Assembly: GCA_022072165.1 (NCBI GenBank)
Contig: JAJVIF010000001.1
Coordinates: 248,001 to 312,000, forward strand
Source: a bacterium
GTDB lineage: Bacteria > JAJVIF01
Length of the DNA stretch: 64,000 nt
Direction: 5' to 3'
The notes under the pieces are model-generated. The model saw nothing but the letters and a program-made list of their open reading frames with translations, ran no database searches and was not told the origin of the DNA. Below, in pieces: positions 1-64,000 of this stretch (position 1 is the stretch's first letter; every line of letters starts with the position of its first letter). A program made the translations under genes and the position numbers.

Positions 1-1
1 C

Positions 2-244
2 GATCTGGGGGCAAACATCACGGTGGCTGATGATGGCTGGATCATCGAGGGGCCGACTCCCCTGCATGGGGCAACGGTCGCGACGCTGGGCGATCACCGA
101 CTGGCGATGATGGCTGCCATCGCGGGACTGATCGCTTCCGGTCCGGTGACACTGGATGATGCCGACTGCTTCGATATCAGCGACCCCGGATTTGTCCCCA
201 CGCTGCAGGCACTGGGGGCGGTTCCCTCCGAGCGCCTGTGCTAG
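2..244 (+). CDS. aroA: 3-phosphoshikimate 1-carboxyvinyltransferase (EPSP synthase), C-terminal fragment
   Basis: Only the last 80 codons are in the window; the frame is open at the left edge. The product makes EPSP from shikimate-3-phosphate and PEP in the cytoplasmic shikimate pathway. The fragment carries the family's late motif GDHRLAMMAAIAGL followed by a terminal DISDPGFVPTLQALG segment, which matches the C-terminal end of AroA. The stop codon overlaps the GTG start of the downstream exonuclease, so the two are probably cotranscribed. A second shikimate gene, aroE, lies far away at 35.8 kb. Confidence 0.88.
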   Translation, partial: DLGANITVADDGWIIEGPTPLHGATVATLGDHRLAMMAAIAGLIASGPVTLDDADCFDISDPGFVPTLQALGAVPSERLC

Positions 245-1185
245 CATCCCTCATTACTGTGTCCACAGCGACGCCCCCCCTGCTGGAAGAACCATGGGCG
301 AGCGAACTCTGCGAATGGGGGCTCTGGCCCCCTCTTCCTGATGTCCCCTGGCCGGTCTACCGCCATGTCTCCCGGGTTTCGCTGCGAGCGTTTCAGTATC
401 TGCGCAATGTCGGTGGTCAGGCGGATGCCTCCCTGCTCCTCCGCAAGGCCCTGGGGATGCGGGGCAAGATGCCCGAGGGACTCGAGGAAGTCGCCCGGGC
501 GCTCTTCCAGGAGACTCCCGGTTTTGTGGAGCCGGCATCCGGGCACTGGTCCGTGACCATGGATGCCAGGGTCCTGCAGGCGCTCCGGGATCAACGCTTT
601 GTAGTGTTCGATCTGGAAACCACTGGCGGCAAGCCCCCACAGGAACGGATTACCGAAATCGGGTGTGTCAGGCTGGAGCAGGGTGAGATTACTGGACAGT
701 TTCAGTCCCTCGTGAATCCTGACAAGCCGATTCCCCCCTTTGTGGCCCGTCTGACCGGCATCACGAACAGGATGGTCCGCCGGGCACCCCGCATCGAACA
801 GGTCCTTCCCAGTTTCCTCGAGTTCATCGATGGCTACATCCTGATCGCCCATGATGTCTTCCAGGACCTCCGTTTCATTGATCAGGAACTCCTGACGCTC
901 TGCAATGGGGTCCTGGGGCTCCCAGTCATCGATACCCTGGTCCTCGCCAAGCAGCAAATCGCCCCGGAAATCGGTTATAGCCTCAGGAAAGTGGCAGAAC
1001 ATCTGGGGATGGAGTCGGAGGGGAGCCATCGAGCTCTGGATGATGCCCTGATGACCGCGCATCTGTTTCTCCGGTTCCAGGAGGCTCTGCCATCACCCGA
1101 AGAGTTGCTGGAAGGCTATCAGTTTGAAGAAAATCCAGCATGGCGGCAGCGAGGTAACGGCTTGACTGGCTGGTGGACCGTATAA
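238..1185 (+). CDS. DnaQ-like 3'-5' exonuclease (DEDDh family)
   Basis: A 315-residue protein starting at a GTG that overlaps the aroA stop. The nuclease fold occupies about residues 118-290 and shows all three Exo motifs: VFDLETTG (D125, E127), LIAHDVFQDLRFID (D210) and the DEDDh HRALDDA (H264, D269). Such enzymes degrade DNA or RNA 3' ends as a proofreading subunit, an RNase T-like trimmer or a stand-alone exonuclease. The roughly 105-residue N-terminal part is helical-looking, is not part of the nuclease fold and has no motif I recognise. It is longer than a bare epsilon domain (about 180-240 residues) and has no polymerase-binding tail that I can identify. A replicative proofreading role is therefore unproven. 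Confidence 0.82.
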   Translation: MLASLITVSTATPPLLEEPWASELCEWGLWPPLPDVPWPVYRHVSRVSLRAFQYLRNVGGQADASLLLRKALGMRGKMPEGLEEVARALFQETPGFVEPASGHWSVTMDARVLQALRDQRFVVFDLETTGGKPPQERITEIGCVRLEQGEITGQFQSLVNPDKPIPPFVARLTGITNRMVRRAPRIEQVLPSFLEFIDGYILIAHDVFQDLRFIDQELLTLCNGVLGLPVIDTLVLAKQQIAPEIGYSLRKVAEHLGMESEGSHRALDDALMTAHLFLRFQEALPSPEELLEGYQFEENPAWRQRGNGLTGWWTV

Positions 1186-1256
1186 TGCCCCCTTGCGCGG
1201 GGTGTTAAAGCCCCCTGGCTAGACCGGCCATTCTACGAACTCGCACGAGGTCCGCC

Positions 1257-2843
1257 ATGCGTACGGCATCCATGCACGTCTACTTTGCGCTGTCGATGGT
1301 TCTGGCAGGCGCACTCTCCTGGCCCGGTTCCGGGCTCACAGGATGTTCAGCCGCTCAGGGGCAGTTGCCACAGCGACTCACTATCTTCTACTCCAACGAG
1401 ACTGAAAATGAACTCTATCGTTGCGGCTGTAAGTCCGGGCAGTCCGGGGGGTTGTCCCGACGCGCAACCCTGATCGCGACCAAAGAAGATGCGCCTGAAC
1501 TCCTGGTCGACGCCGGAAACTTTTCGGCGAAGCGTCCGGGCAATGCCTACGATGAGTTCAAGCTAGACACCCTCCTGCGGGTATACGACCTCCTCGGCTA
1601 TAGCGCTTTGAACGTTGGACCCCTGGAGTTCAACCGGGGCAAGGCGCAGTTACAGGCCCTGGCAGAGCGGACAGGTAACCGACTCATCAGTGCTAATGTT
1701 GTGGATGAAGGCGATCAGCTCGTCCTGCCGCCCTACACCATTGCTGAGGTCGAAGGGCTCAAAGTCGGAATCGTCGGCCTGATCACTGAACAGTTCCGTC
1801 CTAACGCTGACAATCCTTCGGACACCCTGAAAACCACCGATCCGGTCGCTGCCCTGGAGTCCGTCTGGGACGAAGTCCGTAAGAAAAGCGATGTCCAGGT
1901 CCTCCTCTCGCAGCTCCGCGATGACGAGGTGTCCCAGATCATCAAAGCTTTTCCCGAAATCGATGTGGTCATCGGCGGTCCTGGATGGCGCCAGGGCGAG
2001 CAGAGCAAGCCCTGGGAAGAAAACGGGGTCGTGATGGCGAAGGTCGGGATCCGCGGACGTCACATTGGTGAAGTCACCCTCGACCTTGATGCCACTGATC
2101 GCCGACATGTGAAGATCGCGAACTACTCCGGTCAGACCACGGAACTCGGCGACTCGATTCCCGAAAACATCGAAGTGGAAAAGGTCCTCGAGGACTTCAA
2201 AGAGCGCCTGCGCAAGGGCGAAGTCGTGCAGGACATCTACGAGCCCCATAGTGCCGAGCAGCAGTTCGGCTATGCCGGTTCCATCTACTGCCAGGAGTGC
2301 CACGGCCAGATCTACGCTGGCTGGCTCCGGACCCGCCATGCCCAGGCCTATCAGACCCTGGCGCAGAAAGGCGAGCAGGGGAATCCTGGGTGTCTTGAAT
2401 GCCACACCGTCGGCTATGCCGATCCGGGTGGCTATGCCGCAAAGGGCAACAGCTACCTGCTGGCTAACGTGCAGTGCGAGAACTGTCACGGCCCGGGGTC
2501 TGACCACATGGTGGTCGCGGCACAGTACCAGGAAGGGAAGATGGTCAAGCCGGTAGACTGGAAAGTCGCGATGACCAACACACCGCAGGAGACCTGCGTG
2601 CAGTGCCACAACCAGGACAACGACCCGCACTGGAAAAACGGCGTCTGGCCCTACCAGCAGATGGTCGCTGAGATTGCCTGCTCCCAATGGCTGATGCCAC
2701 AGACCGCAGCGGATCCGAACGCGCCTCAGGCCGCTGATCCGCACAACCACGGTGCCCCTGCGACCGGTGGACAGGCGACTTCCCCAGCCATCGGCAGCCC
2801 CACTCCGGCGAACCCGGTGAATCCGCCCGGATCAGGGCATTAG
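1257..2843 (+). CDS. Tetrahaem cytochrome lipoprotein with 5'-nucleotidase/metallophosphoesterase-like N-terminal domain
   Basis: 528 residues. The N-terminus is a signal peptide ending in a lipobox (L-T-G-C near residue 29), so the mature protein is probably an outer-envelope lipoprotein. Residues 40-320 resemble the metallophosphoesterase/5'-nucleotidase fold and contain an early Cys pair (YRCGCKSGQSGG). Residues 340-455 hold four c-type haem motifs: CQECH (Cys345), CLECH (Cys379), CENCH (Cys407) and CVQCH (Cys447). The tail is Pro/Ala-rich. The haem part resembles cytochrome c554-type multihaem proteins, which suggests periplasmic electron transfer; the substrate is unknown. Start chosen at ATG with GAGGT upstream. 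No cytochrome maturation genes are nearby. Confidence 0.8.
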   Translation: MRTASMHVYFALSMVLAGALSWPGSGLTGCSAAQGQLPQRLTIFYSNETENELYRCGCKSGQSGGLSRRATLIATKEDAPELLVDAGNFSAKRPGNAYDEFKLDTLLRVYDLLGYSALNVGPLEFNRGKAQLQALAERTGNRLISANVVDEGDQLVLPPYTIAEVEGLKVGIVGLITEQFRPNADNPSDTLKTTDPVAALESVWDEVRKKSDVQVLLSQLRDDEVSQIIKAFPEIDVVIGGPGWRQGEQSKPWEENGVVMAKVGIRGRHIGEVTLDLDATDRRHVKIANYSGQTTELGDSIPENIEVEKVLEDFKERLRKGEVVQDIYEPHSAEQQFGYAGSIYCQECHGQIYAGWLRTRHAQAYQTLAQKGEQGNPGCLECHTVGYADPGGYAAKGNSYLLANVQCENCHGPGSDHMVVAAQYQEGKMVKPVDWKVAMTNTPQETCVQCHNQDNDPHWKNGVWPYQQMVAEIACSQWLMPQTAADPNAPQAADPHNHGAPATGGQATSPAIGSPTPANPVNPPGSGH

Positions 2844-2874
2844 GCCCGTTCCGGCATCGCCGCGTATCTTCACT

Positions 2875-2896
2875 GCGCCCCGGTTCGCCGGGGCGC
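2875..2896 (+). terminator. GC-rich hairpin after the cytochrome gene
   Basis: Arms GCGCCCCG and CGGGGCGC (8 bp) around a 6-base loop, 31 bases after the cytochrome stop and 17 bases before the nusB -10 box. It has no U-tract, so intrinsic termination is only a suggestion. Confidence 0.4.
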
Positions 2897-2913
2897 ACCT
2901 TATGAGAGGCGTG

Positions 2914-2919
2914 TACACT
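2914..2919 (+). promoter_or_regulatory. -10-like box TACACT directly before nusB
   Basis: TACACT ends 8 bases before the nusB ATG, so a transcript would start at or within 1-2 bases of the start codon (leaderless). No convincing -35 box is visible, and there is no Shine-Dalgarno site. Confidence 0.45.
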
Positions 2920-2927
2920 CCCAGCGC

Positions 2928-3761
2928 ATGGCTACCAGTCGACGCCAAAATCGTGAGTTCGGGTTCTTCGCGCTCTACCAGCTCGAAGTTGCTGCCTATG
3001 ACCTGGAGTCGTTGCTGGAGACCATGATTCGCCACGAGGCGATTGCCACCGAAGCGCGCGCCTGGTTCCGCGCGCTGGTCAGGACCATCTGGGGCGAGCG
3101 GCAGCTCCTCGATGCCCTCATCGATGAAGTCGCGACTGACTGGCGTGTGGAGCGTATGAATCGCCTGGATCTCTCACTGATGCGCCTGGGGGCAGGGGAA
3201 CTGACCATGCCGGTGCTCGGAGAAATCGGCGAGCCGGCAGTGGTGATCAATGAAATAGTGCATCTGGCGAAAAAGTACTCCGGCGAGGAAAGCGCGAAGT
3301 TCATCAACGGCATCCTGGGGAAGATCATCACCCTCGAGAAGCCGCTGGAGATCGCCGCCCAGCGTATGGCTGTCGCCGACGCCGCCACCGCTTTGAAAAA
3401 GCACATCCCCCGGGTGCCAGAGCCGCTCCGCGAGCGTCACAAACTGCTGTACCCCGAAGGGAAGCCGAAGCCGGCGGCACCGCCACCATCCGGCCCGGAC
3501 CGCCGCTATGGTCCCTCCCAGGGACGTCCTTCCAGTGGTGGACGGCCACCACAGGGACGTCCTCCTATGGGCGGCGGACGTCCGCAGCAGGGACGACCTA
3601 CTGGCGGAGGGCGACCTCGTCCGGGTGGGCCACCAGGGCGGGGTCCTGCACGGCACGATGACCGCGGTCGACCAGATCCGCGTCGCGAAGGACCTCCTGG
3701 GCCTCGTCCATCGTCGGACACCCCCCCAGAGCAATCATCAGGGCCGGAGCATGACTCGTGA
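2928..3761 (+). CDS. nusB: Transcription antitermination factor NusB with long Pro/Gly/Arg-rich tail
   Basis: 277 residues. Residues 1-135 are a NusB domain, ending with the typical segment INEIVHLAKKYSGEESAKF and FINGILGKI. In other bacteria NusB pairs with NusE (S10) on boxA RNA to support rRNA antitermination. NusB is normally 130-160 residues. Here a further 120 residues follow, made of repeated GRP, GGRP and PPMGG-like segments rich in Arg, Gly and Pro (about residues 165-277). They are low-complexity, basic and probably disordered, like RNA-binding RGG-type tails. The frame is open to the stop, and the downstream GTG overlaps it, so the tail is not an obvious frameshift artefact. Confidence 0.9.
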   Translation: MATSRRQNREFGFFALYQLEVAAYDLESLLETMIRHEAIATEARAWFRALVRTIWGERQLLDALIDEVATDWRVERMNRLDLSLMRLGAGELTMPVLGEIGEPAVVINEIVHLAKKYSGEESAKFINGILGKIITLEKPLEIAAQRMAVADAATALKKHIPRVPEPLRERHKLLYPEGKPKPAAPPPSGPDRRYGPSQGRPSSGGRPPQGRPPMGGGRPQQGRPTGGGRPRPGGPPGRGPARHDDRGRPDPRREGPPGPRPSSDTPPEQSSGPEHDS

Positions 3762-4084
3762 GTCGCGGCAAACTCATCAAAATGGTACAGGTCCCGGCGG
3801 GCAAGTGGTCCCTGCTGATGAGCAAAGGCAAAGGGCATCTCATCAAAATCGGGCCTTTTGAGGAATGGGTCCCTCAACGCGTGGTGGAACTCGCCGCCGA
3901 TGGCACGCTCTACATGTCAGCCGCCTATCTGACTCCCGGGCGGGTCTGGACCAGCGTCCTGCGGTCCTATCCCACCGTCAAGCGACCTGCCGCTGAAGTA
4001 CAGTATGGGGAGAGCGCCACCGACGGGAGCCGCGAAGGCGACATGGTGGAACTGGCGATCGATTTCAGTGATGACGAGGACTGA
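3758..4084 (+). CDS. Unknown small protein overlapping nusB
   Basis: 108 residues, starting at a GTG that overlaps the nusB stop by four bases, so translation is probably coupled. I recognise no family. The N-terminal half is basic with alternating hydrophobic residues (KMVQVPAGKWSLLMSKGKGH); the C-terminus is acidic and ends in FSDDED. There is no signal peptide or membrane segment. It is followed directly by the convergent aminotransferase gene, whose stop lies 4 bases away. Function cannot be inferred beyond the nusB linkage. Confidence 0.55.
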   Translation: MSRGKLIKMVQVPAGKWSLLMSKGKGHLIKIGPFEEWVPQRVVELAADGTLYMSAAYLTPGRVWTSVLRSYPTVKRPAAEVQYGESATDGSREGDMVELAIDFSDDED

Positions 4085-4087
4085 TCC

Positions 4088-5287
4088 CTAGGCGGGAAGC
4101 TGCTCGACTGCTGTCCGAATGCGTCGCAGCGCTTCGCTGATGTTCTCCCGGCTGTTGGCATAACTCAGACGCAGATAACCTTCGCCAAACGTGCCAAAGC
4201 TGGTGCCAGTCAGAGCGGCAACCCCATGCTCGTTGAGCAGGTAGTTCTCGAACCACTTCGACTTCTTTCCCAGCGCCGAGATGTTCGGGAACGCATAGAA
4301 CGCGCCCTTGGGCATCGTGCAGGTGATGCCGGGGATGTCGTTGAGCCCCGCGACGATCAGCTGACGTCGGGTATCAAACTCAGCCAGCATCGTCGCGACT
4401 GAGTCCTGCGGACCGGTCAGCGCATCAGCGTACGCCTTCTGAATGAACGAGGCGGTGCAGGAATTGCAGTTGGTGGCCAGGCGGGCGACTTGCGTGGCGA
4501 GATCCGCCGGCATGATGCCGTAGCCAATCCGCCAGCCAGTCATCGCGTAGGTCTTGGAAGAGCCGTTGACGATGATTGTGCGATCAGCCATCCCGGGTAC
4601 CTGGGTGATGCTGAAGTGGTTCGCGCCGCCATACAGGATCCGGTCATAGATTTCATCTGACAGGACCCAAAAGTTGTGCTTCTGGGCCAGCTCCGCGAGT
4701 TGCCGCAAGTCGGCCTCTTCCACGATGCCGCCGGTCGGGTTGGAAGGGGTGTTGACGATCACCATGCGGGTGCGGGGTGTGATCCGATCCACCAGATCCT
4801 GCATGTCGAAGGCGAAGCCTTTCGACTCCTGCAGGGGAAGCGGCACGGGGACCGCATCGAGATAGCGGATCACCGACTCGTAGATAGGGAACCCAGGATT
4901 GGGGTAGATGACCTCGTCCCCGGCGTTGACGGTCGCGAAGAGCCCGTAGAAGAGGATTGGCTTGGCACCCGGCGTAATGACTATATTCGCCGGCGTGAAC
5001 GCGGTGCCTGGCCTGCGGGCCGAGTCGTGAGTCGCGATGACCTCCAGGACATCATGCAGACCCGCCGATGGTCCATAGTGGGTGTAGCCCTCATCGAGGT
5101 ACCGCTTCGCGGCTTCCCGGATGTTATCGGGCGTGTCGAAATCGGGTTCCCCGATTTCGAGATGCACGATGTGCTTCCCCTCGCGCTCCAGCTGCTTTGC
5201 CCGCGCCAGGACTTCAAAGGCAGTCTCGGTTCCAAGACGGGACTGGCGGTCGGCAAAGGGGGGATGCAGATCGATGGTCATGCTCAC
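4088..5287 (-). CDS. Class I/II PLP-dependent aminotransferase (aspartate-aminotransferase-like)
   Basis: 399 residues, a full-length fold-type I aminotransferase. The start has EIGEPDFDTPDN; the PLP region includes NTPSNPTGG (about 179-187), SDEIYDRILYGG (about 210-221) and the Schiff-base lysine K245 in NGSSKTYAMTGWRIGY. These motifs match the Ib-type aspartate aminotransferases of bacteria, but related enzymes act on aromatic or branched substrates, so the amino acid is not certain. The ATG is preceded by GGAGG, and a TACAAT box lies about 45 bases upstream of it. It is the last gene of a minus-strand group with a B12-binding protein and a LeuA-family synthase. Confidence 0.88.
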   Translation of the reverse strand: MSMTIDLHPPFADRQSRLGTETAFEVLARAKQLEREGKHIVHLEIGEPDFDTPDNIREAAKRYLDEGYTHYGPSAGLHDVLEVIATHDSARRPGTAFTPANIVITPGAKPILFYGLFATVNAGDEVIYPNPGFPIYESVIRYLDAVPVPLPLQESKGFAFDMQDLVDRITPRTRMVIVNTPSNPTGGIVEEADLRQLAELAQKHNFWVLSDEIYDRILYGGANHFSITQVPGMADRTIIVNGSSKTYAMTGWRIGYGIMPADLATQVARLATNCNSCTASFIQKAYADALTGPQDSVATMLAEFDTRRQLIVAGLNDIPGITCTMPKGAFYAFPNISALGKKSKWFENYLLNEHGVAALTGTSFGTFGEGYLRLSYANSRENISEALRRIRTAVEQLPA

Positions 5288-5351
5288 AGGAAGCCTCCGG
5301 AGGGGGTCGCGACTGTCGGGGATTGTAGCGAGTTCGCTGACGATGCGGTGG

Positions 5352-5771
5352 TCAGGGAGTGGTCAGGCGGGCAGCAGCGACCGCGCTCCGGACAGAGGAC
5401 ACGACTTCTGGCGTGGGTGTGCCGGGTCCATGAATGGCATAGACCCCGGCTTCACGCAGGGTCTGGGCATCCTCGTCCGGAATGATGCCACCCGCGAGGA
5501 CCGGGATATCGATGGCATCCCGTTCGCGCAGGAGGGTCAGCACCCTGGTGACCTGGGTCATGTGCGCCCCGGAGAGGATCGACAGGCAGATGACATCCGC
5601 ATCTTCCTGCAGGGCGGTCGCGATGATCTGCTCGGGGGTCTGACGCAGGCCCGTGTAAATGACTTCCATGCCCGCTTCCATGAGGGCGCGGGCGATGATC
5701 TTGGCGCCGCGGTCGTGGCCATCCAGCCCAGGCTTCGCGACTACCACTCGGATGGGCAATTCAGTCGTCAC
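5352..5771 (-). CDS. Stand-alone cobalamin-binding domain of methylmalonyl-CoA mutase type
   Basis: 139 residues containing only the B12-binding Rossmann domain. The DxHxxG motif is D17-G-H19-D-R-G22, followed by the SxL element (LSILSGAHM) and a GPGT loop near the end. In acyl-CoA mutases this domain holds base-off/His-on adenosylcobalamin; as a separate small subunit it partners a large catalytic subunit. No catalytic mutase subunit is in the window. The neighbours are a LeuA-like synthase and an aminotransferase. The start is a GTG only 6 bases after a TACAAT box, so the message may be leaderless. Confidence 0.88.
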
Positions 5772-5777
5772 AGGTAG

Positions 5778-5783
5778 ATTGTA
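5778..5783 (-). promoter_or_regulatory. -10-like box TACAAT before the B12-binding subunit
   Basis: On the minus strand TACAAT is followed after 6 bases by the GTG start, consistent with a leaderless transcript. No clear -35 box is visible. Confidence 0.45.
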
Positions 5784-5817
5784 GCGGCCGCCCGCTGGTG
5801 ACTATGGGGGTTGATGT

Positions 5818-7221
5818 TTACTCCGCCGCCTGGATAGTCTGGGAATGTGCCAGTTCCAGGGCGATCTGCACCACATCCTCGGCGATCATCCCGATTTTGC
5901 GGAGCCCGACTTGCAGATCTTCGATCACCTGGGCCGCGGTGCCGTCCTCCGCCCGCTCGACCCGGATGTCTTTGACCCTGGAGAGGACCTGCTCCACCAG
6001 GGCTTCATCCACGGCCACACCGCGACTGGAGAGGAGACTCTCGGCCTCCTGCAGGGTGTGGCGAATCACATTCCGTCCGGAGTGCTTGCCGAACACGAAT
6101 CGACGTTCGCCACCCACCAGTTCAGCAGGGATGGGCTCGTATGTCTTGGGATGCTGCAGCACGCCGTGTGTGTGAATGCCCGACTCGTGTGCAAAGACGT
6201 TCTGGCCCACCACTGGCTCATGCACCTGGATCGGTATCCCGGTGAGTCGCTCGACCAGTTTGCGCGCTTCCCAGAGCAGGTCGTACTGGAACCCCGGGAT
6301 CGTGATGCCGTACTGCAACTTCAGGGCCGTGACCACTGCATGAAGTGGGGCATTGCCCGCCCGTTCGCCCAGGCCATTGATGGTGGCCGAGAAGTAGGGC
6401 ATCCCGTGGTGCATGGCCGTGAGCGTATTGATGGTGCCGAGGTCATAGTCATTGTGGAAATGACTCACCAACGGCAGACCCGGGAACGCTGCTGCCAGAT
6501 GATCACAGTAGTAGGCGGTAGCTTCGGGGGTGAGCGACCCGGTGGTGTCCGGGAAGATGTACCGGTCTGCGCCCCCCTCGACCGCAGCCTGCACCAGTTT
6601 GATGAGCTGCTCAATGGGGGTCCGGCTGGCATCCTCTGAGCCGAATTCCACATACGTCACGCCCTGGGATTTCGCATAGCCGATGGCATCCTGCACCATC
6701 TTTTCGTTTTCGGTCCGGAACCACTCGATTGGGGTGTCGAGGAGGTCATCCGGCGACTTCCCGGCCCGCTTCAGAAAGGAATCGCCGAGCTTGTACTTGA
6801 TGTGGAGGCTGCTCGCCGATGTGAAAATCAGAAAGGTGATCTCGTCCGGTCCGGCCCCCAATGCCCGGAGCGTGTTGAGCGTGTGGTCGATGTCACCGGG
6901 ATTCGAGCGGCACATCACGAGGACTTCCAGATCCTGCCGTATCTCCCCCTTCCGCTTGCCTTCCAGCACCAGGCTCAGTGCTTCCCGTTCGCTGGCATCA
7001 GAGGCCGGAAAGCCCATATCAATGATGTGGGATCCCATCCGGGAGACCAGCTTCGCGATTTCGTACTTTTGGGGGGGAGTCAGGGCTACGCCTGGCGTCT
7101 GCTCGCCATCCCGGAGGGTGGTGTCATAGACCCGAATCGCTGAGGGGTCCGGGAAGTTGAGCCCCTTCGTGTAATTCTTGGGGTCGACGTAAAGCTGGTC
7201 TTCCGGTTCCCGGAACTGCAT
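5818..7221 (-). CDS. 2-isopropylmalate/homocitrate synthase family protein (HMG-CoA lyase-like)
   Basis: 467 residues. The TIM-barrel catalytic domain begins with VYDTTLRDGEQTPGV (about residues 31-45) and has HFHNDYDLG, NGLGERAGN and HESGIHTHG metal and substrate motifs. This family condenses acetyl-CoA with a 2-oxoacid. Full-length LeuA (about 510-550 residues) ends in a leucine-sensing regulatory domain. Here the part after FGKHSGRN is only about 90 residues, so that domain is missing and feedback control must differ, as in NifV-type or short LeuA enzymes. HNDYDLG differs from the usual HNDLG. Substrate (2-oxoisovalerate, 2-oxoglutarate or pyruvate) cannot be decided. Start ATG has AAGGAG upstream. 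Confidence 0.8.
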   Translation of the reverse strand: MQFREPEDQLYVDPKNYTKGLNFPDPSAIRVYDTTLRDGEQTPGVALTPPQKYEIAKLVSRMGSHIIDMGFPASDASEREALSLVLEGKRKGEIRQDLEVLVMCRSNPGDIDHTLNTLRALGAGPDEITFLIFTSASSLHIKYKLGDSFLKRAGKSPDDLLDTPIEWFRTENEKMVQDAIGYAKSQGVTYVEFGSEDASRTPIEQLIKLVQAAVEGGADRYIFPDTTGSLTPEATAYYCDHLAAAFPGLPLVSHFHNDYDLGTINTLTAMHHGMPYFSATINGLGERAGNAPLHAVVTALKLQYGITIPGFQYDLLWEARKLVERLTGIPIQVHEPVVGQNVFAHESGIHTHGVLQHPKTYEPIPAELVGGERRFVFGKHSGRNVIRHTLQEAESLLSSRGVAVDEALVEQVLSRVKDIRVERAEDGTAAQVIEDLQVGLRKIGMIAEDVVQIALELAHSQTIQAAE

Positions 7222-7269
7222 GCGAGGCGCTCCTTCAGCGACGGCGGACGATGCGGCGAGTCGCTGTCG

Positions 7270-7275
7270 ATTATA
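7270..7275 (-). promoter_or_regulatory. -10 box TATAAT for the LeuA-family gene
   Basis: A perfect TATAAT on the minus strand ends 48 bases before the start codon at 7221, giving a short leader with a Shine-Dalgarno site. No good -35 is present at 16-18 bases. Confidence 0.5.
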
Positions 7276-7339
7276 CGAGGGCGCTCATGGAGTGGGGGGC
7301 AGCCTGTCGCATTAAGACGCCATGCGGCAAACACCACAA

Positions 7340-7363
7340 CGTCCCCGGACAATACCGGGGACG
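7340..7363 (-). terminator. Strong hairpin upstream of the LeuA-family promoter
   Basis: Arms CGTCCCCGG and CCGGGGACG (9 bp, 6-base loop). On the minus strand it is followed by TTGTGGTGTTT, partly U-rich. It may end a transcript coming from the CsgG unit or from an unrecognised leader RNA. Confidence 0.45.
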
Positions 7364-7666
7364 CCGGGGGGGAAACGCGGCAGCGCTGCAGGGACCAGCG
7401 GCGGGTGGGAGGTCGCTACAGGAGCGGTGCCGCCCTCCTGTCGGGGGTGGGCTCGCTTTCGCGCAGGAAAGCGTCTGCAAGCGCCCACGATGGCGAGCGA
7501 GAGGCGATCCATCGCTGAGCCCGGAAGGGGGCCCTGAGAGATGGCGCTGCCTGAAGATCAAGTTGTCGGACACTGCTTGGGTGACATGAATGTACCAGCC
7601 CACATCAGGCTCCACAAGGGCTCGCATTATGTGGGATAGGAGCGTGTCAGACCCGCCACAATGCAA

Positions 7667-7692
7667 CCGCCCCGATCTTGCAACCGGGGCGG
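7667..7692 (-). terminator. Hairpin downstream of the CsgG-family gene
   Basis: Arms CCGCCCCG and CGGGGCGG (8 bp) with a 10-base loop, 37 bases after the stop of the CsgG-family gene. There is no proper U-tract on the minus strand. Confidence 0.4.
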
Positions 7693-7728
7693 GGAGACAT
7701 GTCTGATTGCGCTCAGAGCAGGGGTGGG

Positions 7729-8850
7729 CTAGTACCGCCCGGACCGTCCGCTCTTGTCATCGCGCTTTGTTTCGTCGCTGGACTTGCCAGTGTCCTTGGC
7801 GTTCTTGTCCTTCTGACGGTCGTCCTGGGCATCCTTTGCGGCACCCTCATCCAAGCGGCGGAGGGTGATGTTCTTGGGGACTTCGGCGAGCTCGCCCTTC
7901 ACCGGCTTCCGACCGCTGAGGAGTCGCCCGACGCTCCGGTCGATCTGCACCTCGTCGAGTATCAGGGTCCCGAAGATGTCGCCCATCTCAGCCATCAGAT
8001 ACTCGCCGGTGTCGTCGTCGCGGAGGACTTCAACAGCGCGGAGGTCAAGCTGCAGTCCGGGATACATCCCCGTGGACTGCCCCAGGTCGATGACGATCTT
8101 TTCACCGGCGGTGCCCTTCACCACGGCGCGGACGGGGAAGAGGTCGGTCCGTTCGATCTTGGTGACCATGTCCTTGCAGGCCGCGACGATGGCGTTGCCG
8201 AAGAGTCCGGCGGAAGTCGAACTGTTCATCATGCCGCCATACTCGCCGAGCATGGTGCTGCTGGTGCTCCCGGAGCCCTCGCCGGTGCCGCTGTACATGA
8301 TCTCCGCTGTTTCGGCCTTCACGAGCTGGAAGTCGATGCGGACGGTCGCTTTCTCTTTGCTCTGGCCGAAGCCCAGAATCTGTGTTCCGGACTGCTTGGC
8401 TGAGGCGTGCGAGATGCGTCCCTGGAGGAGATACTCCGCACCTTTGTAGCGGCCCAGGTCAGGGACCGTGGAGAGATCGTAGAGACCGGAGCCCTGTTCG
8501 ATCTGGGCGTTCTGGATCAGCTCCTTGAGCATCTCCTTCTTCACCACCAGGTTGAAGCGGCCAGTCTTGGAGAGCTCCGTCTGCAGGATGTCGCCGATCG
8601 CGCCGGTGGCGACAATCTGCCCTTCAGCGGAGTAGGTCTCGACAAATGGAATAACGGCGACGCGGGGGCGTCCGAATTCCGGCTCTTCAGCGTTGGCGTT
8701 AGGGTTCGGCACGGTCGCCGGCCCGGTCGGCAGGAAAGCGGGAGCTGGCGGTGCGCTGCTCTCGCCCTCACCCTGCGCAAGGGCGGGCACCATGACCAGA
8801 GCGGTCAGGGCACCAGCCAGGAGTAGCGGGTGGATTGCGATACGGGTCAT
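7729..8850 (-). CDS. CsgG-family exported protein at the end of the pilus locus
   Basis: 373 residues from the ATG at 8850, which has AGGAGG 6 bases upstream and begins a clear signal peptide (MTRIAIHPLLLAGALTALV, cleavage after ALA). After a Pro-rich linker, about residues 65-260 carry a CsgG-type core: RVAVIPFVETYSAEG, an LQTELSKTGRFNLVVK segment and a later LDLGQSTGMYPG segment. In curli systems CsgG is an outer-membrane secretion pore and a lipoprotein; here there is no lipobox cysteine. The last 50 residues are charged Lys/Asp-rich. It follows the kinase gene on the same strand. Whether it forms a pore is not shown; many CsgG-domain proteins have other envelope roles. Confidence 0.72.
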   Translation of the reverse strand: MTRIAIHPLLLAGALTALVMVPALAQGEGESSAPPAPAFLPTGPATVPNPNANAEEPEFGRPRVAVIPFVETYSAEGQIVATGAIGDILQTELSKTGRFNLVVKKEMLKELIQNAQIEQGSGLYDLSTVPDLGRYKGAEYLLQGRISHASAKQSGTQILGFGQSKEKATVRIDFQLVKAETAEIMYSGTGEGSGSTSSTMLGEYGGMMNSSTSAGLFGNAIVAACKDMVTKIERTDLFPVRAVVKGTAGEKIVIDLGQSTGMYPGLQLDLRAVEVLRDDDTGEYLMAEMGDIFGTLILDEVQIDRSVGRLLSGRKPVKGELAEVPKNITLRRLDEGAAKDAQDDRQKDKNAKDTGKSSDETKRDDKSGRSGRY

Positions 8851-8967
8851 GACATGCCTCCTGGGACCAATCATGCTGGGGGTAGGTCCCTTACCCCACG
8901 AGTCTTGCGTTCCTGAGAGAGCGGCGGAGTGTCGGTCAAAAGGGAAGCCGACTGCCACTCACCGGCA

Positions 8968-11406
8968 CTAGTTTACAGGTGCCGTGCCACCTTCGGCAGA
9001 TCCGGTGGATTCTGCCGGCGCTGGGGCGGGCGCTGGGATCGGATTTTCTGCGAATTTCGCAGCTTCCGCTTCGTCTTCCGAGTCCGGACCCGGCTTTCCG
9101 GCGGCTTCCCACTTCGCCCGGACATCTTTGGCGATGGCAGCGTACTCCGTCGCCTTAGCCTCGTCTTTGATCAGCCCCCGATAAATGGGGACCGCCCAGA
9201 CTTCGTAGATCCGGAGCAGATTCTCTTTGTCGTCCTCCAAACCAGTCAGCGCCTGGTCAATAGTGGACTGAATCTGGGCGAGCGCCTTCTCCTGGGCATC
9301 GCGGTCGCCCGCTTTTGCCATCTCGTTGTAGTACTTGAGCAGATTATCGAGCCGGGCGATGTAGGCCCCAGCTTCCCAGGGAATCTGCTCTGCCACCCGC
9401 TCATAGGACCGGTGGGCATCCCAGAGCGCGGAGGTTTTCTTGGTCCCGGTGTTCTTCGAGGCGGCTTCTTCCGCGCCGATAGCATCTGACATGTGCGTCG
9501 CGGCGGCGAGATACTCCGCGGCAAAGGGGAAGGGGCGTGAAAACGCCACTTTCCACTTTTCGTCAGCCTTGGCGAAGTACTCCTTGGCTTTCTCGAAGTT
9601 CGCCCGGGATCGGCCAGACAGGTAGGCGTCTTTGGCTTCCAGGAAGTCCTTGGTCGCCAGATAGGCCGGCTCGACACTGCGCCAGCGGTTGTTCCAGGCG
9701 TAGACCTTCTTGAACTTTGCGAAGGCGGTCTTGTAGTGCCGCTCGCCGATGTCTACGACCGCTTCGTCGTAGATTCGGCTCATTTGGTCCTCGAGGGGGT
9801 CGGTCACCGCTACTTTCGGTTGTGCTTCCTCTACGGCTTCTGTCGCCGGGGGGAAGATGTAGGGCATGGCGAGGTAGCCCAGGCCTCCGACAGCCGCCAA
9901 CACGAGGACTCCGGTCAGAATCGGGCTGCCTTCAGAAGAGCTCCCCTTCGCGGCGACCTTTTTCCCCTTCAGGACATTCTTCGCCATCACCGTGGCGCCT
10001 TCGACCTGGGCCCCGCCGCCACCGCTGCGTGATGGGGCGGCGGAGACGGCCTCGGCGGCCGCCGATGAGCCCCGGCTGGAGATCCCAAGCTGGGCTTCCA
10101 GGTTCTGCACGAGTTCTGTCGCACTCAGACGCTGATTCGGGTCCTTGCGGAGGAGCTTCAGGCAGATCTGCGCGATATGGCTGGGGAGCTGGGAGTTGTA
10201 GATCGTGGGGTCATCGGGCTCTTTGGTGACATGGTCGATCATGATCTGCTGCGCCGATTCCCCGTCAAAGGGGACTCGCCCAGCGACCATTTCGTAGAAG
10301 ACCACGCCCAGGGAGTAGATGTCCGACTTCGGGGTCGATCCGAGTCCCTGTGCTTCTTCCGGGCTGATGTAGTGGGGGGTACCCAGGCTCATCCCTGCCT
10401 GGGTTGTCACCAGCCACTCTTTGCCCTGCTGCTCCTGCGGGATTTTCGCGATCCCGAAGTCGATCAGGACCGGCTGTCCATTCTCAAAGATGATGTTGCC
10501 CGGCTTGATGTCCCGGTGCACCACGTTCTTCGCATGGACAGACTCCAGCGCCTTGCCGACCGCGATCATCACTTCCGCTGCTTCCCGCCAGTCGAACTTC
10601 TCGTTTCTGGTGAAGCGATTCTTCATCTCATCCCGGAGGGAATGACCAGAGAGGAACTGCGTGATGATGTAGTGAATGCGCTCTTTGTAGCCGTAATCGT
10701 AGACTTTGATGATGTGGGGATTTCCGGTCAGTTTCGCGGTGATCACGGCTTCGTTTTTGAAGCGGTTCGCGACTTCAGGATTGATCGCCAGCTCGGGATA
10801 GAGCACTTTCACCGCGACCTGGGTCTGAAGGATCGAGTCCTCCATCTCGTAGACCACGCTCATGCCGCCCGCGCCAATCTCGCGGATGAAACGGTAGCGG
10901 TCGCCAAGAATGCGGCAGATGATCTCCTGGATTTCCGGACGGGTGTTTTGCCCCGAATCAACAGGTGCCGCCTGGAACGATGTGCCCGGGGGCTCCTGTG
11001 CTGGTGGGGCGTAGCTGGGCTCTGGCGCGGGTGGCGCATAGGTTGGGGCCGGTTCGGGAGCGGCGTATGGTGTGGCTTGCGGTGGAGCGGTCAGCGGCTG
11101 TCCGGTGTAGGGATCAAAGCCGGTGCCCGGAGTCGCGCCATTGGTCGGCGGTGGGGCAGCTTCCGGCTGCTGGGCATAGCGGGTATCAGGCACCATGGGT
11201 CCTGAGTCTGCCAGGGGGCCTGCCGCTGGTGGTGCAGCAGCCTCGGCACCGCCGGGTCCAAAGCCGGTGGGGGGAGCAAAGAAGGAGGTGTCATCAGAGT
11301 CCCCGGCTGTAGCAGTAGCGACCGCCGGGTGTCGGGCGGTACCGCAGGTCGGGCACTGGACTGGATCCCCCTCGATGGGGCCACCGCACTGGTTGCAGAA
11401 CTGCAT
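8968..11406 (-). CDS. Membrane Ser/Thr protein kinase with N-terminal zinc ribbon
   Basis: 812 residues. Residues 4-21 form a zinc ribbon (CNQC ... CPTC). A Pro/Ala-rich linker precedes the kinase domain at about 171-440: glycine loop GAGGMSVV (178-185), K200, catalytic loop HRDIKPGN (D299), DFG (316-318), GTPHYISPE. All catalytic residues are present, so it should be active. A single membrane segment lies at about 495-517. About 290 residues follow, outside the membrane, helical and TPR-like. It lies 38 bases after the PilB-like gene and close to two FHA genes, which in general bind phosphothreonine. Control of the pilus by phosphorylation is an inference from this neighbourhood. Confidence 0.88.
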   Translation of the reverse strand: MQFCNQCGGPIEGDPVQCPTCGTARHPAVATATAGDSDDTSFFAPPTGFGPGGAEAAAPPAAGPLADSGPMVPDTRYAQQPEAAPPPTNGATPGTGFDPYTGQPLTAPPQATPYAAPEPAPTYAPPAPEPSYAPPAQEPPGTSFQAAPVDSGQNTRPEIQEIICRILGDRYRFIREIGAGGMSVVYEMEDSILQTQVAVKVLYPELAINPEVANRFKNEAVITAKLTGNPHIIKVYDYGYKERIHYIITQFLSGHSLRDEMKNRFTRNEKFDWREAAEVMIAVGKALESVHAKNVVHRDIKPGNIIFENGQPVLIDFGIAKIPQEQQGKEWLVTTQAGMSLGTPHYISPEEAQGLGSTPKSDIYSLGVVFYEMVAGRVPFDGESAQQIMIDHVTKEPDDPTIYNSQLPSHIAQICLKLLRKDPNQRLSATELVQNLEAQLGISSRGSSAAAEAVSAAPSRSGGGGAQVEGATVMAKNVLKGKKVAAKGSSSEGSPILTGVLVLAAVGGLGYLAMPYIFPPATEAVEEAQPKVAVTDPLEDQMSRIYDEAVVDIGERHYKTAFAKFKKVYAWNNRWRSVEPAYLATKDFLEAKDAYLSGRSRANFEKAKEYFAKADEKWKVAFSRPFPFAAEYLAAATHMSDAIGAEEAASKNTGTKKTSALWDAHRSYERVAEQIPWEAGAYIARLDNLLKYYNEMAKAGDRDAQEKALAQIQSTIDQALTGLEDDKENLLRIYEVWAVPIYRGLIKDEAKATEYAAIAKDVRAKWEAAGKPGPDSEDEAEAAKFAENPIPAPAPAPAESTGSAEGGTAPVN

Positions 11407-11444
11407 GCTTGTTTCAGGGCCTTTCCCCGGTTGCTCCCTGCTTT

Positions 11445-13259
11445 TCAGGCCACGCGGTAGATCTCATCCAGCGAGGTGAGACCAGCCTGGACCTTCTGAC
11501 ATCCGTGTTCGAGCAGTGTGGTCATGCCCGACTGACGCGCCGCCTGACGCAACTCGTCGGTCGACGCCTGGTGGACGACCATCTCCCGGAGTGTATCATT
11601 CATCTCCAGGACTTCGAAAATGCCCATACGCCCCTTGAATCCCAGGGTCCGACAGGCAGGGCAGCCCTTTTCCTTCGGGCCGTGAATCACCAGTTCTTCA
11701 GTGGCGGGAATCTTCAGCACCTCCCGGACCTTCAGCGTGTCCGGATGGTCGGCTGGCAGGGGCACTTTGCAGCTCTTGCAGAGCCGTCGCGGCAGCCGCT
11801 GGGCCATGATCATGTTTACGGCAGCGGTAATCAGGAAGGGCTCCAGGCCCATATCGAGCATACGGGTGATCGCGCTGGGGGCATCGTTGGTATGGAGGGT
11901 GGAGAAGACGAGGTGCCCGGTGAGAGCCGCCCGCAGGGCGATATCGGCGGTCTCCTGGTCGCGGATCTCACCCACCATGATGATGTCGGGGTCCTGACGC
12001 AAAAAGCTTTTCAGCGCCAGGGCAAAGGTCATGGTGCTCTCTTTGCCACAGAGCACCTGTGTGGTCCCTTCGATCTTGGACTCCACCGGGTCTTCGGCAG
12101 TCACCACACAGACATCAGGCTGGTTCACCCGCCGCAAGATGGTGTAGAGCGTGTTCGTCTTACCCGACCCGGTTGGTCCGGTTACCAGGTTGATGCCGTT
12201 TGCCTTCTTGATGTTCCGGGTCACGATGTCGTACTGACTCTCGGAGTACCCCAGGTCCTCCAGCTGGAGCTGCGCCCCCTCCTGATCCAGAATACGCAGC
12301 ACGGCCTTATGGCCGTTGATGCTCGGGAGCAGGGAGACGCGGTATTCCACCCGCCGGTACGGAATCATGTCGTAGTCGATGCGGGTGTCGACCATCTCAT
12401 TCCGATTATGGACATCCGCATCCGCCATCGCCTGAATCCGGCCTATGATGGGAATTGCCATGGTGACCGGCAGGGTGGCGGTGTCACTCAAAATGCCGTC
12501 AATACGGGTCCGGACCCGGAAGTACTTCTCCTGGGGCTCAAAGTGGACATCGGAGGCTCCGCTATAGACCGCCCGACACAGATACTGATGGATGAGCATG
12601 ATGATGGGCCACTGCACCAGGGCTTCTTCAAAGCCCTCCTCTGAGCGCATCATCCGGTCGTAGTTCCGGTTCACAAACTGAATGGCATCTTCGCCCCATT
12701 CTTCCAGCGACCGGTCGAGGCGGGGCTGCAACATGCTGTCGGCGAACTCGCGACTGATCTTGCCCTGGGGGTCGGTGACCTGCGCCCGGCTGTACTGCGC
12801 CACGACCTCTGGGGCGTAGTATGTCGCATGGGCGTTGATGATCCCCTGCATATGGCAGACCCGGGGGAGGACCCGCATCCCGGTAAAGCCTTCCAGGAGG
12901 CTCAGCAGTTCTTCATCCAGTGGATTGAAGCAGGCAATCTGGATTTCATTGCGGTAGGACTTCACCGGAAAGACTTTGGTCGCGATGGCGAATGGAGGAG
13001 GTAACAGATGAGCAACGGTCGCCAGGTAGTCCGGATTCTGGGACATCAGCGAGGGGTCGATATGCGTGGCGCCGGTGATTTCCTCCAGGACTGGTGCCAG
13101 GCGACCGGGCTCCAGCAACCGCAGCTTGAACATCGCTTCCTGCCAGGTGCCGCCATCCTGTTTCTGTGTGTTAAAGCCGAGCATGACCTGCTCCATTGTG
13201 AGCAGGTTGTGACGCAGACAGGTCTCTTTCAGCTTGTTCTCGAATTCGATGTTGTTCAT
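11445..13259 (-). CDS. PilB/GspE-type secretion ATPase
   Basis: 604 residues from ATG 13259; an in-frame GTG or TTG further upstream would add 23 unlikely residues. The N-terminal domain (about 1-150) is of the T2SSE_N type. The ATPase has the Asp-rich segment, Walker A GPTGSGKT (361-368), Walker B with DPDIIMVGEIRDQETADIA (about 423-441), HLVFSTLHTNDA, and a C-terminal zinc tetracysteine (CKSC and CPAC). These are hallmarks of PilB/GspE motors that drive type IVa pili or type II secretion. It is not TadA, which is encoded separately at 19.6 kb, so this locus has two assembly-type ATPases. No PilC or GspF partner of the same system is adjacent; TadB and TadC are the only inner-membrane platform proteins. 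Confidence 0.9.
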   Translation of the reverse strand: MNNIEFENKLKETCLRHNLLTMEQVMLGFNTQKQDGGTWQEAMFKLRLLEPGRLAPVLEEITGATHIDPSLMSQNPDYLATVAHLLPPPFAIATKVFPVKSYRNEIQIACFNPLDEELLSLLEGFTGMRVLPRVCHMQGIINAHATYYAPEVVAQYSRAQVTDPQGKISREFADSMLQPRLDRSLEEWGEDAIQFVNRNYDRMMRSEEGFEEALVQWPIIMLIHQYLCRAVYSGASDVHFEPQEKYFRVRTRIDGILSDTATLPVTMAIPIIGRIQAMADADVHNRNEMVDTRIDYDMIPYRRVEYRVSLLPSINGHKAVLRILDQEGAQLQLEDLGYSESQYDIVTRNIKKANGINLVTGPTGSGKTNTLYTILRRVNQPDVCVVTAEDPVESKIEGTTQVLCGKESTMTFALALKSFLRQDPDIIMVGEIRDQETADIALRAALTGHLVFSTLHTNDAPSAITRMLDMGLEPFLITAAVNMIMAQRLPRRLCKSCKVPLPADHPDTLKVREVLKIPATEELVIHGPKEKGCPACRTLGFKGRMGIFEVLEMNDTLREMVVHQASTDELRQAARQSGMTTLLEHGCQKVQAGLTSLDEIYRVA

Positions 13260-13329
13260 GGACCTGCCAGCAGCGGGGAAGGGATAGGTACGGCGAGGGG
13301 CTAGTGTACGGCAGTTTTCGGACAACACA

Positions 13330-13353
13330 CGACGGTCCCTTGCGGGACCGTCG
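13330..13353 (-). terminator. Terminator-like hairpin between the TPR and PilB-like genes
   Basis: Arms CGACGGTCCC and GGGACCGTCG (10 bp) with a TTGC tetraloop, 27 bases after the TPR gene stop. On the minus strand TGTGTTGT follows, a weak U-tract. A TACACT box for the PilB unit lies just beyond. Confidence 0.65.
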
Positions 13354-13379
13354 GTGTTAGCCGTTGCCGGAGTCCGGGG

Positions 13380-15440
13380 CTACTGGATGTTGCCGCGCGG
13401 GGGTTCCTTGTCTTTGGCCCAGTCGGGCTTGAAGTTGTCCACGAGGTCGCCACCCTTGTCTCCGCTGCCGGATTCATCCTCACCAAAGAACTGATCGAGG
13501 AAGCTCTGGCCATCACCGGGGGCAGCGCCGTCGCTCTTCATGCGGGAGGGGCTCAGGCCGAAGAGGGTCTTTGCCGACTTCACGTATGAGGAAGCGCGCT
13601 GGTAGTAGTCATCCTGTGTGGAGTAGACCTGGATGAAGCTATCGTAGAAGTCGAGGGCTTTCTGCTTGTCGCCCATCTGCTGCGAGACTTCGCCCAGGGT
13701 GTAGAGGACCCATGGCTGGCGATTGTTGAGCTCATACGCCCGGTAGAGATAGGGAGCCGCTTCGGAGTACTTCTTGTGCTTGAAGAGAATCATCCCGCTC
13801 TGGTACCAGGGGTCGAAGAGCCCCTCGTTGATCTGAATTGCCTGGTAGTAGTTGTCAAGGGCGGCCTGATCTTCGTCGGCCTCCTGCTGGAGCCAGGCGA
13901 GGCGGAGGAGCGGCTCGACGAAGGTGCTGTCGGCCCGGAACGCCTCCGCATACTTTTTACGGGCATCAGCCTTGTTGCCCCGGGTCTCAGCAATCTTGCC
14001 GAGGCCGTACGTGCCGTAGGTGTAGCTCGGCTTGACACTCAGGGCCTGGTTGTACTGCTGCTCCGCGCTCTGCAGGTCACCCTTGCTGGCCAGGACATCG
14101 CCGTAGACGCCATAGAGCTCAGGGTTGTTGCGGTCGAGGGCGATGGCTGCCTTGATCTTGGCTTCCGCCTGATCGAGGCGATTGTTCATCTGATGCAGGG
14201 TCACGAGATTCAGGTAGCCGCCGAGGTAGGCGGGGTCCTTTTCGATGGCCTTGTCGCCGAAGTAGACCGCGTCATCCAGGAGGGAGCGGTCCTTGCTCAT
14301 CCGCCCCAGGAGGTTGGAAAGGTAGGAGAGCTCGGAGAGCACCCAGGGATGCTGCTCGTCGATCATGTACGCCTGGTTGACGGCGTTGTAAGCATCGACG
14401 TACTTGCCCTGGTCGCCATAGGCCAGCGACGCGTCGTACCAGAGGAGCTGGACACCAAGTTCGGTCTCAAGCGCGCCACGGAGGTAGTAGATGCCTTCGT
14501 CTGGCTTGTTCAGATAGGTGGTCTTCAGGTACCCCACGAAACCAGGGTAGAAGAAGGGATTGAGGTAGATCGGCTTGGCGTTTTTGACCGCCGGGTCTGC
14601 CGACATGCTCTGCGCCTTCTGCTCATCTGCTTTGCGCTCGGCGACGGACTTATTCCCCAGCTTTCCGATGGGTTTGCCATCGGGACCGATGAGGATCTTT
14701 TCGATGGCGGGCGGGGGCTCGGGCGCGACTTCCACTGGCGTGGGCTGATTCGCGAGCTCCTCATTGCGCTTGCGCTGCTCTTCCAGGGCGCGCATGGTCT
14801 CGTCGGCATAGCGCTGCAGACGCACGGTCTCTTCGCGAATATCGATCCGCGGATTGGCCTTCAACTCGGCCGTCAGGCGGTCGACTGTCCGGTAGTCCTT
14901 GATGAGCCGCGAGAGATAGAGGTAGTGGAGCAGGGCGTTGCCATCGTCGCGATTGGCTTCATAGCGGGCCTTGTAGACCTGGATAAGCTCCCGGAACAGG
15001 ACTTCATAGCTTTCCCGCTCCAGCTGCACCAGCATCGGGGCGTTGTCCCCCGGCTGGAGCGTGATCATCATTTCGACCTTCTGGTACCCGGGCTTTTCCA
15101 CGATCAGGCGGCGCTTGCCCGCCTGGCCCTTCATGGTGTACCGACTGAGGTCGGGCTTGTCCTGGGGCACACCGTCGATTTTGGCGGCTTCCAGGCGGAC
15201 CGAGGACTGCGGCGGCTGGGTCACGATGACGATCGTGCAGGCCGGTCCGGAGGTCTGGCGGGGACCAGGGTTACCGCCTCCAGACTTTCGGGGGGCCGGC
15301 GTTGCCGCTGTGTTTTCAACCCGCGCCAGAATGTCCGGCGTACGGTTGAGCGCCCAGTTTGAAGTTTCGGCTGAGGCGAAGGTGCAGAGACTGGCCAGCA
15401 GCCCGGCCACCAGGCCGGAACGTAGCAGTGAGAGCTGCAT
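13380..15440 (-). CDS. Exported PEGA/TPR protein of the pilus locus
   Basis: 686 residues from ATG 15440, with GAGGAGGGA upstream and a signal peptide (MQLSLLRSGLVAGLLASLCT, cleavage after ASA). About residues 70-150 look like a PEGA-type beta domain (GYQKVEMMITLQPGDNAP). The remainder, about 270-640, is a long run of TPR-like repeats (for example ALDRNNPELYGVYGDVLASK and NNRQPWVLYTLGEVSQQMGD). In Tad loci a TPR lipoprotein, TadD, helps assembly; this protein could fill that role but has no lipobox and is much larger. It has its own upstream sigma-54-like motif and a downstream hairpin, so it seems to be a single-gene unit. Confidence 0.78.
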   Translation of the reverse strand: MQLSLLRSGLVAGLLASLCTFASAETSNWALNRTPDILARVENTAATPAPRKSGGGNPGPRQTSGPACTIVIVTQPPQSSVRLEAAKIDGVPQDKPDLSRYTMKGQAGKRRLIVEKPGYQKVEMMITLQPGDNAPMLVQLERESYEVLFRELIQVYKARYEANRDDGNALLHYLYLSRLIKDYRTVDRLTAELKANPRIDIREETVRLQRYADETMRALEEQRKRNEELANQPTPVEVAPEPPPAIEKILIGPDGKPIGKLGNKSVAERKADEQKAQSMSADPAVKNAKPIYLNPFFYPGFVGYLKTTYLNKPDEGIYYLRGALETELGVQLLWYDASLAYGDQGKYVDAYNAVNQAYMIDEQHPWVLSELSYLSNLLGRMSKDRSLLDDAVYFGDKAIEKDPAYLGGYLNLVTLHQMNNRLDQAEAKIKAAIALDRNNPELYGVYGDVLASKGDLQSAEQQYNQALSVKPSYTYGTYGLGKIAETRGNKADARKKYAEAFRADSTFVEPLLRLAWLQQEADEDQAALDNYYQAIQINEGLFDPWYQSGMILFKHKKYSEAAPYLYRAYELNNRQPWVLYTLGEVSQQMGDKQKALDFYDSFIQVYSTQDDYYQRASSYVKSAKTLFGLSPSRMKSDGAAPGDGQSFLDQFFGEDESGSGDKGGDLVDNFKPDWAKDKEPPRGNIQ

Positions 15441-15560
15441 GTGTGAGTCCCTCCTCGAGCCTCCGGCAGGTCCGGAGGGGTAATGCAGCGCCCGTGGGGC
15501 GGCAGTGAAGCGACGAGCCTGTGAAGATGACAGCATCTCACAGGATGCAGGGTACATCGT

Positions 15561-15576
15561 ACATCCCCTGTGCCAA
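15561..15576 (-). promoter_or_regulatory. Sigma-54-like motif ahead of the TPR gene
   Basis: Minus strand TTGGCAC-AGGGG-ATGT, ending 120 bases before ATG 15440. It matches sigma-54 TGGCAC-N5-TTGC in spacing, with GT instead of GC at -12. The same pattern occurs at 24917, 26601 and 26937. Confidence 0.45.
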
Positions 15577-15583
15577 GCGGGGT

Positions 15584-16507
15584 TTACCCCCCGGATTCAG
15601 CCTTGGCGTTCGGCCCGGGATCCTTGCGGCCCTCCAGCATGGCGTCGCAGCGACGGATGTAATCCCGCGCTTCAGCCACAGCTTGTTCCAATGTGATGGA
15701 TACGCCCGGCATCCGGGGATGGGGCGGCAGTTTTTCCTTCAGCGGCGCGTCTTTTCCGTCAGCATGACGCTTAAAGACATCTTCCAGCCGGACGACGGTG
15801 TTGAAATTGGTTCGTGCCGCTTCCAGCTGCTGTGTCGTGAAATGGTCCATGCCGTTGGCATACTGATTCACGACATCCCGGCGGACCAGTCCGAAGATCA
15901 CATTGCGGACCTGCTGGCGCTCCTCCTGGGAAACGGCCGACCCGACTTCTTTGTCCAGGCGCTCCAGCGCTGAGGAGTAGTCGCCCCGGTAGAAGATGTC
16001 CCGGGAAATGTTCTTGAGTTCGGGATGCTCCTGGGTCAGCACTTTGAGGTCTTCGACTTCAAACCCCGCGCTCATGGGCGGGTCGTAGTACTGCGGCGCG
16101 TTGAAAAAAGCCCAGGTGAAATAGCCCCCGAAGCCCACGATGAGGGCCACGATCCCAATCCGGATGGGGTCGATTTTCGCTGCGGCCGGCTTGGTAGTCC
16201 CGCCGCCGAAGTCGCGCTTGATCTCCCCGAAGGTGAAGCGCTCTTCCGGAAAGTCGATGATGTCGCCCGGTGTCAGCCGGACCTGGCCACTGGCAGGCGC
16301 GCCGTTGACTGCGACCTGCTTCCCATCGGGGATGTAGAGCGTGTAGATGCCATCCGCGTAGTGGAGTTCGGCATGAGTACGGGAGGCGAATTTACTCTCC
16401 AGGACGATGTCAGCGTTATCGGCCCGGCCGATCACGAGCTGTGCCCGGTCGATGGGGTACGCCTTCCCCTGAGTCTCGCCGTCCATCCGAATGAGGTGCG
16501 GAGCCAT
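15584..16507 (-). CDS. FHA-domain membrane protein (second of pair)
   Basis: 307 residues. About residues 20-90 form an FHA domain with the phosphopeptide-contact residues GRADNAD, SRTHAEL and VNGAPAS. A membrane segment follows at about 114-136 (IGIVALIVGFGGYFTWAFF). The C-terminal 170 residues are charged and helical, with no known motif. FHA domains bind phosphothreonine, which fits the Ser/Thr kinase gene in the same locus. The start ATG has AAGGAGAGC upstream. It is the last gene of the run that begins with the TadG-like gene. Confidence 0.82.
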   Translation of the reverse strand: MAPHLIRMDGETQGKAYPIDRAQLVIGRADNADIVLESKFASRTHAELHYADGIYTLYIPDGKQVAVNGAPASGQVRLTPGDIIDFPEERFTFGEIKRDFGGGTTKPAAAKIDPIRIGIVALIVGFGGYFTWAFFNAPQYYDPPMSAGFEVEDLKVLTQEHPELKNISRDIFYRGDYSSALERLDKEVGSAVSQEERQQVRNVIFGLVRRDVVNQYANGMDHFTTQQLEAARTNFNTVVRLEDVFKRHADGKDAPLKEKLPPHPRMPGVSITLEQAVAEARDYIRRCDAMLEGRKDPGPNAKAESGG

Positions 16508-16572
16508 CCTGCGCTCTCCTTAGGGCTGTGCCGGCATACGCCAGCCTGCAGCGGTGAGTGGGGTGCGGTTCA

Positions 16573-17664
16573 TTATGCCTGCGGACTCACGAAGAGCAGC
16601 AGGTACTCGTGTGATGGGATGCCCTGATTGGTATGCACGGCCACGAGAGCCATCGGTCGGCCATCGGGGGACGCTACGGGCACCTGGGGGATTACCTGAC
16701 ACTGCCCGGGGGCGAGTCCGTTGAGGACTCCGATCAGCTGGCCACCCAGCTCCTGGTTATGCAGCGCCTGCAACAGGTGAACGCTGGCGATCGCTTCGAG
16801 GTCGGGGCGCAGCAGAATCCGCGCCGCAGGGCTCCAGCCCTGCACCCGAAAGCTGTTGTCCATGGCGATCAAAGGATCGGTGAAGCCCCGGTCCGATGTG
16901 GTGGTTTCCTTCACGGCCCGCATGGCTTCCAGCGCCATCTGGGCTTCGTGCACTTTCATCCGCCAGGCATTCGCTGTCCGATCCTTCACCAGCTCAGATC
17001 CCAGACGAATCGAGTGCACGACATCCACCAGTTCCGGAAAGCCGGAGGGAATGGGGATATCCTCGGTCTGGCCGCTGAAGAAGAGGTCCAGATCATCTTT
17101 GAGGGTAGACAAAGTGCTGGAGACCCGTTGCTGGGTCACGTTGCGGACGACCAGCATCGTTGCGATACCGCCGACCGCCCCCACCATGACCGCAGTCAGC
17201 AGGGCATCGGCCCCCATCATGGCTCCGACGATCCCGGAGACCACACCGGTGGTGATCGCGCTGAACGCCGCGACGGTCGCGAGGGTGGCTTTCCAGTCGG
17301 TCTTCACCTCAGCGCGCGCCGTCAGCTTCTGCCTGATGTCCTGGGCTTGCTGAGCGGAGATCGGCGAAGCGGAGACCTCCACGACCGACTCCGGCCAGCT
17401 GAAGAGCCCCTCCATGTTGCCGAAGCGGACCACATCGCCATGCTTCAGCCGGTGATTTGCGATCCGGAGATTGTTGACAAAGGTCCCGTTGGAAGACTGG
17501 TTGTCCTTCAGCTCGATGACATCCCGGCTGACTTCCAGCGTGGCATGAGCGCGGGAAAGCGACCGGTCAGAGATGACGATGTCGCAGGTGTCCTGCCGCC
17601 CAATGGTGGTGGTTCCCCGATTCAGGGTCCAGGACTGGCTGCCGACGGTGAGAGTAGGGGGCAT
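16573..17664 (-). CDS. FHA-domain membrane protein (first of pair)
   Basis: 363 residues. The N-terminal FHA domain (about 5-90) has TIGRQDTCDIVISDRSLSR, RAHA and the diagnostic NQSSNGTFVNN, a better match to the consensus than its neighbour. Two hydrophobic segments at about 130-180 (a Gly/Ala-rich GVVSGIVGAMMGADALL) suggest a hairpin membrane anchor. The C-terminal part, about 190-363, has no family I recognise. It starts 24 bases after the tadC stop and so belongs to the Tad run. An FHA protein near Tad genes is known in several lineages; two membrane ones plus a kinase are less usual. Confidence 0.82.
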   Translation of the reverse strand: MPPTLTVGSQSWTLNRGTTTIGRQDTCDIVISDRSLSRAHATLEVSRDVIELKDNQSSNGTFVNNLRIANHRLKHGDVVRFGNMEGLFSWPESVVEVSASPISAQQAQDIRQKLTARAEVKTDWKATLATVAAFSAITTGVVSGIVGAMMGADALLTAVMVGAVGGIATMLVVRNVTQQRVSSTLSTLKDDLDLFFSGQTEDIPIPSGFPELVDVVHSIRLGSELVKDRTANAWRMKVHEAQMALEAMRAVKETTTSDRGFTDPLIAMDNSFRVQGWSPAARILLRPDLEAIASVHLLQALHNQELGGQLIGVLNGLAPGQCQVIPQVPVASPDGRPMALVAVHTNQGIPSHEYLLLFVSPQA

Positions 17665-17688
17665 GACGGACTGCTACGGCCTCCGGGG

Positions 17689-18627
17689 CTAGAAGATGTT
17701 GACCGGGTTCCGGATGAAGTCCACTGCCACCGGTCCGATGGCGACCATAAAGATCGCCGGAAAGATGAACAGAAACATCGGAATCAGGACCTTGTTGGAG
17801 GCTTCGGCACCGAGGCGCTCCGCTTTCTGGAACCGTGCCAGCCGGAGCATGTCTGCCTGCGTTCGAAGCACCGGACCCACCGACGCTCCCATTTCGATCG
17901 CCTGGACCAGCACGCTCACGAAGGAGTTCATCTCCATGAGGTTGATGCGCTCCGCCATGTTCTTCATCGCTTCAATGCGGCTCGCGCCGAGCCGCATGTC
18001 GCTGATCATGGTCTGCAGTTCATCCCGGAGCGGGCTCTTGGGCAGGGTATCGGTCAGTTTGATAATGGCTGCCGAGAGATCGAGGCCAGCCTCCACGAGG
18101 AGGACCAGCATGTCGAGCATGTCGGGCAGGGCTTTGAGGATCTTATGCGACCGCTGCTTCGCCAACTCGTAAATCCAGAAGTCGGTGCCGAACCACCCAA
18201 AGACCGCACCGATGATCCAGTAGACGAAGTTTGGTTTACCGACGAAGTTTCCCAGCGCTGGACCCATCACAAAGGGGAGGACCAGCGTCAGGAAGACTTT
18301 CATGCCGAAGAATTCCAGCGCGGTGAGATTGCTCTTGAGTCCGGACCGGCGGATTGTGGCATTGACCGCCGCGATGCTCTCTTCCTGAATGTACGGCTTG
18401 ATCCAGACGATGACCGGTGGAAGCAGTGGCTTGATGTACTTCAGCAGCAGCGAGTCCGGCTCGCTCTCCTCATAGGTCTCGCCTTTGGTGAAGCCGAGCT
18501 CCTGGCTCCGCTTGGCGGTCTGCTCCACGAAACCGAGATACGCAAAGATGGCTGCCCCCACGGCGCAGGCCATGCTCAGTACGAGCGAGACCATCTCGAT
18601 CATCCCCCACATGTTGCTCAGGTCCAT
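17689..18627 (-). CDS. tadC: Tad pilus inner-membrane platform protein TadC
   Basis: 312 residues of the type II secretion F family. It has membrane segments at about 10-30, 110-130, 140-160 and 280-310. The cytoplasmic GspF domain includes DMLDMLVLLVEAGLDLSAAI and SVLVQAIEMGASVGPVLRTQ, hallmarks of TadB/TadC proteins. With TadB it forms the platform on which TadA drives pilin assembly. It lies 33 bases after tadB in the same direction, the conserved tadA-B-C order. Confidence 0.9.
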   Translation of the reverse strand: MDLSNMWGMIEMVSLVLSMACAVGAAIFAYLGFVEQTAKRSQELGFTKGETYEESEPDSLLLKYIKPLLPPVIVWIKPYIQEESIAAVNATIRRSGLKSNLTALEFFGMKVFLTLVLPFVMGPALGNFVGKPNFVYWIIGAVFGWFGTDFWIYELAKQRSHKILKALPDMLDMLVLLVEAGLDLSAAIIKLTDTLPKSPLRDELQTMISDMRLGASRIEAMKNMAERINLMEMNSFVSVLVQAIEMGASVGPVLRTQADMLRLARFQKAERLGAEASNKVLIPMFLFIFPAIFMVAIGPVAVDFIRNPVNIF

Positions 18628-18660
18628 GGTCTGCAGCCTCCGTCGCTGGAAGAAAGTCGG

Positions 18661-19560
18661 TTAGACATCGATGGCCACGATCTTTGACATCACCCAGTAG
18701 CCGAACCCGACGAACAGCAGGATCAGCACGATGATGCCCCAGCCGATGGGGTCGACAAAGAGGGGGAGGACGAACTCCCGACTGGTGGCGTAGAGCAGCG
18801 CCATGAAGACAAAGGGGAGGCCCGCCAGCATCTTGCCCTGGAACATCGCCTCAGCGGTGAGGGCCTTGATTTTCCCTTTCACCGCATTGCGTTCTTTGAT
18901 GACCTTCGCGATGGTTTCGAAAGACTCCGTGAGATTCCCACCGGCCTGCCGCAGGGTGGCGACCGTGGTCACCAGCATCTCGATTTCCTGCAGAGGCATA
19001 CGCTCGGCCAGATGCTGAAGCGCTTCTTCCGGAGTTGCGCCGACTTTGATCTCCTGAACCACCAGGAAGAACTCGTGGCTCGCCGGCTTCGCCATCTCCC
19101 GGGCGCAGATGTCCAGCGACTGCTGGAGGGTCAGCCCCGACTTCAGAGTGTTCGCCATCATGGTCAGGACATCCGGCAGCTGCTTTTCGAAGAGATCGAG
19201 TCGCATCTGAGTCTGCCGCGCCACCCAGACATTGGCGGCGATGTAGCCGAGTCCCCCTACGATCATGGCGACGAACGGATTCGGCTTGCCTGCCGCCCAG
19301 GTCAGGAGGAACATGCCGGCCACGACGCCCCAGAAAATCCGGGCCAGGATCTGGGCGCACTCTTCGATCGTCATATTGACGAACGAGGCTTCCATGATCC
19401 GTTGCATCCGGCTGGCATCAGCCGTAATGCGCCCCCGGCACAGGGAGGCCACGGGTTCGTAGGCGATCCAGATCGCCCAGAGGGTGAGTCCGAACCCGAT
19501 CAAAAGCACCGGCGCCAGGGCAGCGTTGACGATCCAGAGCTGGATGGCTTGCATGTTCAT
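18661..19560 (-). CDS. tadB: Tad pilus inner-membrane platform protein TadB
   Basis: 299 residues of the GspF/TadB family. Membrane segments lie at about 12-32, 75-95, 96-115, 240-262 and 270-292. The domain has QLPDVLTMMANTLKSGLTLQ, the shared TadB/TadC segment, and VTTVATLRQAGGNLTESFE. It starts 5 bases after the stop of the TadZ-TadA fusion gene, so expression is probably coupled. Partner of TadC in pilin export. Confidence 0.9.
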   Translation of the reverse strand: MNMQAIQLWIVNAALAPVLLIGFGLTLWAIWIAYEPVASLCRGRITADASRMQRIMEASFVNMTIEECAQILARIFWGVVAGMFLLTWAAGKPNPFVAMIVGGLGYIAANVWVARQTQMRLDLFEKQLPDVLTMMANTLKSGLTLQQSLDICAREMAKPASHEFFLVVQEIKVGATPEEALQHLAERMPLQEIEMLVTTVATLRQAGGNLTESFETIAKVIKERNAVKGKIKALTAEAMFQGKMLAGLPFVFMALLYATSREFVLPLFVDPIGWGIIVLILLFVGFGYWVMSKIVAIDV

Positions 19561-19565
19561 GGCGA

Positions 19566-21737
19566 CTACACCTGGTGGATGAAGATCTCCCGGTTCACCG
19601 GCAGACCCTTCTTCTGGAGTTCTTCGTAGAAGGTGGGAATGTTGCCGGTGGGAACGTGGTGTCCGATGACTTTGCCATCCGCGGTCATCCCGGTCTGCTT
19701 AAAGACGAAGATGTCCTGCATGGCGAAGACGTCGCTCTGGAACCCCGTGAGCTCGGTGATAGCGATGACCTTGCGACTCCCGTCGTTCAGCCGGGACTGC
19801 TGAATGACAATCTGAACCGCTGCCGCGATCTGCTCGCGGATCGCCCGGGACGGCAATTCCACCCCAGACATCAGACACATGGTTTCGAGGCGGGACATGG
19901 CGTCGCGAGGTGTGTTGGCGTGGATGGTGGTCAGTGAGCCATCGTGACCGGTGTTCATCGCCTGGAGCATGTCTACGGCTTCACCGGAGCGGCATTCTCC
20001 AACGACGATGCGGTCGGGGCGCATACGCAGGCAGTTCTTCACGAGGTCGCGAATCGTGATCTCGCCGGTCCCCTCGATACTCGGCGGACGGGTTTCCAGG
20101 CGGACCACGTGAGGTTGTCGCAGCTTGAGCTCCGCGACATCCTCGACCGTGATGATGCGCTCATCTTCCGGGATGAACGATGACAGCAGATTGAGCAGGG
20201 TAGTTTTCCCGGAGCCGGTACCACCAGACACGATGATGTTCTTGTGGCTCTTGACGCAGGCGTCCATGAACTGGGCCATCTGTTGCGTGAAGGCCCCGAA
20301 TCCGATGAGGTCCTGGACCGTGAGGGGGTCCTTGGAGAACTTACGGATGGTGATGTTCGACCCATCGATGGCGAGGGGAGGAATCACGGCGTTCACGCGG
20401 GAGCCGTCCTTGAGACGGGCGTCCACCAGCGGCATCTTCTCGTCGCAACGACGCCCGATCGGAGCGACAATACGGTCGATGATGTTGCGTAGCTGCTGCT
20501 CAGAGGTGAACCGGTAGTCCGTGAGGTAGACCTTCCCCTTGCGCTCGACATAGATCTTGTCGAAACGATTCACAAAGATTTCAGTCACCGTGTTGTCTGC
20601 GAGGGGCTCTTCGAGACACCCGAGTCCCAGGGCCTCTTTGAGGATTTCCTCGACTACCGCAACCCGGAATCGGGGGATCAGCTTGCGGCCATCCGGATCC
20701 TCGTCCACCAGTTCTGCGACCTTGGCGCGGGATTTCTGCTTGAGTTCCTCGGGGTCGCCCTCTTTGCCCTGGCGACGCATTTCCTCTTCCATTTCACGGA
20801 TGAACTTCCGATGGACCCGAACCCGCAGCTCGGTGGTGTCCGTCGCGCCCATCTCCATGGTGATGGAAGGATTCGAGGCGAAGAAAGAACCGCTGGCGCC
20901 GAGCGTCGAGCCCATGGTCGACTGGTCCGCTGCCGAGCCCCCTTTGACGACCTGCCGGATGCCGTGGTAATCACCCCGCTCCAGCTTGACCTGGTCGAAG
21001 GCGATGAGCTGCCCGAGACGGACCACCGCGATTGCGGCAGGTGACTGGGCGAACTGGTCGAGGATGGAACCTTCCTTCAGGACCAGCGTTTCGAGCTTGG
21101 AGTCGTACGGTATCTCCGCCCAGACCGGCCGCTCGAGTTCCACTTCCACTTTGCGGGGGTCCAATGGGAACCGGGCATCAGTCTTGTTCAGCACCAGCCG
21201 CATGTGGTGCTTCGGCAGCCCCATGCCTTCGAGGTACTCGAAGTACTTTTTGGACTGGAAGAGGCTGAGGCGATCCGGGAGGGAAAAGACGATGATGAGG
21301 CTCGCCCGATCAAGGAACTCCAGGGAATGCTCGTTCAGGTCGGTGCCGATGTCGACAAAGATGTAGTCCAGGTGCCGACGCATGATGTCGAGCGCTTTGC
21401 CGATTTTGTCTGGCGGAATCTTGTCCGGTCCCACTGGCCGCAGCGTCACCGGCAGGACCAGCAACCCGCTCGGCAGCAACGGCAGTCCGGCGATGAACTG
21501 ATCCGGAGTCGTTTTCTTCTCGATGGAGATGAGGTCGCGGATCTTGGTGTCGCCGAGCTTCCCGACATAGAAGAGGCTGTCCCCGGCGGTCGGCAGGTCG
21601 TAATCGACTAGCGCTACCTTCTGGTTGACATCCTTCGCAAACTGCTGCCCGAGGGCCGCAGCGATGGCGCTGATGCCGACCCCGCCCTTCGAGGAGCAGC
21701 AGATGACGATCTTGCCCTGTCGATGCAGTTCAGCCAT
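19566..21737 (-). CDS. TadZ-TadA fusion: CpaE-like ParA ATPase joined to CpaF secretion ATPase
   Basis: 723 residues. Residues 8-260 are a ParA/MinD-type CpaE (TadZ) domain: [51 protein letters not shown]. The signature lysine K17 is kept, but the P-loop lysine is I22. Residues 265-305 are a linker. Residues 305-723 are a complete TadA/Cpa[15 protein letters not shown], Walker [11 protein letters not shown] (504-513), [18 protein letters not shown] (574-590), [10 protein letters not shown]. TadZ localises the Tad machine and TadA is its motor, and the two are normally separate proteins. The linker frame is open throughout, with no sign of a frameshift. Start ATG has a weak GAGG upstream. Confidence 0.92.
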
Positions 21738-21790
21738 GACCAGCGAGCCTCAGGCAGAGAGAAATGCAGCGCGATGCCGTAAGGACGAAG

Positions 21791-22645
21791 CTATCGGGGC
21801 ATCCCGCCCTGCATGAACGGGTTGTAGGCCTGGCTCTTGAGCATGAGCATGGCGTCCGTCTCCAGCACGTTCTCGTCCTGAATTGGGCTGAGAACGACGC
21901 TCCCTTCGTTCGGATCGTAGGGGCCCGGTCGGAGGCTGGCGCTGAGGGTGCCGGCGTTGCGGACATGGATCAGTTTCTGGGCATTCGCTGGATCGACCGC
22001 CAGTGTCAGTGTGGATGGCTTCGAGAACTGCTCACTTGCCGCCAGCGGATTCCGGGCGAGCTCCTCAGAGAGCCCGATGCCAGCATCCTTGCCTACTGCG
22101 AGGACTTCCACGTTCTGCAGCATGGTCTGGGTGTAGAGCCCCTGAATCGGCATCCCGGTGGCGGTCTTCCCCGCCTGGACCTGGAAGTTTCCGACGATGT
22201 CGACCCGGTCGCCCGGTCGGATCAGACCTGCCACCCCGGTTTCATCGGTGACGCTGATGGTCACGGCCCGCATACCCTGTGGAATCTTGCGGCTGAAGGC
22301 GTCTTCCAGATTTTCCGCCACCATCGCCTGGTTGATGATCGCGCCTTCGGGAATCGCGGTCTTGGTGACATGCAGAATCACCTGATTCAGCAGGTACGCC
22401 TTCCCGCCCTCGCTGAGGTCACGACCGGGAAGCGACAGCATGTTGCCGGTGGCGACCCGGGCATCGACGCGATGGACTTCCACCGACTCCGGACTGATGA
22501 CTTTGAAGGATCCGACCCCTTCCGTTGCCCGGATCACCCAGGCGAACTCTCCGGACTCGTACTGCTGCTTCACCGACTGGATGTAGGTGAAGTTGAAGAG
22601 AACCACCGCGATGGCGAGTGCGACGGCGATGATGATCTTGGTCAT
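21791..22645 (-). CDS. cpaB: Flp pilus assembly protein CpaB (RcpC)
   Basis: 284 residues with an N-terminal membrane segment (TKIIIAVALAIAVVLFNFT). About residues 50-120 form an SAF-type domain, followed by the conserved CpaB core MRAVTISVTDETGVAGLIRPGDRVDIVG and LTLAVDPANAQKLIHVRNAG. CpaB sits in the periplasm and usually helps stabilise the secretin; no secretin gene is in this window. It is followed after 53 bases by the fused TadZ-TadA gene. The ATG has a weak TTAAGGGA upstream. Confidence 0.9.
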   Translation of the reverse strand: MTKIIIAVALAIAVVLFNFTYIQSVKQQYESGEFAWVIRATEGVGSFKVISPESVEVHRVDARVATGNMLSLPGRDLSEGGKAYLLNQVILHVTKTAIPEGAIINQAMVAENLEDAFSRKIPQGMRAVTISVTDETGVAGLIRPGDRVDIVGNFQVQAGKTATGMPIQGLYTQTMLQNVEVLAVGKDAGIGLSEELARNPLAASEQFSKPSTLTLAVDPANAQKLIHVRNAGTLSASLRPGPYDPNEGSVVLSPIQDENVLETDAMLMLKSQAYNPFMQGGMPR

Positions 22646-22803
22646 GTCCCTTAAGTCTCCTGGTCAGCGTACTGAAGAACCGGAGTCGGAGCCTCCGGTG
22701 CCCATCCTCCCGAAGCCAGCACCACGACGCACCGTCGGCTGACTTTCAGGGGGATTGAGTCGTAGTGGGGCGAGAGTGTACTCCACCCCATCGAAGCCCG
22801 CGA

Positions 22804-23751
22804 TTAGCAGCCCAGCGAATTCATCTGAGCCTGAGTCTGGGCGATGGCGGCGACGGCTTCGTTGTAGTCGGCCTGGGCTTGAGCGGCCGATGAGTACCCG
22901 TACTCGTAGCCATCCTTGTCGATGTAGTCATCTTCCCGGCACGCGTAGTACTGGGCAGGGTACGCCGGCACCAGGTCCGCCGGGTCGGGATCATCCTCGC
23001 CAGGAGGATTCACCATGAAGTAGAGGTCTTCGCCGGGGCCCTGGTCGTTCTTGTGGTAGTACAGGGGCTGCCCGGCCAGGGTCATCTGCGTCCAGACCGC
23101 AGGACTCCGGCAGGCATTGGCGCGATTGCGGTAGTCCACCTGCTCGGCCAGCATGTCCGCCATGTCGCCGCAGGCTTCTTCTTTGGCATCCTGCTGGGCC
23201 TGATCCGCCTGATTCTGGGCGTTAGCCGCCTGATTGGCCATGCCGCCGGTGTTCATCGCTCCACTCATCGCCATATCCGAGGCATCGTAAGGGTGGAGTC
23301 CGGAAAAGCTGGCGGATGACCAGGGGAAGTCAATGTACTGATACCCCAACCCGATGAGGCCGATGGCCGGATCCCAGACTTCCCACCAGTCCGCCTGCGA
23401 CCCGCCGGCGATCCAGTACTCACCATCGCCCCCCATATGGAGGTCCCCCGGTGGATCCCAGTTGCGTCGCTGGCCGCCTCCCAGATACGGGCGCCAGACC
23501 TGCAGGATCCAGGGATCCGCTTCCATGTCATCCCGCCCCAGCTTGTCATCGGTATCGTCCGTATGGTCCGCCTGATAAGCCTCTTTAAAGGCCCGGGCGT
23601 AGCCCTTGGTGATGCCGAAGTAGACTTCATTGGCCAGCATGTAGAACTGGACGAAGGCCAGGGTCATAAAGAGGATCGGCCCGATGGAGAAGAAGAACTC
23701 GATCGCGTTCGACCCGCGGGAAGCTCGTTGCAGCCTGGTGATGCGCTTCAT
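22804..23751 (-). CDS. TadE-like minor pilin, large form
   Basis: 315 residues. The start, MKRITRLQRASRG then SNAIEFFFSIG, fits a prepilin leader with a Glu at mature position 5, followed by one hydrophobic helix. About 280 residues follow outside the membrane, acidic and Trp/Tyr/Asp-rich, with a Gln/Ala segment (MANQAANAQNQADQAQQDAK) and five cysteines. Typical TadE proteins have 130-200 residues, so this one carries a large extra exported part of unknown role. It lies 33 bases after the TadG-like gene. The 158-base gap to cpaB contains a CCGGAG/CTCCGG hairpin and a TACACT box. Confidence 0.7.
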   Translation of the reverse strand: MKRITRLQRASRGSNAIEFFFSIGPILFMTLAFVQFYMLANEVYFGITKGYARAFKEAYQADHTDDTDDKLGRDDMEADPWILQVWRPYLGGGQRRNWDPPGDLHMGGDGEYWIAGGSQADWWEVWDPAIGLIGLGYQYIDFPWSSASFSGLHPYDASDMAMSGAMNTGGMANQAANAQNQADQAQQDAKEEACGDMADMLAEQVDYRNRANACRSPAVWTQMTLAGQPLYYHKNDQGPGEDLYFMVNPPGEDDPDPADLVPAYPAQYYACREDDYIDKDGYEYGYSSAAQAQADYNEAVAAIAQTQAQMNSLGC

Positions 23752-23784
23752 AACGAACCGTCCTTTCCCTGCCGGAGGCGGAGC

Positions 23785-24870
23785 TTAGTGAATGACACCG
23801 CCCCAGAGGGAGGGAAGCATGGAGTTGTCGCGGTACCACTGCGGTCCAAAGAGGTAGAAGTGCAGGATGAAGTCGGTGGATGTAGGGCAGAGACGAGCCC
23901 GGTACTTGGGCAGAAACCCCTCGCCACCGTCGTCGCCACTTGCAAGCCCTGCCAGGGCTGACATCTTGGCCACGCTTTCCATGTCGTCGTGATCATCCGG
24001 ACCGCGGGTGCCGCCGAAAGCCTTCGCGCTACCCACCGCGGTCACCGGTGGAATCTTGTAGACGTTGGGCATGAACATCGCCCGTGTCTCCGGGAGCTGA
24101 ATCACCCAGTAGAACCGGAGCTCCTCGTTCTTGTTAGTGTTTTTGACCCATAGGGGGGGGCTGGCGTTCTTCTGGCCGATGCCGCAGGGAATCACCCAGC
24201 ACCAGATGATGTAGTTCATGTCGAAGTCACCCTGGATCGCTGTCCCCCAGAAAGGCAGCAGACGGCTGTCAGCGGTCAGGGCCGGGACAGGAAGGCCGGC
24301 TGCGGGGATCTGGACAATCAGCGGATCCACCGAGAGCCGGCCCAGGGGACCGAACTCCTTGCACCAGTAGTTGCCCCCGTAGGACTTGATACTGCTGGAA
24401 CCGACGTTGTCGACGTTGAAGAAGTACTTGATGTTGTGCTCGGCGTTTTCCTTCGCCTTGGAGTAGGCGAGGCCGGCGTAGCCAATGTTCTGGAAGTCCG
24501 CGAGGAGACGGAAAATCTGGATGACCGACTCGAAGACCCCGGCGATAGCGTTCGGAAACGCCTCGTGGGGCCAAAGGTGGGCCGGACCCAGCCCCCAGGT
24601 ACCCACCGTCCAGTAGGTGGCATACAGCCCGCCGATGATGCGATTGGTCTTGGTGAGAGCGTTCAGGCCCTTCGCCTGGTAGGTCGCACCAGTAAAAGCC
24701 GCCGCATCGCAGATCATCTGGGCTTCGATCTTGCGGGTGATGGCCTGTGAGACATTCACGAACATCCCGGCCGTGTAGATCATCGTGATGAGAAAGAAAA
24801 AGCTCATCACAGCGATTTGCCCGCGACGGGCGCGGTAACGGAGGGTGCGCAGGGCGTGGGAAACGGTCAT
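23785..24870 (-). CDS. TadG-like protein of the pilus locus
   Basis: 361 residues from ATG 24870; longer starts are possible. The N-terminus has a basic stretch and RARRG followed by QIAVMSFFFLITMIYTAGM, the Tad-type hydrophobic helix, and then ITRKIEAQMICDAAAFTGAT, which is the pattern of TadG/Flp-pilus accessory proteins. Mature position 5 is Met rather than Glu, so it may not be processed like a pilin. The remaining 300 exported residues have no recognisable von Willebrand domain, unlike many TadG proteins. It starts the core run and has a sigma-54-like motif 46 bases upstream. Confidence 0.72.
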   Translation of the reverse strand: MTVSHALRTLRYRARRGQIAVMSFFFLITMIYTAGMFVNVSQAITRKIEAQMICDAAAFTGATYQAKGLNALTKTNRIIGGLYATYWTVGTWGLGPAHLWPHEAFPNAIAGVFESVIQIFRLLADFQNIGYAGLAYSKAKENAEHNIKYFFNVDNVGSSSIKSYGGNYWCKEFGPLGRLSVDPLIVQIPAAGLPVPALTADSRLLPFWGTAIQGDFDMNYIIWCWVIPCGIGQKNASPPLWVKNTNKNEELRFYWVIQLPETRAMFMPNVYKIPPVTAVGSAKAFGGTRGPDDHDDMESVAKMSALAGLASGDDGGEGFLPKYRARLCPTSTDFILHFYLFGPQWYRDNSMLPSLWGGVIH

Positions 24871-24916
24871 GGCTCTGTCACTTCCGTAGACGGGATGTGG
24901 CTGCAACTCCAGGTAG

Positions 24917-24932
24917 ACACCCGGCGTGCCAT
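24917..24932 (-). promoter_or_regulatory. Sigma-54-like motif ahead of the TadG-like gene
   Basis: Minus strand ATGGCAC-GCCGG-GTGT, ending 46 bases before ATG 24870 and followed by CTA as at the pilin 1 site. Spacing GG-N10-GT. Confidence 0.45.
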
Positions 24933-25032
24933 GTTGGCTTCAGCGGGACAAAAGCCGGGGAGTGAGCAGCTGATGAGTAGGCTAGCACGATCATGCCCTG
25001 TTGTCCTCATTCAGAGGGCGCTAAACGCAGAA

Positions 25033-25050
25033 GCACCCAACAGTGGGTGC
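25033..25050 (-). terminator. Hairpin after the small TadE-like gene
   Basis: Arms GCACCCA and TGGGTGC (7 bp) with a 4-base loop, 37 bases after the stop at 25088. TTCTGCGTTT follows on the minus strand. Confidence 0.55.
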
Positions 25051-25087
25051 CTCTGTGCGGACGGAAGCATCCTGGATTTCGCGGGAC

Positions 25088-25690
25088 TCAGAACATGCCC
25101 GAGATGGAGTTCCAGTAGCCCATGAGGGTGCCGATAGTTGCCGCCAGGGCCTGGTACCCGCCGTAGTCATCGACATCGTTGTCAGTGTCGTCGCTCTCTT
25201 TTTCGTCCTGAGAACAACGGGGTGTATAAGCCCAGGAATTCACCGTGATGGTGTAGGGATAGTTCCCCGCCCCGGCGAAGGGGTACGCCATCCGGATGAG
25301 CCCCGCCCAGCGCTGGGGGTAGCGGTCGGTCACCAGGACCCCGGGGCCGCCATTGGCGAGCCGGTTGGAAATCTGGTTGTTCTTGTGCTCGAACGTTGTC
25401 CAGTAGTTCAGGTACCGGTTTTCGATCCCGAAGTTGCGGTAGAACGTCCGGACATACCCCACCCAGTCATCACCTTTACTGTCGGTCGGCTGCGCCATGT
25501 GCGCCCGGGCCGCCAGGAAGGCGTAATAGTTGACGCAAATCTGCCGGTTGGTGGTGAGGATCACCTGAATGGAGGTCATCGTGAGGGCGAGCCACATGAT
25601 GAAGAAGAACCAGAACTCCACCAGGACGCTGCCCCGTTGGCGACGCGCCAGCCAGGCTCGGGATACGGGCACAGGAAGCATGGTGGTCAC
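25088..25690 (-). CDS. TadE-like minor pilin
   Basis: 200 residues. A basic leader ending in ARRQRG is followed by SVLVEFWFFFIMWLALTMTS, with Glu at mature position 5, which fits class III prepilins of the TadE type. The exported part is about 160 residues, aromatic-rich, with an acidic C-terminal stretch (DEKESDDTDNDVDDYGGY). Its start lies 12 bases after the stop of pilin 4, so the two are in one operon, with a hairpin downstream. Role: probably a minor pilin or assembly factor. Confidence 0.75.
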   Translation of the reverse strand: MTTMLPVPVSRAWLARRQRGSVLVEFWFFFIMWLALTMTSIQVILTTNRQICVNYYAFLAARAHMAQPTDSKGDDWVGYVRTFYRNFGIENRYLNYWTTFEHKNNQISNRLANGGPGVLVTDRYPQRWAGLIRMAYPFAGAGNYPYTITVNSWAYTPRCSQDEKESDDTDNDVDDYGGYQALAATIGTLMGYWNSISGMF

Positions 25691-25702
25691 CTCCGGACGA
25701 TC

Positions 25703-25891
25703 CTAGTTGGGGAACTGGGAAAAGATCTGATTAAACCGGGTCAGCGTGGCCCGGATCAGGGGGGGCGTATAGGCCCGCAGTGACCACGCCAGTACTCCCG
25801 TAAGCAGGATGGTGAGCATGGCGTACTCGAGCATGGTCGCGCCGCGACGCTGGCGTCGGGCCATCAACAGGTGATAACCAGGGCCAGTCAT
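25703..25891 (-). CDS. Flp-type pilin 4
   Basis: 62 residues. The leader ends in RRQRRG, and the mature part starts ATMLEYAMLTILLTG, matching the Flp class III cut site with Glu5-Tyr6 and a hydrophobic helix. AAAGGAG lies 7 bases before the ATG. It is transcribed with the TadE-like gene, downstream of the pilin 3 terminator. Confidence 0.82.
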   Translation of the reverse strand: MTGPGYHLLMARRQRRGATMLEYAMLTILLTGVLAWSLRAYTPPLIRATLTRFNQIFSQFPN

Positions 25892-25947
25892 GCGTCGCTC
25901 CTTTCCCGGATACGGTCGTGGTCACAGGATGTCACAGGCGCAGGGCT

Positions 25948-25987
25948 AAAAAGATGTCCCGGCGTCCGGCGAGGATGCCGGGACATC
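25948..25987 (-). terminator. Rho-independent terminator after pilin 3
   Basis: Arms GATGTCCCGGC and GCCGGGACATC (11 bp, 13-base loop) followed on the minus strand by TTTTT (25952-25948). The best terminator in the window, 48 bases after the pilin 3 stop. Confidence 0.88.
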
Positions 25988-26035
25988 GATGATGCTGTCA
26001 GGTCAGTGGCGAGGTGAGGTAAGCCGGTCCAACCC

Positions 26036-26260
26036 TTACGGGTTGTTCCACGGCTGGCCCTGGCTCGTCGCTTCCATCTGGGTCTTGATGGTGTTGGAGC
26101 TCTTCTTGGCGTTCGAGGAGACGCGGTCACCGAACTGCTTGAAGAAGAGGACCAGACCGACCACCAGGATCACCACGAGCAGCGCGTACTCCAGAGCGGA
26201 GGCACCACGCTTGGTGCGGGCCTGGCGAGCGTTCCAGACGAGTTGCATGAGGTTGCTCAT
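26036..26260 (-). CDS. Flp-type pilin 3 (probable major pilin)
   Basis: 74 residues from ATG 26260, which has AGGAGG 8 bases upstream. The leader is 19 residues ending in TKRG, then ASALEYALLVVILVVGLVLF with the Glu5-Tyr6 pair, then a short polar tail. It fits the mature length of 50-60 residues usual for Flp pilins. The strong Shine-Dalgarno site and the strong terminator behind it suggest high expression, so it is the best candidate for the main fibre subunit (inference). Confidence 0.86.
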   Translation of the reverse strand: MSNLMQLVWNARQARTKRGASALEYALLVVILVVGLVLFFKQFGDRVSSNAKKSSNTIKTQMEATSQGQPWNNP

Positions 26261-26316
26261 TCTTGTGTCCTCCTGAGCGATACGTACTGAGATGAAGGAA
26301 ACCGGATGCCGGAGCC

Positions 26317-26502
26317 TTACGGCCGGGGCAGCAGAAAGTTCTGCAGCATGCGGCCCAGTCGTTCGATGGGCTGCATCAGTGGTCCTGCCAGCCGCGACAG
26401 GAAGACTGCTGTGATCAGAATGATCAGCAGCGCCTGTTCCAGTGCAGTGGCTCCACGCCGCAGTCGACTGCAGGCCAGGAACCAGGACTTGATGACCCAC
26501 AT
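26317..26502 (-). CDS. Flp-type pilin 2 with Gln at mature position 6
   Basis: 61 residues from ATG 26502, with GGAGGAAC upstream. The leader has 17 residues ending in RLRRG, followed by ATALEQALLIILITAVF. The Glu5 is present, but the next residue is Gln rather than the usual Tyr or Phe. The tail ends in a basic-Pro segment. It precedes pilin 3 by 56 bases in the same unit, under the sigma-54-like motif at 26601. Confidence 0.78.
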   Translation of the reverse strand: MWVIKSWFLACSRLRRGATALEQALLIILITAVFLSRLAGPLMQPIERLGRMLQNFLLPRP

Positions 26503-26600
26503 GCTGGGGTTCCTCCGGGTGCCATCAGTGTACACCGTTCGCATGTCCTGCCTCCAGTCTGTCGTTTTGACCCGGCCTGGGGAACTGCCATCCTGCCAGT

Positions 26601-26616
26601 ACACCCCCTGTGCCAA
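26601..26616 (-). promoter_or_regulatory. Sigma-54-like motif ahead of pilins 2 and 3
   Basis: Minus strand TTGGCAC-AGGGG-GTGT, ending 98 bases before ATG 26502. It shares 15 of 16 positions with the copy ahead of the TPR gene (15561-15576). A TACACT box also lies in this interval, nearer the gene. Confidence 0.5.
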
Positions 26617-26652
26617 GAGGTCACGAAACCGTTGCCAAATCGCAAAATGAAA

Positions 26653-26680
26653 ACGCCATCCTGAAAATCCAGGATGGCGT
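26653..26680 (-). terminator. Rho-independent terminator after pilin 1
   Basis: Arms ACGCCATCCT and AGGATGGCGT (10 bp, 8-base loop), followed on the minus strand by TTTCATTTTG. It lies 28 bases after the pilin 1 stop. Confidence 0.85.
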
Positions 26681-26708
26681 CCGCCAGATGCTTGGGGCCG
26701 CAGTCAGA

Positions 26709-26882
26709 TCAGACTGTGCCGCTAATCATGGTGCCGAGGAGCACGCGGTAATAGCCAGGCAGCAGTCGCATCACCGTGTAGGTGATCACGATCATCATGA
26801 CGCTGGTGAACATCAGGATGAGGGCGTACTCGAGCATCGCGATCCCCCGCGATACCCGGCGCCGGTTCCACAGTCGGTGCAT
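26709..26882 (-). CDS. Flp-type pilin 1
   Basis: 57 residues from ATG 26882, which has AGAGGAGG upstream. A 13-residue leader ends in VSRG, followed by IAMLEYALILMFTSVMMIV with Glu5-Tyr6. It is a single-gene unit: a sigma-54-like motif 54 bases ahead and a terminator 28 bases behind. Role: main or minor pilin of the Tad fibre. Confidence 0.82.
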   Translation of the reverse strand: MHRLWNRRRVSRGIAMLEYALILMFTSVMMIVITYTVMRLLPGYYRVLLGTMISGTV

Positions 26883-26936
26883 CACCGCCTCCTCTGTCGC
26901 TACTACAGCCTCTGTGAGTCTACCACTGAGCAATAG

Positions 26937-26952
26937 ACACATGACGCGCCAG
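26937..26952 (-). promoter_or_regulatory. Sigma-54-like motif ahead of pilin 1
   Basis: Minus strand CTGGCGC-GTCAT-GTGT then CTA, ending 54 bases before ATG 26882. It has G instead of A in TGGCAC; otherwise it matches the other three copies. Confidence 0.42.
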
Positions 26953-26985
26953 AAGCCCGCAACCTGTTGGGGGGGGAACCGATGC

Positions 26986-28413
26986 CTAGAGCAAGTCCTT
27001 CAGGGGGAGTTCGACATTGAACTCCGGGACATCCACAGACCACCCGAGTTCCGTCCGGAGCAACTCCTGCAGGGATGACACCGCCTCAGGTTCGCCGTGG
27101 ACCAGGAAGCAGCGACGGGGTGGGGTTCTGAAATGTCGAGCCCAGCGGAGCAGTTCGGCACGGTCCGCATGGGCTGAAAAGCCCTTAATGGAGCGAACTT
27201 CTGCCCGGACCGGCACCTCACTCCCCAGCAGTTTGACTTCTGCGGCACCATCCAGCACCCGGCGGCCTAGAGTCCCGGGGGCCTGGAAGCCCGTAAAGAG
27301 GATGGTGTTCTCCCGCACCGGCGCTCGCATCCGGAAGTGATGCAGAATGCGCCCCCCGGCCATCATGCCGCTGGCAGCGATGATGATGCAGGGACGGAAC
27401 CGGTCGTTAAGTTGCTGCGAATGCTTGCGGGTCACGACCTCCGAGAACTGGGCCGGGAGTTCCATCACTCCGCGTCCTGGATGGGCGGCAGGGTCCAGGA
27501 CATCCGGATACTTCTTGTAAAGCGCGGTGGTCTGCCGGGCCATTGGTGAATCCAGAAACACGGGCTGGATGGGAATGCGGCCCTGCCGCTCCAGTTCAGC
27601 CAGATGCCAAAGGATGGCCTGTGTCCGGCTGATGGCGAAGGCCGGAATCACCAGGATTCCGCTTCGCTCATAAGTGTCATTCACCACTGCCGCCAGTTCC
27701 TCCGGCACATTGCCCGAAGGGTGATACCGGTCGCCGTACGTCGACTCCATCACCACGATGTCCGCTTCCGGGGGCGGGGCGGGATCCCGCATGAGTGCGA
27801 CGTTGTAGCGCCCGATGTCGCCGGAGTAGAGGATGGATGCCGGACGGTTGCCCAGTTGCAGCCGGAGTTCGACGTGTGCCGAGCCAAGGATATGACCAGC
27901 GTCGTGCAGCCGGACGTCAATGCCCTGAGCGACCGGGGCCCAGCGCCCTCCCAGACGGTGGGTATGAAAGCGCTTCAGGGTCTGATTGACATCAGCCGTG
28001 TCATAGAGGGGAGCGGTGAAGGGGTCGAGGAGGGGATCCTGCCCCTTGCGCAGGGCCATCTTCAGACGGTATTTCGCTTCTTCGAAACTGAGCTTTGCCG
28101 CATCGCGCATGACGATCGCGGCGAGTTCCCGGGTCTGCACGGAGGTGTGGATCGGTCCGGTAAAGCCATCACGTACCAGTCGGGGTAGACGGCCGCAGTG
28201 GTCCAGATGCGCATGGGTCAGGATCGCCGTCGTTATCTGTTCTGGTGCCAGGGGCCAGGCACCATAGTTTTGCTCCTCCGCTTCCCGGGAGCCCTGGATC
28301 ATGCCGCAGTCGATCGTCCAGGTAGTCCCCTGATGCTGTCCAAGGTGCATGCTGCCGGTGACATGGTGAAGGGCACCGAAGAACGTCAGGCTGGAAGGGT
28401 GAGTGACAGGCAT
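26986..28413 (-). CDS. Beta-CASP metallo-beta-lactamase ribonuclease-like protein
   Basis: 475 residues from ATG 28413. The metallo-beta-lactamase core has THAHLDHCG (66-74; H67, H69, D71, H72), HDAGHILGSAHVEL and YSGDIGR. The beta-CASP insert has PAFAISRTQ, ASGMMAGGRILHH and GFSAHADRAELL. This is the full motif set of CPSF73-like and bacterial RNA-processing MBL enzymes that cut RNA. It starts 2 bases after the universal-stress-like gene, so the two are coupled. Start chosen to avoid a 30-codon overlap with that gene. Confidence 0.88.
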   Translation of the reverse strand: MPVTHPSSLTFFGALHHVTGSMHLGQHQGTTWTIDCGMIQGSREAEEQNYGAWPLAPEQITTAILTHAHLDHCGRLPRLVRDGFTGPIHTSVQTRELAAIVMRDAAKLSFEEAKYRLKMALRKGQDPLLDPFTAPLYDTADVNQTLKRFHTHRLGGRWAPVAQGIDVRLHDAGHILGSAHVELRLQLGNRPASILYSGDIGRYNVALMRDPAPPPEADIVVMESTYGDRYHPSGNVPEELAAVVNDTYERSGILVIPAFAISRTQAILWHLAELERQGRIPIQPVFLDSPMARQTTALYKKYPDVLDPAAHPGRGVMELPAQFSEVVTRKHSQQLNDRFRPCIIIAASGMMAGGRILHHFRMRAPVRENTILFTGFQAPGTLGRRVLDGAAEVKLLGSEVPVRAEVRSIKGFSAHADRAELLRWARHFRTPPRRCFLVHGEPEAVSSLQELLRTELGWSVDVPEFNVELPLKDLL

Positions 28414-28415
28414 GT

Positions 28416-29288
28416 TCAGGCGTGACCCCCGGTGGGTGGCGGAATAAGAGGTGGGATATCGCTGCCGATGCGCCTGGCTGCGGGAAACTCGGGCAAGCCC
28501 TCGCCCCATTCCGGGACACAGAGCACCGGGCAGGGGGCTTGACGAATCAGCGCCTGCAACGTGGCATCGAGCGGCTGCCCGCCGAAGGGTGTATCGATGC
28601 CGATGCCCGCCCCCGCTACGCCCAGGACCAGCAGCCCCGGCCGCAGTTGCGCGGCATAGTGCAGGAGATCATCAGTGTCGGCATCGGGCAGCAGGGAGAG
28701 CTGATAGTCGGTGGCAAAGGGGGCCAGGATGGTTTCCAGGAGCGCGACCACCTGATCCACCTGGGGCTCGGCGACGCAGGCGAGGACCTGCAAGGGGACC
28801 TGGAGCGTGGTCGTGAGTTCGGCGGCTTGTGTCAGCCCCCGTTCGCCTGCCGCAGTGAGGTCGTAGAGCCCAACAATCGCCCCGGCCTCCTGCGGAGGGG
28901 CATCGGGCATCAGCAGGAGCGGGACCGGGCACCAATGGAGGAGTTCCGCCAGCTCTTCTTCCCAGGCCGCCGCTTCCAGCAAGGGATAGGTCACGACCAG
29001 CCAGTCGCCCGACTGCAACTGACTCGCGACCTCGCCCCAGGAGTCGCCATCCCCCAGAGACCAGGAGATGGGAAGTCGGGTTTCCTGCAGCACCTGCAGG
29101 AAGACCGGGTCCAGGGCCCGACGCATGGCAGTTTCATCCACCATCTCCCCTTCGCGTCCGGACCAGGGCTGCAAGGCGACAGGAATCTTGCGGGAGGCAT
29201 CCAGAGTTGCGATGAAACGCAAGGTCGGCCCGAGAGCGACCGGGTCCTGAATCAGGCAGAAAAAGCGCGAGGGCAACACAAACGGCAT
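28416..29288 (-). CDS. Universal-stress-protein-like protein
   Basis: 290 residues without signal peptide or membrane segments. It appears to be two alpha/beta halves. The second half has the sequence LLVLGVAGAGIGIDTP followed by ALIRQAPCPVLCVPE, which matches the ATP-loop region and the final strand of UspA-like domains. The first half has PVPLLLMPDAPP at the matching place but no glycine loop. The assignment is by fold-like pattern only. It is between an M28 peptidase gene (24 bases upstream) and the beta-CASP gene (2 bases downstream), so all three may be one operon. Confidence 0.6.
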   Translation of the reverse strand: MPFVLPSRFFCLIQDPVALGPTLRFIATLDASRKIPVALQPWSGREGEMVDETAMRRALDPVFLQVLQETRLPISWSLGDGDSWGEVASQLQSGDWLVVTYPLLEAAAWEEELAELLHWCPVPLLLMPDAPPQEAGAIVGLYDLTAAGERGLTQAAELTTTLQVPLQVLACVAEPQVDQVVALLETILAPFATDYQLSLLPDADTDDLLHYAAQLRPGLLVLGVAGAGIGIDTPFGGQPLDATLQALIRQAPCPVLCVPEWGEGLPEFPAARRIGSDIPPLIPPPTGGHA

Positions 29289-29312
29289 CGTAGCACCCTG
29301 TCCAGGAGGGCC

Positions 29313-30863
29313 TTACCAGCAGGCGTGGTAAGTCGCGGTGCCATGATCATGCTGATGCAGATCGGCCAGCGCTGCGAGTTGGGCGGCTTGCGGCACCCGG
29401 TCAGTCAGGCGGGAAGTGTTGGCCAGCTCCCAGATCGTCAGCGCCATCGTTTCCGTCACCTGCTCCCAGAGGAGCCAGTTGCAGCCATCTTCCTGGAACG
29501 TCCCCAGCTGATGCACCGGGTGTTTGCGGTCCCCGCCATTCAGCACCATGACCGCCGGGATCCCGGCACCCCAAAAGGGGACATGGTCGGAGGCGGCAGC
29601 GACATCATTCGTCTGAAATGGCAGCTGGTGCAGTCGACGATTCATCTGCTCGGAGACACTCCGCAACTGTGGAGTCCGATCGCTGTTGTGGACCATGAAG
29701 GTGTCGCCCTGACCGGTCATGTCGAAATTGAACATCGCCCGGACCCGTGTCAGCGGTAGCGTGGGGTGCTCCACCCAATAGCGGGCTCCCAGGAGCCCCA
29801 TTTCTTCGCCAGTAAAGAGGATGAAGAGGAGCGAGCGTTTGGGACGTTGCGGGGCGGTGGCAAAGGCCTGGGCCAGCTCCAGCACCGACGCCGTGCCGGA
29901 GGCGTTGTCCTCCTGGCCACAAAAGATGAACTCGTCTCCCATCAGTCCGACATGGTCCATATGTCCGCCGATGACTATGACTTCGTTGCGGAGTTTGGGA
30001 TCGGAGCCTTCCAGGAGCCCGACCACATTACAAGTGGGAGCGGAGAGCTCCATGGTGCCCCGGACCCGCAAATCGACGTCGCTGCCCAGGGGTGCTGAGA
30101 TGGTCGTTCGTTCCTCGTTCGAGAGCCTGATCAGCGCTGGCAGTTGTAGCCCCGAGAGAGCAAACAGCGCGTGAGCGACCCGGTGATTTCCCTGGATGGC
30201 GGGAAAGCCCGGATCCCAGGGGATGTCTCCATTGGAGAAGTACACCGAGCCGATCAGCCCACCAAAAGCCCCATCTGCGGAGACATCGAGCAGGATGAGC
30301 CCCGCCGCGCCATGATCACGGGCCGCCCGGACCGTCCAGCCGGTCAAACCCCAGTCCCCATCGACTTTGGGATGTCCACCCCGCAGGGCGACCACGACTT
30401 TGTTATGGACATCAACCCCCGCGTATTCATCAAAGCCCTGCTCCGGGGCGGAGATACCCCGTCCGACAAACACCGCTTCTCCCCGGACCTTGCCTGAGCC
30501 ACCATCGAGACGACTGATGAAATCCGTGCCGAAAGCGAACGACTCCTCATTCACGGTGAGTGACGCTTCGTGAATGACATTGGTCGCCAGATTAAAGTGC
30601 TGCAGGTAGGTCCCATCATCGCCCAAAGGTTGCAGGCCAATGGCCGCAAACCGCTCGGCCGCCAGCTGGGCGGTGAGCCACTGTCCTGGCTGACCGGTCA
30701 TACGACCGGCGAACTCCGGCGAGGATAGTTGGCGGATCAGTGCATAGCCATCGTCGTAGTCGATGGTCGCCAGTGCGTGTTGTCGGAAGCTGGAGGCAGG
30801 TGAAGCTGTCGCCGCCGACGTCAGCAGCGTCAGACACAACAGAGAGGGGATGAGCGGGCGCAT
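29313..30863 (-). CDS. Exported M28-family zinc aminopeptidase with PA domain
   Basis: 516 residues from ATG 30863, the start of a signal peptide (MRPLIPSLLCLTLLTSAATA). A PA domain lies at about 125-260 (FDEYAGVDVHNKVVVALRG, GAAGLILLDV). The M28 catalytic domain has metal and catalytic residues in GGHMDHVG (H301), DNASG (D319), TGEEMG (E353/E354), FNFDMTGQG (D381) and a late SDHVPFW. The set is complete, so it should be an active periplasmic or secreted exopeptidase. Confidence 0.9.
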   Translation of the reverse strand: MRPLIPSLLCLTLLTSAATASPASSFRQHALATIDYDDGYALIRQLSSPEFAGRMTGQPGQWLTAQLAAERFAAIGLQPLGDDGTYLQHFNLATNVIHEASLTVNEESFAFGTDFISRLDGGSGKVRGEAVFVGRGISAPEQGFDEYAGVDVHNKVVVALRGGHPKVDGDWGLTGWTVRAARDHGAAGLILLDVSADGAFGGLIGSVYFSNGDIPWDPGFPAIQGNHRVAHALFALSGLQLPALIRLSNEERTTISAPLGSDVDLRVRGTMELSAPTCNVVGLLEGSDPKLRNEVIVIGGHMDHVGLMGDEFIFCGQEDNASGTASVLELAQAFATAPQRPKRSLLFILFTGEEMGLLGARYWVEHPTLPLTRVRAMFNFDMTGQGDTFMVHNSDRTPQLRSVSEQMNRRLHQLPFQTNDVAAASDHVPFWGAGIPAVMVLNGGDRKHPVHQLGTFQEDGCNWLLWEQVTETMALTIWELANTSRLTDRVPQAAQLAALADLHQHDHGTATYHACW

Positions 30864-30958
30864 GGGGTCTCCAGGAGGGGGAGTCGTCGTGTGCAACAGG
30901 AGGATAGCAGCAGGAGTTGATCAGCCAGGTATACGAGTATCTCCACGCGCTGTCGCTG

Positions 30959-31375
30959 TCAGTAGGAACTGAAAACGGTGACAAGCAGACCGATAACCGT
31001 CATTGCTCCAAAGTAGATCAGCCCAGCCCACATCAACAATCGGACGAAGAAGAGGAGCCATCGACTCGGGGGAGCTGACTGACGGCCGAGGTAACGCTCC
31101 AGGGTTTTCGAAGCGTCGTTAGCAGCAGCTGTGGCGACCAGCAACTCCTCGCCCGCTGACCGGATCAGCGTGACATCTCTGCTGGCAACGGCCGCTTCAT
31201 ACGCGCTCTGGGCCGCCGCTTCCTGCTGGCGTGCCGCTTCAAAAGCGCCGTAAGCTTTCAGGCGAAGCCGCTGAGTCGTCTGGCTGGCGGGGGACCAGGC
31301 GTGGGGTGGGGGAGTGCGCTCTGCATAGAAATTCCCTGCCTGATAGCTCGGAGGTCGCTGGAATTCTGCTGACAT
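30959..31375 (-). CDS. Unknown small membrane protein
   Basis: 138 residues from ATG 31375, which has GAGGAGC 5 bases upstream; upstream starts exist but lack such a site. It consists of a Pro-rich N-terminus, an Ala-rich helical middle (about 35-95, possibly coiled coil: AYGAFEAARQQEAAAQSAYE) and a C-terminal hydrophobic stretch of about 30 residues that could be one or two membrane segments. I recognise no family. It sits between biotin carrier and M28 peptidase genes on the same strand. Confidence 0.6.
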   Translation of the reverse strand: MSAEFQRPPSYQAGNFYAERTPPPHAWSPASQTTQRLRLKAYGAFEAARQQEAAAQSAYEAAVASRDVTLIRSAGEELLVATAAANDASKTLERYLGRQSAPPSRWLLFFVRLLMWAGLIYFGAMTVIGLLVTVFSSY

Positions 31376-31443
31376 CAGCCGCTCCTCGTTAACAGGTGCT
31401 CGGTACTCCATCTGACACCTGATCACGCCTGACGGTTGCGGGT

Positions 31444-31977
31444 TTAATCCTCGAACGTCACCAGGACCTGATCGAGATCCACGTTCGCGCCTTCTTCGCA
31501 CAGGACCTTCTTCACCTTACAGGCCCGGGGGGCGGCTAGCTCGTTTTCCATCTTCATCGCTTCCAGCACGATGCAGAGCTGACCGGGCTCCAGGGATTGC
31601 CCCTCTTTCACCTTGATCGCCACGATCTTCCCGGGCATCGGCGCGGCAACCGCATTCCCGGCGGCCTCCTGCGAGAGCCCAACGCCCTTCTTTTTGGTGA
31701 GATTTCCCTTGCCGGCGAAGTCGATGTGGACCGGCTGGGGGCGTCCGTTGATCCAGGCCTGGGCAGGGAACCCATCATCACCAGCGTCGAACTGCGCTTC
31801 ATACGGCACCCCATCCACCAGCAGAGACCGGGGAAAGGAACTCAGCCATTGGTCGCCCTGGACATCGATGCTGACTGTCCGTCCGTTGACCGTGATCTGG
31901 CCCGGCACGACTTCATGGGGTTGCGGGGTGATGTCCACCACATAGTCGCTGCCTTCGATGGTGACCGTGATTTTCAC
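31444..31977 (-). CDS. Biotin carboxyl carrier protein
   Basis: 177 residues starting at GTG with AAGGAG upstream. The C-terminal biotinyl domain (about 108-177) has APMPGKIVAIKVKEG and the biotinylation site EAMKMEN with K142. The N-terminal 90 residues are a beta-rich region like the carrier part of propionyl-CoA/pyruvate carboxylases rather than the short Pro/Ala linker of AccB. It lies 40 bases downstream of the biotin carboxylase gene. The carboxyltransferase is not in the window, so the acyl substrate is unknown. The B12 mutase subunit at 5.4 kb hints at propionyl-CoA use (inference). Confidence 0.88.
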   Translation of the reverse strand: MKITVTIEGSDYVVDITPQPHEVVPGQITVNGRTVSIDVQGDQWLSSFPRSLLVDGVPYEAQFDAGDDGFPAQAWINGRPQPVHIDFAGKGNLTKKKGVGLSQEAAGNAVAAPMPGKIVAIKVKEGQSLEPGQLCIVLEAMKMENELAAPRACKVKKVLCEEGANVDLDQVLVTFED

Positions 31978-32017
31978 GTGCGGACTCCTTCTTGACTCAC
32001 CGAAGTGGCGCGATTGA

Positions 32018-33553
32018 CTAGCCGAAGTGACGCGCAGCGTCGTGACGGGCCGTCAGACGCCAGTTGCTGGGCTTGCTGCCGGTGGAGTGACGCTGTGTGA
32101 CCTTGTCCGGGGCGGGCTTCGCCCGGGTGTACAGGAAGACTTCCAGCGCTGCGGCGATGGCGGCCACTTCTTCCTGGGCGCGATAGTCCTTCAGCAGATT
32201 GTCGAGGTGCTTGCCGATGTAGTTCGTGTCGTACCGGGCGTAGCGGAAGTCATCGGTGGCGAGGATGGCTTCATGGAAGGCCTCCGTGGTCCGGATGCCC
32301 TTGATTTCGAGCTCGCGTAAGGCCTGCAGCATCTTGCGAATCGCGGCATCACGGTCCGGACCATGCACGATGATCTTGGCGATCATGGAGTCGTACTGAC
32401 GCGGGATCGTGTAGCCAGCGAACGCAGCGGAATCGACCCGTACGCCACCGCCCGCCGGGAAGCGGAGATCTGTGATCAGCCCCGGATTCGGGGTGAAGTT
32501 GCGGAAGGGGTCTTCGGCATTGATGCGCACCTCGATGGACCAGCCCTGGATCTGTACCTGCTCCTGGGTGACGGAGAGCGGCGCACCCCCTGCTACCAGG
32601 ATCATCTCCCGGATGAGGTCCAGGCCGGTGATCATCTCGGTTACGGGATGCTCCACCTGGATCCGGGTGTTCATCTCCATGAAGTAGAAGTTGCGGTGGG
32701 TATCGACCAGGAACTCCACGGTCCCTGCGCCGACATAGTTCACCGCTTTGGCGATCTTCACCGCCTCGGCCCCCATCCGTTCCCGCAGGTCAGCATCGAG
32801 GAACGGCGATGGCGCTTCTTCAAGGAGCTTCTGATGCCGCCTTTGCAGTGTGCAGTCGCGTTCCCCCAGGTGAATGACATTGCCGTGGGTGTCGCCGAAA
32901 ATCTGGAACTCGATGTGTCGAGGCTCCTCGATGTACTTCTCCAGATAGACCGACTCATCGCCGAAGGCCGCTTTGGCTTCCGACCGGGCTGCCCGGAAAG
33001 CCGCTTCGATCCCCGCGGCATTCTGGATCAGCCGCATGCCGCGTCCGCCGCCGCCCATCGCCGCCTTCAGCATGACCGGGTACCCGAGTCGCTCCGCGAC
33101 TCGCCCGGCCTGTTCTACCGACTCGATGAAGCCATCTTCGCCTGGCACACAGGGGAGTCCGGCCTTGAGGGCGGTCCGCTTGGCGATGGTCTTGTTCCCC
33201 ATGTCGCGGATGGCATCGGGCGAGGGGCCAATGTAGGTCAGTCCCGCGGCGATCGCCTTACGGGCGAAGTCAGGGGACTCCGCGAGGAACCCATACCCCG
33301 GGTGGACCGAGTCGGCCTGGCTCTTCCGGGCGACCTGGAGGATTTTGTCGATCACCAGGTAGCTCTCGTTTGCCGGGGCCGGGCCGATGCAGTACGCCTG
33401 GTCAGCCAGGCGGACATGCAGGGCATCCCGGTCGGCCTCGGAGAAGACCGCGACCGCTTCGATACCGAGTTCGTGACAGGCCCGGATGATGCGAACCGCG
33501 ATTTCTCCGCGATTCGCCACCAGGACCCGCTTCAGGGGCTTGATGGCAGGCAT
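32018..33553 (-). CDS. Biotin carboxylase subunit
   Basis: 511 residues, an ATP-grasp biotin carboxylase. Motifs: RVLVANRGEIAVRIIRAC at the start, HPGYGFLAE, MLKAAMGGGGRGMR (the glycine loop), EKYIEEPRHIEFQ, FMEMNTRIQVEHPVTE and INAEDP. It carboxylates biotin on its carrier, encoded next downstream. The last 50 residues after the carboxylase domain are extra, and the C-terminus (SNWRLTARHDAARHFG) is basic. A TATAAT box ends 9 bases before the ATG, suggesting a leaderless message. Symbol not given because AccC, PccA and PycA types cannot be told apart here. Confidence 0.92.
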   Translation of the reverse strand: MPAIKPLKRVLVANRGEIAVRIIRACHELGIEAVAVFSEADRDALHVRLADQAYCIGPAPANESYLVIDKILQVARKSQADSVHPGYGFLAESPDFARKAIAAGLTYIGPSPDAIRDMGNKTIAKRTALKAGLPCVPGEDGFIESVEQAGRVAERLGYPVMLKAAMGGGGRGMRLIQNAAGIEAAFRAARSEAKAAFGDESVYLEKYIEEPRHIEFQIFGDTHGNVIHLGERDCTLQRRHQKLLEEAPSPFLDADLRERMGAEAVKIAKAVNYVGAGTVEFLVDTHRNFYFMEMNTRIQVEHPVTEMITGLDLIREMILVAGGAPLSVTQEQVQIQGWSIEVRINAEDPFRNFTPNPGLITDLRFPAGGGVRVDSAAFAGYTIPRQYDSMIAKIIVHGPDRDAAIRKMLQALRELEIKGIRTTEAFHEAILATDDFRYARYDTNYIGKHLDNLLKDYRAQEEVAAIAAALEVFLYTRAKPAPDKVTQRHSTGSKPSNWRLTARHDAARHFG

Positions 33554-33562
33554 AAGGTCAGG

Positions 33563-33568
33563 ATTATA
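33563..33568 (-). promoter_or_regulatory. TATAAT box 9 bases before the biotin carboxylase ATG
   Basis: A perfect -10 hexamer on the minus strand. Its predicted start point lies within about 3 bases of ATG 33553. It lies in the divergent region shared with uvrB. Confidence 0.5.
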
Positions 33569-33658
33569 GGGAACAGGCGACAGACCGGGCGTCGGGGGAG
33601 TTTTCGTGAGTCAACGGAGCTTCTCCAGCCCCTTCCGCCGAGGGGACCCCCCATGGCG

Positions 33659-33664
33659 TACATT
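33659..33664 (+). promoter_or_regulatory. -10-like TACATT before uvrB
   Basis: TACATT ends 7 bases before ATG 33672, the start that gives a normal UvrB N-terminus; again consistent with a leaderless message. Confidence 0.4.
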
Positions 33665-33671
33665 CCTCCCC

Positions 33672-35774
33672 ATGGCGACCGCTCTCCTTCAACAACGCGT
33701 CATGCAGCCCTTCGAACTCGCGTCCGAGTTCGCCCCTTCGCCTGCCCAGCTGGAGGCGATCAACGCCATCGCCGGACATCTGGAAGCCGGCCAGCGCTTC
33801 CAGACCCTCCTGGGCGTCACCGGGTCAGGCAAAACCTATGTCATGGCGAACATCATTGCCCAGGTACAGCGACCGACCCTCATCATCGCGCACAACAAAA
33901 CCCTCGCCGCGCAACTGGCCGCCGAGTTCCGGGAGTTCTTCCCCAACAACCGGGTGGAGTACTTCGTCTCCTACTACGACTACTACCAGCCGGAGGCCTA
34001 TGTCCCCTCGAAGGACCTCTTCATCGAGAAGGACTCCGCCATCAACGAAGAGGTGGATCGTCTGCGCCATGCCGCGACCCAGGCGCTGCTGACGCGGCGC
34101 GATGTAATCATCGTCGCCAGCGTCTCCTGCATCTATGGACTCGGGTCCCCGGCGGACTACACCATGATCTCGGTCACCCTCCGGAAGGGGGAGTCGACTA
34201 ACCGCACCAAGCTCTTCAGGAGCCTCATCGATATGCAGTTCCTGCGCAACGATGTCGCGCAGGCCCGGGGGACCTTCCGGGTGAAAGGCGACACCCTCGA
34301 GATTTTCCCGGTCGATGAGGAAGTGGTGATCCGGGTCGAGATGTTTGGCGATGAAGTCGAGTCCCTCGCCAAGCTCGACCGCATCACCGGCGAAGTGCTC
34401 GGCGTCTATGAGGAATACACGATCTTCCCGGCGTCGCACTACGTCATCCTCCCCGAGCGTCAGGAACTGGTGATCCACGCCATCGAGCAGGAGCTGGAGC
34501 AGCGACTGCCGGAATTTGTCCGGGAAAACCGCCTGATCGAGCACCAGCGACTGAAGGAGCGGACCCACTACGACATCGAGATGCTGCGGGAAATGGGGTT
34601 CTGCAACGGCATCGAAAACTACTCCCGGCATTTCGCCGGACGCCCCCCCGGAGAGCCACCGTCAACACTGGTGGAGTATTTCCCCGACGATTTTCTGATG
34701 TTCGTGGATGAGTCGCATCAGACCATCCCGCAGATCCGGGCGATGGCAGTCGGGGACCTGCAGCGCAAGCAGACACTGGTCGACTATGGCTTCCGGCTCC
34801 CCAGCGCCATCGACAACCGCCCCTTGCGATTCGAGGAGTGGGAGCGGCTGCTGAATCAGGTCGTGTTTGTTTCCGCGACTCCGGCAGCCTATGAGATGGA
34901 GAAAAGCGAGAGCATCACCGAGTTGCTGATTCGCCCGACCGGGCTGGTGGATCCCGAGATCGAGATTCGCCCAGTCTCGACGCAGGTCGATGACCTGCTG
35001 GGGGAAATCCGGGCCACCATCGAGGCCGGTCACCGGATTCTGGTGACCACCCTCACGAAGAAGATGTCCGAGGACCTCTCGGCCTATCTGAAGAGCCTCA
35101 ACATCCGGGTCCGGTATCTCCACTCTGAAATCGAAACGCTGGATCGCATCCGCATCCTGCGTGACCTGCGACTGGGCGAGTTCGATGTCCTGGTCGGCAT
35201 CAACCTGCTCCGCGAGGGGCTCGACCTCCCGGAGGTCGCGCTGGTCGCGATCCTCGATGCGGACAAAGCGGGGTTCCTCCGCTCCGAAACTTCTCTCATC
35301 CAGACCATGGGACGCGCCGCGCGGCATGAAACCGGCCGCGTGATTCTTTACGCCGACACCATGACGCCGGCGATCACCGTGGCCGTGGAGGAAACGCGAC
35401 GCCGTCGGGAGCGGCAACTGCTGTACAACACCGAGCATGGGATAGTCCCCACTGGGGTGAAAAAGGGGATCCGCGACATTACCGGGGACCTGGGAGGCGA
35501 CAAGGAAAGCCTGCCGTCGACCATCATGTATCGCGGGCTGGAACTGAAGCGCGAAGAGGTTCCGCTCATCATCGAGGAACTCCGCAAGGACATGTTTCAG
35601 TACGCCACCGACATGAAGTTTGAGAAGGCCGCCGAGGTGCGCGACGAGATCACGCGACTGGAGGACCTGGCGCTGGGGCGTGCGCCGTCGGGGGATGGCA
35701 CAGGCGATATGCGGCGGGGGCGTCCGATCAACAAGAAGGTAGAACGGCGGCGGCAGAAGCACAAGCAGTGGTGA
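33672..35774 (+). CDS. uvrB: Excinuclease ABC subunit B
   Basis: 700 residues from ATG 33672; an upstream GTG at 33606 would add 22 residues. It is the damage-verifying helicase of nucleotide excision repair. Seen: FELASEFAPSPAQLEAI, Walker A GVTGSGKT (48-55), the beta-hairpin region FVSYYDYYQPEAYVP, the DEXH-type VDESHQTIPQIRAM, VGINLLREGLDLPEV, QTMGRAAR, and the C-terminal UVR domain that contacts UvrC (IIEELRKDMFQYATDMKFEK). Length is normal. UvrA and UvrC are not in the window. Confidence 0.96.
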   Translation: MATALLQQRVMQPFELASEFAPSPAQLEAINAIAGHLEAGQRFQTLLGVTGSGKTYVMANIIAQVQRPTLIIAHNKTLAAQLAAEFREFFPNNRVEYFVSYYDYYQPEAYVPSKDLFIEKDSAINEEVDRLRHAATQALLTRRDVIIVASVSCIYGLGSPADYTMISVTLRKGESTNRTKLFRSLIDMQFLRNDVAQARGTFRVKGDTLEIFPVDEEVVIRVEMFGDEVESLAKLDRITGEVLGVYEEYTIFPASHYVILPERQELVIHAIEQELEQRLPEFVRENRLIEHQRLKERTHYDIEMLREMGFCNGIENYSRHFAGRPPGEPPSTLVEYFPDDFLMFVDESHQTIPQIRAMAVGDLQRKQTLVDYGFRLPSAIDNRPLRFEEWERLLNQVVFVSATPAAYEMEKSESITELLIRPTGLVDPEIEIRPVSTQVDDLLGEIRATIEAGHRILVTTLTKKMSEDLSAYLKSLNIRVRYLHSEIETLDRIRILRDLRLGEFDVLVGINLLREGLDLPEVALVAILDADKAGFLRSETSLIQTMGRAARHETGRVILYADTMTPAITVAVEETRRRRERQLLYNTEHGIVPTGVKKGIRDITGDLGGDKESLPSTIMYRGLELKREEVPLIIEELRKDMFQYATDMKFEKAAEVRDEITRLEDLALGRAPSGDGTGDMRRGRPINKKVERRRQKHKQW

Positions 35775-35800
35775 TAGCGAGAAAGTGCGGATACATCCTA

Positions 35801-36724
35801 TCAACTAATTGGTGCATCGTCGGCTGTTTGCGCTGCCCGCAACTCGTCCAGTAGCTGCTTTGCCAGACCCATTTGCCTCTGCGGATCAATCTGCCGCGGG
35901 AACCACCGCGCTGCGGAAAAGAACCCCTGCCAGACCAACATCGGTAACCCGTCGATGGCATACCGCCCCGACTCCAGTGCCTGACGTACCAACGCCGGGG
36001 TCCGGTAGTTCAAATCCCAGGTGTCGTAGGCGCCGTCGGGCAGCGCTGTCAGCGGACCCGGATCAGCTGCCGTGGTCGCGTTCACCAGCAGACCCTCCAG
36101 CACCGATGGCAACCGGTGCCACTCTTCACACCGAATCGCCAGCTGCCCCTCGGCGGTCTCGCGCAGTCGCTCGAGGAGTGGTTCGACTTCCGCCAAGGGT
36201 CGACGCACATAGCAGATCGCCTGCGCTATCCCCGGATCGGGGCGTCCTGCCGCCCGCTCCCGGGTCCGCTCTGCTCGCCAGAAGCGGAGGTACGCCAGTA
36301 GCACCGCCCGGGCGGCCGGCCCGCAGCCGAGCAGATGCACGGTCTGAAACTGACGCAACGAACGCTCCGGTCTGGCGGCCCGGATGCCCTGCAGCGTGAA
36401 GTACGCCCCATCGACATCTTTGTTGTCCCCGAGGAGTGCGCCATCCTGCCGGACCCATATGTGATTCACGGCTGCCAGCACGGCGGCCGCCTCGCTGCCG
36501 TGATCACAGGCGGCCCAGGCGCGCTCTTTATGGGGGGTCGTGACATTCAGTCCCAGCCAGCCGCGACGGACCTGGTCGGGAAAATCTGCGGGCCAGTCCT
36601 CCGCTGTCAGGGGCCACAGGTCGTACATCGCATCGACCCCCGTCAGCCCGTACAGCGTCTGATGCAGCAGCGGCGAGAGCGATCCTTCGACCGGCCATCC
36701 CAGAAGTCCGACACGGCTGGTCAT
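35801..36724 (-). CDS. aroE: Shikimate dehydrogenase family protein
   Basis: 307 residues. The substrate part has SLSPLLHQ (14-21), NVTTPHKE with K66, and GDNKDVDG with D103, the catalytic Lys-Asp pair. The NADP part has LLGCGPAARAVLL (about 131-143). These support reduction of 3-dehydroshikimate to shikimate. It is longer than typical AroE (about 270-290), with an insert after the nucleotide loop (FWRAERTRERAAGRPD). Its start overlaps the stop of the C39-like gene by four bases, so translation is coupled. This operon has no other pathway gene. Confidence 0.86.
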   Translation of the reverse strand: MTSRVGLLGWPVEGSLSPLLHQTLYGLTGVDAMYDLWPLTAEDWPADFPDQVRRGWLGLNVTTPHKERAWAACDHGSEAAAVLAAVNHIWVRQDGALLGDNKDVDGAYFTLQGIRAARPERSLRQFQTVHLLGCGPAARAVLLAYLRFWRAERTRERAAGRPDPGIAQAICYVRRPLAEVEPLLERLRETAEGQLAIRCEEWHRLPSVLEGLLVNATTAADPGPLTALPDGAYDTWDLNYRTPALVRQALESGRYAIDGLPMLVWQGFFSAARWFPRQIDPQRQMGLAKQLLDELRAAQTADDAPIS

Positions 36725-37443
36725 TGATGCAACTCCCAGCCTTCGACCTTGATCAGCGGAATCCGACCACTGAGCAACACTGCATCGATGTTCAGGGGGC
36801 GTGGTGCCTGTCCGGTGCTGCGGAAGCGATAGACCGATTTCTTTCCGCCAGAGTCGAAGTAGTCGACAAAGCCCGCTTCATCCATCAGGACCAGTCCATC
36901 AACCGGATCCATCACTGGCAGGAACGGCCCGGATTTCCCACCAAACAGGCGTCGCGCCAGGTCTGGCGAGAGCCGGCCTGGCGGGACATAACTCACGTGG
37001 AACCCCTCGGTGAAGTGGTTGTGGAGGAGCAGGGGATCCTCTGTCGCGCACAACGCGGCGAAGTCCAGTTTCTCCTGCGTCACCTGATACCCAAACTGGC
37101 GTCCGACCCGGGGAATCATCCAGGGGTAGGTGCCGAAGACGGTCGTGCCCAGTGCCGCGGTTACCGATCGCTGCTCAGCCTCGACTCCCTGCTGACGCAG
37201 CAGGGTTGTGAAAGCCGCCGGGACACAGGTGAAGTCCGTGCTCTGATGCACGACACCAAACTCATCGACTTCGGTGTACTCCGGGATGACCTGCGTGAGG
37301 GTGTACCAGTGCAGATAGCGCTCCACTCCGAACATGACCAACAGCAACCACACCAGGATCATGCCCCAGAGACGCCACTGGGGATGCCGGCTTTCGATCC
37401 GGAAAGTCGTGAGCTGATTGTCGACCAGCTTCACACCTCCCAT
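36721..37443 (-). CDS. Membrane-anchored C39-like papain-fold protein
   Basis: 240 residues. One membrane segment at about 25-42 (LWGMILVWLLLVMFGVERYL). After it comes VVHQSTDFTCVPAAFTTLL, in which C73 and Q67 match the cysteine and oxyanion glutamine of C39 peptidases (usually Q-x5-CGPA; here CVPA). A HVSYV motif and a later MDPVDG segment could supply His and Asp. C39-family enzymes cut leader peptides; stand-alone ones have various roles. It lies between a lipoprotein gene (6 bases apart) and aroE (overlapping). Activity not proven. Confidence 0.65.
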   Translation of the reverse strand: MGGVKLVDNQLTTFRIESRHPQWRLWGMILVWLLLVMFGVERYLHWYTLTQVIPEYTEVDEFGVVHQSTDFTCVPAAFTTLLRQQGVEAEQRSVTAALGTTVFGTYPWMIPRVGRQFGYQVTQEKLDFAALCATEDPLLLHNHFTEGFHVSYVPPGRLSPDLARRLFGGKSGPFLPVMDPVDGLVLMDEAGFVDYFDSGGKKSVYRFRSTGQAPRPLNIDAVLLSGRIPLIKVEGWELHQ

Positions 37444-37449
37444 GACGCT

Positions 37450-38226
37450 CTAGTCCCCCTGCGATGTCGTAGCAGGTGCTGCAACTGGACGCTCGCTGAA
37501 TCGCAGACTCGGGAGAATCCGCTCCTCGACTTCCGTGGTGCGCTGGAGGAACGACGATGGGGGAGCCACCACCTGCCCAATCCAGACGTCATCTCCCAGA
37601 ATCCAAAGATAGTGTCGTGAAAGCCGTCGCGACCCCTCCGGCGCGAGTTCCAGGTAGTGCTGCTGCATCAGTCGCAGCTGTTCCCAGTCCTCGTCGGGCA
37701 TCTGGTCCATGGTCCCCACTGGTCGGCGAATCAGCATGGTGACTGTCAGGACCTCATGCTCGCCGAACAGCACCCGGGAATAGCTGAGGACGGTCTTCCG
37801 GGCTCCCAGAAAGTAGTTGTCTGCCAGGGCCACACCCTGCGCTGCATGTTCAAGTAGCAGTTCGTCTACCGCTTCCGGCGGGACATCACTCGCGTTCGCC
37901 AAAAAGAGGGGTCGCATCCCCGGGAGGAAACCGATGCTGAAATAGGTATCAGCCCCCTGTCGCAACTGAACGACCGAATTGGGATCGGGGTAATACGTCG
38001 GCAGGGTCCAGGTGGTGGGAAACTCGCCAGCGAGCCCATAAGCGGCCACCTCAAAGGGAGTCACCGGCAGCGCTGCCACCGCCGGGTGTGCCTCGGGGAG
38101 GGGAGGGGTTGACTTGCGGGTCCCAGGGCCGGCCCCCAGGCCGGCTCCTGGCGGACGCCATCCCTGACAGCCCCCCAGTAGGGGCACGACCAGCCAGAGG
38201 AGCCAGCAGCGTCGCAGGTGGGCCAT
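37450..38226 (-). CDS. Unknown lipoprotein
   Basis: 258 residues. A basic signal peptide ends in the lipobox LLGGC (Cys20), followed by a Gly/Pro-rich linker of about 30 residues. The exported part (about 50-240) is mixed alpha/beta with no motif I know. It is the first gene of the lipoprotein-C39-aroE group. The three together may act at the cell surface, with aroE as a passenger, but nothing in the sequence shows a shared function. Confidence 0.65.
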   Translation of the reverse strand: MAHLRRCWLLWLVVPLLGGCQGWRPPGAGLGAGPGTRKSTPPLPEAHPAVAALPVTPFEVAAYGLAGEFPTTWTLPTYYPDPNSVVQLRQGADTYFSIGFLPGMRPLFLANASDVPPEAVDELLLEHAAQGVALADNYFLGARKTVLSYSRVLFGEHEVLTVTMLIRRPVGTMDQMPDEDWEQLRLMQQHYLELAPEGSRRLSRHYLWILGDDVWIGQVVAPPSSFLQRTTEVEERILPSLRFSERPVAAPATTSQGD

Positions 38227-38392
38227 CGCCGCACAGTATGCCCCCTGCGGTGGACTGAAGTCGCCCCCGCATTTGCCTCTCTTCCTGCCCTTCGCTACCC
38301 TACGACACTGGCGCTGCAGGATCGGTCCCGCAGGCAGGAGCAGTCAGCGCCACACGCCCCAGGATCGCGAGGCAGGAGCTGACCCACCGCCC

Positions 38393-39346
38393 ATGGCCTA
38401 CAACGAACTCAAGATCTTTGCGGGGACTGCATCCAACGCTCTCGCCACGGAGATTTGTGATGTCCTTGGCGTCTCCCTCGGACGCTCTGAAACGCTGACG
38501 TTTAAGAACGAAAACCTCTTCGTCCGGCTCAATGAAAACGTCCGGGAAACGGATGCCTTTGTCATCCAGACCTCCTGTCCCCCGGTCGACAGCAACCTGC
38601 TGGAGTCGCTGATCATGGTGGATGCCCTCAAGCGGGCGAGTGCCCGGCGCATCACCATGGTCTGTCCCTACTTCCCTTACAGCCGCTCCGACAAAAAGGA
38701 TCAGCCCCGCATCGCCATCACGGCGGCGCTGATCGCGAATCTGATGCAGGTCGCCGGGGTGCATCGGGTCCTGACGATGGACCTCCACGCCGAGCAGATA
38801 CAGGGATTTTTCACGGTGCCGGTGGACCAGTTGCTGGCCCGACCCATCATTGCTGGCTACTTCCGGGAGAAGTACCGCAATAGCGATGGTCTCAACAATG
38901 TCGTCGCGATGGCTCCCGATGCCGGATCGGCTCGTCGGGTCCGGGCCTACGCCGCCATGCTCGGTGTCCCTCTTGTACTCGCCGATAAGCGACGCCAGGA
39001 CATGGATACGGAGATCATGAACATCGTCGGCGATGTCGAGGGACGTGATGTCATCATCTTCGATGACGAAATCGCCACCGGCGGCTCCATCCTGGAAGTG
39101 GCGCAGAAGGTTCTCGACTCCGGTGCCCGCACGGTATCAGCCGGCGTGACGCATCCTGTCCTGTGTGGCGGAGCCCCCGGACGGGTCCAGCAAAGCTGCC
39201 TGCGGGAACTCGCTGTGACCAACACGATTCCGCTACCACCAGACTACGAGCAACCCAAAATTACGGTCCTGTCGGTGGCGCGACTCTTCGCCGAAGCCAT
39301 TCTGAGCATTCACACTGGACAAAGTGTCAGCCGACTCTTCGCCTGA
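38393..39346 (+). CDS. prs: Ribose-phosphate pyrophosphokinase
   Basis: 317 residues from ATG 38393, with GGCAGGAG about 14 bases upstream. Makes PRPP from ribose-5-phosphate and ATP for nucleotide, His and Trp synthesis. Seen: the start NELKIFAGTASNALATEI, the ATP loop YFPYSRSDKKDQPR (93-106), TMDLHAEQIQGFF (128-140) and the PRPP loop IIFDDEIATGGS (221-232). The length is that of class I enzymes. SDKKDQPR is a small change from the usual RQDRK. Confidence 0.93.
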   Translation: MAYNELKIFAGTASNALATEICDVLGVSLGRSETLTFKNENLFVRLNENVRETDAFVIQTSCPPVDSNLLESLIMVDALKRASARRITMVCPYFPYSRSDKKDQPRIAITAALIANLMQVAGVHRVLTMDLHAEQIQGFFTVPVDQLLARPIIAGYFREKYRNSDGLNNVVAMAPDAGSARRVRAYAAMLGVPLVLADKRRQDMDTEIMNIVGDVEGRDVIIFDDEIATGGSILEVAQKVLDSGARTVSAGVTHPVLCGGAPGRVQQSCLRELAVTNTIPLPPDYEQPKITVLSVARLFAEAILSIHTGQSVSRLFA

Positions 39347-39397
39347 GCCTGCTACTGGAGCCTTTGCGCCAGACCCGGCATACTACCCGGCAGGACC

Positions 39398-40945
39398 ATG
39401 CCTTTCCATCAGATTCCCTGGAGCCCTACAAGTCCCATCCCGCTCCCGCCGGGACTGGTGATCCTGCAACTCCGGCGATCCGCCGATTCTGGTTACCTCT
39501 TACGTCTGCTCGCTCAGCATTTTGTGGCTGAATTCGGACTTCCCCAGGCCGCGTTTCGGCTCTGTCACATTAGCGTCGAAGATACGCTCCTTGGCACCCA
39601 TGCAGATCCGATCATCCGGCAGGCGCATTGGCGGAGTCTCTGGCAACTCCTGCCGGAATCCGGCGAAAGCGGGAGCGCATCACTCGCCCAGCAGATAGCG
39701 GAATTGCGTCAGGAACTCCTGGCGTTGGAGCAGTCAGGCGACATGCAGATCAGCGACGTGGCATCCGCTAACGGCACCGACCACCGTCTGGCACTGCAGC
39801 ACCAACTCGCCCGCATCGAGTCCGAGTTGCGGCGTGAAATGCCGGGACTCGTCGATACCCCGGATGCCGCCCGGCAGGTCACCCGGCTGGGGGAAGCCCA
39901 GGCCCGCATCCGGCAGGAATATCTGACGCTGCAGGAGCAGCTGAAGGAACTCAACGGACGTCTTGAATCTGCTACCGGGGAAACACGCCGCCTCAAGAAA
40001 GAAGAAGGCCGCAAGGTCACCCTCGGAGGCATCTTCGTCCTGCTGGGAGCGATTTCGCTCATGGCCGATGGAGTCCCCGCTCATTTGAGACCCCTGGGAT
40101 GGGCCGTGATCGCCCTCGGGATCCTGTTTGCTTACGTCGCCAATCGGAACGCGTCCGCCAAAGAGAGCCCAAAAGAAGCCCAGGTCCGACGCCAGGTTCA
40201 GGAGACCACAGCCCGACTCACGGAGGTCGATGAGCGACTCCGGGAAGCGGACCGGCAGGTGCGTCAATACTGCGCGTCCATCGGCTGCACGTCGCCAGGG
40301 CAGGTGCTGGAACTGCAGCGACGCTTTGATCAGCGTCGCGCAGAAAAGGCGGAACTCGAAGCGGAACTGCAGGCCTTGGCTCTTACAGGCACGGAGCAAG
40401 AGTCCCGTGGTGGCGTGGCAACCCTGACTCGGGCAGAGGACCTCCGGATGGAGTTGATGACGCTGGAAACCGAGGTGCAGCGTCGCGCAGCGGGGCAAGG
40501 CTTGCGACGTCCTGCCTTTGCGACCGTGCTCGAAACCGCCAATCAATGGTTGCGCCATCAAGATGGTGGTGCCACCGGACTTCAATGGGGCCTCGATGGG
40601 TCGCAGACTCCGCACCTCTCACCAGAAAATAGTCCATCTTTAGCGTCGAAAGTGATATCCTATTTGAGCCTCAGGCTTGCGCTAATAGCGTCAAGTGAAG
40701 AAATTCCGTCAAACTTACCGCTGGTACTGGACGATCCCCTGAAACTTTGGGACGATGACGAATTGACGGCTGGCTATGCGACCTTTGCACGGGTTGCACG
40801 GACCGGACGTCAGGTGATCTATATAACTTCGCGAGGGGTCTTGCTGTCCGCATGGCGGCAGGCGAGCCGGGCGCAGGGTGAGGCACTCACCCTGGTCGAG
40901 CTGGGAGATCCCCCGTCGAACTGGGACGCAGTCGAGGGCGAATGA
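39398..40945 (+). CDS. Coiled-coil membrane ATPase-like protein related to the C-terminal half of YhaN
   Basis: 515 residues. Long coiled coils at about 95-205 and 255-365 flank two membrane segments (about 208-224 and 233-248). The C-terminal part (about 405-480) has SLASKVISYLSLRLALI, like the ABC-type signature helix of SMC/YhaN proteins, and PLVLDDPLKLWDDDEL, a Walker B and D-loop-like segment. No Walker A exists; the N-terminus is short and lacks GxxGxGKS. YhaN and SbcC-like proteins have the P-loop in front of the first coiled coil. This protein may need a partner or may bind no ATP. Its stop overlaps the start of the YggS-family gene. The DNA at 40620-40740 is locally less GC-rich. Confidence 0.7.
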   Translation: MPFHQIPWSPTSPIPLPPGLVILQLRRSADSGYLLRLLAQHFVAEFGLPQAAFRLCHISVEDTLLGTHADPIIRQAHWRSLWQLLPESGESGSASLAQQIAELRQELLALEQSGDMQISDVASANGTDHRLALQHQLARIESELRREMPGLVDTPDAARQVTRLGEAQARIRQEYLTLQEQLKELNGRLESATGETRRLKKEEGRKVTLGGIFVLLGAISLMADGVPAHLRPLGWAVIALGILFAYVANRNASAKESPKEAQVRRQVQETTARLTEVDERLREADRQVRQYCASIGCTSPGQVLELQRRFDQRRAEKAELEAELQALALTGTEQESRGGVATLTRAEDLRMELMTLETEVQRRAAGQGLRRPAFATVLETANQWLRHQDGGATGLQWGLDGSQTPHLSPENSPSLASKVISYLSLRLALIASSEEIPSNLPLVLDDPLKLWDDDELTAGYATFARVARTGRQVIYITSRGVLLSAWRQASRAQGEALTLVELGDPPSNWDAVEGE

Positions 40946-41709
40946 ATTCCCCTGCAGGAAAGGTCCTGCGTCAGCATCTGGAGCAGATCCGGCAGCGGAT
41001 TGACTCCGCCAGGGCGCGCCGTGGAGGCGGGCCTGTGATGCTGTTGCCGGTGACCAAAGAGCAGCCTCCTCGCATGGTCGCCTCGCTGCTCAAGCAGCAG
41101 GTCTGGGCGATTGCGGAGAACCGGGTACAGGAAGCCCGGAAGAAGTTCCCGGACATCGAAGCGGTCCTTGGGGCTGACTGGAAACTCACCGAGCGTCATC
41201 TCATCGGGACCCTCCAGACCAACAAAGCTAAAGAAGCAGCCACCCTCTTTGACTGGGTGCAGAGTGTCGATCGGCTCAAGCTCGCCGAAGCCCTCCAGGA
41301 AGGGGCATCCGCCACCAATCGCACACTCCAGGTGACCCTGCAGGTGAAGTACGGCCAGGAGCCGACCAAGCAGGGGCTTCCTGAAGCGGCACTCCTCGAG
41401 CAGTTCGAGGATTTCTGCGAATTCCCCAATCTGAGACTGCGGGGGCTCATGCTCATTGCCCCCCTGGGCATCGACCCGCAGCTGACCCGGCAGTACTTCC
41501 GTCGGTGCAAGCAGCTCTTCGAAAGCCTCCGTTTGGAGGCCAGTCGACGCAAGTGTCAGTGGGACACCCTCTCTATGGGGATGAGCGAAGACTTCGAGAT
41601 GGCCATCGAAGAGGGGGCCACCATGATCCGCATTGGACGGCTCCTTTTTGACGGGGTCCCCGAGGATGTCGAAGAGCCGCGCATTCCATTGGACATCATG
41701 GACGAGTAG
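40942..41709 (+). CDS. YggS/PROSC-family pyridoxal phosphate-binding protein
   Basis: 255 residues; ATG overlaps the preceding stop. This fold-type III PLP protein helps B6 and amino-acid homeostasis. Seen: PLP lysine K39 in LLPVTKEQ (usually AVSKT), AENRVQEA, HLIGTLQTNK, LSMGMSEDFEMAI and RIGRLLFDG. The last motif is normally RIGxxLFG. The 3' end overlaps that of the convergent VTT gene by 14 bases. Confidence 0.88.
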   Translation: MNSPAGKVLRQHLEQIRQRIDSARARRGGGPVMLLPVTKEQPPRMVASLLKQQVWAIAENRVQEARKKFPDIEAVLGADWKLTERHLIGTLQTNKAKEAATLFDWVQSVDRLKLAEALQEGASATNRTLQVTLQVKYGQEPTKQGLPEAALLEQFEDFCEFPNLRLRGLMLIAPLGIDPQLTRQYFRRCKQLFESLRLEASRRKCQWDTLSMGMSEDFEMAIEEGATMIRIGRLLFDGVPEDVEEPRIPLDIMDE

Positions 41710-42325
41710 CGTCGGTTTTCCCGTCGGGCATGTTGGAGGCTGCAATGTGCGGATCGTAGGCCGTCTGACGACTGCGCCACCATTGCCACCCTGCCACCAT
41801 CAGCCCCACTGCGAGTACTCCCAGCAGCCACGGACGGGCAGCGGGGGACTTGATGAACAGCCCGACGCCCCCCGTAATCATCAGCACGTTCATGCTGTTG
41901 AAGAGGCAGTTGCGCAACAGACTCCAGCCCAGGAAGACATGGACCGGGATTCCAAGCACCGGGGCAAGGTAGTTCATCACCGGTCGCAGGAGCGACAGGG
42001 CATAGCTGAGAAAAATGGCGGGTCCGGGGCCATGCGACAGCAGCTTTTTCACAATCGGGTGATCGCGACGGGAGTAGAGCCGGGGGACCAGTCGGTTAAT
42101 GGCCGGCCCAAAACCACGCGACAAGCCATACGCCGCGAGATCCCCCAGGGTCTGCCCGGTAATGAACGCGATCACGACCTGCCACAGCGCCAGTTCGCCA
42201 CGTCCAACCATGACTCCCAGGGGGGCCAGCACCAGCACCGAATGCAGGGGAATGCCCAATGACTGCACGAAGGCAGTCACGAAGACCGCCGGGAGCGGGG
42301 GGATGGCAGCGAGCCAGTCAGGCAT
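41696..42325 (-). CDS. DedA/VTT-domain membrane protein
   Basis: 209 residues from the second of two tandem ATGs. Several hydrophobic segments and the VTT pattern: GQTLGDLAAYGLSRGFG, a GPGPAIFLSYALSLLRPVMN segment with Arg and Pro, and GIPVHVFLGWSLLRN. DedA proteins act in membrane homeostasis, probably lipid-carrier flipping. The C-terminus after the last membrane helix is polar and overlaps the YggS-family gene end-to-end. Confidence 0.8.
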   Translation of the reverse strand: MPDWLAAIPPLPAVFVTAFVQSLGIPLHSVLVLAPLGVMVGRGELALWQVVIAFITGQTLGDLAAYGLSRGFGPAINRLVPRLYSRRDHPIVKKLLSHGPGPAIFLSYALSLLRPVMNYLAPVLGIPVHVFLGWSLLRNCLFNSMNVLMITGGVGLFIKSPAARPWLLGVLAVGLMVAGWQWWRSRQTAYDPHIAASNMPDGKTDATRP

Positions 42326-42406
42326 CAACAGAAGGCTAACACGGTGTGTCCGACTGCTACTATCCGACGCTGCAACCGTATCGCCCGCTCAGGAGTCTGC
42401 TTTCAG

Positions 42407-43216
42407 GTGACCACTGCCGCTCCCGACCCGACACCTAACGCAGCGCCGGAGAATCCTGCTCCACGTCCCGGTCTCCCCCTCGGCGCGCTCCTTGGAGGCA
42501 TCGCCACGCTGCTTACCATTGGGGTGGCCTCCTCACAGCTCATCCTCAACAGCCTGCAAATCCGGGAAAAGGCGCAAGCGCTGCCGGTCACGGCGACCGT
42601 CGACCCGCCGGCGTCGGGTGCTGTTCCCCCCCAGCCAGAAATCACCGATCTGCCTGCTACGGCTGACACTTCAGCTTCGACCGCTGCTGACAGCGAGCAA
42701 CCGTCGGGTTGGTACACGTACCCCCCAATCGGCGGAGCAAAAGTGCCGGCAGCGCTGGAGCCATCAGTGCATCGGCTGTATGTCGCACTCGAGAAGGGCA
42801 TTCGGAATGCCCGGGACTTTACCTATCTGGTGTATGTCGCAGACACCACGGTGCTGCGCCAGATCCGCAAGCCCGAGAAAGTGGGAACTGCGCTCTCCCT
42901 CGATCCTGCCTGGCCGAGCGCTCATCCGACACCGACAGTCACGTGGACTCCGTCCCTCTGGAACACGCTCCAGCAACAAGGCACCGGGCAGGTGGTGTTT
43001 GTGGCGTGTGTGTGCCAGTCAGAGCCCTGTGCTGCCCCGGTCATCGAATGGGACATGCTGCGCAAAGCCCTGAGTGGATCCGGCATTCAGGTAACTTCAG
43101 CCGAATGGGATCTGGGCGTGATGACCCTGCCGGTGACCGTGATGAGTCCTGACGGTACGCCGTGTACTATCGGTGGGCCACTTATTCTGGCCCTGGTGCC
43201 GACCGCAGGAGAGTAA
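42407..43216 (+). CDS. Unknown membrane-anchored protein
   Basis: 269 residues from a GTG with AGGAG 11 bases upstream; an earlier start would add 21 residues. It has a Pro-rich N-terminus, one membrane segment at about 28-46 (ALLGGIATLLTIGVASSQL), a Pro/Ala/Thr linker to about 100, then an exported domain of about 165 residues with four cysteines (ACVCQSEPCAAPV and a later one). The pattern GQVVFVACVC suggests a strand at the core. I recognise no family. It abuts the arginase gene. Confidence 0.6.
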   Translation: MTTAAPDPTPNAAPENPAPRPGLPLGALLGGIATLLTIGVASSQLILNSLQIREKAQALPVTATVDPPASGAVPPQPEITDLPATADTSASTAADSEQPSGWYTYPPIGGAKVPAALEPSVHRLYVALEKGIRNARDFTYLVYVADTTVLRQIRKPEKVGTALSLDPAWPSAHPTPTVTWTPSLWNTLQQQGTGQVVFVACVCQSEPCAAPVIEWDMLRKALSGSGIQVTSAEWDLGVMTLPVTVMSPDGTPCTIGGPLILALVPTAGE

Positions 43217-43222
43217 TTGCAC

Positions 43223-44128
43223 ATGCCGGCTGCCCGTACGGTGGAGTACATCGGAGTCCCGTTTGATTGGGGGGCTTCGAAGCGGGGGTGTCGCCTCGCG
43301 CCGGATGCGCTGCGTGCCCTCGACCTGCACACACGCCTGCGTGCTGGTGGTCAGGAGGTCCTGGAAGGTGGAAACATCGCGCTTCCCCGCCACACCCCTG
43401 CCCATGTTTCCACCGGCAAGCTCAATCATCTCCCGCTGGTTGAAGCGATGGCGCTGGCCCTCGCGGAACGGGTAGAGAACGCCCTGGTGCTCGACCGGTT
43501 TCCCCTCATCATGGGTGGCGATCACAGCATTGCCCTGGGAAGTCTGGCCGGGGCGTCCCGGGTGATCTCGCCCCTCGGAGTCCTCTGGATCGATGCCCAC
43601 GGCGATTTCAATGACGACCTCACCTCGCCGAGTGGCAACATCCACGGGATGCCCCTCTCTTCCCTGGTGGGGATGGGCCCCGACATTCTGAATGTCCTCG
43701 CAGGACCCTCCCCCAAGATTCAACCCGAGCATGTCGCACTCTTTGGAGTCCGGGATCTGGATGTCGCCGAAGCCCCAAAGCTGGCTGCCAGCGGAGTCCG
43801 GGTCTTTCCGATGACCGCCATCCGCAAGCGGGGGTTCGATGTTGCCCTCGCTGAAGCGCTGGAAGTGGTGACCACTGGCACCGCAGGCTTCGCCTGCAGC
43901 TTCGATATCGATGGCCTGGAACCGGAAGAGATGCCGGGGACAGGGACCCGATCACCAGAGGGGCTCAGCCTCGCCGAAGGGCAACAACTGCTTCAGGCAG
44001 CAGCTGCTACCGGACAACTGTGCGCATTGGAATGCACGGAACTCAATCCCTTGCTGGACCAGGAAGGGATTACCTGCCGTCGGACGCTGGAACTGCTGCT
44101 CGCCGCCTTCCCCGACGCTTCCGCTTGA
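43223..44128 (+). CDS. Arginase-family ureohydrolase
   Basis: 301 residues from ATG 43223; a TTG two codons earlier, closer to the AGGAG, is also possible. Manganese-binding motifs are complete: GGDHSIALGS, WIDAHGDFND and SFDIDGLEPEEMPGTGT. SGNIHGMPLS is the substrate loop typical of arginases (SGNxHGMP) rather than agmatinases. It likely hydrolyses L-arginine to ornithine and urea; formiminoglutamase activity is less likely. No urease genes are nearby. Confidence 0.88.
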   Translation: MPAARTVEYIGVPFDWGASKRGCRLAPDALRALDLHTRLRAGGQEVLEGGNIALPRHTPAHVSTGKLNHLPLVEAMALALAERVENALVLDRFPLIMGGDHSIALGSLAGASRVISPLGVLWIDAHGDFNDDLTSPSGNIHGMPLSSLVGMGPDILNVLAGPSPKIQPEHVALFGVRDLDVAEAPKLAASGVRVFPMTAIRKRGFDVALAEALEVVTTGTAGFACSFDIDGLEPEEMPGTGTRSPEGLSLAEGQQLLQAAAATGQLCALECTELNPLLDQEGITCRRTLELLLAAFPDASA

Positions 44129-44130
44129 AG

Positions 44131-45438
44131 CTAGACCGCCGGACCGAATCCGGCGGCTTCCAGGTCCGCCACCACCGCCAGCGCTGACCGCTCGGGGTGG
44201 AAATACGTCTGGGCCGCCCGCTGAATGTCATCCTTGGTCACGGACGTAATGGCTTCGATGTGATCGCGGAAGTGGGTGAGGGGGAGTCCGTAGCGGGCGA
44301 TCGATAGCAGCTGCCCCGCCATCGCTCCATTGGTCTCGATAGTGAGGGGGAACCGGTCGCGGAAGAAGCTCCGGGCGTCATCCAGTTCCAGGTCTGTGAC
44401 CTGTTCCTCCTGGAGCTTCGTCATCTCGCCACGGACTCCGGCCAGCGCCTGCTGCGCGGTGCTGTTCGACGTCTGTAGCACGACTGAGAAGACCCCGACA
44501 TGCTCAAATGGTGAGTACCGGCTGGCGACCTGATACGCCAGCCCCTGGTTGTCCCGGACTTCCACACCAATCCGGCTGGAGAGACTGGAGGCCCCGTAGA
44601 TGTAGTTCAGCATAAGGAATGGGTAATAGTCCGCATGTCCCCGCGGGATCGACATCCAGCCCAATCGGAGATTGGCCTGCTGGATGGGCCGGTGCACCAG
44701 TACCTGCCGCGACTCAGTCATCGCTGGTGGCAGCGTCGGTGCTGGCGGCTCGACCTGAGGACCCTCCCAGCTACCGAAGTGCGACTCGATCAGCCCCAGC
44801 GTTGCGGCAGGATCAAACGCCCCAGCCAGCGCGATGATGGCGTCGCGAGCACCGTAGTGACGTGTATGAAACGCCGCCACGGCTTCCCGGGAAAGGAGCG
44901 GGACCGACTCCAGCGTCCCCTCGACATGCCACCCATAAGGTGAGCCGGCGGCCACCTGCTCCACAAAGACCCGCTCACACAGGTCGCCGGGGCGCTCGAG
45001 CTCGGAACGAATCCCGCCCTCGACCTGCTTCTTGCCGCGGGCCACTTCCTCTTCGGGAAACTGCGAGTGCTGGAGCGTATCCCCCAGGATTTCCAGCGCC
45101 AGCGGCAGATGCTCGCTCAGGAACTGCATCCCGCCCGAGCTCCCCTCAGAGCCGGCGGAAAAGTGATACGAGCCACCAACGAAATCAATCGCCTCGTCGA
45201 GGGCTTCTTTGCTGCGAGCTGGTGTGCCGTCACCGATGCCCCGGGCGGTCAGGTGCGCCAGTCCCATGAGCGGTTCGGGGTCAAGGATGCCGCCGGCGCG
45301 AAGCCAGCAGCCGATGGCGACACTGGGGACCTGCGGTCGGGGCAGGAGTAGCACCCGCAGTCCGTTGGGCAGCGTGTGATCCTGGATGTCCTGGATGAAA
45401 GCGAATCGCGATTCCGGAGAGGTGAGTGTGGTCGACAT
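44131..45438 (-). CDS. M16-family peptidase homologue, non-catalytic partner
   Basis: 435 residues from ATG 45438, after GGAGGT. It is an M16B fold (two about 200-residue halves). In place of the zinc motif HxxEH it has AHLTAR (61-66), so the Glu and second His are lost. The C-terminal half has SSLSSRIGVEVRDNQGLAYQV, the Arg/Tyr substrate-clamping region of the M16B partner. Such subunits form heterodimers with a catalytic one, here the gene directly upstream (8 bases). Confidence 0.86.
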   Translation of the reverse strand: MSTTLTSPESRFAFIQDIQDHTLPNGLRVLLLPRPQVPSVAIGCWLRAGGILDPEPLMGLAHLTARGIGDGTPARSKEALDEAIDFVGGSYHFSAGSEGSSGGMQFLSEHLPLALEILGDTLQHSQFPEEEVARGKKQVEGGIRSELERPGDLCERVFVEQVAAGSPYGWHVEGTLESVPLLSREAVAAFHTRHYGARDAIIALAGAFDPAATLGLIESHFGSWEGPQVEPPAPTLPPAMTESRQVLVHRPIQQANLRLGWMSIPRGHADYYPFLMLNYIYGASSLSSRIGVEVRDNQGLAYQVASRYSPFEHVGVFSVVLQTSNSTAQQALAGVRGEMTKLQEEQVTDLELDDARSFFRDRFPLTIETNGAMAGQLLSIARYGLPLTHFRDHIEAITSVTKDDIQRAAQTYFHPERSALAVVADLEAAGFGPAV

Positions 45439-45446
45439 AGCGCTGG

Positions 45447-46748
45447 TTACACCTCCGCCAGGGCAGGAGTAGATGCATTGACACCGGGCATCGCACTGGC
45501 ATCGAGGAGCGTGGCGATCGTGCAGTTGGTCGGGACCAGATAGGTCTTTGCGACCCGCTGACAATCCTCTGGAGTCACTGCCTTCAGCCGTTCGAGGTAA
45601 TCGAAGTAGAGCCCCAGGTCGGCAGTGATCGCACTCAGCGCGATCTCCCGGGCCTGTTGGGCAACCCCCTCCCGACCATATACCTCATCGGCCACCATCT
45701 GATTCAGCGCCTTCTGGAACTCCCGCGCCGGGATCCCCTCCTGCTGCACCCGGGCCACCTCCGCCAGTAAGCCCTCTTCCAGCTGCTCCGCGGTATGACC
45801 TGGGGCGCATTTACCGTAGAACAGGAACCACCGGGGATCGATAGAGTCGGCATCATAGAAGCCGCCTGCGAACAGGGCGAGCTGCTGTTCGTACACCAGC
45901 GACTTGTGCAGCCGCGAGGACTCCCCATCGCTAAGGATGCGCTCCAGCACCATGAGCGGGAAGCCATCCGGATGCGCCCAGGTCGGTACATGGTAGGAAC
46001 AGAGGACCATCGGCAATTCGACATGCTCTTTGTACACCGTCGTCCGTCGTAGCCCCTTTTGTGGCGGCTCGACGGTTCGCAAGACTGGCGGCTCCGGACC
46101 CGCCAGGATCAACTCAAAGCGCTCCCGGATCATCGCCAGCGCCGCTGCCGGATCGACATCTCCCACCAGAACTGCCATCGCGTTGTTGGGCGAGTAGAAA
46201 GTTCGGTAGTACTCATAAGCCTCATCCCGGGTCACGGTAGAAATATCAGAGGCCCAGCCAACCACCGGATGCCTGTACGGATGCGCCCAGAAGGCGGTCG
46301 CCGCCATCGCTTCAAACAAGGTCCCGAACGGTTGATCATCGGTCCGCAGTTTTCGTTCCTCATTGACGACAGTGCGCTCGCTGAGGAACTCCGACGGGTC
46401 AAACAGCGCTCCCCCCATTCGATCCGCTTCCAGCTCGAGCGCCAGAGGGAGTTTGTCGATTGCCATATGCTCGTAGTACGCCGTCACGTCCGGGGTCGTG
46501 AACGCGTTGAAATTCCCGCCATGTCGCTGAACGGTCCTGGAGTACTCCCCCTTGCCGACCTGCGCGGTCCCTTTGAACATCATATGTTCGCACAGGTGCG
46601 ACAGCCCGGTCTGGTTGGGACCTTCGTTTCTGGCACCGACGCGGTACCAGACCTGGAACGAAAATACCGGGGATTTGTGGTCCGGCAGGATGATGACCCG
46701 CATGCCGTTGGCAAGGGTGGTGTCGAGCAGCGTCGGGGGAATAGCCAT
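45447..46748 (-). CDS. M16-family zinc peptidase, catalytic subunit
   Basis: 433 residues from ATG 46748; upstream in-frame GTG possible. Zinc motif HLCEH (51-55) with a third ligand in VVNEERK (E130/E131). It has a typical M16B pattern NGMRVIILPDHKSPVFSF at the start. No signal peptide is seen, so it may act in the cytoplasm, which is common for M16B pairs. The start codon has no Shine-Dalgarno site; TAAT lies a few bases before. It pairs with the downstream non-catalytic homologue. Confidence 0.9.
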   Translation of the reverse strand: MAIPPTLLDTTLANGMRVIILPDHKSPVFSFQVWYRVGARNEGPNQTGLSHLCEHMMFKGTAQVGKGEYSRTVQRHGGNFNAFTTPDVTAYYEHMAIDKLPLALELEADRMGGALFDPSEFLSERTVVNEERKLRTDDQPFGTLFEAMAATAFWAHPYRHPVVGWASDISTVTRDEAYEYYRTFYSPNNAMAVLVGDVDPAAALAMIRERFELILAGPEPPVLRTVEPPQKGLRRTTVYKEHVELPMVLCSYHVPTWAHPDGFPLMVLERILSDGESSRLHKSLVYEQQLALFAGGFYDADSIDPRWFLFYGKCAPGHTAEQLEEGLLAEVARVQQEGIPAREFQKALNQMVADEVYGREGVAQQAREIALSAITADLGLYFDYLERLKAVTPEDCQRVAKTYLVPTNCTIATLLDASAMPGVNASTPALAEV

Positions 46749-46854
46749 ATCCGCATTAGACCACGAACCATCCCGCTGAGGAACACCTGCGGCTTCAACA
46801 AGACGGGGCACCCCGCAGGATGCCCCGTGCCCCTGTTCTCCTGTTGCGCGGCGA

Positions 46855-47631
46855 TTACTCCGCCTGCGCCAGATTTGGGCTGTCAGACTGTACTTCGCTG
46901 AAGAATGCTTTCAGTGTCTCCAGCGTCGTGGTGGGGTCCGCCTCGAACCCCTTCACGCACCCCGCGCAGCAGAACTTCACGAGGAAGTTGTCCTTGATAA
47001 TTTCCACAGGTTCGCCCATACCGCCAAGCTCCTCACCAGTGGTGGGGCAGGCCGTAAGGGGATAGAGCGCACCCTGCTGCTCTTTGATCATCACATCCAG
47101 GTTAGTCAGGAACCGCGCCGGATCCGCCACGAACCGCTTTTCACAGCCGGGGCAGCAGAGCACGATCAGGCGGCCTTCATGGGTGAAGGTATGCAGCTTG
47201 GGGCTGGCGGGATCCAGGGTTTCGCCGGTGACGCAGCAGGTGTTCACCGGGAAGTAGCCAGCGGCGGTCATGATGCCAACCTTGGGCCAGCTCGCGGGGC
47301 GGACATCGATGATCTCCTCACCCTCGTCGTCGCAGGGGGCCAGATTCATGCCGGCGACTTGCACTTCCTTGTCGCCTTTGTTCTTGCAGCATTCCTTGGC
47401 TTCGCCGCTATCTGCGGTCTTGACCGCATTGGCATCAGTCGAACAGGACTCCTTCGCTTCGGCGGAGCAACAGGCATCGCCGTCTTGCTTGGCTTCTTTG
47501 GCTTCCGCCGAGCAGCAGGCATCCCCGGACTTGGAGTCGGGATCCCCGGCATAGGCGACATCAAGCGCTGCTGCTCCCAGGAAGAGCAGGGCGGACATGC
47601 CCAGCACCTGGAGCGATCGCATCGAGAACAT
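46855..47631 (-). CDS. Exported Cys-rich protein with two YHS-like metal-binding segments
   Basis: 258 residues from ATG 47631, which has GGAGGT upstream. Signal peptide with cleavage near AYA. The next 50 residues hold Cys-Cys repeats (GDACCSAEAKE twice, then KESCSTDAN and KECCKNKG). Two segments follow with C-CxTG then CCPGC/CCAGC ten to thirty residues later (CCVTGETLD and VLCCPGCEKRF; CPTTGEEL and KFCCAGCVKGF), like YHS domains. A metal (copper or iron) carrier or sensor is plausible. No metal operon is adjacent. The M16 catalytic gene follows on the same strand, about 105 bases away. Confidence 0.65.
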   Translation of the reverse strand: MFSMRSLQVLGMSALLFLGAAALDVAYAGDPDSKSGDACCSAEAKEAKQDGDACCSAEAKESCSTDANAVKTADSGEAKECCKNKGDKEVQVAGMNLAPCDDEGEEIIDVRPASWPKVGIMTAAGYFPVNTCCVTGETLDPASPKLHTFTHEGRLIVLCCPGCEKRFVADPARFLTNLDVMIKEQQGALYPLTACPTTGEELGGMGEPVEIIKDNFLVKFCCAGCVKGFEADPTTTLETLKAFFSEVQSDSPNLAQAE

Positions 47632-47753
47632 GGATGAACTGACCTCCGTCGAGTCGTTTGTAGTCGGCACCCGGCCGCTCCTGACTATACCGACTTTTCC
47701 CGCTGGAGACCCACATTTCTGGGCGGATTTCCCACGTAGAGCGTGACGCCGGG

Positions 47754-47759
47754 TACACT
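47754..47759 (+). promoter_or_regulatory. -10-like TACACT before the DegT-family gene
   Basis: Ends 8 bases before ATG 47768, as at nusB. No Shine-Dalgarno site is present. Confidence 0.45.
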
Positions 47760-47767
47760 TCCGCGCC

Positions 47768-48904
47768 ATGTCACACGCGCCCGCGACCCTGCAGGTTCCC
47801 TTCATCGATCTGGCCCGCCAGCATGCGGAGCAGCAGGAAGCCCTCGAACAGGCCCTGCTGACCACCTTCCGCAAAGGCGCATACTGCAACGGGCCGACCG
47901 TGCAGGCCTTCGAGCGGGCGTGTCAGACGTATCTCGCCCCGGACGGCGGACTGACAGCGCTGGCCTGCGCCTCAGGCACGGATGCGCTGGTCCTTGCCCT
48001 GCAGGCGTTGGGGGCGGGTCCCGGCACCAAAGTCATCACACCGACCTTCTCGTTCTTCGCATCGGCGTCGGCGATCAGTCTCAATGGTGCGACGCCGGTC
48101 TTCGCCGACATCGACCCGACCACGTACTGCCTCAGCCGCGAGACCCTCGAAGCCGCCTGGCAGTCCGGCGTAGTGGGCATCATCGTGGTCCACCTCTATG
48201 GCCATCCCGCGCCCCTCGATGAGATCCTGGCCTTCGCAAACGAAAAGGGCATCTGGGTCCTGGAAGACACGGCGCAGTCCTTTGGTGCCCGGTACCGGGG
48301 GCAGGCCGTGGGGACCCTGGGTCGCGCCGGGGCGGTCAGCTTCTATCCCACCAAGAATCTGAACGCCTGCGGCGATGCCGGGCTGATGACCACCACCGAT
48401 CCCGCCCTCGCCGAGACCCTGCGCCTCCTTCGGGCGCACGGTGAGCAGCCCCGCTACACTCATACAATTCTTGGGCGGAACAGCAGGATGGACGATCTGC
48501 AAGCGGCCGTCCTCGCGGTCAAGCTGGAGCGCCTCGACCACTGGAATGCCCAGCGTCGTGACATCGCCGCGACCTTCTCCGCTGCCTTCGCAGACCTGCC
48601 GCTGGTGACACCCCCGGGTCCGGCGGAGGGCATCGAGCCCATCTTTCACCAGTACACCATCGCAACGCAGCAGCGGGATGCCCTGCGTCAGCATCTCACC
48701 GACCTCGGCATCGGTTGTGGTGTCTATTACCCGGTGCCGATGCATATGCAGCCCCTCTATGCCGGATCAGGCGTGGCTCCAGAGAGCCTGCACAACGCCC
48801 ACCGACTCGCGCAGGAAGTCCTGTCACTGCCGATCTTCCCGCAGCTGACCCCGGCGGAGATCGAGGCGGTGATTGCCGGGGTCCGGAGTTTCTACGGCAG
48901 CTAA
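47768..48904 (+). CDS. DegT/DnrJ/EryC1/StrS-family sugar aminotransferase
   Basis: 378 residues. Motifs of the family: the start VPFIDLARQHAEQQ, NGPTVQAFER, ASGTDALVLALQALG, HLYGHPAPLDEI, EDTAQSFGARYRG, and the PLP lysine K196 in SFYPTKNLNACGDAG. These enzymes transfer an amino group to nucleotide-bound keto-sugars for surface polysaccharides. No dehydratase or glycosyltransferase gene is nearby, so the sugar is unknown. Confidence 0.88.
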   Translation: MSHAPATLQVPFIDLARQHAEQQEALEQALLTTFRKGAYCNGPTVQAFERACQTYLAPDGGLTALACASGTDALVLALQALGAGPGTKVITPTFSFFASASAISLNGATPVFADIDPTTYCLSRETLEAAWQSGVVGIIVVHLYGHPAPLDEILAFANEKGIWVLEDTAQSFGARYRGQAVGTLGRAGAVSFYPTKNLNACGDAGLMTTTDPALAETLRLLRAHGEQPRYTHTILGRNSRMDDLQAAVLAVKLERLDHWNAQRRDIAATFSAAFADLPLVTPPGPAEGIEPIFHQYTIATQQRDALRQHLTDLGIGCGVYYPVPMHMQPLYAGSGVAPESLHNAHRLAQEVLSLPIFPQLTPAEIEAVIAGVRSFYGS

Positions 48905-48970
48905 CGCTATCTGTCGTTCGGCCTCGTATACTGTGCTTGTGCTTGAGTCCGGCGAAAGCGGCGACTGACC

Positions 48971-49375
48971 ATGCAGCAAGCCCCCGGCCTGACCCTGGTC
49001 GCCCTCTTCCTGTGGCTCATCCCCCTCCTCACGTTGCCGCATGAATGGCGCTTCCTGCGCAACACCCCCGGCATTCCAGTGTCGCAGTGGGTGCTGTCAG
49101 TGAGCGTCTTTGTCCTGTTCGCGGTCATGGATTTCATGTTGCTGTTTCATCCCCTGTTTAACATCATCGAACTCACATCCGTCGTCATGGGCTGCCTGAT
49201 CCTGATGATCCTCTGCAGCCTCTTGCTGATGACGGGACGCTTGCGGCTCTTCACCCGGCTTCAGGCAGAACGTCGCGCAGAGCGACGTGAGGTGCTCGAA
49301 GGCATTCGTGACCTCATTGATGAGCGCAAACGCGAAAAAATCAGGGCGCGCTATGGAGAGGATTCGCCCGCCTGA
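48971..49375 (+). CDS. Unknown small membrane protein
   Basis: 134 residues with three membrane segments (about 5-22, 42-62 and 69-90) and a basic, Arg/Glu-rich cytoplasmic C-terminus of about 45 residues (RLQAERRAERREVLEGIRDL). TATACT lies about 40 bases upstream. No family recognised. It precedes the DUF58 gene by 59 bases in the same direction and may belong to that group. Confidence 0.6.
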   Translation: MQQAPGLTLVALFLWLIPLLTLPHEWRFLRNTPGIPVSQWVLSVSVFVLFAVMDFMLLFHPLFNIIELTSVVMGCLILMILCSLLLMTGRLRLFTRLQAERRAERREVLEGIRDLIDERKREKIRARYGEDSPA

Positions 49376-49434
49376 GGTCCAGTGCCCGCCGAACTATTCC
49401 GCAGCCGGAGTCATCAGACTGACCAGGGAGCCCG

Positions 49435-50382
49435 ATGTCCACGCAGACCGCCAGCCCACTGACAGCTCAGGGAGGACCGTCGATGGCGGGGCGTGTGGTG
49501 CTGGAGGAAGGGTTCCTCGCCCGGCTGGAGCGCCTGCATTATCTGACACGGCTCATGGTGGTGGGAGGGATGCGGGGCGAAAAGAAATCCCGACGTCATG
49601 GGTCCAGCATCGAGTTCGCGGACTACCGGGCGTACAGCCGTGGCGACGATCTGCGGCGGGTGGACTGGAAAGTCTTCGCCCGGACCGATCGCTTCTACAC
49701 CAAGCTGTTCCACGAAGAAGAGGACCTGACGGTCCATCTGCTGATTGATGCGTCGGCCAGCATGGCCTACGGGAAACCACAGAAGTTCATGGTGGCGCAG
49801 CAGGTCGCGGCCGCGATGGGTTACATCGCAATGGCCAATCTGGAGCGCACCCGTTTCCGGGTCTTCGGTGACCGGCTCTATGCCAACGATACCGGGTACC
49901 TGCGGAGCAAAGGGTCGGTGCACAAAGCCTTCCGTTTCCTGGAGGACCTGGAGCCGCAGCGGGAAGCCCGTACGGACTTCCGCAAGAGTTTCGAAACGTT
50001 CGCTGGACAGACAAAGGGCCAGGGGCTGGTGATCATCCTCTCCGACTTCCTCGCAGAGGAAGGTCTTGTCGAGGGGCTCAAGCGCATCCTCTACGCTGGT
50101 CACCAGATTGTCTGTGTCCAGTTGCTGGATCAGCAGGAGATGGAGCCCGACCTCCGGGGCGAACTGGAACTGCGGGATGCGGAAGAGGGGACCCTCCGGG
50201 AGGTCACGATCTCTCCCCGCCTCCTCCGGATGTATCGCGCCTACCGGGATGCCTACCTGCAGCAGTTCGAAACCACCTGTCGTCGGCTGGGAATGAGCTA
50301 CATCCGGGCCCTCACCAGCGAGCCGATGGAAGAGATCGTGTTGCAGGGGCTGCGTCAAACCCGTCTGGTGGGCCGCGGATGA
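49435..50382 (+). CDS. DUF58-family protein
   Basis: 315 residues; ATG follows AGGGAG. The DUF58 core has GGMRGEKKSRRHGSSIEFADYR, GDDLRRVDWKVFARTD and, in the VWA-like part, VHLLIDASASMAYG, which keeps a DxSxS metal site. DUF58 proteins are usually encoded beside a MoxR AAA+ ATPase and VWA membrane proteins; here no MoxR is in the window. The stop overlaps the BatA-like gene by four bases. Confidence 0.88.
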   Translation: MSTQTASPLTAQGGPSMAGRVVLEEGFLARLERLHYLTRLMVVGGMRGEKKSRRHGSSIEFADYRAYSRGDDLRRVDWKVFARTDRFYTKLFHEEEDLTVHLLIDASASMAYGKPQKFMVAQQVAAAMGYIAMANLERTRFRVFGDRLYANDTGYLRSKGSVHKAFRFLEDLEPQREARTDFRKSFETFAGQTKGQGLVIILSDFLAEEGLVEGLKRILYAGHQIVCVQLLDQQEMEPDLRGELELRDAEEGTLREVTISPRLLRMYRAYRDAYLQQFETTCRRLGMSYIRALTSEPMEEIVLQGLRQTRLVGRG

Positions 50383-52301
50383 GCTTTCTGAATCCCCTGG
50401 GAGCCCTGTTTCTGGCGACCCTGCCCGTCATCCTCGGGCTCTACATCCTGCGCCTCAAACGACGTCAGGTGACGGTCTCGACGAATCTCTTCTGGCGTCA
50501 GGTGCTGGAAGATGTTGAGGCAAACACCCCCTTCCAGCGTCTCCGGTACTCGCACCTGCTGTTGCTGCAGCTGCTGATCGCCTTACTGTTCGTCCTGGCG
50601 CTGATGAATCCGGCGATTACCTACTCGTCTACCCGGGGGCTCGACACCATCTTCGTGGTCGATACCACCGCCAGCATGGGTGCCATCGAACAGGGCAGCA
50701 GTCGGCTGGCGACCGTCCAGAATCAACTCCAGCAACTCATCGGGGACAAAGATCGTCACGACCGCATCGCCATCATCGCTGCAGGTCGCTCACCACAGTT
50801 GCTGACATCGCTGACCGCCGATACCGCCATCCTGCGGGGTGCGGTAGAGCAGCTCACAGTTGAGCCGGTGAGCGGAAATCTGTCGACTGCAGCAGACCTG
50901 GTACTGCAAGTGGTCCAGGAAGCCCGACAACGGGATGCCAAGCCAGGCGCAGCACTTCCGGCGCTGGTGGAATCTGATGGTCCGCTGGCTCAGGCGATCC
51001 TCTTCACCGATGATCCGGTCGGTTTTGGGGCACCACCGGAGACTGAGTTGCCCCTCCGCTGGGCGGTCCAGCCCCTGGGCTTTGCGAACACAGTTAATGC
51101 TGCTCTGCTCGCGGCGTCGTTTACTAACCCGGACCCCGCCACCAGCACGATGACTCTGTTTCTCACGACGGCGCTGGTGGGACCAGAGCCCGTAGAGGCC
51201 GAACTTCGTGTGACTCGCGAGGACACCCTGCTCGATTTGCGGACCCTGACTTTGCAGCCGGGCACGGAAGAGAGTCATCTGTTTGATGGGGTGCCGATGG
51301 AACCTGGTCGTTTTCAGCTGGAACTCAAAGCGACCCGGGTGGCAGCCTCTCGGGAGCCCGTCACAGATGCGCTGGAGGCCGATAACACCGCCTGGATGGT
51401 GTACGAGCCCCAGTCCCGGTTCCGGATACTGGTCCTGTCATCGAACGGCATCTACGGACTCCTGCTGGGCCAGCTGCCGGATGTCCAGGTCTTCCAGCGG
51501 AGTCTCAGTGGTGGTGTGCCAGAAGGCGTCTTCGACCTGATCCTGGTTGATGGCGACCTCCCCCTCAATGCACCCCCCGGGAACTATCTCGTCGTCCATA
51601 GCAACAATCATGATCTCCTGCCCGTCAGTGTCACCGGCGAACGTGAACGTCCGGTGATCAGCGACTGGAAAGCAACCGACCCCCTGTTGCGCTTCGTGAA
51701 TCCGCAGACTTTCCGCATCAGTAAGATGATGGCTGCTGAGCCCCGCGAGTGGGGGCGGGTGGTCCTCGATACGAACCAGGGACCGGCGATTGTGTATGGC
51801 GAACAGGGACAGCAGCGGGTGGTGTACTGGGCATTCGATCCCTTCGCCACGGATCTTCCCTTCAAGGCTACCTTCCCGATTCTCCTCTCGTCGCATGTCG
51901 ACTACTTCAGAAGCCGTCGTGGGGAGCAGACCCTCTCCACTGCGGACCTGATGCATTTCAGTACGCCTGCCGCGCAGGTACAGGTGAGTCGCCCTGATGG
52001 CAGCAGCGACACCATCTCGACCCAGGCGGGCGAGGAACTCGGGCTGGTCGCAGAGCAGCTCGGGTTCTGGAAACTCACCGCGCAGACCAGCAAGGGTACC
52101 TGGTCCCGGGAATACGGAGTCAGTCTCTTCGCGCCATCGGAGTCGATGCTCCCGGCCGGGGAGTACTACTCCGGCGACACCGGCCTGGCGACTTTCGACC
52201 AGGCGCGCCGTGGTACCCATCCGCAGTGGCGCTGGCTCGCCCTGGCAGTACTCATATTTCTGCTCGCGGAGTGGTGGATCTACCACCAGCGCATTTTCTG
52301 A
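50379..52301 (+). CDS. BatA-like membrane VWA protein
   Basis: 640 residues. The N-terminal aerotolerance-type domain holds two membrane segments (about 8-25 and 58-80) around LRLKRRQVTVSTNLFWRQ. A VWA-like domain begins at about 88 with VVDTTASMGA (D95, T97, S99) and has the FTDDP segment. The middle, about 300-590, is beta-rich; one membrane helix closes the protein (about 615-635). It is part of the DUF58-BatA-VWA group, which in other bacteria acts in envelope stress or periplasmic assembly; the exact role is unsettled. Confidence 0.8.
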   Translation: MSFLNPLGALFLATLPVILGLYILRLKRRQVTVSTNLFWRQVLEDVEANTPFQRLRYSHLLLLQLLIALLFVLALMNPAITYSSTRGLDTIFVVDTTASMGAIEQGSSRLATVQNQLQQLIGDKDRHDRIAIIAAGRSPQLLTSLTADTAILRGAVEQLTVEPVSGNLSTAADLVLQVVQEARQRDAKPGAALPALVESDGPLAQAILFTDDPVGFGAPPETELPLRWAVQPLGFANTVNAALLAASFTNPDPATSTMTLFLTTALVGPEPVEAELRVTREDTLLDLRTLTLQPGTEESHLFDGVPMEPGRFQLELKATRVAASREPVTDALEADNTAWMVYEPQSRFRILVLSSNGIYGLLLGQLPDVQVFQRSLSGGVPEGVFDLILVDGDLPLNAPPGNYLVVHSNNHDLLPVSVTGERERPVISDWKATDPLLRFVNPQTFRISKMMAAEPREWGRVVLDTNQGPAIVYGEQGQQRVVYWAFDPFATDLPFKATFPILLSSHVDYFRSRRGEQTLSTADLMHFSTPAAQVQVSRPDGSSDTISTQAGEELGLVAEQLGFWKLTAQTSKGTWSREYGVSLFAPSESMLPAGEYYSGDTGLATFDQARRGTHPQWRWLALAVLIFLLAEWWIYHQRIF

Positions 52302-52347
52302 GCCTGGCAGGTACAGGCGCGATCCCTGACAAAGGAGGGGAGTCCGG

Positions 52348-55308
52348 ATGCCCGACATGAAACTGCTCTACCCGCTCTGGCTGTTGGCCCTGGCCGCGAT
52401 TCCCCTCGCCTGGCTGCTCGAGCGCAATTCCTTCAGCGCGCTGGGACTGCTGCAGCGGCGTTTCGCGACCGTTATCCGGACTATTCTCTTTCTGCTCCTC
52501 GTCCTGGCCCTCTGCGGCTTCCAGACACGCGATCCCAATCGCACCATGCAGGTGATCTATGTCCTGGATGCCTCGCGATCGATTCCCACCGCGGAGGTCG
52601 ACCGGGCGCTTGCCTGGATCGATGCGGCCAGTTCCACTCTGACCGAACAGCAGCGGGAGCGTACAGAGTCTGCGCTGATGGTCTTCGGACGGAATGCATC
52701 CTTCGAGCAGGGGTTTTCCCGGAAGCTGGAAGTTGGCACTCTCCAGAGCGTGATAGATGACGGCAACACGGATCTGTCCCGCGCGCTGGACCTGGCGTCA
52801 GCTGTCTTTGAGCCCGGGGCAGACAAGCGGGTAGTCCTCTTTTCCGATGGTCGGGAAACACTGGGGAATGCCGAAGAGTTTGCCCGTCGCCTGCGACAGC
52901 GGGGGGTGGCAGTCGATACTGTGCCCATCGGCGCGGAAGTGGCCGACGATGTCCTGGCCCGCAAAGTCATCGTCCCCCAGGCTGCCGATCGCAAAGAAAC
53001 ATTCGCCGTAAAGTGCGTCGTGGATTCGTCCTCTGAAAAAGAGGCGACACTCAAACTCTTCCGCAATAACGTCTTCATCTCGCAGCATCCGGTGTCGCTG
53101 AAGCCGGGTCGCAATGTCTTCAGTTTCAACCAGACCGAGCCCGCAAAGGGGTTCTACACGTATTCCTTCGAGATCGATGCCCCTGGTGACTCAGTCGGAG
53201 CAAACAATCGCGCCCGAAGCTTCACGTTTGTCGAAGGCGAGCCCCGGCTCCTCTACCTGACCGGCGACCCCAACGAGCAGCCCGACCTCGCCGCAATGCT
53301 CGCCCCGAAGGAAATCAACATCGAGTTCCGTCAGACCGGCTTCATGCCCCACGACCTCGCGGACCTCATGGTGTATGACGCCCTCTTCTTCTCCGATGTC
53401 TCAGCTGAAACGCTGACGCCGGAGCAGCAGACCCTCATTCAGGGCTATGTCAAAGCCCTCGGTAAGGGCTTTGTCATGCTGGGCGGACCGCAATCCTTTG
53501 GTGTCGGCGGCTGGTACCGGACACCGGTCGAGGAAGTCCTCCCGGTCACCATGGATTTCAAGCGTCAGCAGCACTTCCCCTCCACCGGACTCTGCATCGT
53601 GATCGACCGCTCCGGCTCCATGAGCGCGATGGCCGGCAGTTACACCAAGCTCGACCTCGCCAAGAAGGCTGCCGTGGAGTCGGGGAGTGTGCTGACCAAC
53701 CGGGACTACATCGGGGTCATTCAGTTCGATGATGCCGGTTACTGGGTCACCGACAAGATGCAGCAGCTGACCAGCAAAACCCGCTTCCGGGCCCAGGTTG
53801 GGAGCATCTCCATCGGTGGCGGCACCAACATCTATGCCGGTCTGCGTCCTGCTGTGGATGAACTCACGAAGCTGCCAGCACAGGTCAAGCACATCATCCT
53901 CCTCACGGATGGGATGTCCGCACCTGGTGACTACGATCGCATCATCCGGGACTGCAAAGCCGCCGGGATCACGCTGACCACCGTGGCCACTGGTCCGGAC
54001 TCGGATGAGCGCTTCCTGAAAAATCTGGCAACCCGGGGAGGTGGCCGCTATTACCCGCTGCCCGACGCGCGGAATCTCCCCCGTATCTTCACCAAGGAAA
54101 CCTTTCTCGCCGCCACGAAGTCGGTCATTGAAGAGCCTTTCACGCCAAATCCGGGCGAAGTCCACCCCATCACCGATGGCTTCCCCTTCGTCGGCAGTCA
54201 GCCCCTCCTGGGCTACAACGCCACCACGAAAAAGGATCTGGCGAGCGTCACGATGTTCACGCCGCAAGGGGATCCCCTCTTCGCGCACTGGAACTATGGA
54301 CTCGGCAAGTCGATGGCCTTCACCAGTGATGCACGCCGCCGTTGGGGAGCCGCCTGGATGGGGTGGAGTCCGGCTCAGGTCCTCTGGACGCAGAGTGTCC
54401 GGTGGCTCACGGGCGAGCAGGAAAGTAAGGAACTGGTCGCGCAGGTGAGTCGTGATGGAGCGAGAACCACCATCACTGTCGACTCTTTTACAAGTCGCGG
54501 TGACCTGGATGCTGAAGGAAAAGTCACCGCGCATGTCGTCACACCGTCGCTGGAGACCCTGGAACTCCCGATGCGGCAGGTGGCTCCCGGAAGATTCGAA
54601 CTGCAGGAGCTGTTCGCCGATGATGGCAACTACATCGTGAATGTGGTGAAGGAGCAGGGAGACCAGGTTACCGGCGTCCTGCATACCGGCTTCGCGGTGA
54701 GCTACAGCCCTGAGTACGACGCTGGGCCCCCCAATACATTCCTGCTGACCCGCATCGCTGAGTTGACCCAGGGGACGATGAACCCGGAGCCACCGCAGGC
54801 CTATCGTCCGGTGGAGTTCACCGGCGAGCTGGGGTCCTGGAAGGACTGGAGCTTCCCCCTCCTGATGGCCTGCATCCTTCTGTTCCCCCTCGACATCGCT
54901 GTCCGCCGCATTATGCTGCCCGAAGAAGGACTCCGGACCTGGAGCGAAGCCGCGATCGCCGGTCTTCTGGGACTCTTCCGTCCGGTGGAAGCAGCTGCCC
55001 GACGTGTCTCACGGCCGGCAACGGTCGCCCCCGCCTGGCGTCGGGAAGCTGAAACCTCTGCTCGTCGCGCCGAACAAAAGGCTCCGCCCTCACCGGAGGT
55101 GCCTCCCAGTGGTCCTGTCAGGATCAGCAAGCAGCAAAGTGGCGATCCGGAGGCGTTGCAGCGACGGGTCGGGAGCATTTTGGCCGGGAGCGGCAAGGGG
55201 AACGCCCCCGGGGAGGCAGAGGCAGCCGGTGATGACACCTACGCCCGGCTGCTGGAAGCCAAGCGTCGCGCCAGGGAAAAAGCTGACGGGTCCGAGCCTC
55301 GCACCTGA
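52348..55308 (+). CDS. Membrane protein with two VWA domains and a glutamine-amidotransferase-like segment
   Basis: 986 residues; AAAGGAGG lies upstream. Two membrane helices at the start (about 5-25 and 38-60). A first VWA with D74-A-S76-R-S78 (YVLDASRSIP). About 290-400 resembles class I amidotransferase-like domains (LMVYDALFFSDVSAETL, GFVMLGGPQSFGVGG). A second VWA with D420-x-S422-x-S424 (VIDRSGSMS) and GGGTNIYAGLRPAVDEL. A membrane helix near 840-860, then a basic cytoplasmic tail. This order is typical of BatA-operon end proteins. The MIDAS residues of both VWAs are intact, so both may bind metal. Confidence 0.85.
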   Translation: MPDMKLLYPLWLLALAAIPLAWLLERNSFSALGLLQRRFATVIRTILFLLLVLALCGFQTRDPNRTMQVIYVLDASRSIPTAEVDRALAWIDAASSTLTEQQRERTESALMVFGRNASFEQGFSRKLEVGTLQSVIDDGNTDLSRALDLASAVFEPGADKRVVLFSDGRETLGNAEEFARRLRQRGVAVDTVPIGAEVADDVLARKVIVPQAADRKETFAVKCVVDSSSEKEATLKLFRNNVFISQHPVSLKPGRNVFSFNQTEPAKGFYTYSFEIDAPGDSVGANNRARSFTFVEGEPRLLYLTGDPNEQPDLAAMLAPKEINIEFRQTGFMPHDLADLMVYDALFFSDVSAETLTPEQQTLIQGYVKALGKGFVMLGGPQSFGVGGWYRTPVEEVLPVTMDFKRQQHFPSTGLCIVIDRSGSMSAMAGSYTKLDLAKKAAVESGSVLTNRDYIGVIQFDDAGYWVTDKMQQLTSKTRFRAQVGSISIGGGTNIYAGLRPAVDELTKLPAQVKHIILLTDGMSAPGDYDRIIRDCKAAGITLTTVATGPDSDERFLKNLATRGGGRYYPLPDARNLPRIFTKETFLAATKSVIEEPFTPNPGEVHPITDGFPFVGSQPLLGYNATTKKDLASVTMFTPQGDPLFAHWNYGLGKSMAFTSDARRRWGAAWMGWSPAQVLWTQSVRWLTGEQESKELVAQVSRDGARTTITVDSFTSRGDLDAEGKVTAHVVTPSLETLELPMRQVAPGRFELQELFADDGNYIVNVVKEQGDQVTGVLHTGFAVSYSPEYDAGPPNTFLLTRIAELTQGTMNPEPPQAYRPVEFTGELGSWKDWSFPLLMACILLFPLDIAVRRIMLPEEGLRTWSEAAIAGLLGLFRPVEAAARRVSRPATVAPAWRREAETSARRAEQKAPPSPEVPPSGPVRISKQQSGDPEALQRRVGSILAGSGKGNAPGEAEAAGDDTYARLLEAKRRAREKADGSEPRT

Positions 55309-55374
55309 CGTTCATGCTGCTACACTTAGGCCGCACGCAATTTCGCGTCCCACAAGGGAGGACCGCGCCGCATC

Positions 55375-55698
55375 ATGACTGACCAACAGGACCCGCAGCA
55401 GCAGCCCGCGCAGGTGAGCTTTGCTCCCCAGGCGCACTCGGTGCTCTACAGCGACTTCGCCCAGATCACCATCAATCCGCATTCCGCCACGCTTCGCTTC
55501 GGCACCCAGGTGCCCGGACGCAACGAGTTTGTGGTGCACACGCAGCTCGCGATGCCCCCCCAGGCGCTGGTGGCGTTCGCCAACGCGATCCAGCAGCACC
55601 TGCAGGCCATCGCGCAGGCGCAGGCCAACGCCCGGCAGCAGGAAGACTCTGGTCTCGTGGGGCCGGATGGGCCGATCGATCTGTCGCGCCTGAACTAA
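55375..55698 (+). CDS. DUF3467-like small protein
   Basis: 107 residues; GGGAGG precedes the ATG. A Gln-rich start, then VLYSDFAQITINPHSATLRFG and a later LAMPPQALVAFANAIQQHLQ, which fit the strand-helix pattern of DUF3467. Function unknown. It follows the double-VWA gene by about 66 bases, with a TACACT box between, so it probably has its own promoter. Confidence 0.6.
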   Translation: MTDQQDPQQQPAQVSFAPQAHSVLYSDFAQITINPHSATLRFGTQVPGRNEFVVHTQLAMPPQALVAFANAIQQHLQAIAQAQANARQQEDSGLVGPDGPIDLSRLN

Positions 55699-55728
55699 GC
55701 GGATTCCGCGATCTCTGCTCGCTGGTAG

Positions 55729-56685
55729 CTAGGCGGCTCCCGCTACGGGGGCCGTCGCTGCTTTTTTCGGTCCGCCACTGATGAGCTGCCAGAGGGCCAC
55801 CGTGACGAGAAAAGCTCCAAACGTCAGCTTCAGATGCGGACTGGAGAGTGACTTGAGCAGTAACCCCCCCAGGTAGACTCCGCCGACACTTCCGGGAGCC
55901 AGCCAGAGGACTGTCGAGATCTTGCCGGCCTTTTGCTGAAGATATTTGACCGCGCCCGTAAACACGATCGGGAACATCGCCCCGACCGCATAGCCCTGGG
56001 CGTATTTCTGATCGATGTGCAGCAGCTCCGTAAGAACTGGAACCATCACAACATTGCCCCCGATGCCCGTAAAGCCGCTGGCGATGCCGGCGATCGTGCC
56101 AGTCCCCAAAAACTCCAGCCCAGTGAGGAGCGTCAGCGGGGTATCGGGCAGAATCGGCGCGTGCGCGCCTTCCGCCGCCTGTATCAGGCCCCCCCGGATC
56201 ATCCAGAAGGCAGCGAAGAGCATGATCAGCGAGAAGATTTTGGTCAGCTTGTCCAGCGGGAGTTTCAGCGCCCAGCCACTGGAGAGCTGCGCGCCGACCA
56301 TCCCTCCCGCAGCCATGCAGACGGAGAAGATGACGGCGTTCAGATCCCAGTAGAGGAGGCGAGGCGTCTGATTCCAGTAATTGAAGAGATTCGCGATGAC
56401 CAGAATCACTGCCAGGGCGAGGCTGGTTCCCTGGGCCGACCGCTGATCGATACGCACAATCCACACCAGCAACGGAATAACCACCACTCCGCCGCCGATC
56501 CCCAGCATCCCGCCCATAACACCAGTAATGATGCCCAGCAGCACCAGCAGCCAGGGCCATTCCCGGGTGCCGGACTGCTGGATGGCAGTGGTTGTTGCTG
56601 GTTCCGGTGCGGAGATAGCCGCCTCCTGAGTGATACACTCCCTGCTGCTGCGGTTGCCCGGCACTGGGCGGTCCGCCACCAGCAC
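55729..56685 (-). CDS. TauE/SafE-family sulfite exporter-like permease
   Basis: Up to 318 residues, about eight membrane segments. The two internal repeats of the family are seen: GIITGVMGGMLGIGGGVVVIPLLV and GTIAGIASGFTGIGGNVVMVP. The substrate is probably an organosulfur or carboxylate anion, not known here. The N-terminus is uncertain: the GTG at 56685 has no ribosome site, while AGGAGG lies 5 bases before an in-frame ATC (about 56616), just ahead of SAPEPATT. It diverges from the small lipoprotein gene. Confidence 0.86.
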   Translation of the reverse strand: MLVADRPVPGNRSSRECITQEAAISAPEPATTTAIQQSGTREWPWLLVLLGIITGVMGGMLGIGGGVVVIPLLVWIVRIDQRSAQGTSLALAVILVIANLFNYWNQTPRLLYWDLNAVIFSVCMAAGGMVGAQLSSGWALKLPLDKLTKIFSLIMLFAAFWMIRGGLIQAAEGAHAPILPDTPLTLLTGLEFLGTGTIAGIASGFTGIGGNVVMVPVLTELLHIDQKYAQGYAVGAMFPIVFTGAVKYLQQKAGKISTVLWLAPGSVGGVYLGGLLLKSLSSPHLKLTFGAFLVTVALWQLISGGPKKAATAPVAGAA

Positions 56686-56729
56686 GCCGCTGCGTCGCTG
56701 GCAGTGAGCATAGTACCCGGAGGAACAAC

Positions 56730-57170
56730 ATGCACGTGCGTCAGCTTGGCTGGCTTGTGACCCTGAGCCTGCTCCTGTTCAGTCTCTTTGGTTGCGACAA
56801 ACTCTCCAACATCGGGACCAGCGTGGCTGGCAACATCTACAACCGGGGGACCCCACAGGGTGGTCACATCACCCTCGTGGATTTCGCCACTGGGTCCACC
56901 GCCTATCAGGGCCAGAGCCAGGATGGGCACTTCATTATCCAGGATGTCAAAGCGGGCGAGTACGTCATCCGCTACATGAACATGAACGCCATCCCCATGG
57001 GGGGCGGACGGTACATCAAGGTCCTTCCCGGACGCCCGGTCACCGAGATCAAGTTCGAGATCTGGGAAGTCGTCGGGCCGGACACCAAGGACAAAGAGGG
57101 GAACCTCCTGATGACCAAGGAGCAGTTCATGGAAAAGTTCGGGCTCACCGACCAGGTCCCCACCGGCTAA
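56730..57170 (+). CDS. Small lipoprotein with a carboxypeptidase-regulatory-like fold
   Basis: 146 residues. CGGAGGAAC precedes the ATG. Signal peptide ending in SLFGC (Cys22), a lipobox with Phe at -2. After it comes a beta-sandwich-like segment: GGHITLVDFATGSTAYQGQS, DGHFIIQDVKAGEYVIRYMN. This pattern is seen in transthyretin-like carboxypeptidase-regulatory domains. Function unknown. Confidence 0.62.
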   Translation: MHVRQLGWLVTLSLLLFSLFGCDKLSNIGTSVAGNIYNRGTPQGGHITLVDFATGSTAYQGQSQDGHFIIQDVKAGEYVIRYMNMNAIPMGGGRYIKVLPGRPVTEIKFEIWEVVGPDTKDKEGNLLMTKEQFMEKFGLTDQVPTG

Positions 57171-57198
57171 CGCACGCTCACACCAGCGTAGCGACTGA

Positions 57199-57222
57199 AG
57201 CCCCCGGGTCCCCCCGGGGGCT
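57199..57222 (+). terminator. Terminator after the small lipoprotein gene
   Basis: Arms AGCCCCCGGG and CCCGGGGGCT (10 bp) with a TCCC loop, followed by TTCATT. It lies 28 bases after the lipoprotein stop. Confidence 0.75.
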
Positions 57223-57300
57223 TTCATTCCCCCGGTCCCGCACCCCCTGTCTGCCTGCGTATACTCGCCTCTGGCCGCTGCTCACACCTGCGAGGTAACT

Positions 57301-58359
57301 ATGAGTCCCACACTCCGGACCGGCGCAATCGAGGTCACCGACCTCACGAAAATCTTCGTCAACTTCAAGCGACGCGAAGGGGTCTCTGGTGCGTTTCTCG
57401 ATCTCTTCAAGCGGGACTACTCCCGGCAAGTGGCCGTCGATCACCTGACCTTCCAGATCGCACCGGGGGAACTGGTCGGCTACATCGGGGCGAACGGCGC
57501 TGGCAAGTCCACCACGATCAAGATGCTCACCGGCATCCTGGTCCCCACCAGTGGTGAGGTTCGGGTCAACGGGCTGATTCCGTATAACAACAATCAGCAC
57601 AAGAAGCTGATCGGTGTCGTCTTCGGGCAGCGGACCCAGCTCTGGTGGGACATTGCGGTTATCGAAGCCTTCCACCTGCTGCAGAAAATCTACGAAGTGC
57701 CCCGGGCGGAGTACCTGACCCGCCTGGAAGAATTCACCCAGCTGCTGGACCTGGAGGAACTCCTCCATAAGCCCGTACGCAAGCTCTCCTTAGGGCAGCG
57801 GATGCGTTGCGACCTGGCCGCCTCGTTACTCCACAACCCGCCTGTGGTCTTTCTGGATGAGCCCACCATTGGCCTGGACGTCTCAGTGAAGGCCCGCATC
57901 CGGGCGTTCATCAGGGACATCAATCAGAAACATGGCACCACCGTCATTCTCACCACCCACGACCTGGTGGACATCGAGGAAGTCTGCGAGCGACTCCTCA
58001 TCATCGACCAGGGAAAGCTCCTGTATGACGGACATCTGATGACCCTGAAGGAACGCTTCGGTCGCATCCGGCGCCTGGTGGTGGACTTCGTGGACCATCT
58101 CACGGAAGTCGATCTGGCACCGGTGCTGGAACCCTGGGGCGAAGCCGTCGAGTTCACCTGCGGCGTCGAGGGGCATTGCGAAATCCGGTTCGACCGGACC
58201 CGGGTCACGGCGACTGACCTGATTAACGCGATCCTGCCCCGCTTTTCCGCCAGGGACTTCGCACTGCAAGAGCCTGAAATCACCGACATCGTCAAAAGCA
58301 TCTATGACCAGGGGTATGAGTATCGCGTCATGCGCGAGGAGGCCGGACTGGCAGTATGA
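57301..58359 (+). CDS. ABC transporter ATP-binding protein (ABC-2 type)
   Basis: 352 residues. Walker A GANGAGKST (63-71), signature LSLGQ (162-166), Walker B VVFLDEP (182-188), H-loop TTHD. VFGQRTQLWWDIAV in the Q-loop and the LTKIF-NFKRREG start are typical of ATPases that pair with ABC-2 permeases of drug or polysaccharide export. No permease gene is present; the next gene, miaA, overlaps the stop by four bases. A TATACT box and GAGGTAACT precede the ATG. Confidence 0.85.
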   Translation: MSPTLRTGAIEVTDLTKIFVNFKRREGVSGAFLDLFKRDYSRQVAVDHLTFQIAPGELVGYIGANGAGKSTTIKMLTGILVPTSGEVRVNGLIPYNNNQHKKLIGVVFGQRTQLWWDIAVIEAFHLLQKIYEVPRAEYLTRLEEFTQLLDLEELLHKPVRKLSLGQRMRCDLAASLLHNPPVVFLDEPTIGLDVSVKARIRAFIRDINQKHGTTVILTTHDLVDIEEVCERLLIIDQGKLLYDGHLMTLKERFGRIRRLVVDFVDHLTEVDLAPVLEPWGEAVEFTCGVEGHCEIRFDRTRVTATDLINAILPRFSARDFALQEPEITDIVKSIYDQGYEYRVMREEAGLAV

Positions 58360-59315
58360 CCACGCTGTACGTCCTGGCAGGACCCACCGCCAGCGGCAAA
58401 ACCGCGCTGTCGGTGTCGCTCGCACAAGCTCTCGATGCTGAGATCATCGTGGTCGACTCCCGGCAGGTCTATCGCGGGATGGACATCGGGACCGCCAAGC
58501 CGACCGCCGCCGAGCGGGAACGGGTGCCGCATCACGGCCTGGATCTGCGGGATCCCGATGAGGACTTTTCGGTCGCCGCGTTCGTCGAGTTTGCAGCGCA
58601 GACGATCAGTGACATTCACCGACGCGGCCGGCGAGTCCTGTTGGTCGGTGGGACGGGCATGTATCTCAAAGCCCTGCAGGAGGGCTGGGATTTCGCGGGG
58701 GTCGGCACGCAACGAGATCTGCGCGAAGAGTTGACACAGCAGCTCGAATCCGGGGGCGTCATTGCATTGGTGGCCGACCTGCTCTCCCGGGATCCTCAGG
58801 CGGCGGAACTCGTAGATCTCAACAATCCCGCCCGGGTTTTGCGCGCCCTCGAAATCGTCATCGCCACCGGACGCCCCCTTGCTGATGTGCGTGCACAATC
58901 CGGCACCGCCTGGCAGCTGCAGGGGATCGTGCTGACACGTCCCAAGCCCGAGCTGGACGCCCGCATCGAATTGCGGATCAATCAGATGATGCATGAGGGC
59001 TGGCTCGATGAGGTCCGGGATTTGGCGGCCCGACCCTGGCCCGCTACTTCACCAGCGATGACAGGCATCGGCTACGACGAGCTCCGGCGGCATCTCGCAG
59101 GGGAGTACACCCTCCAGTTTGCCCTCAAGCGGGCCGCCGCCAGAACCCGGCAGTACGCCAAGCGGCAGCTCACCTGGTTCCGGGCGCAGCAGTTCCCCTT
59201 CCTGGAAGTCTCGGGAGAACAAGACTGGCCGGCCATCGCTACGGTCATCGCCGGGGGCTGGCGGACAATGCCTCTCACCACCGCATCCTCTACAATCCCG
59301 CAACCATGGGCCTGA
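58356..59315 (+). CDS. miaA: tRNA dimethylallyltransferase
   Basis: 319 residues; overlaps the ABC ATPase by four bases. Adds a dimethylallyl group to A37 of tRNAs that read UNN codons. Seen: P-loop GPTASGKT (9-16), DSRQVYRGMDIGTAKPT, VGGTGMYLKALQEG, TGIGYDEL and RQYAKRQLTWFR. Length normal. Confidence 0.95.
   Translation: MTTLYVLAGPTASGKTALSVSLAQALDAEIIVVDSRQVYRGMDIGTAKPTAAERERVPHHGLDLRDPDEDFSVAAFVEFAAQTISDIHRRGRRVLLVGGTGMYLKALQEGWDFAGVGTQRDLREELTQQLESGGVIALVADLLSRDPQAAELVDLNNPARVLRALEIVIATGRPLADVRAQSGTAWQLQGIVLTRPKPELDARIELRINQMMHEGWLDEVRDLAARPWPATSPAMTGIGYDELRRHLAGEYTLQFALKRAAARTRQYAKRQLTWFRAQQFPFLEVSGEQDWPAIATVIAGGWRTMPLTTASSTIPQPWA
59291..59296 (+). promoter_or_regulatory. -10-like TACAAT before dapF, inside miaA
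   Basis: Ends 9 bases before ATG 59306 and lies within the miaA 3' end, so dapF may have its own leaderless start besides read-through from miaA. Confidence 0.4.
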
Positions 59316-60172
59316 AACCGCTTCCCTTCACGAAAATGCACGGCACCGGCAACGACTTCGTGGTCGTGCGTCGCAACGATCTCCCCGAGGGGAAGGACCC
59401 CGGGGCGATTGCGATCCTGAGCTCGCATCGACGCTTCGGAATCGGCTCCGATGGCCTCCTCCTGGTCGGACTCGCCGAGGGCGACGCTGATCTGGAAATG
59501 ATCTTCTACAACCCGGATGGCACCACGGCAGAGATGTGCGGTAACGGCCTGCGCTGTGTCGCCAAGTACGCCTACGACCATCGCCTGGTGCACGGCACCA
59601 CCTTTCGGGTGCAAACCGGGGCAGGTATCAAGGACGTCGAAGTGACCGTCGGGGCGGAGGGCAAGGTGTATGCCGTCGAGTGCAACATGGGAGCTCCGGT
59701 GTTCACCTGCCAGGAGATCCCGGTCAACTGGCCAGAAGACACGGCGATCCACCAGCCGCTGAAGGTCCCCCATGGCGATCACGAGCACCTGGTTCGCTTT
59801 ACGGCAGTCTCGATGGGGAATCCCCATGCGGTCATCCCGGTCGATGACCTGGATAACCTCAAAGTCAGTCATCTGGGACCTCCAATCGAAACGCATCCGA
59901 TGTTCCCGGCGAAGACCAATGTGGAGTTCGTCCAGCAACTCAGCCGTGACCGGGTCGCGATCCGCATCTGGGAACGCGGCGCTGGGGAAACCTGGAGCTG
60001 CGGTACCGGTATCTGCGCGGTCTTTGCTGCCCTGCGAGCCCACGGCGATTGCGATGACGCCCTCTCAGTGGAAGTCAAAGGCGGGACTGTCGAGACCCGC
60101 TGGACCGAAGCTGGCGAAATCCTGATGAAGGGGCCAGCCGTCGAAGTCTTCTCCGGTACCATGCAGGTCTGA
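59306..60172 (+). CDS. dapF: Diaminopimelate epimerase
   Basis: 288 residues. Interconverts LL- and meso-diaminopimelate for lysine and peptidoglycan. Catalytic cysteines C78 (EMCGNGLRC) and C232 (TWSCGTGIC) are both present; the N-terminus FTKMHGTGNDF is diagnostic. It overlaps miaA by ten bases and is followed by the LL-DAP aminotransferase gene, whose product supplies LL-diaminopimelate. Confidence 0.96.
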   Translation: MGLKPLPFTKMHGTGNDFVVVRRNDLPEGKDPGAIAILSSHRRFGIGSDGLLLVGLAEGDADLEMIFYNPDGTTAEMCGNGLRCVAKYAYDHRLVHGTTFRVQTGAGIKDVEVTVGAEGKVYAVECNMGAPVFTCQEIPVNWPEDTAIHQPLKVPHGDHEHLVRFTAVSMGNPHAVIPVDDLDNLKVSHLGPPIETHPMFPAKTNVEFVQQLSRDRVAIRIWERGAGETWSCGTGICAVFAALRAHGDCDDALSVEVKGGTVETRWTEAGEILMKGPAVEVFSGTMQV

Positions 60173-60231
60173 ACACGAGGGCTAGCGTCCATCAGCAGGC
60201 AGCAATAGCGATAAAGGAAGTGGCAGTCCGC

Positions 60232-61437
60232 ATGACCTCTCCGACCCCGACACTCAAACTCTCCCGTCGCGTGACAGAAGTCCCGCCGTATCTCTTTGCG
60301 GCGATCGACAAAGCCCGCGACGAAGCCAGGGCGAGGGGACTGGATGTCATTTCGCTTGGCATCGGCGATCCGGACCAGCCGACCCTCGATCCCATCGTTG
60401 AAGAGATGCACCGCGCCATCGACCGTCCGGCCAATCACCGGTACCCGGCGTACGAAGGCTCAGCGGCGTTCCGGGAGGCGGCGAGTCGCTGGATGGAGCG
60501 TCGCTTCGGTGTCCGGCTGGCACCCTGCGAAATCATGGCGCTCATCGGAGCCAAAGAAGGGATCATGCACTTCTCCCTCGCGGTGCTTGACCCAGGGGAT
60601 CTCTGTATCGTGCCGGAGCCGAGCTATCCCACTTACCGCACGTCTGCCCAGTGCGCCGGAGCGGACATCTACGATGTCGCGCTCACCGAGGCCAACGATT
60701 TCCAGATTGACCTGGCCTCAATTCCCGAAGAAATCGCCCGACGAGCCACCCTGATCTGGGTGAACTACCCGAACAATCCCACGACCGCCGTGGCCTCGCG
60801 GGACTTTTTCACCGATCTCATCGCCTGGGCCCGCAAGTACGAGGTGATCGTCGTCAACGACAACGCCTACTCCGAGATCTACTTTGACCCTGCCGACCGG
60901 CCCATCTCGATTTTCGAGTTCGAGGGGGCGAAGGATGTCGCGGTGGAGCTGTACTCCCTCTCGAAGGGATACAACATGACCGGCTGGCGCATCGGCTGGG
61001 CGGCAGGGCGTAAAGAGTTCATGGACGCCCTGGGGGTGATCAAGAGCAACACCGACTCGGGCGTCTTCACTGCGATTCAGGAAGCCTCGATGGTCGGACT
61101 CGATCTCCCCTTCGAGGCCCAGGATCCCATCCGGCAGCTCTATCGCGAGCGACGGGATCGGGTGGTTGCCCGCCTGAGTGCTGCCGGCATCACTTTCTAC
61201 CCCTGTCGCGGCACCATCTACCTCTGGGGCAAAGTTCCGACCACGGAGAGCAGTGTGGAGTACGCCTCCCGGCTCCTGGAGCAGACCGGGGTTGTCATCG
61301 GCCCGGGGCGTGGTTGGGGTCCGAGCGGGGAGGGCTGGTTCCGGCTCTGCCTGACGACCGCCGATGACCGGCTGGATGAAGCCGTCGGGCGCATCATTGC
61401 AGACCTCGAGCAGTGGCGAGCCGCTCACCCCGGTTAG
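60232..61437 (+). CDS. dapL: LL-diaminopimelate aminotransferase-like enzyme
   Basis: 401 residues from ATG 60232, with AAAGGAAG 11 bases upstream. Fold-type I aminotransferase with ISLGIGDPDQPT, WVNYPNNPT and PLP lysine K245 in SLSKGYNMTGWRIGWAAG. Together with its place right after dapF, this indicates the DapL one-step route from tetrahydrodipicolinate to LL-DAP. Related enzymes include DapC and other aminotransferases, so the exact specificity rests on context. The 3' end overlaps the convergent lipoprotein stop (61434-61436). Confidence 0.82.
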   Translation: MTSPTPTLKLSRRVTEVPPYLFAAIDKARDEARARGLDVISLGIGDPDQPTLDPIVEEMHRAIDRPANHRYPAYEGSAAFREAASRWMERRFGVRLAPCEIMALIGAKEGIMHFSLAVLDPGDLCIVPEPSYPTYRTSAQCAGADIYDVALTEANDFQIDLASIPEEIARRATLIWVNYPNNPTTAVASRDFFTDLIAWARKYEVIVVNDNAYSEIYFDPADRPISIFEFEGAKDVAVELYSLSKGYNMTGWRIGWAAGRKEFMDALGVIKSNTDSGVFTAIQEASMVGLDLPFEAQDPIRQLYRERRDRVVARLSAAGITFYPCRGTIYLWGKVPTTESSVEYASRLLEQTGVVIGPGRGWGPSGEGWFRLCLTTADDRLDEAVGRIIADLEQWRAAHPG

Positions 61438-63839
61438 CGAAAGACGGGATACCCCTCAAAGTCGTTATCTGTGTTGCTGATATTGATCAGCTGCGACGAG
61501 GGCGCGTCTTCGTCATAGACCCAGATGTCCGCGTCGACGATCGAAGGGGATGTGAGATCCGAAAGGTCCGCTTCCAGGGCGACAAACGCCACTTTGCGAC
61601 CCGTCCGATTAAAGACCGGCTGAATCGGAATGTACGCCGTGGCTGGGGCGGGAGGGGTGCCCATCCCCGACAGGTTGATCTCTGTCAGTGCGCCGCTGGA
61701 GGCGTTCACAAAGGCCAGCTTGAAGCTCCGGGGCAGGTTCAGCAGATTGACATCAATGTAGGTGCAGACCAGCCGGGTCCCATCGGGTGACCAGTCGGGA
61801 TAGAACACGCCGCGGGTGGTTGATGAGTCCGCGATGGTCGTGAGCTTCGTAAAGCTGGACCCCGGGTTCTGTGGGTCGAACGTGTAGAGGTTGCCGTTCG
61901 CCCGGAGCGGCGGCAGCGCAGCGCTGGCGGAAATGCCGGTGCCCGATGAAATCACGGCCCGGTCACTACGCGAGGGATCCCAGTCCGGACCCGCCAGGTC
62001 CGCGAAGAGGCGTTCTCCCTGGATGGTTAGTCCAGGCAGTCCCCGGGGGACGCCGCTGAATGTGCCGAGCTTCAGGCCGGTCAGGAAATCGCCGACCACC
62101 AGCTCTGGAGCGAGACCCGCTTCCAGTGCCAGGAACGGATGCGCTCCCGGATACCCGCTGCTGGGCAATTGTCCGATACTGGGGTGCAGATAAAACGTGT
62201 CTTGCAGCGGACGAGGAATCCGTCGGAATGGATGACTCTGCTGAATCCCGGAGCGATCAAGCGAGTTCAGATCCCCAGCTGGCCCGATCAGCATCAGTTG
62301 CCGCGCTTGTGGGCCTACGAACTCGGCAAAAGCAGTACCGAAGACCACACCCATACTCCCCGGAACGACCTCACGAAATGGCAACAACTGGACCAGCCTC
62401 GTGGTGCCGCCGCCGAGCAGCGTCGCGGTCGATGTCGCCAAGAGCACCTCATTGCTGTCCGGTCCTGCCCCGCCTTTGATCAGCTGGTAGCTCCGGATGG
62501 GAACCGCACGCTCCGCGCTCGGGAGCAGGGTGCCCGGCTCGACCCCGAAGCGATAGTTCGCTGCCTGCGGATCGCTGTCTTCGGGGTCGATGACTCGCAC
62601 CAGCCCATAGCTGTTCCCAGCGCCAACGGTAAATTCTGACGTTATCGTCCCGGAATACCGCAAAGGCGTCAGCGGACCACCATCGCCCGCCACATGTGTC
62701 AGTTGCTGTGGGGTAGAGGTCAGTCCGTCAAGAAAGACCTCCACGACGGGCACACCGCTTGCCCCTGGCTGCACCAGCTGTACGTCTGTTTCATCGCTGA
62801 GATTGGCATCGCCTGCTTCCTGCGCGAAGGTGTCCCAGTCGCGGATGGCGGTGACAAAGGTGGCAGTGGATCCGGCATTAAGCCCAATCTCAGTCATCCC
62901 AGGCACGATCACCTGCGACACATCAAGGGCGTTGTAGGGGAGGCGATAGGCGAAGAGCAACGGATCGCCGGATTCGGCAGGGAAGCGGCGCGTGATCCCC
63001 CCTTCACCGCGGGGGTCGGTCCACTTGGCGAGGAGGGCAAAGGTCAGCGTCCAGGGGACCGCAATCCCCGGACCTTCCAGCAGCAGGACCCCTTCGGTCT
63101 GCTGCCCGCCATGCAGATAGTCATAGCCGGTCCAGCCGATGTTTTCCGCGCCGATGTTGCTGCGCTGCCAGCCGCCACCATCCCCATCATAGGAACCGGT
63201 CATGAGTCCCTCATTGCTGACATTGGCGCGCGAGTCGTATGCCTCGTTCACCAGCAGCCAGGCCGGGAAGAGGTCCCCGGGATTGATGAAATTTTGCGGC
63301 GGCACAGGCACGAGCCCCTCAATCTCCACATACGCATCCGGCAGAAGGGCACCATCATTACGGACTCCCTGACCATCGTAGGTGCCGATTTGATCTTTGG
63401 AAATCAGGACGAGATACCCCGTGTACCCCAGGTCGGCTCGATTTTTCCCACTGATGGGGGCCTCGAAGTTTGGCGCCGGGAACGGGTGCGCGTGACGCCA
63501 TTCGAGAAGCAACGAACCTGCCGGACCCCGCCGGACACTGGTGATGCGGAAATCAACCGGTTTCACGAACGGGCTGATGTCGATCTGATAGCTCAGCGCT
63601 TGCGGCGGCTGGGCCGCCAGGAGCCGGGAGGGCTCCACCTGTGCACTGAGTGACAGCGGGTCGATGGTGACATTAAACATCCCGATGGTGGCGAGATCAG
63701 TCCGGACCTGGGATTCCGGAACGTGCTGGGGCACCGATGGCAGCCGGTTTCCTGCCTGGCAGGCGAACAGCATCCAGGGAAGCGTGAGCAGCCCCAGCTT
63801 CAGGGACCACTGCGAGTAAAAGAGGGGATTGGCGGCCAT
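61434..63839 (-). CDS. Large lipoprotein with C-terminal TolB/WD40-like propeller
   Basis: 801 residues from ATG 63839 (GAGGA upstream). Signal peptide ends in MLFACQAGN, a lipobox with Phe at -2. The first about 550 residues are beta-rich with no motif I know. The C-terminal part has WSPDGTRLV and QPVFNRTGRKVAFVALEADL, and DIWVYD, blades of a TolB-type propeller. No TolA or Pal partner. Convergent with dapL; probably a single gene with its own TACAAT promoter near 63876. An outer-envelope or surface role is inferred from the lipobox only. Confidence 0.65.
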   Translation of the reverse strand: MAANPLFYSQWSLKLGLLTLPWMLFACQAGNRLPSVPQHVPESQVRTDLATIGMFNVTIDPLSLSAQVEPSRLLAAQPPQALSYQIDISPFVKPVDFRITSVRRGPAGSLLLEWRHAHPFPAPNFEAPISGKNRADLGYTGYLVLISKDQIGTYDGQGVRNDGALLPDAYVEIEGLVPVPPQNFINPGDLFPAWLLVNEAYDSRANVSNEGLMTGSYDGDGGGWQRSNIGAENIGWTGYDYLHGGQQTEGVLLLEGPGIAVPWTLTFALLAKWTDPRGEGGITRRFPAESGDPLLFAYRLPYNALDVSQVIVPGMTEIGLNAGSTATFVTAIRDWDTFAQEAGDANLSDETDVQLVQPGASGVPVVEVFLDGLTSTPQQLTHVAGDGGPLTPLRYSGTITSEFTVGAGNSYGLVRVIDPEDSDPQAANYRFGVEPGTLLPSAERAVPIRSYQLIKGGAGPDSNEVLLATSTATLLGGGTTRLVQLLPFREVVPGSMGVVFGTAFAEFVGPQARQLMLIGPAGDLNSLDRSGIQQSHPFRRIPRPLQDTFYLHPSIGQLPSSGYPGAHPFLALEAGLAPELVVGDFLTGLKLGTFSGVPRGLPGLTIQGERLFADLAGPDWDPSRSDRAVISSGTGISASAALPPLRANGNLYTFDPQNPGSSFTKLTTIADSSTTRGVFYPDWSPDGTRLVCTYIDVNLLNLPRSFKLAFVNASSGALTEINLSGMGTPPAPATAYIPIQPVFNRTGRKVAFVALEADLSDLTSPSIVDADIWVYDEDAPSSQLINISNTDNDFEGYPVFR

Positions 63840-63954
63840 GGCGACGTCCTCGTGCAGGAGATGCCAGAGATTGTAGGCCCCCGGAGCACCCCCGAGACAT
63901 TGATTCGACATTCTGTCGGCTGGCACCATTGCGGTACGCTTCATCGCGCATCCT

Positions 63955-64000
63955 ATGGCCACGACTCGCACCGCCCCGGCTCCCGCCCCCAGTCCGCTCC
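63955..64000 (+). CDS. Possible start of a further gene, cut by the window edge
   Basis: ATG 63955 opens a frame rich in Pro and Ala (MATTRTAPAPAPSPL) to the end of the window. It lies divergent from the lipoprotein gene, with TACGCT 14 bases upstream. Too short to identify. Confidence 0.25.
   Translation, partial: MATTRTAPAPAPSPL

Follow-up and report, generated by a model that had tools for sequence, protein, structure and literature searches.

A single gene for TadZ and TadA within a Tad cluster

The window, which is the entire 64,000-nucleotide stretch of DNA that was analysed, contains a Tad cluster on its minus strand, arranged in the order Flp-like pilin, TadE/TadG-like proteins, CpaB, the gene tadZA, TadB, TadC, two FHA-domain proteins and a TPR protein. 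The cluster begins with a candidate Flp-type major pilin (26036-26293), which matches Pfam Flp_Fap only below the cut-off (1.8e-4). It continues with a candidate TadE-like pseudopilin (25088-25690, no Pfam match), a TadG-like protein (23785-24906, Pfam Tad), another TadE-like candidate (22804-23751), which was assigned from its position and N-terminal hydrophobic segment and has no Pfam match, and CpaB/RcpC (21791-22645; TIGR03177, 3.7e-36, above the cut-off). Beyond tadZA (19566-21737) lie the TadB-type (18661-19560; Pfam T2SSF, 2.9e-19) and TadC-type (17689-18627; T2SSF, 4.9e-17) platform proteins, the two FHA-domain proteins (16573-17664 and 15584-16507; Pfam FHA, 3.9e-21 and 2e-10) and the TPR protein (13380-15557), in which the better Shine-Dalgarno sequence precedes the ATG at 15440. 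The cluster therefore combines a TadA/CpaF-type motor and adjoining TadB and TadC proteins with CpaB/RcpC, a putative Flp pilin, TadE/G-like proteins and, within TadZA, the ParA/MinD-type ATPase domain of a TadZ, which together indicate a Tad (type IVc) system.

No gene for the secretin RcpA/CpaC was found in the window's Tad cluster, and the gap between CpaB and tadZA (21738-21790) comprises only 53 bases. At two related fused loci (L130 and L131) this position is occupied by a secretin gene, and the window's genome encodes four secretins elsewhere, far from tadZA. Farther along from the cluster we observed genes for a PilB-type ATPase, a Ser/Thr protein kinase and a CsgG-like protein. The kinase gene (8968-11406; Pkinase, 8.6e-48) lies close to both FHA genes, and its product may provide input for the FHA proteins.

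TadA forms the hexameric motor that drives extension and retraction of the Tad pilus, and TadZ is normally a separate protein that places the Tad machine in the cell. A first-pass annotation of the sequence had proposed that the two are joined here in one 723-residue frame without a frameshift. The open frame, which starts with ATG and contains no internal stop, agrees with the Pfam matches, the predicted structure and the coordinates of that proposal. Pfam CbiA, of the ParA/MinD clan, matches residues 12-221 (3.3e-9), T2SSE matches residues 377-647 over its cut-off (3.9e-65), and the TadA family model TIGR03819 matches residues 333-660 (7.4e-99), with a score of 331 bits that lies below the curated cut-off of 373 bits. 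An AlphaFold2 model built from a 62-row alignment has a mean pLDDT of 87.7 with both domains folded. The predicted TadZ part (residues 8-254; 20976-21716) aligns with the ParA-family ATPase 3ea0 (Z 28.9, rmsd 2.1 over 238 residues) and also resembles ParA, MinD and FleN (Z 24-29). The motor (residues 300-723; 19569-20840) comprises a three-helix bundle, an NTD and the ATPase domain, with an intact Walker motif (P-loop SGGTGSGKT from residue 504). It matches CpaF structures at Z 38.6-41.2, the highest being 8rjf, the CpaF of Caulobacter, with 46% identity over 419 residues. The intervening linker (residues 255-299; 20841-20975) is mostly disordered in the model, with pLDDT below 50 at residues 267-298; its total of about 46 residues is close to the 40 originally given.

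A receiver-like domain is absent from the N-terminus of TadZA, in which the ParA fold begins at residue 8. Nearly all of the fusions that we examined likewise place the ParA fold near the N-terminal start without a receiver domain. The tethered piece is therefore the ParA part of the positioning protein only, a point that the first-pass annotation overlooked when it described a tethered positioning domain, although TadZ is indeed joined to the motor. Candidate internal starts that would yield a free TadA (residues 275, 294, 296, 316 and 320) had weak or badly spaced Shine-Dalgarno sequences, none being both strong and well placed, and were rejected; TadZA could possibly be processed into two proteins or be translated in part from an internal start. 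Taken together, we conclude that tadZA probably encodes a Tad (type IVc) motor in which a ParA/MinD-like TadZ part, lacking a receiver domain, is covalently placed before TadA.

Distribution and origin of the tethered motors

We sought the same domain order in other genomes and used reading frames to tell true fusions from matches that span two adjacent genes. Whole-length tblastn matches were mostly of the latter kind, with a stop between the genes (Ruegeria, Clostridia, Alkalibacillus), and such a match was discarded as a sign of fusion; L039 and L040 were the only fused loci among them. Within Omnitrophota, whole-profile TadZ-TadA matches occurred in 51 of 145 genomes, and all 30 of the loci inspected were one frame. 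Two small phyla carried the one-frame fusion in 5/5 genomes (one cut by a contig end) and 2/2 genomes, and additional fused families (f75, f80, f123, f150, f216, f222 and f253) were represented, in no matching order, by the genomes G500; G226, G365 and G494; G221; G419; G431; G269, G404 and G531; and G296. A stop and restart between the halves, which would have spoken against the fusion, was seen in homologues, but in the unfused architecture only. Among the four genomes examined from the window's phylum the fusion is present in this genome only, and the other three encode separate TadZ and TadA in one cluster; the separate TadZ of one of them (G001) has a Response_reg receiver domain (5.9e-28). 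That the fusion occurs in a single genome of its phylum could point to an assembly or sequencing error that joined two genes at the linker. We consider such an error extremely improbable, as the same one-frame fusion recurs in dozens of independent assemblies and the genome is 99.1% complete in 4 contigs. The fusion is thus real, but it is conserved across many lineages, including many uncultured bacteria, rather than peculiar to this genome.

Several related arrangements were observed. The genome G201 encodes two tandem TadZ-TadA fusions (L183:8887-13287) that are 50% identical and have the P-loops KGGVGKT and KGGEGKT; they possibly form a mixed hexamer or serve as separate extension and retraction motors. 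A 919-residue triple fusion in G284 (L221:1393-4149) joins an N-terminal P-loop/TadZ-like part to TadA and T2SSF (TadB). In G018 (L016:1483-3408), a 642-residue TadA has an N-terminal part that resembles a partial copy of its own N-terminal region, with a separate TadZ adjoining. An Omnitrophota locus (L040:3983-5122) has a second TadA, of about 380 residues and without TadZ, directly after the fusion. G269 and G531 each gave a second TadZ-TadA match, and L208 of G531 has a P-loop. No fused form was seen on plasmids among the best matches, of which the top one, from Paraburkholderia terrae, consists of two annotated genes; a match in Microcystis phage MaAM05 (H46) was also noted.

The N-terminus of TadA carries a different module in other lineages. 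An FHA domain, which binds phosphothreonine, precedes TadA in Lentisphaerota, Myxococcota, Verrucomicrobiota, Kiritimatiellota and unnamed lineages. In a 50-row tree of TadA domains, a clade with 100/98 support contained all 19 TadZ-TadA rows, 9 of the 10 FHA-TadA rows and no bare TadA, together with two unclassed rows, one cut by a contig end and one with an unrecognised N-terminus; the FHA-TadA of L059 fell outside this clade. Where enough flanking sequence was available, 45 of 49 loci with a bare motor also had a separate TadZ gene, against none of 10 with TadZ-TadA and none of 12 with FHA-TadA. Separate FHA genes lay at 11 of the 12 FHA-TadA loci and at no bare-motor locus. These counts cover motors outside the betaproteobacterial class III of PMC12019362 and represent related sequences rather than independent events. 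The window has a TadZ tether together with two FHA genes, as does L177. An FHA-TadA query also matched, over its FHA part, a complete plasmid of Moraxella bovis, on which CpaB, a secretin-type protein, the motor and two platform genes lie in a row; no TadZ was annotated in that row. The presence of FHA in the same N-terminal place suggests that the TadA N-terminus works like a socket into which a recruitment module fits. Based on these results, we tentatively propose that in a large clade of Tad motors this socket tethers one of two modules in place of the free TadZ of classical systems, a TadZ without its receiver or an FHA domain, and that repeated exchange of the two may have switched the placement cue between ParA-type and kinase-type by domain swapping, at 1:1 with the motor.

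We also investigated where the window's fusion came from. Because tadZ and tadA lie as separate genes in one cluster in each of the phylum's three remaining genomes, the fusion might have arisen within the phylum from its own genes, and grouping with the phylum was not rejected in the TadZ tree (p-AU 0.207). However, the genome retains a native TadA (C1:27629-28990), with TadB and TadC, which groups with the phylum in the TadA-domain tree at 100/99 support, and forcing the fused TadA to join this native TadA was rejected (p-AU 0.000125). A local fusion is therefore very unlikely. A native receiver-TadZ is likewise retained (C3:422366-423580) and is 50% identical to the TadZ of G003, another genome in our set. 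Since the fused TadA is kept apart from the native TadA, the tree topologies make it more likely that the window's Tad system has a history separate from that of the phylum's own Tad, whether by acquisition or by inheritance. The TadZ-domain tree places all fusions on one side of a branch with 93/94 support (84 with more rows), and a single clade of fusions was compatible with the TadA-domain tree (p-AU 0.444, and 0.517 in a second set with more rows), which would allow one ancient origin for all fusions. The fusions need four changes on the widest TadA tree, with FHA rows interspersed, such that one or several fusion origins are both possible. Linker homology was considered as proof of a single event and rejected: against a profile of 31 Omnitrophota linkers, which share a conserved FW motif, the linker of the window obtained -1.8 bits, a value reached by 461 of 2000 shuffles. 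At L194, a repeated peptide (CGRRTMTAQVQ, 10333-11058) was observed near the end of contig C3, which is perhaps a contig-end repeat or an artefact.

The altered P-loop and the proposed role of the tethered TadZ

The window's TadZ part has the P-loop KGGVGIS (residues 17-23; 21669-21689), in which, as first described, the signature lysine K17 is kept and isoleucine replaces the lysine at residue 22. Codon 22 is ATC, which is two base changes from either lysine codon, and a single base error therefore does not explain the isoleucine. Residues K17, G19, G21, S23, D45, D47, D129 and N184 are retained. We compared this loop with 95 other TadZ domains and with further fusions. K22 was kept in 39 of 49 fused TadZ domains and missing from 10. 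The first fused set (n=38) comprised 34 with K22 and four without (the window with Ile, L116 with Ala, and L161 and L168 with Arg). The second (n=11) comprised five with K22 and six without, namely L197 with Ala, L198, L200 and L201 with Gln, and L209 and L210 (family f123; G269 and G404), in which the entire P-loop is gone. Most Omnitrophota fusions keep the lysine. Separate TadZ proteins, in a set rich in Roseobacter relatives, had K22 in 11 of 58 cases and lacked it in most. These results show that loss of K22 recurs in TadZ and is not tied to the fusion, in line with the earlier remark that atypical Walker boxes occur in TadZ, and make the changed P-loop an ordinary feature of this family. 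As summarised in PMC13170226, which cites Xu et al. 2012, a separate TadZ with a deviant Walker A was reported to bind ATP and dimerise. The native receiver-TadZ of the window's genome (L184/L194) has RGGIGKS, with arginine at the signature lysine and the P-loop lysine kept, and so mirrors the KGGVGIS of the fusion.

One TadZ domain on every motor subunit, as had been suggested, follows from the covalent link. If the TadA part forms the usual hexamer, six TadZ domains would stand on flexible tethers of about 46 residues before the three-helix bundles. The tether would fix the ratio of TadZ to motor at 1:1, with at most three TadZ dimers within one hexamer, compared with the six CpaE dimers modelled for Caulobacter, and would ensure that the motor goes along with TadZ to any site that TadZ takes up. 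The fusion would also remove the receiver contact and allow six TadZ domains per ring. Given that K22 is replaced while K17, S23, D45, D47, D129 and N184 are kept, the window's TadZ would be expected to act as a weak or non-hydrolysing nucleotide switch or as a plain scaffold, with mechanical work performed by the TadA part. We infer that the fusion keeps TadZ beside the motor in cis, in a 1:1 ratio, and that TadZ most likely serves to recruit and steady the motor. Lineages that retain K22 may possess a nucleotide switch, which is doubtful for the window. The native separate TadZ could serve the fused motor too.

Two other readings of the tethered domain were weighed. TadZ lies directly upstream of TadA in bare systems, often by a few bases, which makes fusion an easy step, and two adjacent co-translated genes may simply have been joined, with TadZ acting as when separate and gaining no new property. 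The interchange of FHA and TadZ tethers on the TadA tree is consistent with such neutrality. However, the missing receiver domain shows that more than simple stop loss took place, and dozens of genomes preserve the arrangement, with no separate TadZ at the ten fused loci with enough flank, which makes a neutral fusion unlikely. Somewhat less unlikely, although still short of an even chance, is that the window's TadZ part is a decayed pseudo-ATPase, kept as a fold only and heading for loss. The change of K22 to isoleucine, a long branch of 2.3-2.8 in the TadZ trees and the f123 fusions without any P-loop are consistent with decay. In contrast, K17, G19, G21, D45, D47, D129 and N184 are still present, the model gives the fold high confidence, and many separate and presumably working TadZ proteins lack K22. 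The long branch was rejected as a sign of relaxed constraint, as other fusions, too, have TadZ branches several-fold longer than their TadA branches. Our preferred reading of the tethered TadZ is still that it recruits and steadies the motor in cis.

Comparison with known Tad systems

TadZA consists of the same two protein families as CpaE and CpaF of Caulobacter crescentus, which are encoded there by separate genes rather than by one. CpaE contains a receiver domain as well as a C-terminal amphipathic helix, and a published model places six CpaE dimers round the CpaF hexamer, linked through their receiver domains (PMC13170226). The copy number of TadZ/CpaE at the motor has so far come from predicted models fitted into a tomogram. 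A fusion that naturally sets the ratio at 1:1 and lacks the receiver would show which part of TadZ the motor needs and would limit the stoichiometry, and as a single polypeptide TadZA is suited to cryo-EM. The TadZ of Eubacterium rectale, as described in PMC13170226 from Xu et al. 2012, is ParA/MinD-like with a deviant Walker A, like the window's TadZ, but is made as a protein of its own, which carries an atypical receiver domain.

The fusion also extends the range of CpaF architectures. A 2025 survey of 292 CpaF orthologues distinguished three, with no N-terminal folded domain (class I), an IDR (class II) or an FHA domain plus IDR (class III), and TadZ-TadA is not among them (PMC12019362). 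TadZA, with a folded N-terminal ParA domain and a disordered linker, falls outside these classes, and TadZ-TadA would be a fourth architecture, one that is common in Omnitrophota yet missing from the survey. The Omnitrophota Tad systems of PMC10066038, in whose genomes we found the same fusion, were described there with individual reference orthologues for TadZ, TadB, TadC, Flp and RcpA, and neither "fusion" nor "fused" appears in the text. No description of a TadZ-TadA fusion was found in the literature searched, and the combination of the two domains may already be entered in family databases. We conclude that the fusion is a real, conserved variant of a known machine, seemingly undescribed before. 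Its closest parallels are class III CpaF (FHA-IDR-CpaF; PMC12019362) and KilF of Myxococcus xanthus (PMC8460266), which likewise carry an extra domain before the same motor. There, an FHA phosphopeptide-binding domain occupies the place in which TadZA has TadZ, and FHA-TadA examples from Myxococcota and Lentisphaerota belong to the same motor clade as TadZA.
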